Assembly (NCBI GenBank): GCA_016287985.1
Contig: JAEEXX010000005.1
Span: 1-37,791 of the forward strand
DNA length: 37,791 nucleotides
DNA from: Candidatus Gastranaerophilales bacterium
GTDB lineage: Bacteria; Cyanobacteriota; Vampirovibrionia; Gastranaerophilales; Gastranaerophilaceae
Direction: 5' to 3'
In this document: in pieces, positions 1 to 37,791 of the stretch
How the letters are laid out: each line of letters opens with the position of its first letter
How positions within the stretch are numbered: position 1 is the first letter of the stretch
Made by a program: the position numbers and the translations under genes
Notes under the pieces: generated by a model
Told to the model about the DNA's origin: nothing
Databases searched by the model: none
Seen by the model: only the letters and a program-made list of their open reading frames with translations

Positions 1-163
1 GAGAAGCCACCAAATCCTTGCCGGCACGAACTTTCTGTTTCTGGACATAATCGGAAGCTTTTCTTACCCACTGAGCAAATTGCTCTGTCACAAACTCCCT
101 GTCCGAAGTTGAGACGGAAAGAACAAATTTACCTTTTGTTACTTTGAATGAATATACAGACAT
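1..163 (-). CDS. Small protein, unrecognised family (3' part outside window)
   Basis: The reading frame starts at an ATG at 163 and stays open for 54 codons to the window edge, so the C-terminus is missing. It starts MSVYSFKVTKGKFVLSVSTS and continues with DREFVTEQFAQWVRKASDYV. A weak AAAGG lies about 12 nt upstream. It follows the 40-aa ORF at 196-318 by 32 nt on the same strand and is probably co-transcribed with it. The two proteins align without gaps over about 33 residues (Y..K..KG, then EFV.EQ and W), so they look like tandem diverged copies of one small domain. No function is recognised. The start is reasonably secure because no better start lies just upstream in frame. Confidence 0.6.
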   Translation of the reverse strand, partial: MSVYSFKVTKGKFVLSVSTSDREFVTEQFAQWVRKASDYVQKQKVRAGKDLVAS

Positions 164-195
164 TTGTACAACGATACCTTTCTTAACGGGATAAA

Positions 196-318
196 CTATT
201 TATCCTGCAAAAGTTCATCTCTCCATTTGTTGAGCTGTTCTTCAACAAACTCTAAATCGTCAGATTTGAGTTCTATTTCTATATCACCTTTTTTCATTTT
301 TAAAACGTATTCGTGCAT
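196..318 (-). CDS. 40-aa protein, paralogue of the adjacent ORF
   Basis: Short ORF with a very strong ribosome binding site (TAGGAGGGGCAT before the ATG), which supports real translation despite its size. The product is acidic and probably helical (starts MHEYVLKMKKGDIEIELKSD, ends with EFVEEQLNKWRDELLQDK). It is cytosolic by composition, with no signal peptide or membrane segment. It shares the Y..K..KG...EFV.EQ..W pattern with the protein encoded just downstream (1-163). No function is recognised. The divergent gene at 461 is transcribed the other way. Confidence 0.6.
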   Translation of the reverse strand: MHEYVLKMKKGDIEIELKSDDLEFVEEQLNKWRDELLQDK

Positions 319-360
319 ATGCCCCTCCTAACATAATGAGTTTAACATGAAACATGACAA

Positions 361-389
361 TTGTAAATTTATTTTATGTGTAGTATAAT
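361..389 (+). promoter_or_regulatory. Sigma70-type promoter for the matrixin-like gene
   Basis: TTGTAA (361-366), a 17-nt spacer and a perfect TATAAT (384-389) lie about 70 nt before the start codon at 461. Spacing and boxes match the vegetative consensus. Confidence 0.65.
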
Positions 390-460
390 TAGCGCAAAAA
401 TAAAATTTACATGTTTTATAGTATTTGTTGGAAAGTTACGAAAATGAGGTTATAAACAAA

Positions 461-1678
461 ATGAAAAAATTAGTTATTGGTACGTTCCTAATTGCTTTTG
501 GGGCTTTCGCATTAAATAGTGTACAATTAGCTCCGCAAGAACAACATTTCGGGTTACAAAAAACAGCAGCAATCACACTCGGATATGACAGATCAATGAG
601 TGAAAAAACAATAAAAGCTGCAGTTATTGACAGTTACTACAGACAAGTTTGCAAAAATGGACAAATCGTAAGGTGGAATAAGTCTTACATGCCTTTATCT
701 GTATACATTCAAGATTCAAAAGATGTTCCCGAATTTTACAGAGAGGTCGTTATGAATGCATATCTGGCTTGGCAAAGAGCAAGTGAAGGTATTGTGAGAT
801 TTCAGTTTGTAGAAGATCCTTCTCAAGCTGATATGAAGTGTTACTTCAAAAACGGTAATCCATCCGATGCCATAGGTGTACATGAATTTGCCGTAAACGG
901 AAACAGAATAACAAGTTCGACAATAACTTTCAGTAAAACTGACAAAAAAGGACACAGCCATGATTCCAAGCAGTTGTACTCTTCTGCACTACAGGAAGTA
1001 GGTCATTCAATCGGTCTGACCGGAAACAGTACGAGTATTTATGACGTTATGTATCCTATCGGAACAAAATTTAACACGGAAATTACAACAAGAGATTTAA
1101 AAACGTTGGCTTTAGTATACGCAACTATTCCTGATGCTACAAATATACCGCTTACACAGAGCGAAAAATCAATGTTGTTTACATCATCAGAAATTCTTTC
1201 TACATTGAATGTTCCTGTTGACGATAACACTAATTTGAATGAATATGTAGGGACAGATGTTGCTTCTCATTTGGCTTTGGCTGAGCAATACAGAAAACGT
1301 GCACAGTATGATAAGGCTGCACATGAGTACCAAATTGTAGCACAAACAAAATCCGACAACAGAAGCCGTTCGGAAGTATTCTATGAAATAGCAGTTATGT
1401 ATTTGGATGCAGAAATGTATGATGAAGCAAAAAGCGCTGCAGAAATAGCTTGGAATACGGATGAAAACGATTTAACAATCACTTTACCGCCGTTGCTTAA
1501 CTATTACATGAAACGTTCAAATACTGCAGTTCAGCAATTGGAAGAACTTTTAAAGAGCAACCCTTATAATAAATATGCTTACAAGCTTCTGTGCCAAATA
1601 TACAGAGATAAACACCACGAAAATCTTTTGAACTCAACAATCAGAAGATACGGAAAAACAGCGGGTGAAGTAGAATAA
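461..1678 (+). CDS. Exported matrixin-like protein with TPR-like C-terminus, zinc site degenerate
   Basis: 405 aa from the ATG at 461; an in-frame TTG at 425 is less likely because GAGG sits about 11 nt before 461 and the next residues (MKKLVIGTFLIAFGAFA) form a signal peptide. Residues about 35-210 match the matrixin/peptidase M10 fold, ending in LQEVGHSIGLTGNS and a Met-turn DVMYP. Families of this type normally read HExxHxxGxxH or HExxHxxGxxGH. Here the first His is Q178 and the last is N189, with only E179 and H182 left. Each change is one base from a His codon (CAG, AAC). Residues about 270-395 are helical and TPR-like. It probably acts outside the cytoplasm as a binding rather than proteolytic protein; that is inference. 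A strong terminator follows. Confidence 0.75.
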   Translation: MKKLVIGTFLIAFGAFALNSVQLAPQEQHFGLQKTAAITLGYDRSMSEKTIKAAVIDSYYRQVCKNGQIVRWNKSYMPLSVYIQDSKDVPEFYREVVMNAYLAWQRASEGIVRFQFVEDPSQADMKCYFKNGNPSDAIGVHEFAVNGNRITSSTITFSKTDKKGHSHDSKQLYSSALQEVGHSIGLTGNSTSIYDVMYPIGTKFNTEITTRDLKTLALVYATIPDATNIPLTQSEKSMLFTSSEILSTLNVPVDDNTNLNEYVGTDVASHLALAEQYRKRAQYDKAAHEYQIVAQTKSDNRSRSEVFYEIAVMYLDAEMYDEAKSAAEIAWNTDENDLTITLPPLLNYYMKRSNTAVQQLEELLKSNPYNKYAYKLLCQIYRDKHHENLLNSTIRRYGKTAGEVE

Positions 1679-1693
1679 TTTATAGATAAAATT

Positions 1694-1733
1694 AAAAAGG
1701 AGGATGGCTAAAAACATAGTCATCCTCCTTTTT
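1694..1733 (+). terminator. Rho-independent terminator after the matrixin-like gene
   Basis: A 13-bp perfect stem (1694-1706 with 1721-1733; AAAAAGGAGGATG) with a 14-nt loop, its descending arm ending in five T. It works in both directions by sequence, but it lies 16 nt after the stop of the plus-strand gene. Confidence 0.8.
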
Positions 1734-1804
1734 AAATAAAATATGTTATTGTAATCCGGCTTTCTTTTTGGGGAAAGATAAATATTAACAGCACATTTTA
1801 TGTA

Positions 1805-1838
1805 ATAAAGGAGGTGACTAATTAGTCACCTCCTTTAT
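1805..1838 (-). terminator. 34-nt perfect palindrome, terminator of the coiled-coil gene
   Basis: The two 17-nt halves (ATAAAGGAGGTGACTAA and its exact complement) leave no loop bases, so the RNA would form a long stem. It lies 27 nt beyond the stop of the minus-strand gene at 1865. The stem contains GGAGGTGA, a perfect anti-SD match, and its complement. T-richness after the stem is moderate on the minus strand. Confidence 0.65.
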
Positions 1839-1864
1839 CATATGCATTAAATTTTTTAATTTTA

Positions 1865-3964
1865 CTACTTAATTTCCGATATACTTGTATTTCCATCAAA
1901 CTGATATTTTATTTCACCGGATACTTTGTCTTTAACCCTTATGATCTTCCCATAGATTTCAAAATTACAGTCACTATAAAGTTTTTTGGCAGCTTTATAT
2001 TGTTCTCTTAAATCTTCAGGAACATCCGAGTCACTCTTTATCGCTTTTGCTGATAAAGGTTTATAAAGCTCTAATGCGTCATCACGATCGTAAGCAGCTC
2101 TGTCATGTTTTTTAACGGCTGCTTCCGCTTCTCGCTGTGTTATAACTCTTTCTGCTGCTATATTCGATTCTTTTTGGCCTTCTTCTGCCTTTGCTTTTGC
2201 TTTTTTGCTTCTGCGATTATCTTTGCTTGCATCAAATTTAGTATTGTCATCATCTTCACCAAGAACTTCTCTGGATGCATTACCTTTTTCATCTGTACGA
2301 CCCACTTTGTAATCTGCTCTGTCAGTCGCTTTCGCCAGCTTGTTCTTTTCTGTTTCATACGCTTTTTCTTCTATATTCTTTGCATCTTCATAAAATGCAT
2401 CAATTTCTTCTAAATTTTGTGAAATAAGAAGCAATTCGCTTGATTTGTCTGTTAACTTTCGTTTAATTTCGCCCAACTGACCTTCAAGAATTTCGTATTT
2501 TGCAACATCTTTCAAACCGTCAATTACACCTTGTCTGGACTTAGTAATCTGCTCACTTGCACTTGCGAATGATTGCATCTGAGTCTTTATATTCGGATAT
2601 TTGTTCATCAATCTGGTCATAGCACTTTCAACAGATTTTCTTTCATCTGCAGGTATGTTGACATAATCCCAAACATACTGACCATCTTGAGTTTTACCAA
2701 ATCTTATATTATCAAACTGGTTTGTTATGATTTCTTTATCACGAGCCTCGCGTGCAAATTGCCATCTGCCAAATTGTCCATATGAAGTAACTTCATCGGC
2801 ACTGATTTCATTTCCCTCAGCATCAGGTATAAACTCGACCTTATTCTTATTTTCAACATAATCAGTCAAAAATTCTTGATCATCACGCGATAAACTTACA
2901 TAGCTTTTTATAATATTTCTTGCTGAATTAGCAGTAATAATTTGTGTAGCTATTTTCTTATTCTGGTCATTTATGTTTTCTTTTGAAGCTTTTAATTTTT
3001 GTCCGAGAATTTCCAAACTTTCGTCAATTTTGCTTGCGGCTAAGCTTAAACTTGAACCAACTTTGCCAATTTGTTCATTTGTATTTTCAAGTGTTAAATT
3101 TTCAAGATTTAGAACATTAACACCTTCCACATTGCTCAAATTAATCCCTGGTTTATCACCTGTAGCGGTTTCACGTCTCAAATGTTCAGGTAGTGAAGAC
3201 TTTTCCATTACCTCTTGAAGAGTACAATCATTGTTATCTGTATCATTGAGGATTCTGTCTCTTAGAGAAGCTTTATTTACATCGTATTCAATACCTTTAA
3301 CTTCTGTGTTTTCTATATTATTATTACGCATAAAACTATTTTCAACGTATCTTCTTACATATTGTGACCATTCGTCTGTAGGATTGCCATTTTTGTCAAC
3401 TCCGCTATATTTCTGCATTTCTGCCAAATCAACTTTTGTTGCTCGATTTCTTAAATCAATACCTATATTTAACGCATCCGTTTGCGCTTTTACAATATCT
3501 GCTGAAGATTTTGCATTGTTGATACGATCATTAAATGCCTTTGCATTGAACGGATCTTTGCCGGTTTGAACTATTTCTTCTTTCGGTGTTTCTTTAACAG
3601 GAACTTCTTCTTTTACAACTACAGGTTCTTGTACTTGAATAGGTTCGTTGTTTTTCTTGGCTTGTTCGCCATACATTCTTGTAACTACATTGCCGGAAAC
3701 ACCTTCATCACCTTTGGATTGCAAGCGCTGCTTACCCGGTTTTATAGTATCTGTACTATAACTTTCCAATACAAACGTGTCGCCCATATAATTTGTGGAA
3801 GGTTCTTTTGATAATACTACAGCATTTGATGACGTTGCGTTATTTGAACTTGCTTTGACAGAGCCTGCTGCCAGAAGCGTTGCTGTTAAAATTGAACCTA
3901 GTCCAACTTTTCTAAGCATATTTTTTGATTCGAATTTTGTTGATGATACTGAATTTACTTGCAT
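1865..3964 (-). CDS. Large exported coiled-coil protein, paralogue of the 4091-6553 product
   Basis: 699 aa from the ATG at 3964, chosen because GGAGG lies 7 nt upstream; an earlier in-frame ATG at 3976 overlaps that binding site. The N-terminus has about 20 polar residues and then a hydrophobic stretch (VGLGSILTATLLAAGSVKA) followed by SSNN, a probable long signal peptide. Residues about 90-140 are disordered and Pro/Glu-rich. A conserved block follows (GKDPFNAKAFNDRI, then IVKAQTDALNIGIDLRN), then long charged helices with heptad character to about 560. A Lys/Glu/Asp-rich segment (REVLGEDDDNTKFDASKDNR) and a small C-terminal domain close the protein. The block order is the same in the 820-aa neighbour, with patches of identical DNA. 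No known family is recognised. It has its own upstream repeat element. Confidence 0.8.
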   Translation of the reverse strand: MQVNSVSSTKFESKNMLRKVGLGSILTATLLAAGSVKASSNNATSSNAVVLSKEPSTNYMGDTFVLESYSTDTIKPGKQRLQSKGDEGVSGNVVTRMYGEQAKKNNEPIQVQEPVVVKEEVPVKETPKEEIVQTGKDPFNAKAFNDRINNAKSSADIVKAQTDALNIGIDLRNRATKVDLAEMQKYSGVDKNGNPTDEWSQYVRRYVENSFMRNNNIENTEVKGIEYDVNKASLRDRILNDTDNNDCTLQEVMEKSSLPEHLRRETATGDKPGINLSNVEGVNVLNLENLTLENTNEQIGKVGSSLSLAASKIDESLEILGQKLKASKENINDQNKKIATQIITANSARNIIKSYVSLSRDDQEFLTDYVENKNKVEFIPDAEGNEISADEVTSYGQFGRWQFAREARDKEIITNQFDNIRFGKTQDGQYVWDYVNIPADERKSVESAMTRLMNKYPNIKTQMQSFASASEQITKSRQGVIDGLKDVAKYEILEGQLGEIKRKLTDKSSELLLISQNLEEIDAFYEDAKNIEEKAYETEKNKLAKATDRADYKVGRTDEKGNASREVLGEDDDNTKFDASKDNRRSKKAKAKAEEGQKESNIAAERVITQREAEAAVKKHDRAAYDRDDALELYKPLSAKAIKSDSDVPEDLREQYKAAKKLYSDCNFEIYGKIIRVKDKVSGEIKYQFDGNTSISEIK
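2294..2338. repeat. 45-nt exact repeat shared with 4526-4570
   Basis: Identical DNA in both paralogous coiled-coil genes, starting TGTACGACCCACTTTGTAAT and ending TTCGCCAG, within the segment that encodes KATDRADYKVGRT. Flanking codons differ, including at synonymous sites. Confidence 0.85.
3445..3507. repeat. 63-nt exact repeat shared with 5695-5757
   Basis: Identical DNA in both paralogues within the segment that encodes SADIVKAQTDALNIGIDLRN. It starts GATTTCTTAAATCAATACCT and ends TGCTGAAG. Sequence diverges at once on both sides. Confidence 0.85.
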
Positions 3965-4000
3965 AATTTCCTCCATTATATTAATTGTTCATATTAACAT

Positions 4001-4027
4001 TAAAACCCGTAAAAAAATTTTTTGCTA
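4001..4027 (-). promoter_or_regulatory. 27-nt upstream element, copy a (of the TAGCAAAAAA...ACGGGTTTTA type)
   Basis: Read on the minus strand: TAGCAAAAAA, two variable bases, then TTTTTACGGGTTTTA. It ends 37 nt before the start of the coiled-coil gene at 3964. The same 27-nt element with two base changes lies 34 nt before the unrelated gene starting at 13012. Probably a promoter or operator; the protein that reads it is unknown. Confidence 0.5.
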
Positions 4028-4034
4028 TTATTGT

Positions 4035-4061
4035 TAAAACTTGTAAAAATATTTTTTGCTA
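4035..4061 (-). promoter_or_regulatory. 27-nt upstream element, copy b
   Basis: A second, slightly diverged copy of the element at 4001-4027 in the same orientation, 34 nt start to start. ACGGG is replaced by ACAAG. Confidence 0.45.
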
Positions 4062-4090
4062 CTTAGTTACAAATCTAACAAATTAATTTA

Positions 4091-6553
4091 TTACAGTTTC
4101 ACTTGTCTAATTTCAGATAAACTTGTATTTTCATCAAACTCATATTTTACTTCCCCGGATTCTTTATCTTTAACTCTTATAGTATTTCCGTAAAGTTCCA
4201 AATCAAAATTACTAAATAGTCTTACCGCAACTCTGTACTGACTCTTTAAGTTTTCCGGCACACCGTTCTCGTCTGTTATTGTCCCTGCCGGTTTATACAT
4301 GTTAAGTGCATCATCTCTGTCATACACAGCACTGTCATGTTTTTTAACGGCTGCTTCCGCTTCTTGCTGTTTTATAACTCTTTCTGCTGCTTTATCTGCT
4401 TCTTTCTTGCCTTCCTCCGCCTTTTTGCCTGCTTTTTTGCTTCTGCGATTATCTTTGCTTGCATCGAATTTTGTATTGTCATCATCTTCACCGAGAACTT
4501 CTCTTGATTCGTTACCTTTTTCGTTTGTACGACCCACTTTGTAATCTGCTCTGTCAGTCGCTTTCGCCAGATTGTTCTTTTCTGTTTCATACGTTTTTTC
4601 TTCTGTATTTTTTGCAACTTCATAAAATTCATCAATTTCTTTTAGATTCTGTGAAATTAAAATCAATTCATCAGATTTTTCGTTTAGTTTTGTTTTAATT
4701 TCGTCCAATTGACTTCTTAAAACTTCATATTTAACAACATCTTTTAAACCGTCAATTGCACCTTGTCTTAACTCCGTAATTTGTTTACTTGCTTCTGCCA
4801 AAGCCTTCATTTCTTGCTCTATTCTTGGGTATGCATTCACCAATCTGGTCATTGCTGCTTCAACAGCTTCACGTTCTTCTTCCGGTACATAAGTATAATC
4901 CCATGTATATTTACCATCCTCAGTCATACCAAATCTCAGATTGTCAAATTGATTTGTTACAATTTCCTTATCTCCTGCTTCACGAGCGAATTTGCGTCTT
5001 CCGAAAGATTTATAGGTTGTATATTCTTCTTTGCCAATTTCATTTCCTTCCGCATCAGTTATTACATTTTTAATATTATCAATTAAAGCTTTATTATTTC
5101 TATATTCAGTGAGAAATTCTTTTTTCTCTTCCGAAGATAATTTTATTTCACCCTTTATAAGGCCCATCGCTGATTCGGCAGCTGTAATTTGTGTTCTGAT
5201 ATTCTCATTTTGAGAATCCACATTAGCAATTGAAGCTTTAATTTTTGAATCAAGAATTCCCAAACTTTCTTGAATTTTATCTGCAGCAACAGCAAGACTT
5301 TTACCAACCTTGTCTATTTGTTCGTTGGTATTTTTAAGTGTCAGATTTTCAATATTAAGAACATCCAAGCCTTCAATGTTATTCAAATTAAGTCCAGGTT
5401 CATCTCCGACTTTAGTTTCACGCATCAAATGCTGTGCAAAAGAAGAACCTTTTAATAAATCAACAAGCGTACACCGTTCGCTGTCTTCCTCTTTAATAAT
5501 TCTGTCAGCTAGGTTGTCTTTGCTTTTTAGATCGTATATATCACCATCGACTTTTTTATCGGCTATATTACACTTTTGCATAAAATCCGTTCCGGTATAA
5601 CGGTCTACATAATCATCCCATTCTTGAGTCGGATCACCATTCTTATACGTTCTGTTATATTGTTTCATTTCAGCCAAATCAACTTTTGTCGCTTGATTTC
5701 TTAAATCAATACCTATATTTAACGCATCCGTTTGCGCTTTTACAATATCTGCTGAAGGTTTACTACCTTCAATGCGACTTTTAAATGCTCCTGCATCGAA
5801 CGGGTCTTTGCCAGTCGGCACAGCTTCCTGTTTCGGAGCTTCTTCTTTTGCAACTTCTTCAACTACTGTTTCAACTTCTTCGGCAACTACTTTATCGTTA
5901 TCAACTGAAGATTTTTTAGAATTATCGATAACTCTTGTAACAGCATTATTCGCTACCCCCTGATCCCCGTAAGAAAATATCGGAGCTGCGGGTACTACAG
6001 ATTCAGTCTGTGGTTGTTCTATTTGAACTGCTTCTTTCGGTTTAAGTCCATCTATCACAGGCTCTTTTACAGGCGCTTTCTCCTCTTTCTGTTTCTCAGT
6101 GTTTTTCTGTTGTTTAGGAGAAATTACTTGTACAGAAGTTACTTGAGGCCGTTCTACCTCTACTATGCCTTCTGGTACAACTGAAGCCTGCCCTCCATCC
6201 TTTTTCTGAGGTTTTTCCGCCTTTACCTCAGTATTACTAAATTCTGCACCAAAAGCAGCTTTTATTAATGCAAATTCTTCTGATTCCGATAGTTCAATAG
6301 AACCACGTTTTACTATAAAATTACGGTGCCAATTATTACTGCTATAGTCACTGCCGCCAGTGAAGATTAATTTTTCATTATTAGCTTTTCTTACATCGTT
6401 TAATTCAGCAAATGTTGAAAGAATTCTGTTCCATTGTTCTCTATTAAACTTTAGGCTCATATTTGAATTTAATTCACCGTTTTTTTGCTTTTCTTTTAAC
6501 AAATTTAAGAAACCTGTTGTAATCCCGCCATTTTCAATCTTAATGTTTGCCAT
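4091..6553 (-). CDS. Large coiled-coil protein, paralogue of the 1865-3964 product
   Basis: 820 aa; AGGAG precedes the ATG at 6553 by about 10 nt. There is no signal peptide. Residues 1-110 form a separate polar domain (MANIKIENGGITTGFLNLLK) absent from the paralogue. Residues about 115-255 are low-complexity Pro/Glu/Val. The conserved block (GKDPFDAGAFKSRI, IVKAQTDALNIGIDLRN) follows, then long charged helices (coiled coil predicted by eye) and the acidic/basic segment REVLGEDDDNTKFDASKDNR. The C-terminal domain includes IRVKDKESGEVKYEFDENTS. Same architecture as the downstream paralogue but a different N-terminus, so export may differ between the two. No known family is recognised. Transcription probably starts from the GCAATT-N11-ACTTTAT type element at 6595-6622. 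Confidence 0.8.
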   Translation of the reverse strand: MANIKIENGGITTGFLNLLKEKQKNGELNSNMSLKFNREQWNRILSTFAELNDVRKANNEKLIFTGGSDYSSNNWHRNFIVKRGSIELSESEEFALIKAAFGAEFSNTEVKAEKPQKKDGGQASVVPEGIVEVERPQVTSVQVISPKQQKNTEKQKEEKAPVKEPVIDGLKPKEAVQIEQPQTESVVPAAPIFSYGDQGVANNAVTRVIDNSKKSSVDNDKVVAEEVETVVEEVAKEEAPKQEAVPTGKDPFDAGAFKSRIEGSKPSADIVKAQTDALNIGIDLRNQATKVDLAEMKQYNRTYKNGDPTQEWDDYVDRYTGTDFMQKCNIADKKVDGDIYDLKSKDNLADRIIKEEDSERCTLVDLLKGSSFAQHLMRETKVGDEPGLNLNNIEGLDVLNIENLTLKNTNEQIDKVGKSLAVAADKIQESLGILDSKIKASIANVDSQNENIRTQITAAESAMGLIKGEIKLSSEEKKEFLTEYRNNKALIDNIKNVITDAEGNEIGKEEYTTYKSFGRRKFAREAGDKEIVTNQFDNLRFGMTEDGKYTWDYTYVPEEEREAVEAAMTRLVNAYPRIEQEMKALAEASKQITELRQGAIDGLKDVVKYEVLRSQLDEIKTKLNEKSDELILISQNLKEIDEFYEVAKNTEEKTYETEKNNLAKATDRADYKVGRTNEKGNESREVLGEDDDNTKFDASKDNRRSKKAGKKAEEGKKEADKAAERVIKQQEAEAAVKKHDSAVYDRDDALNMYKPAGTITDENGVPENLKSQYRVAVRLFSNFDLELYGNTIRVKDKESGEVKYEFDENTSLSEIRQVKL

Positions 6554-6594
6554 AATATTAATCTCCTAAAAACTTTTATCCCCTGTGTATATAT

Positions 6595-6622
6595 ATAAAA
6601 ACATTTTGTTTTTAAAAATTGC
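6595..6622 (-). promoter_or_regulatory. Shared promoter-like motif, copy 1
   Basis: Minus strand: GCAATTTTTA, 11 nt, TTTTTAT followed by ATATATA. Ends 42 nt before the ATG at 6553. Same layout and spacing as the copies at 15956, 20539, 29768 and 35108. Confidence 0.55.
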
Positions 6623-6759
6623 TTTTTATATAACAACAACATGCTTATAAAAGGGGCTTAATACCTACAAAACCTATATTTCTAAGGATTTAATATTTCT
6701 TAACAATACTAATACAATATAACATGCATAATCGCTAATTTTTTATCAAATATGTACAA

Positions 6760-8085
6760 TTACAATACAACCTCAATTTCAAACGTTCGATTCCAAGGGT
6801 AAATGTATTTTGGGGTATATTTTAAATCAAATATTTCAAACAACTTTGATTCGTACGATTTCATAATCTCGCTTATATCACAGGGTTCTGTTATTTGAGC
6901 TCGTACATTTGCTTGATATGCCCAATCATCAAGGAATCTCATTATTTGCAATCTTTTAAATGCTTTTTTATTATATTGACTTGCCATATATGCAATTTTA
7001 ATTTCTGCCAGCAAACTTCCTATTGTATTCGCAGAGGTATTCCAGCCCGCATAGCCAATAAAATTTTTATCAATTTTTGGTAATAATTGCCTTACAAAAG
7101 CGTCATCTGAACCGTTTGCATATCTCACATCCGCAACTGCAAAAAGTTTGTCCGGGACCTTAAGTTCTTTATCATAAGGCAGAGTATCCCAACCCATGAC
7201 AAGTTCTCCCTGTTTATCACGAAAATTATTAACAAGCAAAACCAAATCCGCATCAGATTCTGCATTTACTTCTTTAAAACCGGCCAGATCCAACTGCCCT
7301 GACACGGATTTTGCAATTGAAACATCCTCATAATTCGATATCGAATCGGTACAATCCGGCTCTGTATATTTAACAAAAACACTTATATCTTTCTTTACCG
7401 AACGGGCTAAAAGAGTTAATGGAATCTCGTCTGCTCCGGTTTTAGTAAACCCGCCCAATCTCTCAAGTTCCTGCGCTTCTTGCACGTTTAACCCGTATTC
7501 AGCACAGTCGTCTTTTGAAAAAATCAGGGTATTAAAAAATCCTTCTTTTTGCCATTCTAAATATATTTTGTTTATCTCAAAATTTCTTCTTCTGGTATTC
7601 AAATAATCTGTTAATATTTCAGAAGGAATCTTCGAATAATCAGCATTACCGTATTTGTGTTCGTTATAAGAATATTCAAAAATATTTTTCCCAAATTCCG
7701 ACCAATACTCTTTTTCTTCTTCGTTGCAATTATTATTTGAAATTCTCATTATGCTCGAAAATGCATATATTTTTGCATTCTTTTCATTTAAAATTTCCTT
7801 AAATTGAAGTATTCTTTGCTTGATTTCATCAAAGGACTCTTCCCCTCTGCGGGAAGAAATTAATCCTCCGTATGCGATTGTATCCAAGGATACTATTATT
7901 GAATCGCATGTCGGAATTCTTTTAAGCCAATCAAAAATACCTGCAATATTAGCCGTTTTGGTCAAACTTCCCAAATAATCCCTTGGCGGTAATAACAATT
8001 CAATATCACCATCAATTGATACTATATCTTTAGGCAAATTATAGCACACCGGCCTGTTATCTATAGGTATAAAACCGATTCTCAT
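6760..8085 (-). CDS. DUF4127 family protein
   Basis: 441 aa, starting MRIGFIPIDNRPVCYNLP, the hallmark N-terminus of the DUF4127 family. Further matching segments are LLLPPRDYLG, SLDTIAYGGLISSRRG near residues 65-80, SSIMRISNN, and the mid-protein QLDLAGFKEVNAESDADLVLLVNN. There is no signal peptide or membrane segment, so it is cytosolic by sequence. The biochemical role of the family is not established. It ends about 200 bp before the coiled-coil gene on the same strand, with no clear terminator between. The ATG at 8085 has no Shine-Dalgarno sequence but sits 6 nt after an extended -10 box, so the mRNA may be leaderless. Confidence 0.85.
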   Translation of the reverse strand: MRIGFIPIDNRPVCYNLPKDIVSIDGDIELLLPPRDYLGSLTKTANIAGIFDWLKRIPTCDSIIVSLDTIAYGGLISSRRGEESFDEIKQRILQFKEILNEKNAKIYAFSSIMRISNNNCNEEEKEYWSEFGKNIFEYSYNEHKYGNADYSKIPSEILTDYLNTRRRNFEINKIYLEWQKEGFFNTLIFSKDDCAEYGLNVQEAQELERLGGFTKTGADEIPLTLLARSVKKDISVFVKYTEPDCTDSISNYEDVSIAKSVSGQLDLAGFKEVNAESDADLVLLVNNFRDKQGELVMGWDTLPYDKELKVPDKLFAVADVRYANGSDDAFVRQLLPKIDKNFIGYAGWNTSANTIGSLLAEIKIAYMASQYNKKAFKRLQIMRFLDDWAYQANVRAQITEPCDISEIMKSYESKLFEIFDLKYTPKYIYPWNRTFEIEVVL

Positions 8086-8091
8086 AGCATT

Positions 8092-8100
8092 ATCTTATCA
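8092..8100 (-). promoter_or_regulatory. Extended -10 box of a predicted leaderless mRNA (DUF4127 gene)
   Basis: Minus strand TGA-TAAGAT ends 6 nt before the ATG at 8085. TTAAAC lies 17 nt upstream as a weak -35. No SD sequence is present between box and start. Confidence 0.5.
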
Positions 8101-8297
8101 TACAATAGACATTTGTTTAATATTTAAAAACAAATTTTAGCCACTTAAGGGATAGCGCATGAATATCAATTCAAGTTAAATATTAGTATTAAATCTTTTT
8201 CATACTTCCAGCTATTCTTAATTCCAACAGACCTCTTATGAGGTCTTTTTTTTAACTTATATTGAATACATCATTCTGTATATTCCTTATCCCCCTA

Positions 8298-9599
8298 TTA
8301 TCCCCGTAATCTCCAATAATATTCAACCAAATAACTTATTGCATCAAATGGGTGCTCAAGGAACTTTAGTTCACGACTGGATTTTATCCTTGTGTGACTC
8401 GGTACGTCTACTATACTTGTACCTTCTTTAAACGAAAGATTGTAAATATTATATAGAATCCATTTACATTTTCTAGGATCAACAAATAAGTGACGCTCTC
8501 CTTTTGAATTTCTAACTCTCGCATTAAAGGCGGAAATCCTGTTCAAAATAGGCGGATTATAGTCCCTCAGTTTGAATTTAACATCTTTATAACCATAATC
8601 TTTCAGTGCATTTTTTATAATTGCATAATTGGTATATTCGCTCTGAGTACTTCTATTATCACCTGATGCATCACCATTTATAATAATTTCTGATTTATGT
8701 TCCGGATAACGGCGGAGGAATTCTTCAATGCACTGCTGAGTAGTTGTTTTTTCAATTACTATTTCGTCAAGAAAATATACATTCTCTTCATCTTTGTGTG
8801 CCACAGCCCAGCACATTGGATCAACATTAAAATCGCAGGTAAGATAAAGAGGTAAATCATTATTATATTTGAGTTTTAACTTGTTCTTATCATCAAAACC
8901 TTTAACTACAAGTCCCGAAGAATAATCTCCAAATTCTCCTAATACATTAATTTTATAGTATTCTTCATCAAAACTTTCTTTCATTGATTGGATAAAGTGC
9001 GGAGGTAAATATATGTTATTAGTAGTTGGTGCGATTATAAGCCGATAGTTCTCTTTAGAATTCTCTACAAACCGCTTCCAAATCCAGCCTTTATCAGGCT
9101 GAGGATTTGTATGGCCGAAAAGACGGTATCTGAAATCCACCCAATTTTTACCTCTATAAGTATTTCGCAATCTGCCTAAAAGTTGTTTAAACGATGAATC
9201 ACTGATTTGAGAAGCTTCTTCAATTTCCGCCCAATGCAAGTTTAAAGATTTAAATTTTTCAGGGTCATCAAGGGCAGAAAATAGAATTTCCGAACCGTTT
9301 GAAAATCTTATTATCTTATCTATTTTATTATATGTAAAATCTTTGTCACAAACATAACCCAGAATATTTAAATGCTCTAAATAGCTTACGAGGGTGGTTT
9401 TTCTGACAAGTTCATATTCTTTTGCGCCGACAAGTCCACGACATCCGGGGTATTTTCTTGCAAGCAATATGCCTAAAAGTGAGCCGCACCAAGTTTTTCC
9501 GCTACCAAATCCGCCTTGATATATTGCTACATCCAACTGGTTTGAGTGGGGTATTTCTATAAATTCTTTTTGTTTATTCAATAATTTATATTTAACCAT
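8298..9599 (-). CDS. Phage terminase large subunit, orphan
   Basis: 433 aa, usual length for a PBSX/Terminase_3-type large subunit, the ATPase-nuclease that packages phage DNA. The ATPase domain has Walker A GGFGSGKT (about residues 30-37), Walker B with catalytic acid in LHWAEIEEA (about 130), and a coupling segment LFGHTNPQ. The RNase H-like nuclease domain keeps three acidic positions: TCDFNVDP (about 253), NGDASG (about 310) and HPFDAISY near the C-terminus. The gene therefore looks intact. AAAGGAAAAC precedes the ATG. No small terminase, portal, capsid or integrase lies nearby: the flanks are a DUF4127 gene and a hairpin-bounded non-coding element. It is either a prophage remnant kept by chance or a gene retained for another job; the sequence does not decide. 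Confidence 0.9.
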   Translation of the reverse strand: MVKYKLLNKQKEFIEIPHSNQLDVAIYQGGFGSGKTWCGSLLGILLARKYPGCRGLVGAKEYELVRKTTLVSYLEHLNILGYVCDKDFTYNKIDKIIRFSNGSEILFSALDDPEKFKSLNLHWAEIEEASQISDSSFKQLLGRLRNTYRGKNWVDFRYRLFGHTNPQPDKGWIWKRFVENSKENYRLIIAPTTNNIYLPPHFIQSMKESFDEEYYKINVLGEFGDYSSGLVVKGFDDKNKLKLKYNNDLPLYLTCDFNVDPMCWAVAHKDEENVYFLDEIVIEKTTTQQCIEEFLRRYPEHKSEIIINGDASGDNRSTQSEYTNYAIIKNALKDYGYKDVKFKLRDYNPPILNRISAFNARVRNSKGERHLFVDPRKCKWILYNIYNLSFKEGTSIVDVPSHTRIKSSRELKFLEHPFDAISYLVEYYWRLRG

Positions 9600-9666
9600 G
9601 TTTTCCTTTCTATAATTTAACTTTTTATATATTTTGATGTATTAAATTTATAATTCTTTACTTATA

Positions 9667-9715
9667 CCGTTCTTTCTTTTTCTTTATTTGCGAAGTAAAG
9701 AAAAAGAAAGAACGG
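9667..9715. repeat. 49-nt hairpin with a 20-bp perfect stem, left edge of a non-coding element
   Basis: Arms 9667-9686 (CCGTTCTTTCTTTTTCTTTA) and 9696-9715 are exact complements around a 9-nt loop. Confidence 0.85.
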
Positions 9716-10003
9716 CAAAGAAAGAAAAAGAAACCACGCAATTGTTTCCAACATCCTCGCTACGCTCGGCTGTAGTTTTAATTTCGGCTTCGCCGAATCT
9801 CTTATGCTCGTTAAAGTTACTGCACAACACGGACTCTGTACAAAAAATGTATTTCTTCCGAGCATAACGGAGCTAATAATCAACGTTGGCGAAACAATAA
9901 CAGAGCGAGCATGTTTGAGGGGGCATAGCACCCGAGTTTGCGAGCTTTGGGTTGAGCCTTACAGTTGATTAATTAGCGCAGTTCAGCGAGGAGAGTTTCT
10001 TTG

Positions 10004-10035
10004 TGTGACTTTCTTTTCGGCAAAAGAAAGTCACA
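10004..10035. repeat. 32-nt hairpin with a 14-bp perfect stem, right edge of the element
   Basis: TGTGACTTTCTTTT (10004-10017) pairs exactly with 10022-10035 around the tetraloop CGGC. Confidence 0.85.
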
Positions 10036-10113
10036 TATAAAGGTTGCTACGATATACATCAAAATGTATATTATGCTGCATATGCAAAAAATTAAATTTA
10101 TATATAAACTGTG

Positions 10114-10122
10114 TGATAAAAT
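10114..10122 (+). promoter_or_regulatory. Extended -10 box of a predicted leaderless mRNA (Sfp-type gene)
   Basis: TGA-TAAAAT ends 6 nt before the ATG at 10129 and no SD sequence is present. The -35 region is weak, as is common with extended -10 promoters. Confidence 0.5.
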
Positions 10123-10128
10123 ATATTT

Positions 10129-10635
10129 ATGGATATTTTTATTATTAATTCAAAAAAAGCTGATGATATAGACACCGAATTGTTACAAAAATTTTGTCAT
10201 AAAAGTTTTGCAAAAAGTAAACAGGAAAAAACTCATTCTTTAACTTATCTCATGTTAGACAGAATTCTAAGAGAAGTTTATAAAATAGAAAATTTTAATA
10301 TAATTTTTGACGGTAGAAAACCCAAGTTAGAAAAAAATGAAAAAAATTTTTCCGTTAGTCATTCAAATGAATATATTGCAATAGCGGTTTCGGATTTTGA
10401 CTGCGGGATTGATATTGAGGAAATAAAAAACAGGGATTATAAAAAAATTTCAAAACGTATGAAATTTAATTCGGATTCCCTTGAATCATTCTACATGAAC
10501 TGGACAAAATATGAGGCTGAATATAAATTGGGAATCAAATCGAACACAATATACAGTTTCCAAATACCAAGATATACAATAACCGCAGCCAGCGTTAATA
10601 GAAACGAACGTTTTGATGTATTTTTCAGCCTGTAA
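10129..10635 (+). CDS. Sfp-type 4'-phosphopantetheinyl transferase superfamily protein
   Basis: 168 aa. It carries the family signatures in order: NFSVSHSNEYIAIAVSD (about residues 76-92), GIDIE with the Mg2+-binding Asp/Glu (about 96-100), and FYMNWTKYEAEYKLG (about 123-137; family pattern W..KEA..K). Members move phosphopantetheine from CoA to carrier proteins of fatty acid, polyketide or peptide synthesis. Length is below the roughly 220 aa of classic Sfp and closer to compact AcpS/Sfp hybrids; the C-terminal part is short. No carrier protein gene lies in the window, so the substrate cannot be told. The PilZ gene follows 47 nt later with its own promoter. Confidence 0.8.
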   Translation: MDIFIINSKKADDIDTELLQKFCHKSFAKSKQEKTHSLTYLMLDRILREVYKIENFNIIFDGRKPKLEKNEKNFSVSHSNEYIAIAVSDFDCGIDIEEIKNRDYKKISKRMKFNSDSLESFYMNWTKYEAEYKLGIKSNTIYSFQIPRYTITAASVNRNERFDVFFSL

Positions 10636-10664
10636 TTGTATTAAATGCAAATACGTGTTAAAAT
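10636..10664 (+). promoter_or_regulatory. Promoter of the PilZ gene
   Basis: TTGTAT (10636-10641), 17-nt spacer, TAAAAT (10659-10664) with an extended TGT just before it. The -35 box starts at the stop codon of the preceding gene. Confidence 0.55.
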
Positions 10665-10682
10665 TCAAGAAAGAGGGTAATT

Positions 10683-11318
10683 ATGAAATTTAACTTAAGT
10701 ATTGAGAATATTAAATACGTGAAAATATTGTACGCAAATATGGACGGTAATCCCGTTTCAGTTAAAGCGGCAATTAAAAAAATGGATGAAAAAGAAATTG
10801 TAACGTGTTTGAGATATGAAGAAAAGTTTGACATAAAAACCCCTCAGCAAACAACTTTGAGCATTATTTGTTCTGAAGGTTTGTACAGAACTAAAACGAA
10901 ATTAAAATCATATTTAATTGAAGAACCTTATATTTTCTTCTTTATGGAAACTCCAAGCAGCTTAGAATACCAGCAGAATAGGGAATATTTCAGAATTCCT
11001 GCCTCATATAGCTGTGTATATTATGTTAGAAATGGTGAATTGACTGAAACTTACACAACACAAACTATTGATATTTCTGCTAACGGTGTAAGTATTGTCC
11101 TTCCAAACCATGTATTTTCGGAAGATGATGCAGAAATAGAAATGATGGTTGAAGAACGTCTCGTTTGTGCAAAAATGCGCTATGTACGAAGCGAGAAAAC
11201 AGATGATGGATATAAAATATCCTTTACATACTCGGATATTTCTAATAGAGATAGGGATTACATATCTCAAGTATGCATTAAAAAACAACTTGACGATAAA
11301 CGAAACAAGAATGTTTAG
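10683..11318 (+). CDS. PilZ domain protein (c-di-GMP receptor), YcgR-like
   Basis: 211 aa with GAGGG before the ATG. Residues about 1-95 form a beta-rich N-terminal domain like that of YcgR-type proteins. Residues about 98-205 are a PilZ domain: the c-di-GMP binding motif RxxxR is seen in NREYFRIP (about 101-105) and the DxSxxG motif in DISANG (about 130), so nucleotide binding should be intact. Cytosolic. In characterised relatives such proteins adjust motility or surface polysaccharide in response to c-di-GMP; the target here is unknown. Its stop overlaps the stop of the convergent gene at 11315 by 4 nt. Confidence 0.85.
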   Translation: MKFNLSIENIKYVKILYANMDGNPVSVKAAIKKMDEKEIVTCLRYEEKFDIKTPQQTTLSIICSEGLYRTKTKLKSYLIEEPYIFFFMETPSSLEYQQNREYFRIPASYSCVYYVRNGELTETYTTQTIDISANGVSIVLPNHVFSEDDAEIEMMVEERLVCAKMRYVRSEKTDDGYKISFTYSDISNRDRDYISQVCIKKQLDDKRNKNV

Positions 11319-11572
11319 GAATTTTTGGGGCGAAACCAGTTTACAAATTTGTTAACGATGTTATCTTGAGGGATATCTTCTTCCTTAAGTTCTTCGTCAA
11401 GCATTGTTTCAGAATGTTCATCATGTGTTTCAAAAATGTCATCTTCAGGCTGATCTTTGCGTTTTTTATTTTGCCTGAAATACATTCCGCCGCCACCCAT
11501 TCCGCTTCCGTCTTTGTAAGCAGATTGCGCCTTAAATTGGTTGATATTATCGCTGCTGAAGTTAAAAGACAT
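11315..11572 (-). CDS. Small acidic lineage-type protein
   Basis: 85 aa from the ATG at 11572 (MSFNFSSDNINQFKAQ); GGAG lies 9 nt upstream of it. Upstream in-frame ATGs at 11587 and 11596 are less well placed. The middle has GMGGGGMYFRQNKKRK, the second half is very acidic (DDIFETHDEHSETMLDEELK), and the C-terminus ends NKFVNWFRPKNS. No signal peptide or membrane segment. The Trp-Phe-containing end recalls the LNPKNWFK end of the 274-aa protein encoded at 20600, a weak similarity. TATAAT boxes lie at 11588-11593 and 11606-11611 on this strand. Function unknown. Confidence 0.6.
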   Translation of the reverse strand: MSFNFSSDNINQFKAQSAYKDGSGMGGGGMYFRQNKKRKDQPEDDIFETHDEHSETMLDEELKEEDIPQDNIVNKFVNWFRPKNS

Positions 11573-11677
11573 CTCTTTTGACTCCATATTATACATTGCA
11601 TGTATATTATAACTCTTTTTTTAAGTTTTTCCAGTGTTTTTGTGGTAAAATCATTCTGTTGAACTATGGAGAAATAA

Positions 11678-12448
11678 ATGAAGAAACTGTTTTGTTTTAG
11701 TTTTGCTTTTTTATTGTCTGCTTTTGGTGTATTAGCAAATGAGGTTAAATTTGTTCAAATTGACAATCTGAAATACTCGCCAAATTCAAAAGACTTTGTT
11801 TCCGGTTTTGAAAAGACTATAGAGAGTATTAATAAAGAGAAAAATCTGGATTTTGTGATTTTTACAGGAAATAATATTGCTTCTCCAAATGAAAAATGTC
11901 TCAAAGCTTTTTTGAAAAAAGCGAAAAAATTAAATACGCCCTTCTATATAGCTCTCGGACATAAGGATTTACACAGGAAAAAAGGACTTTCAAAAGTTGA
12001 TTATATAAAAATTGTAAACAAGAATAATTTAAGAAACATTAATTCGCCTAACTATGTATTCAAGAAAAAAGATGTAGTATTTGTCGTAGCTGACGGTTCA
12101 AAAGAATTTATAGCAACTCCGTTTGGGTATTACAGAGAAGAAGTAATTGACTGGCTTGATAAAACACTAACAAAATACTCAAACAAACATGTAGTGATAA
12201 TCCAGCATTTTCCAATTTATCCTCCTGCAGAAGCGGAAGCATACCGTACCTATAAAGCTGATGAATATTTTAAGATGCTTTCTAATCATAAAAATGTCAT
12301 ATCAATTGTTTCCGGGTTTGACATAAATGCAGAAAATGACGTTAACGGAATTAAACACATAACAACCACAGGATATCCGAAATACAGAATTATTGAGATT
12401 CTTGACTGTGAAACAGACTCTCCGACCATCTGGTCAACTCTAAAATAG
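11678..12448 (+). CDS. Exported calcineurin-like phosphoesterase homologue with degenerate metal site
   Basis: 256 aa with a signal peptide ([20 protein letters not shown]). GGAG precedes the ATG by 8 nt. The overall order of segments follows the metallophosphoesterase fold, yet the metal ligands are mostly gone. The DxH position reads FVQIDNLKY, GDxxD reads [12 protein letters not shown] reads LGHKDLH, the single His survives in IIQHFP, and GHxH reads SGFDIN. The late [10 protein letters not shown] segment, typical of exported family members, remains. Catalysis by the usual two-metal mechanism is unlikely; a binding role is inferred. yidD follows 7 nt after the stop and is probably co-translated. 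Confidence 0.75.
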
Positions 12449-12455
12449 GTGTATT

Positions 12456-12662
12456 TTGAAAAAATTAGCACTTTTTTTAATTTCAATCTATCAAAAAATA
12501 TCCGCATTAACACCTTCAAGATGCAGATTTTATCCGACATGTTCGGAATACACAAAACAAGCAATTATAAAATATGGTTTTATTAAAGGTTCTTGGCTTG
12601 GAATTAAACGGATTTGTAAATGCCACCCGTTGAATGAAGGCGGTTATGACCCTGTACCCTGA
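12456..12662 (+). CDS. yidD: Membrane protein insertion efficiency factor YidD
   Basis: 68 aa, typical length. Hallmarks are [17 protein letters not shown] (about residues 21-37) with its paired Cys and the C-terminal [13 protein letters not shown]. The protein works at the inner membrane with YidC/Sec in membrane protein insertion; an amphipathic N-terminal helix ([13 protein letters not shown]) fits that. It starts with TTG at 12456, supported by AGGTG just upstream. In many bacteria it lies between rnpA and yidC, but here it follows a degenerate phosphoesterase gene. Its 3' end overlaps the convergent ORF (12644-13012) by 19 nt. Confidence 0.95.
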
Positions 12663-13012
12663 TTTGTTGTTCCGAGCAGTTGTTTTTGGTGTCTTACTGA
12701 TTTAATATGTTCTATTTGGTTTTTTAATGTATTTATTTGATGTTCAATTTTTATACAAGTATCATTATAATAGTCTTTTTCATAACCATTAAATTTTTTA
12801 TTTGATAATATTGAAACTATTTTTATATGTTCAATTTCAAGATTTTCTATTTGTTTCTGTAATTTGGCAATATCTTGGTTGTCTGCTTTTGTAAGTTTTA
12901 AAATCGGCCCTTTGTATTCAGCCCTTGGAATAAGTCTTTTCCCATTAACAACTACTACATTTGTTGCTTGGAATATTTGATTTGGCAGAGAATATATATT
13001 GTTAATTAACAT
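12644..13012 (-). CDS. Hypothetical coiled-coil protein, lineage-type
   Basis: 122 aa with a good GGAG about 9 nt before the ATG at 13012. Residues 1-40 are mixed ([20 protein letters not shown]); residues about 45-110 form a charged helix with heptad spacing ([20 protein letters not shown]), probably a coiled coil. The tail is Gln/Thr/Gly-rich. No signal peptide. It carries copy c of the 27-nt upstream element shared with the 699-aa coiled-coil gene, which suggests common control. Function unknown. Confidence 0.6.
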
Positions 13013-13045
13013 ATTTCGGGGCTCCTTTTTATTATTTATTTTATA

Positions 13046-13072
13046 TAAAACCCGTAAAAATCTTTTTTGCTA
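13046..13072 (-). promoter_or_regulatory. 27-nt upstream element, copy c
   Basis: Minus strand: TAGCAAAAAA, GA, TTTTTACGGGTTTTA. Ends 34 nt before the ATG at 13012, nearly the same distance as copy a before its gene. Confidence 0.5.
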
Positions 13073-13107
13073 AAAATTTCTTAATCCAGCAAAATATAAA
13101 AATAAAA

Positions 13108-13127
13108 CCTCCCTTAAACAGGGAGGA
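13108..13127. terminator. Hairpin CCTCCC/GGGAGG with T-rich tail on the minus strand
   Basis: A 6-bp G/C stem. On the minus strand it is followed by TTTTATTTTTATATTTT, a terminator shape. No minus-strand gene ends just before it, so its role is unclear; it may end antisense transcription from within the radical SAM gene. Confidence 0.35.
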
Positions 13128-13227
13128 AATATTAGAGCGATGAGGATTCTATACTATATTAGATTTATTTTATTAAACAAACATCAAACTTTGTGGTAAT
13201 ATTGGGCTTAGGAATATTTGGTGATTT

Positions 13228-14301
13228 ATGGACTTTTCAAATTTATTTGACATTTTAAGATGGAGTTATACAAAACTTTCATACAATAATCGGTATGGAA
13301 AGGCTCTTATTCCTTTGAGATACTTCTTGGAGCTTACATATCGCTGTAATTTGAATTGTCCGTATTGCTATATTGGTGAAGAAAGAAACAAACAGGAACT
13401 TACGACGGAAGAATGGAAAAAAGTAATTAATCAAATCCCTTTTTATGGGATTATTACGTTGGTTGGCGGAGAACCTTTTTTAAGAAAGGATTTTGATGAG
13501 CTCCTTGAATATTCTTGTAAAAAAACATTGAAAAAAGTTCATGTTGTATCAAACGGAATCCTGCTTGATAGGGATAAAATTGAGTCTTTCAAGAAATACA
13601 AACCGATTTTGCTTTCCGTTTCTCTTGACGGATACGGAGAAACTCATGACAAAAATAGGGGTAAAGGCGGAATTTTTGATAAAATTATTTCAAATTTGGA
13701 AGAACTAAAATCGCAAGCTCCAAAACAAATGATTGATATAAAGACAATTGTACTTGAAAACAATCTTGATGATTTAGTGAAATTATATAAACTCTGTGAT
13801 AAAGAGAGGTTTAATTTCCTGTCTGTTTCATTTTTGAGAAACAATCATTGGAAACAAAATTCCGTTTTACAGGAGAATTTTATACCTGAGTTTGCCCAAA
13901 ACTATCCAATTGAGCTTTATTTTGACATAGAACATTTCAAAGAGGTTTATAAAGAGATTGAGTCGCTTTCAAAAAAATCGAATGTAAAACTTAGGTTTGC
14001 ACCAAAATTTGAATATATGAAAAATCCGCTTGAAGGTATTGAAAAATTTTTTCAAACCCCTTCTGACAAACCTGTTAACGAAATTTACAAACCCTGCCTT
14101 TATCCATACAGCGATATGATGATTAACCCCGAAGGTTTTGTATATCCGTGTTTATCTTTAAAAATAGGGAATGTAAAAGAAAAAAGTTTAAAAGATTTGT
14201 TCAATGATCCAAAATATTGCTGTTTCAGAAAGAATCTTAAAGCCTCGGGCGGAACATTCGGTGCATGCCAGCTGTGTTGTGAGTGCAAGATAAAAGGATA
14301 G
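13228..14301 (+). CDS. Radical SAM/SPASM domain protein
   Basis: 357 aa; GGTGA lies 5 nt before the ATG. The radical SAM core has the [4Fe-4S] motif CNLNCPYC (about residues 38-45), the SAM-binding GGEPF (about 79-83), and VSNGILL and SVSLDGYGETHD on the following strands. The C-terminal third is SPASM-like: CLYPYSDMMINPEGFVYPC, IGNVKEKSLKDLF, and the final Cys cluster CQLCCECK, enough for at least one auxiliary cluster. Family members modify ribosomal peptides or activate enzymes. No short Cys-rich precursor is visible nearby, so the substrate is unknown. The gene ends 2 nt from the convergent HExxH gene. Confidence 0.85.
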   Translation: MDFSNLFDILRWSYTKLSYNNRYGKALIPLRYFLELTYRCNLNCPYCYIGEERNKQELTTEEWKKVINQIPFYGIITLVGGEPFLRKDFDELLEYSCKKTLKKVHVVSNGILLDRDKIESFKKYKPILLSVSLDGYGETHDKNRGKGGIFDKIISNLEELKSQAPKQMIDIKTIVLENNLDDLVKLYKLCDKERFNFLSVSFLRNNHWKQNSVLQENFIPEFAQNYPIELYFDIEHFKEVYKEIESLSKKSNVKLRFAPKFEYMKNPLEGIEKFFQTPSDKPVNEIYKPCLYPYSDMMINPEGFVYPCLSLKIGNVKEKSLKDLFNDPKYCCFRKNLKASGGTFGACQLCCECKIKG

Positions 14302-14303
14302 TT

Positions 14304-15935
14304 TTACATACGTTTTAGTCTTTCCAGCACATTATCATATATTTTGAATATATTAAATTTTTTAATATCTGCTTTCATATATTCATCAAGCATTATGGAT
14401 AAGATTAATTCATCTCTTTCGGTTTGTGTTCCATCTTTCCCAAGGATTCTGTCTAATTCCTTTGACATTTTTCTGCAGCATCTGCTTTCTGAAAAAGTTT
14501 GATAAACTATATCTTTAGTATCGACACCTAAACTTTGGGCTAAAGAAGCTTGTATATCATAAGCTCTGCTTTCAAGGGCATTATTGTGATACAATAGTTG
14601 TTTTTCAAAACCATCATATGCATCGACGCAATAGTATTTTTTTACTGCATCCATATATCTGTTCGCTTCACTTTTAGTTAATGGCTTTGCATCAACAATG
14701 GCTCGTTCCCAGAACTTTCTATTTATAGATGCTTTTGTAAAATTACTTCCTTTTGAGATTGCATCATAAAACTTTTCTAATCCTATTGTTTTTGCTAGTC
14801 TTGCAGATAAATCAAAATGATCTAATTCGTGACGCAACATGCAGGCCATTGTTTCTTTTGCTTTGATTAAAGACGGATCAATTTGTATAAAACCTTTTAT
14901 AGGCTCAAAACTGGCGCTCATGTTGCTGTAAAGTACTGTTGATGCTTTCTGGTTTATTGTTATTAATTCCGGATTATATCCCATTTCCTCCATAAATATT
15001 TTTGTAAGTCTTTCCGCCAATTCTTCTTTTGGACAATTTAGCTCTTTAATTTTTTTAACAGTAGAACTGTTAAAATATGGTAAAATTTCTTCTTTTGCAA
15101 TTAGTTCTTGCAAATACGTTCTATCTACTATAGTATTTGGGGCTAACTTTTCCACAGTTTTGATTTTTGCATCAATTGCTTGTTCAGGCATTCCTTTATA
15201 TTCTTTTTTAATTTTTAGGCCTAAATCTTTTTGGGGTTTACGTTTTTTTAAGCTTTCTTCTATTAATTTTCTGCTTGCGCGTTCCTCTTTTGTGTATACG
15301 TGTCTACCGCCAACCATTTCGCGCATTCTTCTATTTGAATTTACCTGATTTTCGGCTATTTCTCTTGCACTTACAATTTCCATTTTGTCAAAATGATAGT
15401 CAACTCCGCACGCACGCATATAATCTGAAAAGCCTTCAGTTTCAACATAATCCAGACGCATTGTGTCACCATATGCCATATGAGTGTTATATTTCCCTGA
15501 TTTTAAGGTTTGTGAAGCAGACATATTTGGACCAAATATGCTGTTACCGTTATATTTAAATCCCAAACTTGCTTCACCTGCTTTTGGAGTTAATCTCATA
15601 TTAAATTGTACAAAAGGTTCTTTGCCAAAAGTTTTATCAAGACCTAACGCACCTTTTGCGACAACTGTATCGCCGTCAAAAATTTTGAATCCGGTGACGG
15701 AAGAACCTTCATAACCTTTGACGCCGTATTTTACAGATAGTTTTTTGGGGTTTATTCCTTCAACAAAACTTTGAATAAAATCAGGTGCTTTGTCAAAAAA
15801 TCTAACAGCTTGTTTCCCTGCCACAACCATATCTTTTTGCACAACGTTACCTTTCATAGCGGTGCGTGCTACTTGAAGAAATGTTGTTTTATTGGCAATT
15901 ACTTGCGCCAGTTCAAGCATGGAACTTTTATTCAT
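14304..15935 (-). CDS. Putative HExxH metallopeptidase, lineage-type
   Basis: 543 aa; AGGGGAT precedes the ATG at 15935. The first 185 residues are beta-rich with barrel-like alternation (VKYGVKGYEGSSVTGFKIFD, LGFKYNGNSIFGPN), then a charged linker. Residues about 260-540 are helical and hold MLRHELDHFDLSA with the zinc motif HELDH at 369-373; ALESRAYDIQ follows with E455 as a possible third ligand (gluzincin pattern). No signal peptide is visible, so the compartment is uncertain. I do not recognise a named family. The gene has copy 5 of the shared GCAATT-N11-ACTTTAT motif 21 nt upstream. Confidence 0.7.
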   Translation of the reverse strand: MNKSSMLELAQVIANKTTFLQVARTAMKGNVVQKDMVVAGKQAVRFFDKAPDFIQSFVEGINPKKLSVKYGVKGYEGSSVTGFKIFDGDTVVAKGALGLDKTFGKEPFVQFNMRLTPKAGEASLGFKYNGNSIFGPNMSASQTLKSGKYNTHMAYGDTMRLDYVETEGFSDYMRACGVDYHFDKMEIVSAREIAENQVNSNRRMREMVGGRHVYTKEERASRKLIEESLKKRKPQKDLGLKIKKEYKGMPEQAIDAKIKTVEKLAPNTIVDRTYLQELIAKEEILPYFNSSTVKKIKELNCPKEELAERLTKIFMEEMGYNPELITINQKASTVLYSNMSASFEPIKGFIQIDPSLIKAKETMACMLRHELDHFDLSARLAKTIGLEKFYDAISKGSNFTKASINRKFWERAIVDAKPLTKSEANRYMDAVKKYYCVDAYDGFEKQLLYHNNALESRAYDIQASLAQSLGVDTKDIVYQTFSESRCCRKMSKELDRILGKDGTQTERDELILSIMLDEYMKADIKKFNIFKIYDNVLERLKRM

Positions 15936-15955
15936 AAAAATATCCCCTTACTTAT

Positions 15956-15983
15956 ATAAAGTCATGGAATGTTCATGAATTGC
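15956..15983 (-). promoter_or_regulatory. Shared promoter-like motif, copy 5
   Basis: Minus strand: GCAATTCATG, AACATTCCATG (11 nt), ACTTTAT followed by ATAAG. Ends 21 nt before the ATG at 15935. Confidence 0.55.
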
Positions 15984-16050
15984 CTGAATAAACAGATAAG
16001 TTTAAGAAATGTAACGACTATTTACATTTACTCCTACATTTACCCCCACC

Positions 16051-16833
16051 CTAGTTCTCAAAAAATAGGTTCATAAATTCAATATCATCATAATCAATAT
16101 ATGCGGTTTGCATAAGGTTTCTTCCTGTTCTAATTGTAACTTCGTTGACTTGATTCTTCTTGATAAGTGAATGCGGTACTTTAATTCTTTGTCCGTCGCC
16201 GTTTATCTGAATTTCAGAAATTTTGTTTCCGTTAAAAAATATTTCGGGAGGGGATGAAAAAGCGTTAGCAATTTTATTTTGTCCGATTGAACGTGCCATT
16301 TCTGTGTCTATACCTATAATAGAGCCGATAACCAAAAATATAGGTTTATTAAATTTGAGGTTTTTTAAGATAAATCTTTTTGTATAAAAAGGACCAATTG
16401 CCTGCATACGAAATTCTTCGGCATTTGCGGATAAATCGGAATAGTTGTTATCTCCTAAGTGATACATGCTTGAATCTACAACTAAATCATGGGCATTAGA
16501 TTTTTCAATACCGATAACGATAGGCGCAGAGAATGTTTGGTCTGTTACGGTAACTGAATAAGGTTTATAATTTTCCTTTTGGATTGACATGATTGACGTT
16601 CCGTCTATATAAGTATCAAGCTCAAAATATCCGTCGGAATCGGTTTTTGTGGAATATTGTTGTTTTGGAAGTGTTATTTTTGCTCCGCCGACACCGCCAC
16701 CGGTAGCTTTATCCACAATTCTGCTTGATTTACCCTTGCCTTCTGCACTTACGCCGCCTTCAAAAGTTGATGCAGCATATGTTTGCAAAGACAAAAAGAA
16801 TATTAAAATTATTATTGATAAAAATTTTCTCAT
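16051..16833 (-). CDS. Exported protein with carboxypeptidase-regulatory-like (Ig-fold) domain
   Basis: 260 aa with a signal peptide (MRKFLSIIILIFFLSLQTYA) and probable cleavage after YAA. Residues about 35-105 fit the CarboxypepD_reg-like fold: the repeated pattern GGGVGGAKITL, TKTDSDGYFEL, YKPYSVTV is typical. The second half (about 115-260) is beta-rich and includes FILKNLKFNKPIFLVIGSII and a late strand-rich stretch that may bind ligands; no catalytic motif is seen. Probably periplasmic or surface-attached. There is no strong SD before the ATG at 16833. A TATAAT box about 28 nt upstream is palindromic (ATTATAAT) and could serve both strands. Confidence 0.65.
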   Translation of the reverse strand: MRKFLSIIILIFFLSLQTYAASTFEGGVSAEGKGKSSRIVDKATGGGVGGAKITLPKQQYSTKTDSDGYFELDTYIDGTSIMSIQKENYKPYSVTVTDQTFSAPIVIGIEKSNAHDLVVDSSMYHLGDNNYSDLSANAEEFRMQAIGPFYTKRFILKNLKFNKPIFLVIGSIIGIDTEMARSIGQNKIANAFSSPPEIFFNGNKISEIQINGDGQRIKVPHSLIKKNQVNEVTIRTGRNLMQTAYIDYDDIEFMNLFFEN

Positions 16834-16863
16834 AACGATATTATTCTATTTTATGGGTCAAAT

Positions 16864-16869
16864 TATAAT
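16864..16869 (+). promoter_or_regulatory. -10 box for a plus-strand transcript through the tRNA-Leu leader
   Basis: TATAAT with TTATTC 17 nt upstream at 16841-16846. A tiny ORF of 9 codons (16901-16930, MKVKIGIEI) with a good AAGGAT site follows. If used, the tRNA precursor would carry a leader of over 200 nt. The box also reads as a -10 on the minus strand. Confidence 0.35.
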
Positions 16870-16964
16870 TAGCTTTGGTATTGTTTATAAGGATAATTAA
16901 ATGAAAGTAAAAATAGGAATTGAAATTTGAATATTTTTCTGATTTAATTGTTTTACGTTGAAAA

Positions 16965-16985
16965 TAGAACATGCCGATGTGATGG
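16965..16985 (+). repeat. Direct 21-nt copy of the tRNA-Leu 5' end and its flank
   Basis: TAGAACATGCCGATGTGATGG occurs here and again at 17095-17115, where it runs into the real tRNA-Leu. Similarity ends after GATGG, so this is not a second tRNA. Confidence 0.85.
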
Positions 16986-17052
16986 CTGACCGAAGCGGGT
17001 AGGCTAAGCAATATATGGAGAATATGAATTTTCCAAAGCGGAGAAATATAGA

Positions 17053-17070
17053 CTACCGATTCCATCACAT
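17053..17070 (-). repeat. Inverted 18-nt copy of the tRNA-Leu 5' half
   Basis: The complement reads ATGTGATGGAATCGGTAG, matching tRNA positions 17107-17124 (ATGTGATGGAATTGGTAG) at 17 of 18 bases. In RNA the one difference is a G-U pair, so all 18 bases could pair with the tRNA. The last 10 bases could instead pair with the direct copy at 16976-16985. Confidence 0.8.
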
Positions 17071-17102
17071 GTGGTAAAAATTTGAAAGTTGAATTAGAAC
17101 AT

Positions 17103-17186
17103 GCCGATGTGATGGAATTGGTAGACGTGCCAGACTCAAAATCTGGTGTAGGCAACTACGTGTCGGTTCGACCCCGACCATCGGCA
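17103..17186 (+). tRNA. tRNA-Leu (anticodon CAA)
   Basis: 84 nt with a 7-bp acceptor (GCCGATG with CATCGGC) and discriminator A; CCA is not encoded. The anticodon arm CCAGA-CTCAAAA-TCTGG gives anticodon CAA, which reads UUG. The long variable arm TGTAG-GCAA-CTACG is the class II hallmark, and the T arm GTCGG-TTCGACC-CCGAC is standard. It decodes leucine. A terminator follows at once. The leader upstream is unusual because it holds partial copies of the tRNA 5' half. Confidence 0.95.
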
Positions 17187-17194
17187 AATAAAAG

Positions 17195-17219
17195 GAGCGA
17201 TGAGAAGTCGCTCTTTTTT
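17195..17219 (+). terminator. Rho-independent terminator of tRNA-Leu
   Basis: GAGCGA (17195-17200) pairs with TCGCTC (17208-17213), then a run of T. Confidence 0.8.
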
Positions 17220-17321
17220 GTTGTAATATTAACTTTTGTAACAATTTTTATTTTTTCTCTAAAGTTTTGACTCCAAACTGCCGTTATACATGCAAAAGGG
17301 ATAACCATAAGGAGTTTAAAA

Positions 17322-18221
17322 ATGTCACTAGATAAAATTAGCGCAGACGATATTAAAACACAAATTCACAATATCTTTAAATCGCATGATTATAACAGAA
17401 AAGGGCGAATTGATATCTTAGATGAAATTTCTGACCTCGGTAAAGAGTTGATTAGTAATTTAAATTCTGCCGATAAAACTATATATGATATACAAGGTGA
17501 AATGGATGATGTTATTGAAGAATATGACAAAATAATGCAGGAGATTGACAAAGCTCGAGATGAGTTTACTGATTCAAATACGAGTATAGAACAGATAGAT
17601 GCACGTATTGAGGAATTAGAAACCAAGGGTGAAGAAAATCTGACCGATTCAGAAAAACGTGAACTCGAGTGGCTTAGAGGACAAAGAGAAAACTACCAGG
17701 CTACTGCTGAGAACGCCAGTGGACAGGTTGATTCCTTAACCGGTACTTCTCAATCGACAATAGCAAAACTTGACGGATTTAATGAACAACTCGGTGATAT
17801 AGCAGATGCAACAGAAGAATATCACTCAGCAGGTGAACAAATTCAATCCTCTGCCAAACAGTATGGAAGAGAAGCTGTAATAAATGGAGATGATTTAAGA
17901 AAGCAACGAACTTCGTGGTTTAATTTTTTCAGTATAGGAAATGGTAACGGTAGTAAATATGACAAATATGTAAAAGCATCCGGTTATGAAATGGTTGGAG
18001 ATACCGTGAATAATACACAATATACATACTATGACGGTGTTGAACACGAGTTTGTAGCTGAGTATGATGTAATGGAGCAAAAAGGTGGCAATAAAATACA
18101 GGGTGCATTAAGAAAATCTACTGCAAAAGCTTGGTCATACGGTCAGACTATTCAGGATGCAAGTAACATAGTAAACGAAAAAGCTGAAGAAACTAAGAAA
18201 AAAGAAGACGAAGAGAAGTAA
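17322..18221 (+). CDS. Coiled-coil lineage-type protein
   Basis: 299 aa with a strong AAGGAG site. Residues about 1-40 are polar with one EF-hand-like loop (DYNRKGRIDILDE) whose fifth ligand is Lys, so calcium binding is doubtful. Residues about 45-175 are a long charged helix with heptad spacing (EQIDARIEELETKGEENL), a likely coiled coil. Residues about 195-260 are Gly/Tyr/Asn-rich beta-like sequence (SIGNGNGSKYDKYVKASGYE), and the tail is Lys/Glu-rich (EETKKKEDEEK). No signal peptide or membrane segment. No known family is recognised. The upstream region ACAATTTTTA-N11-AAGTTTT is only a partial match to the shared motif. A very stable terminator follows. Confidence 0.7.
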   Translation: MSLDKISADDIKTQIHNIFKSHDYNRKGRIDILDEISDLGKELISNLNSADKTIYDIQGEMDDVIEEYDKIMQEIDKARDEFTDSNTSIEQIDARIEELETKGEENLTDSEKRELEWLRGQRENYQATAENASGQVDSLTGTSQSTIAKLDGFNEQLGDIADATEEYHSAGEQIQSSAKQYGREAVINGDDLRKQRTSWFNFFSIGNGNGSKYDKYVKASGYEMVGDTVNNTQYTYYDGVEHEFVAEYDVMEQKGGNKIQGALRKSTAKAWSYGQTIQDASNIVNEKAEETKKKEDEEK

Positions 18222-18230
18222 AGTATAACG

Positions 18231-18261
18231 AACGGGCGGTCACCAAAGGTGACCGCCCGTT
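18231..18261 (+). terminator. Strong terminator between the coiled-coil gene and rplT
   Basis: A 14-bp perfect G/C-rich stem (18231-18244 with 18248-18261) with a 3-nt loop, then TTCTTTT on the plus strand. It may also block read-through from rplT. Confidence 0.85.
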
Positions 18262-18275
18262 TCTTTTGACATTTA

Positions 18276-18626
18276 TTAAAGAGCTGCCTTAGCTGTATCT
18301 ACAACTATTTGGAAGGCTTCTTTATCATTTACTGCAAGGTCAGCAAGCATTTTTCTGTTAACTTGGATGTTAGCTTTCTTACAAGCATTAACAAATCTTG
18401 AATAGCTCATACCTTGTTCTCTAACAGCTGCATTAATTCTTACAATCCAAAGTCTGCGCATATTTCTCTTAGTAGCTCTTCTGTCTCTGTAAGCATACTT
18501 AAGAGCCTTCATAACAGCGATGTTAGCTACTTTGAAGATTCTGCTTCTTGCACCTTTGAAGCCTTTAGCAAGCTTTAATATTTTTTTGTGTCTGTTGCGA
18601 CATACATTTCCACGTTTAATTCTCAT
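18276..18626 (-). CDS. rplT: 50S ribosomal protein L20
   Basis: 116 aa, usual length. Starts [20 protein letters not shown] and includes [28 protein letters not shown] and [20 protein letters not shown], all standard L20 segments. It binds 23S rRNA early in large-subunit assembly and in many bacteria represses its own operon. It lies 12 nt after rpmI. infC, the usual first gene of this operon, is not upstream; a glycosyltransferase gene is there instead. Confidence 0.98.
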
Positions 18627-18638
18627 TGTTCAACACTC

Positions 18639-18848
18639 CTATCTTGAATACTTCTTGTAAGGTAACTCTTTAGAAATCAGATTTTCATGAGTTTCAGAGA
18701 TTACAACATCTCCAAAAATCTTACGTTTTCTTGATTCCGACTTGTGTTGAAGCAAGTGTCCGATACCTGCATGTCTTCTTGTAATTTTACCTGTTGCAGT
18801 AACTTTGTATCTTTTAGCTGCTGCACGGTGAGTTTTTAATTTTGGCAT
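18639..18848 (-). CDS. rpmI: 50S ribosomal protein L35
   Basis: 69 aa, usual length. Starts MPKLKTHRAAAKRYKVTATG and continues with the typical KITRRHAGIGHLLQHKSESRKR. AAGGAGAT lies just upstream of the ATG. First gene of an rpmI-rplT pair, with its own promoter and a leader of about 110 nt. Confidence 0.98.
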   Translation of the reverse strand: MPKLKTHRAAAKRYKVTATGKITRRHAGIGHLLQHKSESRKRKIFGDVVISETHENLISKELPYKKYSR

Positions 18849-18970
18849 TTTTCATCTCCTTGGGGTAAATATATTGGGTTGAATTTACAACTACCAGCTT
18901 ATTTACGCCCCTTTTGTACTACGCTTTCCGAGCAAGGCATACCACAGCACTATACTTCGGCATGAATGAG
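18849..18970 (-). promoter_or_regulatory. rpmI-rplT leader, possibly autoregulatory
   Basis: The stretch between promoter and rpmI carries potential pairs (CCGA with TCGG around GTATAGTGCTG and GGTATGCCTTGC). L20 binding to such leaders is known in other bacteria. I did not fold it and cannot match it to a named leader family. Confidence 0.35.
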
Positions 18971-18997
18971 TTTATAACAAAGTCTGTTAAGAGTCAA
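18971..18997 (-). promoter_or_regulatory. rpmI-rplT promoter
   Basis: TTGACT (18997-18992) and TATAAA (18976-18971), 15 nt apart; TAAACT at 17 nt is an alternative -10. It overlaps the 3' end of the upstream glycosyltransferase gene. Confidence 0.5.
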
Positions 18998-20493
18998 GCA
19001 GGGTTTTTATAATAAACTTTGTAACTATCATTAAATTCTTTGGTTTTATTGTAGTTTTTTATAATATATTCGTATGTTTTTACCCCGTAATCTTTCCCAA
19101 AATGACTATAACCATATGCAAAGGTGTCATAATTGCTTACAATGATATAATCGGGTGGGAATTTTTCCAAACGTTTTAAGATTGTTTCCTCTCCAAACGT
19201 TTCTATATATAAAGGAATCAAGGAATAGAACTTGTTATCGCTTTTTCTTTCTGAAAAATAATTTACGGCTAAGCATTCCGGATAAACAACGACTGTCGAA
19301 TTTGATGGTACAGAATTTACAAATCGAATAATTTCATCAATGGATTTTCCAATTGACGGATCAACTTTAACTATTCCTCTTGATGAATCCAAAATATAAT
19401 TCTTTGCGGATAGTATTTTTGCATTGTTAAATCCTATAATCAATGCCCATATTATCAATAATATTCCGAAAACTTTTCTGAAATTTCCTTTCAACAATAA
19501 TGCGATTGGTAATAAACAAAAGGGCAGAAAATATACTCCGTATGATTGGATGGTCAGTCCGAAGAATACTTTTAAGGAAACCAAAATTGACAGAATTACC
19601 AAAAATCTCTCTCTAACACTTAAGTTTTTATACCTGAATGCAAATAAAATCGCCATGACAGGAAATCCCCAAATCAAGATTTCCTGATATAAACTCCAAT
19701 TTATTGGAAGAATAAATTTTACGAAATTAATCAAGTAAAGCGGTACGTGTGCGATATTTGGTACTAACCCCATAGAAAAATAAAAATTCTGTAATGTATC
19801 TGTACTGCCAATAAGTTGAATCGTATACAAGGCAGTTAATAAATCTGAAGGACGTATACCTTGAATTAATAAAATACCAAGTACTGCAAAGAATGGAGAA
19901 ATAAAAGCCAAAATGTTTTTTAAAAATGATTCTTTTTTCGAAAAATATAAAAGGGCAGGGAACAAAAATAAAAATTCAGCTTTCGAACAAATTGCAAGTC
20001 CGCATAATAAATAAGCTAACGGGAATTTTTTATTGAGTGCGAAATAAATTGAAGCCATAGAAAATAATAATCCGTACACTATTCCTGAAGAATATGGCAG
20101 AAAGATATTAAAAACATTTGGAGATAATATTAGCCCCGCAATTAAAAATAGGTTTATTCCGGCAATAATAAGCTTATCTAAAAAGATATTCAGAATTTTG
20201 TTAAGGAAATAAAAAATTCCCAATGCGCTAATAAGTCCTGAAAAGTATATAACATAAAGATTTACTCCGAATATTTTGTATAGAAATTCGTTGATTAAAT
20301 AACCTAATGGCGGGTAAATACAGAAAATATCTTTATACAAAATACTGCCATTAAGCATTTGTTCGGGTATATAAGCTTCTCTGAAAGAATCCACCATTAT
20401 ATCGCCAAATCGTCCGTAGAAAAGACAAAAAACGATAAGAATAAGAATTTCAGATATTAGCAGTATCCAATATTTTTTTATTAAATCAGACAA
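18994..20493 (-). CDS. GT-C fold membrane glycosyltransferase (GT39/ArnT-like)
   Basis: About 499 aa starting from TTG at 20493, chosen because AAAAGG lies 8 nt upstream; an in-frame GTG at 20529 has no SD. Roughly 10-12 hydrophobic segments fill residues 10-365. The first outer loop holds GDIMVDSFREAYIPEQ and later CIYPPLGYLINEFLY, typical of polyprenyl-phosphate-sugar-dependent GT-C enzymes with an acidic residue after the first membrane helix. The C-terminal 130 residues form a soluble domain with VVVYPECLAVNYFSE and YGYSHFGKDYG. It probably adds a sugar to a lipid or protein on the outer face of the membrane; donor and acceptor are unknown. The divergent gene at 20600 shares the upstream region. 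Confidence 0.75.
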   Translation of the reverse strand: MSDLIKKYWILLISEILILIVFCLFYGRFGDIMVDSFREAYIPEQMLNGSILYKDIFCIYPPLGYLINEFLYKIFGVNLYVIYFSGLISALGIFYFLNKILNIFLDKLIIAGINLFLIAGLILSPNVFNIFLPYSSGIVYGLLFSMASIYFALNKKFPLAYLLCGLAICSKAEFLFLFPALLYFSKKESFLKNILAFISPFFAVLGILLIQGIRPSDLLTALYTIQLIGSTDTLQNFYFSMGLVPNIAHVPLYLINFVKFILPINWSLYQEILIWGFPVMAILFAFRYKNLSVRERFLVILSILVSLKVFFGLTIQSYGVYFLPFCLLPIALLLKGNFRKVFGILLIIWALIIGFNNAKILSAKNYILDSSRGIVKVDPSIGKSIDEIIRFVNSVPSNSTVVVYPECLAVNYFSERKSDNKFYSLIPLYIETFGEETILKRLEKFPPDYIIVSNYDTFAYGYSHFGKDYGVKTYEYIIKNYNKTKEFNDSYKVYYKNPA

Positions 20494-20538
20494 TTTTAAA
20501 ACCTTTTTAATAAATCTTAACAAAATCACATGAATTAA

Positions 20539-20566
20539 GCAATTTTTGCAAAGAAAAAAACTTTAT
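20539..20566 (+). promoter_or_regulatory. Shared promoter-like motif, copy 2
   Basis: GCAATTTTTG, 11 nt, ACTTTAT followed by ATATATG; ends 34 nt before the ATG at 20600. AATTAAGCAATTTTTG is identical over 16 nt with copy 4. Confidence 0.6.
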
Positions 20567-20599
20567 ATATATGTGTGTTAGAAGTAAGGTGTTTAATTT

Positions 20600-21424
20600 A
20601 TGACAGTAATGCCCGGTTCACTAGACTATCTTTATTATAACGGTGTATTAGATCATATACCATATGAGGCATATGAAATGACACCGATGATACAGTCTGC
20701 CATGGCGCAAAATTACGGTATAGGTTCAACACCGCAACTGGGAAGTATAAAACAATCAGTATTAGGCAGTGAAAATATGGGGCAAGCTATAGGGAACGGA
20801 ATAGCAGGAGTGGGTTTTGGCCAAAGTTCCGGCATAAACGGTTCTCAACATCTTGGTTCAGCAACGAATGGAGGTATTTATGGTTCTTATGGAAATTCTT
20901 ATGATTCTTTTTCTCGTTCAAGTAACAATTCAAGTCAGTCAACAGTTGACAGAATGTCGCCGGAAACGTATGGTTACAGTGCCGATAGAGGAATCAGTTA
21001 CCCATATTCACAATATGGAGTAATTTATGGCAACTCAGCTCCAAATGCCGGTCTTTCAAATGGTACTAATACCGGTACACAAAGCTCAAGTTACGGGTAT
21101 GGAGGAAGCAATATTGGGTACTCAAATCCTTCTGCAGCAGTAAATGGTTATGCGGGAGTCGGTAAAAATTTTGATGATATTTCGGGGGATTATAACGGAA
21201 GCGATTTTAAAAGCTCGATAACGGCATCAGCCAAAGAAGCAAAAAAGGGTGAAGTTTTTTCATCTCCGTCACTGTGGAAAGGGCTATTAGCTGCGGCGAT
21301 TATAATAGCTACGCCGATATTAATAATAAAAGGCAGAAAAAAACCTTCGTCTGCAGTTACAACAACGGCTGCAGCAACAACAAGTTTTTGGTCAAAGCTT
21401 AACCCTAAGAACTGGTTTAAATAG
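20600..21424 (+). CDS. Gly/Ser/Tyr/Asn-rich protein with one C-terminal membrane segment
   Basis: 274 aa; AAGGTG precedes the ATG by 8 nt. The N-terminus is a conserved-looking block (MTVMPGSLDYLYYNGVLDHI). Residues about 35-215 are low-complexity Gly, Ser, Asn, Tyr and Gln, probably disordered or fibrous. A single hydrophobic helix (LLAAAIIIATPILII, about 231-245) is followed by GRKKP and a Thr/Ala-rich tail ending LNPKNWFK. No N-terminal signal peptide. The layout suggests a tail-anchored protein whose repeat region lies on one side of the membrane; topology cannot be decided. Family unknown. A terminator follows. Confidence 0.7.
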   Translation: MTVMPGSLDYLYYNGVLDHIPYEAYEMTPMIQSAMAQNYGIGSTPQLGSIKQSVLGSENMGQAIGNGIAGVGFGQSSGINGSQHLGSATNGGIYGSYGNSYDSFSRSSNNSSQSTVDRMSPETYGYSADRGISYPYSQYGVIYGNSAPNAGLSNGTNTGTQSSSYGYGGSNIGYSNPSAAVNGYAGVGKNFDDISGDYNGSDFKSSITASAKEAKKGEVFSSPSLWKGLLAAAIIIATPILIIKGRKKPSSAVTTTAAATTSFWSKLNPKNWFK

Positions 21425-21479
21425 TAAATATTAATAATTTAACCTTATAAAATACCTTATTAATTAACCAATTTATTCC

Positions 21480-21507
21480 GCTTGAGTTTCCGCTCAAGCT
21501 TTTTTTT
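21480..21507 (+). terminator. Rho-independent terminator after the Gly/Ser-rich gene
   Basis: GCTTGAG (21480-21486) pairs with CTCAAGC (21493-21499), then a run of eight T. Confidence 0.85.
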
Positions 21508-21564
21508 GCGGAAGGTAAATAGGCAGAGTAAGATAGGTTGAATCCTCCCTTTGCCTTACTTCTG

Positions 21565-23310
21565 TTACTTTAGATTTGTTACGGCTGTAATAATAATTTC
21601 TGCAGCTTCTTCCGGTTTAATATCCGAAATTTCATTCGTTTCACGGACCTTAAATTCAACGAGGCCGTCTGTAATTCCTTTTCCGACCGTAATTCTGTAT
21701 GGGAATCCGATTAAGTCAGCATCTTTGAATTTAACCCCTGCTCTTTCGTCTCTGTCGTCAATAACTGCTTCAACTCCGTGTTTTATAAGGGTTTTATAAA
21801 TATCCTCAGCAACTTTCATCTGAAGTTCGTCTTTTGTACTCACAGGAATCACAACCGCATGATAAGGTGCAATCCCAAGCGGCCACTTGATTCCGTTTTC
21901 ATCGTGGTGTGCTTCAACGGCAGCTGCTGCCGTTCTTGAAATACCTATTCCGTAACATCCCATAATGTAAGGCTTTGTTTTGCCGTCGATATCTGTATAA
22001 ACTGCGTTCATAGGCTCAGAATATTTAGTACCAAGTTGGAATATATTTCCGACTTCTATTCCTCTTGTAACTTTTAAGGGTTTTCCGCAATCAGGGCATA
22101 GTTCACCTGCTTCAACAAGTCTTACGTCAGTAACGGTTTGAGGTAAATCGACTTCAGAACCCCAATTATACCCAACGCCATGTTTGTCCTTTTGATTTAT
22201 ACCTATTACAAAGTTTTTCATATCTGTAACGGTTTTATCTGCAACAAACTTTATCGGAACGCCATTATATTCTTTTAACCCATTGGGTCCAATGAATCCT
22301 TTATCAGCATTAAACCCATTTTGAACCATTATATCTTCTATTTCTGCTGCAACGGCAATACGAATTTCATTCCCGCCTATGGCATTCAAAAGTTTTGTTT
22401 CTTCGACATTCTTGTCGGCTCGGATTAAAGCTATAACCGGATTTTTATCTACAATATAAACAAGTGATTTTACGATTATAGTGGGTTCGATATGCAAGAA
22501 GTCACAAAGTTCTTCTATAGAATGAGTATTCGGAGTATCGATTATCTGAGGGGTTTGCCAATTCCCTGTTACATTTGCCCCCGCAGGTAAGACAGAAATC
22601 GCATGATTCGAATTCGCAGCATAACCGCAATCGCAATAGAATACGTCATTCTCACCTGCATCTGTATCAGTTATAACCATAAATTCGTGGCTTACTTTCC
22701 CTCCAATAGCACCAGAATCTGATTGAACAGCTTTTGTATCAAGACCACAACGCTTAAATATTCGAGTGTATGCATTCCACATATTTTGATACTCTTTGTC
22801 CAATCCTTCTTGTGATGTGTCAAAAGAATAAGCATCTTTCATAATAAATTCACGTCCCCTGAGAAGTCCAAAACGAGGACGACGTTCATCTCTAAATTTA
22901 GATTGAATCTGATAAAGATTTACAGGTAATTGTTTGTAGGACTTTAGCCCATCACGTGCGATTGCCGTAATGATTTCTTCATGAGTAGGGCCAAGACACA
23001 TTTCACGTCCATGTCTGTCAGTCAACCTCATAAGCTCACCACCGTAGGCGCCCCATCTGCCTGATTCTTCCCAGAGTTCTTTCGGCTGAACGAAAGGCAT
23101 TAAAAGCTCCTGCGCACCTGCATTGTCCATTTCTTCTCTGACAATATTTTCAACTTTTTTCAAAACCCGCCACATGAGAGGTAAATAGTTATAAACCCCC
23201 ATCGCAAGTTTCCTTATATAACCTGCTCTAACAAGTAACTTGTGTGAAATAACTTCGGCATCAGAAGGAAACTCACGCAAGGTTTGAACAAATAATTTTG
23301 ACATTCTCAT
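21565..23310 (-). CDS. proS: Prolyl-tRNA synthetase, bacterial type with editing insertion
   Basis: 581 aa, matching the roughly 570-aa bacterial ProS. Class II core motifs are seen: GVYNYLPLMWRVLKKVENIV, the TXE loop LGPTHEEIIT (about residues 106-115), motif 2 KFRDERRPRFGLLRGREF, and motif 3 GCYGIGISRTAAA. The INS editing domain lies between motifs 2 and 3, with a Cys pair in FYCDCGYAAN and another in CPDCGKPL. The C-terminal anticodon domain includes HAVVIPVSTKDE and DDRDERAGVKFKDADLIG. GAGGAT lies about 10 nt before the ATG. Charges tRNA-Pro in the cytosol. It lies 48 nt after the radical SAM gene on the same strand and may be co-transcribed. Confidence 0.97.
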   Translation of the reverse strand: MRMSKLFVQTLREFPSDAEVISHKLLVRAGYIRKLAMGVYNYLPLMWRVLKKVENIVREEMDNAGAQELLMPFVQPKELWEESGRWGAYGGELMRLTDRHGREMCLGPTHEEIITAIARDGLKSYKQLPVNLYQIQSKFRDERRPRFGLLRGREFIMKDAYSFDTSQEGLDKEYQNMWNAYTRIFKRCGLDTKAVQSDSGAIGGKVSHEFMVITDTDAGENDVFYCDCGYAANSNHAISVLPAGANVTGNWQTPQIIDTPNTHSIEELCDFLHIEPTIIVKSLVYIVDKNPVIALIRADKNVEETKLLNAIGGNEIRIAVAAEIEDIMVQNGFNADKGFIGPNGLKEYNGVPIKFVADKTVTDMKNFVIGINQKDKHGVGYNWGSEVDLPQTVTDVRLVEAGELCPDCGKPLKVTRGIEVGNIFQLGTKYSEPMNAVYTDIDGKTKPYIMGCYGIGISRTAAAAVEAHHDENGIKWPLGIAPYHAVVIPVSTKDELQMKVAEDIYKTLIKHGVEAVIDDRDERAGVKFKDADLIGFPYRITVGKGITDGLVEFKVRETNEISDIKPEEAAEIIITAVTNLK

Positions 23311-23358
23311 AATTTTATATCCTCATTTGGTTTTAATTTTAACATAAAAAGCGGGGCA

Positions 23359-24294
23359 TTATATAATTTTTTCGCTAAGTAAATTAAATCTACTTCCTTG
23401 TCTTGCGTTTCGACGTTCAAGCTCCCAAGTAACACGGTTCATTGTATCCAGTTTCCGCCCAATCCACCTCGGTTCTACCAATGCTGTACGCAATCCGTTC
23501 CCGGCAAGTCTGTGGATAGTCGTTGCTGGAGGCAGGTATTCAAGAAAATCACAAACAACATTTACATATTCATCTTCAGTCATCAAATTTAATTTACCTT
23601 GATTGTATATCTTTTCCAATTTTGTTCCTTCGAGAACACATAGCATATGAATTTTTACTCCATCCGGTTCAAGAGCGGCAACTTTTTTTGCCGTATTCAT
23701 CATTTCTTCGTATGTCTCAAAAAGATTTAAAATTACATGAACGCAAATATTTATTCCGCCATACTTCCTTGTTTTTTCATAAGTTCTTAAAAAACAGTCA
23801 TAATCGTGCCCTCGATTAATTTTCTTTAATGTTTTATTATTGGCGGATTGCAAACCGTACTCGATCCATGTGTAATAATCAGGGGCAAATGAATTAATCA
23901 GAGATAACTTTTCATCATCAACACAATCAGGACGAGTACCTATGGAAATTCCTACAATATCGGGATGGTCGAGCGATTCTTTGTATATTTTTTCAAGCTC
24001 TTTTACCGGTTTATACGTATTAGAATATGCCTGAAAATATGACATATATTTTTCTGCTTTAAAACGCTTCGAGAGAAACTCCATTTCCGATTCTATCTGC
24101 TCTTTTATACTCAATATATTTGAGTGTGTCTGTGAAAAACTTCCGCTTTCATCACAAAAAAGACAGCCTTTGTCAGAAAGTGTTCCGTCACGATTCGGGC
24201 AGGAAAATCCCGCATCAAGTGTAACCTTGTATACTTTTGCACCAAATTTCTGTCTTAAATAATCGCTGAAAGCATTGTATCTTCTGTCTTGCAT
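23359..24294 (-). CDS. Radical SAM protein, TIGR01212 family (YtqA/YhcC type)
   Basis: 311 aa, usual length. The N-terminus FGAKVYKVTLDAGFSCPNRD with the widely spaced cluster motif C-x14-C-x2-C (C in FSCPNRD, then GCLFC) is diagnostic of this family and of the Elp3-like radical SAM group. Other segments are YFQAYSNTYKP, ISIGTRPDCV, EYGLQSANNKTLKKINRGHD and VHVILNLFET. A role in RNA modification has been suggested for relatives, but the exact reaction is not something I can state. The first gene of a probable two-gene unit with proS (48 nt apart). Confidence 0.9.
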   Translation of the reverse strand: MQDRRYNAFSDYLRQKFGAKVYKVTLDAGFSCPNRDGTLSDKGCLFCDESGSFSQTHSNILSIKEQIESEMEFLSKRFKAEKYMSYFQAYSNTYKPVKELEKIYKESLDHPDIVGISIGTRPDCVDDEKLSLINSFAPDYYTWIEYGLQSANNKTLKKINRGHDYDCFLRTYEKTRKYGGINICVHVILNLFETYEEMMNTAKKVAALEPDGVKIHMLCVLEGTKLEKIYNQGKLNLMTEDEYVNVVCDFLEYLPPATTIHRLAGNGLRTALVEPRWIGRKLDTMNRVTWELERRNARQGSRFNLLSEKII

Positions 24295-24360
24295 AAAATA
24301 GTTGTTCTCAAAATATCTTATTAAAAATATTTTACAACTTAATTTATATTAATAAAACTC

Positions 24361-24389
24361 TTGATTCTAAAGTAAGTTTGTGGTTATTT
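24361..24389 (+). promoter_or_regulatory. rpsP promoter
   Basis: TTGATT (24361-24366), 17 nt, TTATTT (24384-24389) preceded by TGG. Confidence 0.45.
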
Positions 24390-24426
24390 ATATTTGAGCG
24401 GTTCGTATCCTCTTAGAATCGTTCGG

Positions 24427-24455
24427 GATAAAAAACAGACGGCTGGTTTTTTATC
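24427..24455 (+). promoter_or_regulatory. Stable hairpin in the rpsP leader
   Basis: GATAAAAAAC pairs with GTTTTTTATC (10 bp, perfect) around the loop AGACGGCTG, 31 nt before the rpsP start. It may act in attenuation or as an autoregulatory site; no known leader family is recognised. Confidence 0.5.
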
Positions 24456-24486
24456 AAGCGAAATATAAATAAAGAAGGAAAAAAGA

Positions 24487-24918
24487 ATGTTAAAAATCAG
24501 ATTAAAAAGATTAGGTGCAAAGAAAGCTCCTACATACAGAGTTATCGTAATTAATTCAACTACAAAACGTGAAGGCAGACCTATTGAAGAATTGGGTTAT
24601 TACAATCCAAAAACTAAAGATATGAAACTCAACAAAGAAAGCGCTGAAGCTTGGATTAAAAAAGGTGCTCAGCCTACAGATACTGTAAAATACTTAATTG
24701 CTAACTGTAATGCTGACGGTTCTTTGAATTATAAAAAGAAAGAAACGGTAAAATTGTCAAAGAAAGCACTTGCAAAAAAAGCGGCTGAGGAAGAAGCTAA
24801 GGCAGCTGAAGCTGCAAAAGCAGCAGAAGAAGCAAAGGCTGCTGAAGAAGCTGCTAAAACCGAAGCAGAAGTTCCTGCGGAAGAAGCTAAATCTGAAGAA
24901 AAAGCTCCGGAAGCGTAG
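24487..24918 (+). CDS. rpsP: 30S ribosomal protein S16 with Ala/Glu/Lys-rich C-terminal extension
   Basis: 143 aa. Residues 1-80 are standard S16 ([55 protein letters not shown]). The remaining roughly 60 residues are a low-complexity Ala/Glu/Lys tail, mostly [11 protein letters not shown]-like repeats, probably a long charged helix; classic S16 stops at 80-90 aa. AAGAAGG lies upstream of the ATG. The usual neighbours rimM and trmD are absent; a small ORF and ahcY follow after a terminator. Confidence 0.97.
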
Positions 24919-24939
24919 AACTAATAGAATATACTTCAA

Positions 24940-24968
24940 AAATAGTACGGTTAAATGCCGTACTATTT
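24940..24968 (+). terminator. rpsP terminator
   Basis: AAATAGTACGG (24940-24950) pairs with CCGTACTATTT (24958-24968) across a 7-nt loop, then TTGTTT. Confidence 0.75.
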
Positions 24969-24974
24969 TGTTTA

Positions 24975-24983
24975 TGCTATGAT
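24975..24983 (+). promoter_or_regulatory. Extended -10 box of a predicted leaderless mRNA (58-aa ORF-ahcY-lysS)
   Basis: TGC-TATGAT ends 7 nt before the ATG at 24991. It sits immediately after the rpsP terminator hairpin. Confidence 0.5.
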
Positions 24984-24990
24984 TTCTTAT

Positions 24991-26429
<1,439 letters not shown>

Positions 26430-26451
26430 ATAAAAGAGGATTATAGAACTT

Positions 26452-27984
26452 ATGACAGAACAATTAAAAGAGCCGGTATCGGCTAAAGAAACTATAAGGC
26501 AAACGAGAATTCAAAAGCTTGCAGAACTTGCAGATAAGGGGATAAATCCGTATCCTTACGTATTTGACAGAAATGCTAATGCCGCAGACTTGCAGGAAAA
26601 ATACAAAGACTTGCCTGCGGGCGAAGAAACTCAAGACAGTTATTCTGTTGCAGGAAGAGTAATGGCGATAAGAAATACAGGCATGTTTATAGATTTGATG
26701 GATACAACAGGTAAAATTCAAATTTTCTCACACAAAGATAATATGCCTGAAGAAATGTTTAAAACGCTCAAGCTTATTGATATTGGTGACATAATTGGTT
26801 TTCATGGAACAATAAGAAGAACTCCGAGAGGTGAATTGTCCATTAAAGCAAAAGATTTCAAAGTGCTTTCAAAATCGCTTCTTCCTTTACCAAACAAACA
26901 AATAAGCGAAGAAAAACTTGAGCAGCTAAAATCTTATCACAATATGTCTGATACAGAAACAAAGTATCGTCAAAGATATTTGGACTTGATTGTGAATGAA
27001 TCTACGAGAGATACTTTAAGGAAACGAAGTTTAATTGTACAAAAGATTCGTGAATACTTATTTAAACAAGGTTTTATTGAGGTTGAAACCCCTATGCTTC
27101 ACACTCAGGCATCAGGTGCTAATGCGAAACCGTTTATAACTCATCATAATGCTCTTGATATGGATTTAACACTCAGGATCGCACCTGAACTACACCTGAA
27201 AAGGCTTATGGTTGGCGGTTTGAATGATAAGATTTTTGAACTTTCAAGATGCTTCAGAAATGAAGGTATTGATACTCGCCACAATCCTGAGTTTACTATG
27301 ATTGAGCTTTACCAGTCTTTTGTTGATTATAATGAAATGATGGCATTAACTGAAAATATGGTTGCTTATGTCGCACAAGAAGTTTTAGGTACAACAAAAG
27401 TTCAGTATGGGGATAATTTAATAGACCTAACTCCTCCGTGGGATAGAAAGACAATGTTAGGTGCAATAAAGGAATATACAGGAGTTGACTTCGGCGAAAT
27501 TTTTACTGTTAATGAAGCGTATGAAAAAGCCAAGGAACTTCATGCGGAAGTTGACGAACAAATGAACTGGGGACAAATTGTCGAGGCTGTATTTGAGGCA
27601 AAAGTTGAGCCAACATTGATTCAGCCCGTTCATATTTTAGATTATCCGAGAGAGATTTCTCCGCTCGCAAAAGTTCACAGAAATAATGAAAGACTTACCG
27701 AACGCTTTGAAACTCGTGTTAATGGGTGGGAAATCGCTAATGCATTTTCTGAACTTACTGATCCAATTGACCAGCGCCATAGATTTGAAGCACAAGCTTT
27801 GGCAAAGGCAAACGGAGATGAAGAAGCAATGGAGATTGATGAAGATTACATCAATGCACTTGAATATGGACTCGCGCCAACCGGCGGAATGGGGATGGGA
27901 ATAGACAGACTCGTAATGCTTTTAACAAACTCACCAACCATCAGGGATGTAATAGCATTCCCTACATTGAAAAAAGTTGATTAG
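26452..27984 (+). CDS. lysS: Lysyl-tRNA synthetase, class II
   Basis: 510 aa, usual length. N-terminal OB-fold anticodon domain (about residues 60-155; VAGRVMAIRNTGMFIDL). Motif 1 lies in GFIEVETPMLH, motif 2 in FELSRCFRNEGIDTRHNPEF, motif 3 in GGMGMGIDRLVMLL. Lys recognition segments such as PEFTMIELYQSFVDYNEMM are present. Charges tRNA-Lys in the cytosol. GAGGAT lies upstream of the ATG. It probably shares a transcript with ahcY and ends at a strong terminator. Confidence 0.98.
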   Translation: MTEQLKEPVSAKETIRQTRIQKLAELADKGINPYPYVFDRNANAADLQEKYKDLPAGEETQDSYSVAGRVMAIRNTGMFIDLMDTTGKIQIFSHKDNMPEEMFKTLKLIDIGDIIGFHGTIRRTPRGELSIKAKDFKVLSKSLLPLPNKQISEEKLEQLKSYHNMSDTETKYRQRYLDLIVNESTRDTLRKRSLIVQKIREYLFKQGFIEVETPMLHTQASGANAKPFITHHNALDMDLTLRIAPELHLKRLMVGGLNDKIFELSRCFRNEGIDTRHNPEFTMIELYQSFVDYNEMMALTENMVAYVAQEVLGTTKVQYGDNLIDLTPPWDRKTMLGAIKEYTGVDFGEIFTVNEAYEKAKELHAEVDEQMNWGQIVEAVFEAKVEPTLIQPVHILDYPREISPLAKVHRNNERLTERFETRVNGWEIANAFSELTDPIDQRHRFEAQALAKANGDEEAMEIDEDYINALEYGLAPTGGMGMGIDRLVMLLTNSPTIRDVIAFPTLKKVD

Positions 27985-28039
27985 TTATAAGAGAAAATAA
28001 TAACGAGCATGCGCGGTACAATTCTTTGCGCAAAACATG

Positions 28040-28070
28040 AAAAAGAGTCCTTTTAGAAGGACTCTTTTTT
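28040..28070 (+). terminator. Terminator of the ahcY-lysS unit
   Basis: AAAAAGAGTCCT pairs with AGGACTCTTTTT across a short TTTAGA-type loop, ending in six T. Confidence 0.9.
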
Positions 28071-28140
28071 GTATCTGACTTAAATTTTTACAGTTTGATT
28101 TAAAATTACTCGCATCATTGTTAAAATTAGGTCAGTTGTG

Positions 28141-28995
28141 TTAAGAGTTATTTTTTATTGCTACTCCTGTGGATATAAAATTTAAACCATTAATGAAAAT
28201 GAAGTTATTATTTAAATCAGAACTTTCAAGGTTTTGAAGTACAAAATAAGTTGAACCGGAGCCGGACATAACTGCTTGCGGATATTTTTGTTTAATTAAC
28301 TGTAATTCTTGATAATCATCAAAAACAGCATATTCCAAGTCATTATACAAATATTGTTCTATCGAAGTTTTGTTATTTATTGCATCAACCATTTTTTCTG
28401 TCATCTTATTTTGAGGTTTAAAGCTTTTTGTCGAGTATTTTGTATAAGCTTCTTTAGCAGAAATCCCCAGTTGTTTTGGTTTAATTAAAGTTACATCACT
28501 TTGTATACTTGGGAGTTTTTGGGTAATTTCACCTCTTGAAGTTGCCAAAAGACATCCTCCGTCCAGGCAGACATTTAGGTCAGAGCCTAATTCGGCACAA
28601 AGTCGCTCGAGTTGCTTATGCGTAAATATTTTAAATAATTGATTTAATCCAAATAATGTTCCTGCTGCATCAGAGCTCCCGCCTGCCAAACCTGCCGCTA
28701 TGGGGATATTTTTTTCAATATTTATAACAATTTCCGTATTTTTTATATCAGCTTTTGTTAAAAATAAATCAGCCGCTTTGTATACCAAATTTCTTTCGTC
28801 ATAAGGAATTTCATCGGAATTGCCGGTTAATAAAATTTTATTTTCAAAAGCATGCTCTATTGAAATGTCAAGATAATCATAAAGACTTATTGTTTGCATA
28901 ATACTTTTGATGTTATGAAAGCCGTCATTGCGTTTATTAACGACTTCCAACGTTAAGTTTATTTTTGCCGGACATTGAATCTTTATATTTTTCAT
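28141..28995 (-). CDS. ispE: 4-diphosphocytidyl-2-C-methyl-D-erythritol kinase
   Basis: 284 aa, usual length. GHMP kinase motifs: PAKINLTLEVVNKRNDGFHN at the N-terminus, the ATP loop PIAAGLAGGSSDAAG (about residues 95-109), and the C-terminal MSGSGSTYF. Phosphorylates CDP-ME in the MEP isoprenoid pathway, cytosolic. No SD sequence lies before the ATG; instead TGG-TATAAT ends 6 nt upstream, so the mRNA is probably leaderless. Confidence 0.97.
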   Translation of the reverse strand: MKNIKIQCPAKINLTLEVVNKRNDGFHNIKSIMQTISLYDYLDISIEHAFENKILLTGNSDEIPYDERNLVYKAADLFLTKADIKNTEIVINIEKNIPIAAGLAGGSSDAAGTLFGLNQLFKIFTHKQLERLCAELGSDLNVCLDGGCLLATSRGEITQKLPSIQSDVTLIKPKQLGISAKEAYTKYSTKSFKPQNKMTEKMVDAINNKTSIEQYLYNDLEYAVFDDYQELQLIKQKYPQAVMSGSGSTYFVLQNLESSDLNNNFIFINGLNFISTGVAIKNNS

Positions 28996-29001
28996 AAATA
29001 A

Positions 29002-29010
29002 ATTATACCA
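29002..29010 (-). promoter_or_regulatory. Extended -10 box of a predicted leaderless mRNA (ispE)
   Basis: Minus strand TGG-TATAAT, a perfect hexamer, ends 6 nt before the ATG at 28995. Confidence 0.6.
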
Positions 29011-29032
29011 AAGAATTACTACTTGAGTATAT

Positions 29033-29187
29033 TATGCACACATGTGACGGATGTTACAATATAAATGTAAGTCGGGGACAGCTAGTGTATCGTCGTATTC
29101 GACTCTAAAAAATATATAGCATTATGCTTGTAATCGGCTTACGCTTTTTTATAAGGAAGAGGCGCTCTGAAGTTAGAGCGCCTTTTA
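29033..29187 (+). ncRNA. Candidate small RNA between ispE and the beta-rich gene
   Basis: TTGAGT (29033-29038), 16 nt, TACAAT (29055-29060) form a plus-strand promoter with no ORF after it. The predicted RNA starts near 29067. GUAAGUCG pairs with CGGCUUAC (8 bp with one G-U pair) and is followed by GCTTTTTTAT. Inside are small hairpins (GUCG-UAUU-CGAC, AGCA-UUA-UGCU). A second, stronger terminator lies at 29161-29187. No known RNA family is recognised. Confidence 0.45.
29161..29187 (+). terminator. Plus-strand terminator with no upstream coding gene
   Basis: GGCGCTCT pairs with AGAGCGCC around GAAGTT, then TTTTA. On the minus strand no T run follows, so it is oriented for a plus-strand transcript. 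Confidence 0.75.
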
Positions 29188-29206
29188 ATAATGCTATCTT
29201 ACATCA

Positions 29207-29737
29207 TTAAAAAATTTTTATTTTTATTCCTGAATTCCACATCCAGTCTTTGCCGAAATTGTATTGAATTTCGGTAAACCAATCTGCATTTTTGCCGATT
29301 TTACCTTCAATTCCTGTCCATGCACCGGCAGTAAATGATATTTCTTGTGTTTCTATATTCTTTTTTGCAGTTCCGTGCAATGCTGTATAACCGTTCATGT
29401 GCTCTGTTATCGGATAGCTTACGCTGATAGCACTACGTCCCTGAATGTTATCTCCGATTTTTCTTCCTCTCAAATAAATGCTTGTGTTATCAGTTAACCG
29501 CTGGTTATATTTTGTCTCAAGTGCAAAATTCCTTGTAGTCTGCGGGATTTCGTTTTCAGGAAATTCAGTCTTAACTTGTTCACCAATATCGACACTAAGT
29601 GTTCCTCCTTTCAACACTGGAATTTTTACCGCACCACGCACAGTATAGAGGGTCTCCAGACTTCTATCGGATGACAGGTAGTTTGTGACAGTGGCAGAAG
29701 CACTCGGTTGCAGTGATTTAATGGCAGGTAGTCCCAT
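29207..29737 (-). CDS. Beta-strand-rich protein, barrel-like
   Basis: 176 aa; GGGG lies 5 nt before the ATG at 29737. From residue about 28 the sequence alternates hydrophobic and polar residues in strand-sized blocks (LYTVRGAVKIPVLKGGTLSV, NFALETKYNQRLTDNTSIYL), ending in WFTEIQYNFGKDWMWNSGIK-like strands and a terminal Phe. This is the look of an outer membrane beta-barrel, but no signal peptide is present and the start is well supported, so it may be an unusual cargo or a cytosolic beta protein. No family is recognised. It carries copy 3 of the shared promoter-like motif, divergent from gyrB. Confidence 0.65.
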   Translation of the reverse strand: MGLPAIKSLQPSASATVTNYLSSDRSLETLYTVRGAVKIPVLKGGTLSVDIGEQVKTEFPENEIPQTTRNFALETKYNQRLTDNTSIYLRGRKIGDNIQGRSAISVSYPITEHMNGYTALHGTAKKNIETQEISFTAGAWTGIEGKIGKNADWFTEIQYNFGKDWMWNSGIKIKIF

Positions 29738-29767
29738 ATTTTCCCCGTAGATTGTCTTTCTATATAT

Positions 29768-29795
29768 ATAAAGTATTTTTGTTATAAAAAATTGC
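29768..29795 (-). promoter_or_regulatory. Shared promoter-like motif, copy 3
   Basis: Minus strand: GCAATTTTTT, ATAACAAAAAT (11 nt), ACTTTAT followed by ATATATA. Ends 31 nt before the ATG at 29737. Confidence 0.6.
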
Positions 29796-29833
29796 CTGAT
29801 AATATTAACACTTTTAAAAAAATTTTGTTTTTA

Positions 29834-29842
29834 TGATAAAAT
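29834..29842 (+). promoter_or_regulatory. gyrB -10 region
   Basis: Extended -10 TGA-TAAAAT, 48 nt before the gyrB ATG, with a poor -35. Confidence 0.4.
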
Positions 29843-29868
29843 GTATGTAGGATTTGGGTGTAAATTAA

Positions 29869-32322
<2,454 letters not shown>

Positions 32323-32360
32323 CAGATAATAATGTAAGGGATAAAGTGGAAAAGGAGTAA

Positions 32361-32798
32361 ATGTGTATTATGAAAATAGTTCCAGTCAACAATATTCAGA
32401 CCCAGTTTGGAGCAAGACTACCTAAAAGTCAACTTGGTATGATAAAAGAGGCCGCTCAGCGGCATAAAGACAACACCGGAGTTTCAAAAGTGTATACTAT
32501 ACTTCAAGAACTGGATAAAATGGGCGGAACAAATGCCGAGTTAAAAAAATTCCCGTTGGGAATTCGGATATATGATCAATCCGGATATCTTAAGAAGGTT
32601 GATCCGCAGATTTGTCAGTTGAGGATAGATGGTAAGTTAGTAAAAGAAGGCGACACCATTTTTGAAACTTTGTACGAAGCAGTTTTTTCTGCAACAAAAG
32701 GTGGGAAAAAGGTAAAGGCTGCTGAATTGGATTTCAATACGCTATGTGAGAAAAATGCTGACAAAACAATGGATGATGTTGAAAAATTTTTAAGATAA
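32361..32798 (+). CDS. Small lineage-type protein (N-x-x-x-QFGA start)
   Basis: 145 aa as given, 142 aa if the second ATG (32370) is used. GGAG is 3 nt from the first ATG and 12 nt from the second, so the start is uncertain. The N-terminus (MKIVPVNNIQTQFGARLPKS) is of a type seen at the start of many proteins I associate with Gastranaerophilales. The rest is a mixed alpha/beta domain with IRIYDQSGYLKKVDPQICQL and a Lys-rich end. No signal peptide. It lies 38 nt after gyrB and may be transcribed with it. Function unknown. Its 3' end overlaps the convergent 85-aa gene by 9 nt. Confidence 0.65.
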   Translation: MCIMKIVPVNNIQTQFGARLPKSQLGMIKEAAQRHKDNTGVSKVYTILQELDKMGGTNAELKKFPLGIRIYDQSGYLKKVDPQICQLRIDGKLVKEGDTIFETLYEAVFSATKGGKKVKAAELDFNTLCEKNADKTMDDVEKFLR

Positions 32799-33047
32799 TC
32801 CTGAAAGATTTTTGTTATTTTTGTACCATTCTTCTACTTTCAGGGTGTACTCTGTCTTTAAGTCGTTAATGTGATTAAGTGTGTGTTTTAGCAAAAATAG
32901 CATATCTCTTATTTTTATTGCTTGTTTTCTTGTTTCGGGCGTATAGATACTCCATTCATCATATATATTATTATCCAATATATTCACCAAATTTGTCATT
33001 GCACCTAACGGGCGTTCAACAGAAGCTAAAAAGTCTTCAAGAAGCAT
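32790..33047 (-). CDS. 85-aa helical protein of unknown function
   Basis: AGGAG lies about 8 nt before the ATG at 33047. The product looks like a helical bundle of two or three helices (LLEDFLASVERPLGAMTNLV, IKIRDMLFLLKHTLNHINDL) and is rich in Leu, Asn and Lys. No signal peptide, and no membrane helix clear enough to call. No family is recognised. It overlaps the 3' end of the convergent gene (32361-32798) by 9 nt. Confidence 0.6.
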   Translation of the reverse strand: MLLEDFLASVERPLGAMTNLVNILDNNIYDEWSIYTPETRKQAIKIRDMLFLLKHTLNHINDLKTEYTLKVEEWYKNNKNLSGLS

Positions 33048-33154
33048 TTTTTCTCCTATATATTTTCCTCTATTTTAATTTTTGATTCTAATTCATAACC
33101 ATTATAATGTAAATTGGAAAATATATCAATATTTTTATCTTTAATAAAAAGTGT

Positions 33155-33182
33155 AAAAAGCGAGTGCCAAAAAGACACTCGC
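33155..33182 (-). terminator. pgk terminator
   Basis: Minus strand GCGAGTG pairs with CACTCGC around a T-rich 9-nt loop, followed by TTTTTA. Confidence 0.85.
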
Positions 33183-33206
33183 ATATTTTTAGTATTGTTT
33201 TCGCTG

Positions 33207-34418
33207 TTAAATTTTTACAAGTGACTTGTCATCTAATGCTGCAACACCGGGAAGGATTTTCCCTTCGATAAATTCTAAAGAAGCGCCGCCACCTGTAGAA
33301 ACGTGAGTGAAGTCTTCTGCTTTACAGAATTTCTTAGCTGCAGAAACTGAATCGCCACCACCAATTACAGAAGTTGCACCATTCTTTGTAGCTTCTACGA
33401 TAGCCGCAAGAACAGCCTTAGTTCCTTCAGCAAACTTAGGATTTTCAAACGCACCGACAGGGCCGTTCATCAATATGGTCTTAGAAGATTTAAGAACTTC
33501 TGCAAATGCTTTTCTTGATTCTTCACCCGCATCAACCCCTTCAAATCCGTCAGGAATTTCGTCAATCTTAACGAATTTGTTTGTTCCGTTTCCTGAGAAA
33601 TCGTCAGTTACAAGAACATCCGTTGCCATAACAAGTTTTACGCCCTTTTCTTGCGCTTTTTTAACTATTGAATTGGCAACTTCAAGCTGGTCATCTTCAC
33701 AAATAGAGTTCCCTATATGTCCGCCTCTTGCTTTAACGAACGTATATGCCATTCCGCCACCTATAATCATATTGTCTACTTTATCAAGCAAGTTTTCTAA
33801 AACACCGATTTTGGAAGAAACTTTAGCTCCGCCGACAACAGCCGTAAACGGTCTTGTCGGATTATCAAGAGCTTGTGATAAGCATCTGATTTCTTTTTCC
33901 ATCAACAAACCGGAAACCGCAGGTTTAAGGATTTTTGCCAATTTAGCTGTGGACGTGTGGTTTCTGTGAGCTGCTCCGAAAGCATCATTAACATAGAAAT
34001 CGCCATATTGAGCCAGTTCTTTCGCAAAAGTCATATCGTCATCTTTAGCTTCTTCAGCTTTGTAATAACGGATGTTTTCAAGTAAAGCTATCTGGCCGTC
34101 TTTAAGGTTTTCTACGTAAGATGCCATTTCTTCAACAGACGGAATAAACATTATATCTTCACCGAAAACTTTAGCCATATACTTAGCAACAGGTGCAAGC
34201 GTGAACTCAGGATTTTTTTCTCCTTTTGGCCTGCCCAAGTGAGCCATAAGAATAATCTTTGCCCCCTTTTCCTTCAAGAAATTAACCGTAGGAACGATTG
34301 CTTGTATACGAGTATCATCCGTAACGTTTTTGTTTTCATCAAGAGGTACGTTGATATCTACACGAACCAAAGCTCTTTTACCCCTGATGTCGCCTAAATC
34401 TTTGATTGATTTTTTCAT
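33207..34418 (-). CDS. pgk: Phosphoglycerate kinase
   Basis: 403 aa, usual length. RVDINVPLDENKNVTDDTRI at the N-terminus holds the substrate loop; HLGRPKGE and NDAFGAAHRNHTST follow (3-phosphoglycerate side), then GGAKVSSKIGVLENLLDKVD, GGGMAYTFVKA, NGPVGAFENP and the nucleotide-side GGGDSVSAAKKF. Catalyses 1,3-bisphosphoglycerate + ADP to 3-phosphoglycerate + ATP in glycolysis. GGAAGAG lies before the ATG. It stands alone, without gapA or tpiA next to it, with its own promoter and terminator. Confidence 0.98.
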   Translation of the reverse strand: MKKSIKDLGDIRGKRALVRVDINVPLDENKNVTDDTRIQAIVPTVNFLKEKGAKIILMAHLGRPKGEKNPEFTLAPVAKYMAKVFGEDIMFIPSVEEMASYVENLKDGQIALLENIRYYKAEEAKDDDMTFAKELAQYGDFYVNDAFGAAHRNHTSTAKLAKILKPAVSGLLMEKEIRCLSQALDNPTRPFTAVVGGAKVSSKIGVLENLLDKVDNMIIGGGMAYTFVKARGGHIGNSICEDDQLEVANSIVKKAQEKGVKLVMATDVLVTDDFSGNGTNKFVKIDEIPDGFEGVDAGEESRKAFAEVLKSSKTILMNGPVGAFENPKFAEGTKAVLAAIVEATKNGATSVIGGGDSVSAAKKFCKAEDFTHVSTGGGASLEFIEGKILPGVAALDDKSLVKI

Positions 34419-34450
34419 AATAATCTCTTCCTTTCTTTTACGATAATTTC

Positions 34451-34459
34451 ATTATATCA
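34451..34459 (-). promoter_or_regulatory. pgk promoter, extended -10
   Basis: Minus strand TGA-TATAAT, 32 nt before the pgk ATG; upstream TTTAAA serves as a weak -35. Confidence 0.55.
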
Positions 34460-34492
34460 AAAAGAAAGTTTAAAAGAGATTAGCACATATAA

Positions 34493-34525
34493 AAAATAAA
34501 GACCGATATTTTCGGTCTTTATTTT
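34493..34525 (-). terminator. Terminator between pgk and the Pro/Ala-rich gene
   Basis: A 14-bp perfect stem (34493-34506 with 34512-34525) around a 5-nt T-rich loop. It is read by the minus-strand gene at 34618 before it reaches pgk. Confidence 0.7.
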
Positions 34526-34617
34526 AGAAAGGAACTTATATTTGGGTTAACTTTATGCAACCCTTATTACTGATTCAGAAAATTCCTGTGATTTAATAAA
34601 AGTTTTTATTGAGAACT

Positions 34618-35073
34618 TTATGCACCTGCTGGTTTTTCTGGTGTTTCTGCCGGAGCTGCAGGTGGTGTTGCTTCTGGTTTCGGCGCTTCAGCTGCCGGAG
34701 TTGCGCCTTCACCTGCTCCTTTTGCATTCTCTGCACCTTCTTTTGCAGCTTTTTCGCCTTTATTCCACAATTCTTCCCATCCTTTTTTCAATTTCTTGCC
34801 GAATGTTTTTTCTGCTTCTTCAGCACCTTCAAGGGCTTTTCCGCCTTTGTGTAAGCAAATACCGCCTACGACCAACGCTGCGGCAGCTAATACGCCTGCA
34901 ATAATTCCAACTGTTTTACCTGCTGACGATTTCTTTTCTTCAGATTCGAAACTGTCAGCATAAGGTGTTCTTTCGTAATCTGAGCCGCCTCTGTATGCGA
35001 TGTTGTTTGAAACTTTTTGTTCCGGTTGTGTTACTTCACTCGTAGCCACACTGTTGTTGATTGCATTTAACAT
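34618..35073 (-). CDS. Single-pass membrane protein with Pro/Ala-rich tail
   Basis: 151 aa from the ATG at 35073 (MLNAINNSVATSEVTQPEQK), supported by AAGGA 9 nt upstream; an in-frame ATG at 35106 is less likely. Residues about 20-50 are polar (NIAYRGGSDYERTPYADSFE). One hydrophobic helix (TVGIIAGVLAAAALVVGGIC, about 54-73) is followed by a Lys/Glu-rich amphipathic stretch (FGKKLKKGWEELWNKGEKAA) and a Pro/Ala/Glu tail. No cleavable signal; the helix is an internal anchor. Family unknown. It carries copy 4 of the shared promoter-like motif. Confidence 0.7.
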   Translation of the reverse strand: MLNAINNSVATSEVTQPEQKVSNNIAYRGGSDYERTPYADSFESEEKKSSAGKTVGIIAGVLAAAALVVGGICLHKGGKALEGAEEAEKTFGKKLKKGWEELWNKGEKAAKEGAENAKGAGEGATPAAEAPKPEATPPAAPAETPEKPAGA

Positions 35074-35107
35074 AATATAATTCCTTTCCTTTCCTACATC
35101 TATCATG

Positions 35108-35135
35108 ATAAAGTCATGTTTGAATCAAAAATTGC
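35108..35135 (-). promoter_or_regulatory. Shared promoter-like motif, copy 4
   Basis: Minus strand: GCAATTTTTG, ATTCAAACATG (11 nt), ACTTTAT followed by CATGATA. Ends 35 nt before the ATG at 35073. Confidence 0.6.
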
Positions 35136-35267
35136 TTAATTTTCGATTCAAATTTTACAAAACTTAACAATTCTGCAAAAATCATGTATGTTTATATCTT
35201 ACACTTTATTATGGTACAATGCTTTCAAATCGAATGTATTACATGCGAATAAATGGAGAAAGAGAAA

Positions 35268-35945
35268 ATGAAAAAAATATTTTTAACCGTATTGATATTG
35301 TTCAGTATTATTCAAATATCATTTGCCTCTCAAATTTCTTATGACAAAAGCAATTTTGCACCTGTTTATACTGTTATTGATGATGCTGCTTACGACATAC
35401 GATATTATTCATCTAACAATTTTACCGGTGGCAGGATTAATGGTTATAATGTACCGGTAGCTTATATGACAAAAGAAGCATTAAAAGCTCTGGCTATTGC
35501 GGCCAATGACTTGCGAAATCAAGGTTATAGATTGTTAATTTGGGATACTTACAGACCTCAAAAAGCAGTAGATAATTTCGTAGAGTGGATTAATGCCCCT
35601 GAAAATATTGGTGACAAGTCATTTTATCCGGATTTGAAAAAATCGGATTTATTAAAGGGAAATTATATTGCTGAAAAATCAGGACATACAAGAGGAAGTA
35701 CAGTCGATTTAACTTTAATCAAAAAAGACGGTTCCTATGTTGACATGGGTGGAACTTTTGATTTGTTCAGTGAAATTTCGCATCCTGATTATAAAAAACT
35801 AACAAAGACTCAGAAGCAGAATAGAAAAATATTATACGATGCTATGATTAAGGCGGGTTTTAAAGGAATTGATTCTGAATGGTGGCATTTTACTCTTAAT
35901 AATGAACCTTATCCGGATACATACTTTAATTTTGATGTTGAGTAA
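35268..35945 (+). CDS. Exported VanX-type D-alanyl-D-alanine dipeptidase
   Basis: 225 aa from the ATG at 35268, preceded by GGAG at 10 nt; the in-frame ATG at 35253 overlaps that site. A signal peptide starts the protein (MKKIFLTVLILFSIIQISFA). Peptidase M15D motifs: WDTYRP (about residue 90), SGHTRGSTVDLTL with zinc ligands His and Asp in the SxHxxGxxxD motif (about 142-152), and EWWHF with the catalytic Glu and third ligand His. Family members cleave D-Ala-D-Ala. With a signal peptide it probably recycles peptidoglycan dipeptide in the periplasm rather than giving vancomycin resistance; no vanH, vanA or vanRS genes are nearby. Its end overlaps the convergent phosphatase gene by 20 nt. Confidence 0.9.
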   Translation: MKKIFLTVLILFSIIQISFASQISYDKSNFAPVYTVIDDAAYDIRYYSSNNFTGGRINGYNVPVAYMTKEALKALAIAANDLRNQGYRLLIWDTYRPQKAVDNFVEWINAPENIGDKSFYPDLKKSDLLKGNYIAEKSGHTRGSTVDLTLIKKDGSYVDMGGTFDLFSEISHPDYKKLTKTQKQNRKILYDAMIKAGFKGIDSEWWHFTLNNEPYPDTYFNFDVE

Positions 35946-37791
35946 GATTAAAAACTAAAGTTAGTATATTCTTATCATTCTCCCTTTTATAAAAAATATT
36001 ATCTGCCATAGTTTTTGCCATGAAGATACCTAATCCTCCCAAAGGTCTTTCTTCAGGCGGTAAACTTATATCAGGATCCGGTTTTTCGAGAGGATTATAT
36101 TCTACCCCGTTATCTTTAAATTCAAATATTAGACTGCTGTCGGAGAATTTTAACTGAGCTTCTACCATACCGTTTTTACCGTCAGGATATGCATAAAATG
36201 CTATGTTTGCAAAAATTTCTTCTCCACACATATCCAATTTATTTGTTAGTTCTTCACTTATATTCCATTCGTTGCATGTTTCATGAATCCAGGAATAAAG
36301 TTCTTTATAATTTTCAACCTTAGCTTCATTTCTAAATGTTCTTATATTATTTTGATGACCGATATATTTAAAGGCTAGCATTGTAATATCATCACTTTGT
36401 GAGGCTGAGTCGGTGAACTCTTTGATTGAATTTTTTATTTCTTGAATAATATTTTCAGGCCTTGTTTCTTCAATATTATTTAAACAGGTATAAAGTTTTT
36501 CTTCACCGAATATCTCATTGTTGGTATTCGTCGCTTCTGTAACTCCATCTGTATATGTGTACATTATGTCTCCCGGCATTAGGGTTGTTTTATATAATTC
36601 GAATTCGGCATCTTCAAATATTCCAAGGGGGAAATTAGAGTTTAATTTTAAGAACTCATATTTCTTATCTTGCCTCTTTAGCAATGGTGGATTATGTCCG
36701 CAGTTGATGACACTCATTTCTCCGTTATTTATATTTATAATGCAAGCCAACATAGTAACAAAAAAGCCTTGCTGGTTTGTTTCACAGATTTTTTTGTTAA
36801 TTTTTTCAATAAGTTGTTTAGGGTTATATCCATTTTGTGAAACGTTGTTTATTAAGGTTTTGACGTTCATCATAAATAATGCTGCAGGAACCCCTTTTCC
36901 TGATACATCTGCAATGAGAAACATAAATTCATTTTCATTAATAAAAAAGAAATCGTAAAAATCTCCGCCTACTTCTTTAGCTGCATCCATTGAAGCAAAG
37001 ATATCAAAATCTGTTTTCTCGGGAAATGGCGGAAATATATTCGGCAAACTTGAAGTTTGTATAGATTTTGCAATAGAAAGTTCCGAATTTATTTTTGCTC
37101 TTTCTGTTGTAATAGATTTTATGTCTTTTGTCATTTTATCAAATGTAGTAGCTAATTGTGCAAATTCTTCGGGCTTCTCTATTTTAATTTCAATATCTTC
37201 TCCCTTGCCTATTTTTGACGCTATATTAATAAGTTTATCAATCGGATTTATGATATAACGATTCATGCTGCAGTACAAAAGTGTTGGGATTATGAATCCA
37301 ATCAGCAGCATTGCAAATACAATATAGGCATAAAATTTATTTATATCTTTAAACATTTCCGATTTGGGAATGCATATAATTAATTCCATTCCATTCTTCA
37401 TTTTTTTAACAAACGGAACATATTTCTCGTTGTGATAAGTTATATAAGTTATTTCATACAAATTGTCTGCATACCACGGAATTTCCTTTAAAGAGTGTCC
37501 TACGAGATTGTTACTGTCAAGATACGGATCTGTTGTCGCTATTATATAGTTATAATTAGTGTTCCCCAAAAGAGCAAAACTGTTCTGGATTTTGTTACCG
37601 CTTTTATACATAGAAAAAGTTTTTTCTATAGGTTTCATTTTTGAAATTCTGTCGATTATTGAATCTATTTCCCAGTCTACTGTTACAATACCAACCAATT
37701 CTCCGTCAACATATATTCCGGTACCTGCTGTAACCATTACGGTGTAGCTTCCCTGATTTTCATAATAAGGTTTTGACCATACAATGTTACG
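35926..37791 (-). CDS. Cache-HAMP-SpoIIE/RsbU phosphatase-HATPase signalling protein (N-terminus outside window)
   Basis: The frame is open to the window edge (621 residues seen; an ATG at 37737 is internal). In order: the distal half of a Cache-type sensor domain (GTGIYVDGELVGIVTVDWEI), one membrane helix (YAYIVFAMLLIGFIIPTLLY, about 153-175), HAMP, a linker helix (SELSIAKSIQTSSLPNIFPP), a SpoIIE/RsbU PP2C-type phosphatase with KEVGGDFYDFF, LIADVSGKGVPAALFM, YTDGVTEATN and SDDITMLAFK, and a C-terminal RsbW/SpoIIAB-like HATPase with EEIFANIAFYAYPDG (N box), EFKDNGVEYNP and GGLGIFMAKTMAD. Phosphatase and kinase of a partner-switching system thus sit in one polypeptide. The target, typically an STAS anti-anti-sigma protein, is not in the window. 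Confidence 0.9.
   Translation of the reverse strand, partial: RNIVWSKPYYENQGSYTVMVTAGTGIYVDGELVGIVTVDWEIDSIIDRISKMKPIEKTFSMYKSGNKIQNSFALLGNTNYNYIIATTDPYLDSNNLVGHSLKEIPWYADNLYEITYITYHNEKYVPFVKKMKNGMELIICIPKSEMFKDINKFYAYIVFAMLLIGFIIPTLLYCSMNRYIINPIDKLINIASKIGKGEDIEIKIEKPEEFAQLATTFDKMTKDIKSITTERAKINSELSIAKSIQTSSLPNIFPPFPEKTDFDIFASMDAAKEVGGDFYDFFFINENEFMFLIADVSGKGVPAALFMMNVKTLINNVSQNGYNPKQLIEKINKKICETNQQGFFVTMLACIININNGEMSVINCGHNPPLLKRQDKKYEFLKLNSNFPLGIFEDAEFELYKTTLMPGDIMYTYTDGVTEATNTNNEIFGEEKLYTCLNNIEETRPENIIQEIKNSIKEFTDSASQSDDITMLAFKYIGHQNNIRTFRNEAKVENYKELYSWIHETCNEWNISEELTNKLDMCGEEIFANIAFYAYPDGKNGMVEAQLKFSDSSLIFEFKDNGVEYNPLEKPDPDISLPPEERPLGGLGIFMAKTMADNIFYKRENDKNILTLVFNLTQHQN

Follow-up and report, generated by a model that had tools for sequence, protein, structure and literature searches.

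Why is the gene for tRNA-Leu(CAA) in a Candidatus Gastranaerophilales bacterium preceded by a direct and an inverted copy of its own 5' half? The window, the whole stretch of 37,791 nucleotides analysed here (contig JAEEXX010000005.1, assembly GCA_016287985.1), had been read in two ways in the initial annotation: as the layout of a two-state RNA that could hide or free the tRNA 5' half, or as the scar of a duplication or of a mobile hairpin. The explanation favoured here, with a probability of about 0.60, is that both copies belong to a recurrently gained or lost repeat that resembles RtT, is tailored to the tRNA beside it and represents the 5'-side (D-arm) counterpart of RtT. The weakness of the folding control, and the fact that several of the own-genome matches are training sequences, slightly reduced this estimate. 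Sequence comparison establishes the anatomy of the unit, its specificity for its own tRNA, its recurrent presence and absence, its tandem copies and the covarying cores of its sister units.

Structure of the locus

The locus has the following parts.
16051-16833, minus strand: divergent gene of 260 amino acids, the anchor of synteny for locating the same locus in relatives; its product has a CarboxypepD_reg-like domain slightly under the Pfam cut-off
16920-16925, plus strand: TTGAAA, the -35 box of the promoter that recurs before this tRNA; relatives match it whether or not they have a unit
16943-16948, plus strand: -10 box TTTAAT after a 17-nt spacer, from the promoter pattern
16962-16985, plus strand: direct copy, the left edge of the unit, from repeat comparison
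16986-17052, plus strand: core of the unit, short type (R1 match at 16973-17068, 24.0 bits, E 2.6e-4)
17053-17070, plus strand: inverted copy, antisense of tRNA nucleotides 5-22 (17107-17124), retained in relatives
17071-17102, plus strand: spacer and second leader copy (17092-17102), with no promoter-like match
17103-17186, plus strand: tRNA-Leu(CAA), from tRNA calls
17190-17218, plus strand: hairpin with a T run in the predicted fold, the likely terminator of the tRNA transcript, reported by a consensus terminator scan in the minus-strand reading only

The tRNA had been placed correctly and could be identified as tRNA-Leu(CAA). It is intact and complete without splicing, and a tRNA intron with the direct copy as 5' exon is ruled out since the tRNA is whole without removal of an insert. 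The 21-nt direct copy described earlier was found again as the exact part of a 24-nt copy with one mismatch to 17092-17115, at an offset of 130 nt. It consists of 11 nt of leader and tRNA nucleotides 1-13 (16973-16985). The longest exact direct repeat, 21 nt, lies above all 60 dinucleotide shuffles of 16600-17500, which reached at most 13 nt. The inverted copy matches the tRNA over 18 nt with one mismatch, a G-U pair in RNA, as had been reported. The longest exact inverted repeat is 12 nt, against a mean of 11.5 and a maximum of 20 in 60 such shuffles of the same region, and therefore length alone gives the inverted copy no significance. It is significant because it is identifiable as the tRNA 5' half and is retained in other species. 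Of 15 aligned units from other species, 14 have all 14 antisense positions paired with the tRNA, and the remaining one has 13 of 14. Pairing with the antisense's own arm inside the unit is lower, at 7-13 of 14 positions. This difference counts against the favoured explanation, since a purely neutral repeat would not have to keep its pairing with the tRNA above that within the unit. Conservation is 99% in the antisense and 63% in the middle of the unit.

The direct and inverted copies are parts of one unit of about 130 nt between the recurring tRNA promoter (16920-16948) and tRNA-Leu(CAA). Because the core sits between a duplicated leader with tRNA 5' end and the intact tRNA, the insertion spares both promoter and tRNA. 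When the stretch 16930-17230 was compared with its own genome, the sole strong match was to itself, the next having an E value of at least 0.5.

The unit in related genomes

Part of the window's stretch was matched in 59 of the 65 genomes of the genus that were searched, and the loci considered are the best 80 of 140, reached via the divergent neighbour gene. Many relatives have an empty site consisting of promoter, short leader and tRNA, and others have one unit or two nearly identical units in tandem at tRNA-Leu(CAA). A pattern-based call divided 55 distinct upstream sequences into 21 filled and 34 empty. Two full tandem units are present in L066 and L060, and in L036, L015 and L153 a full unit is accompanied by one that is cut or truncated; the window has one unit only. 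Contig breaks at the tRNA could suggest long arrays, but identical tRNAs of co-occurring species account for the breaks equally well, and no array length is derived from them.

A tree of the neighbour protein with 28 syntenic rows (10 filled and 18 empty) requires six changes in the presence of the unit, at least four of them forced by supported branches. Filled and empty rows cluster slightly more than shuffled labels (17 and 26 of 500 shuffles were as low), and gain and loss of the unit are indistinguishable on this tree. The initial annotation had named absence of the copies in close relatives as evidence against its reading, and they are absent from all ten sister rows of the window. The short type found in the window, whose copy and antisense span 95-98 nt in a total of six sequences, the window's among them, occurs elsewhere in L077, L083 and L094, which are rows of another clade, and in L011 and L013, loci with no neighbour gene found beside the tRNA.

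The model built from the Leu-CAA units (R1) matched 14 of 383 genomes, all in one genus of 41, in a search with stricter filters that missed the window's own short unit, which other R1 searches found weakly. Confinement to one genus makes the Leu-CAA core genus-restricted, unlike the two cores described below (R2 and R3). Covariation among the Leu-CAA units of relatives, a check suggested in the initial annotation, did not appear: with RNAalifold 0 of 12 and 0 of 13 pairs were compensatory, which weighs against the favoured explanation. The tRNA 5' half and the antisense are nearly invariant in the genus, leaving too little variation for covariation between the two.

In another genome (L024, G007:C98) the distance from the end of a tyrosine integrase gene (37-864, plus strand; PF00589, 1.1e-35) to tRNA-Leu(CAA) downstream of it is 83 nt, and the strict promoter pattern finds nothing upstream of the tRNA there. 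Judged from this gene order, the 5' side of tRNA-Leu(CAA) may be an integration site in that genome.

Copies of tRNA ends at other tRNA genes

Two genomes, the window's own (G000) and a second one (G014), were scanned for tRNA genes flanked by copies of their own ends, with thresholds that were fixed only after a first look at both. In G000, 4 of 35 tRNA loci have a copy of their own 5' end upstream, 7 have a copy of their own 3' end downstream and 10 have either, the window's own tRNA-Leu(CAA) locus being left out of the count. The corresponding numbers for the 42 loci of G014 are 7, 11 and 15. As a control, the ends of other tRNAs were looked for in these flanks and found in 6/1124, 4/1142, 6/1694 and 3/1708 tests (0.2-0.5% per test). 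In one control genome from another family of the same phylum, where 30 of 43 tRNA loci were fetched and gave 32 tRNAs, own-end copies were found at 0 of 32 (5') and 0 of 32 (3'). The window locus is, on these counts, one case of a genome-wide pattern of units fitted to their own tRNA. The 25 of 35 (G000) and 27 of 42 (G014) tRNA loci with no own-end copy speak against the favoured explanation.

The units at other tRNAs are diverse. Upstream of tRNA-Gly(TCC) in G000 there are two tandem units of about 153 nt with a third, larger type of core (L180, G000:C125), and a similar core precedes tRNA-Arg(CCT) in G014 (L231). The unit at tRNA-Gly(TCC) in G014 (L215) has a different core from L180, with an inverted copy of the D-arm. 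R1 did not match this Gly-TCC unit, though its core resembles the Leu-CAA core by eye. In G000, upstream repeats ending in GCAATAATCCAAGA at tRNA-Leu(TAG) and tRNA-Lys(CTT) (L203 and L181) look like another unit type. One tRNA of the same genome (L184, G000:C150) was given the anticodon tta, a stop, by ARAGORN; judged from the loop it is more likely a tRNA-Lys(UUU) read one base off.

Structured cores of the sister units

Downstream units contain a hairpin core of about 95 nt at the position of the T-loop (T-core), and upstream units contain, among others, a core of about 45 nt at the position of the D-loop (D-core). Covariation was counted on structures derived from the same alignments. In the T-core, 13 of 23 pairs are changed on both sides, with a score of 0.521 against 0.165 for shuffled and at most 0.116 for slid alignments. 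The D-core has 7 of 9 such pairs and a score of 0.494 against 0.194 for shuffled alignments, and its pair types are no more numerous than in shuffles (171 of 500 as high).

Both cores are widespread in the window's family. The T-core model (R2) matched 232 of 288 family genomes in 37 of 41 genera, and the D-core model (R3) matched 254 of 288 in 35 of 41 genera; 10-21 candidates were scored per genome, which makes the copy numbers lower bounds. In the phylum R2 matched 149 of 386 genomes, all but three from the same family and those three from the same order.

A set of 29 R2 loci was inspected, consisting of the best matches given loci (L254 excluded, and the training sequence L291 included). 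A same-strand tRNA lies upstream within 400 nt in 22 of these, and at 21 of the 22 the core is directly followed by a copy of 10-19 nt of that tRNA's own 3' end. The tRNAs concerned are Asp, His, Arg, Gly, Val, Ile, Asn, Met and Leu. The other seven loci have no tRNA in reach, some of them lying at contig ends. Among 30 R3 loci, including the training sequence L363, 14 have a same-strand tRNA downstream, and a copy of its own nucleotides 1-11 to 1-19 ends 1 nt before the core; nine of the 14 are tRNA-Met of one genus. Three R3 loci, on the strand opposite to tRNA-Glu and downstream of this gene, have a 10-14 nt copy of its 3' end, two are near an opposite-strand tRNA only, and 11 have no tRNA within 400 nt, four of these still carrying a tRNA-Met 5' end. 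The cores were found in both orientations.

In G000, 8 of 12 R2 matches and 10 of 14 R3 matches are within 300 nt of a tRNA, and five of the eight and four of the ten are training sequences. Some of the cores away from tRNAs sit near contig ends. A further point against the favoured explanation is that some cores are found away from tRNA genes, one of them perhaps in a 16S rRNA leader, and going by their positions the cores may not be limited to tRNA genes. Three such sites in G000 can be described. One, in a 16S rRNA gene leader, is a weak T-core match (E 0.003; L265, G000:C109:6838-6947). At the second (L273, G000:C133:2334-2384) an orphan unit carries the 3' end of tRNA-Lys and a copy resembling a terminator, and the Rfam scan of this locus shows no tRNA. 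A T-core beside a gene that looks like secA (L264, G000:C102:6360-6427) is flanked by an imperfect direct repeat of about 37 nt, and this site could be informative on how units insert.

The window unit had no R2 or R3 match at E <= 0.01. Since RF00391 likewise found no match in it (see below), its kinship with these families rests on shared layout.

Relation to RtT and other known systems

RtT was originally identified as an RNA that tRNA operons release; in Actinobacillus, RtT RNAs lie upstream of Asn and Lys tRNA genes and are visible on Northern blots (PMC4986893). A tandem GA motif is described in RtT RNA (PMC7657543, PMC8250186), and a GA/GA step is present in most rows of the T-core alignment. 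The tyrT region of Escherichia coli gave four RF00391 matches (3.5e-29 to 4.9e-28), and its units consist of an antisense of the T-stem, a T-stem strand with TTCGA, a GA-rich hairpin and a T-stem strand with the acceptor end of tRNA-Tyr. By eye, the downstream units have the same order of parts as RtT (RF00391; rttR in the tyrT operon of E. coli). Like the units described here, RtT adjoins a tRNA, carries that tRNA's own end and forms tandem copies. It differs in that the window unit lies upstream and copies the 5' end and D-arm, as a mirror-image version, in that it belongs to another phylum, and in that the units here occur at many kinds of tRNA. Downstream sister units in G000 carry their tRNA's own 3' end; the window unit carries the 5' end instead.

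Direct matches between these families are few. RF00391 had no match in the window, none at E up to 10 in 16840-17240, and none over the curated 45 bits in four genomes of the genus including the window's. The sole match in those four (G051, 24.8 bits, E 0.0115) falls on an R2 unit, and the 3' end of this unit is similar to the tRNA-Tyr of L207. Nothing was found with RF00391 at E up to 1 in L288, L291 and L194, and E. coli alone was matched among 14 control genomes. In the opposite direction, the top score of R2 in the tyrT region of E. coli was 8.3 bits (E 0.28). The lack of a cross-match between RF00391 and R2 at usable scores, and of any match of R2, R3 or RF00391 to the window unit, argues against the favoured explanation. 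Rfam searches of the units gave nothing at gathering score besides tRNA, a single 16S rRNA and the RtT control from E. coli, all other matches at relaxed E values being below the cut-off. In titles and abstract openings, with most subscription journals outside the coverage, no description of such units in these bacteria was found.

T-box riboswitches are RNAs that sense or pair with tRNA, and the window unit could likewise pair with a tRNA. It differs in preceding the tRNA itself and not a synthetase or amino-acid gene, and the T-box model had no match in the window, nor at E up to 10 in 16840-17240. REP/RAYT-type palindromic repeats are short structured intergenic repeats with many copies, a trait shared with the present units. 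The latter differ in their link to tRNA genes, whose own sequence they contain.

Transcription and folding

The initial annotation had placed a promoter with its -10 box at 16864, followed by an ORF of nine codons. The string TATAAT is present there, but it is absent from the list of the consensus promoter scan and is not common to relatives, and the opening string of the ORF was found in one of 55 distinct upstream sequences, the window's own. The recurring promoter is TTGAAA-17-TTTAAT at 16920-16948. With a strict pattern, 15 of 21 filled loci have it ahead of the first unit, and 21 of 34 empty loci have it ahead of the tRNA. From this pattern the transcript is expected to start near 16955, 5' of the unit. 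A separate tRNA promoter between unit and tRNA was also looked for, and 0 of 20 spacers between the last unit and the tRNA (the window and 19 other filled loci) matched the strict pattern. With the promoter pattern matched 5' of the first unit and no match to it in the spacer, the unit most likely lies within the tRNA transcript.

By analogy with RtT, the unit is probably trimmed off by tRNA processing after being transcribed with the tRNA. RNase P would cut before the copy and again before the true tRNA, and an RNA of about 130 nt would be released, as stated for RtT. The antisense arm could pair inside the unit or with the emerging tRNA. Spread between tRNA genes may have occurred by recombination at similar D- and T-loops, which is a guess.

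Of 18 filled precursors chosen for folding, 17 were foldable, and 13 empty precursors were compared with them. The native acceptor stem had a mean pair probability of 0.00-0.05 in the predicted ensemble of all 17 filled loci, and their minimum-energy folds lay 2.5-21.5 kcal/mol below the best native-constrained fold. The stem was retained in 12 of 13 empty precursors (0.51-1.00), the exception being L021 (0.00, 16.7 kcal/mol off). The folds printed for two loci, the window's and L130, have the tRNA 5' half paired with the inverted copy and the 3' acceptor strand with the direct copy. The folding program is poor for tRNA-Leu(CAA), predicting the D-stem at 0.00-0.07 and the T-arm at 0.00-0.33 in empty loci also, and it disregards co-transcriptional order, modification and RNase P. 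An effect of the unit on tRNA-Leu(CAA) maturation is plausible in these models because the predicted folds lose the acceptor stem and the antisense stays complementary to the tRNA. If the yield of tRNA-Leu(CAA) is affected at all, a side effect is more probable than regulation by a switch.

Alternative explanations

The first alternative is a regulatory two-state leader, in which the nascent tRNA 5' half would be bound by the antisense and the 3' acceptor strand by the direct copy. Native tRNA would require the antisense to be retained within the unit, and a signal would choose the state. The layout proposed in the initial annotation exists on paper, and the unformed acceptor stem predicted in filled but not in most empty loci, together with the strong conservation of the antisense relative to the middle of the unit, fits such a leader. 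It is nevertheless unlikely. The unit comes and goes, being absent from the window's sister rows and, by the pattern-based call, from 34 of 55 upstream sequences; it has no Rfam match and the Leu-CAA unit no covariation; the sister unit at tRNA-Leu(TAG) has by eye a self-hairpin instead of a tRNA antisense; and the predictions come from a program weak for this tRNA, which also left the empty locus L021 with no acceptor stem. The wider pattern disfavours a dedicated tRNA-Leu switch. Duplication or a mobile hairpin, the alternative that had been offered alongside it, is favoured because own-end copies occur at many tRNAs and on both flanks and the cores are shared in both orientations. The repeats reported earlier are real, the earlier observation as a whole is partly confirmed, and its interpretation is partly supported.

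Rather improbable is the footprint of site-specific integration, in which the direct repeat would be an att pair left by a tyrosine-recombinase element targeting tRNA-Leu(CAA). Sites of the att kind typically show repeats at the end of a tRNA, a direct repeat of the tRNA end at a tRNA gene is common to these elements and the present units, and the Phage_integrase gene before tRNA-Leu(CAA) in G007 suggests integrase use. However, the units of about 130-190 nt have no room for an integrase, and the window has no integrase gene between its repeats, the 130 nt from copy to copy being too short. Many different tRNAs are involved, each with its own end, where one integrase would need one target, and the units share structured, covarying cores.

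A tandem duplication of the tRNA that has decayed, has persisted by chance and has been homogenised through recombination would account for the near identity of tandem units within a genome and for the longer decayed tRNA-Met copy upstream of tRNA-Met in L192, but it is more improbable still, as covarying cores common to different tRNAs already weaken it and the copies stop near the same loops (by eye and from the core edges).

Implications

Under the favoured explanation of an RtT-like repeat tailored to its tRNA, the window unit is, as far as sequence can tell, one of many in its own family of gut bacteria and not a one-off switch. One wider proposal, tentative and doubtful, joins two statements: that the units form a genome-wide layer of tRNA-specific control, D- and T-arm mimics, often with an antisense, tuning the maturation of their own tRNA, and that the RtT of enterobacteria is one known branch of a far larger class. 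The tRNA 5' and 3' ends are often non-unique in these genomes, which matters for the mapping of tRNA reads and for att sites. With the same anatomy at many tRNAs, on both flanks and in another phylum, the enterobacterial oddity RtT becomes a class, and this class offers natural variants, empty sites and tandem expansions for comparison.
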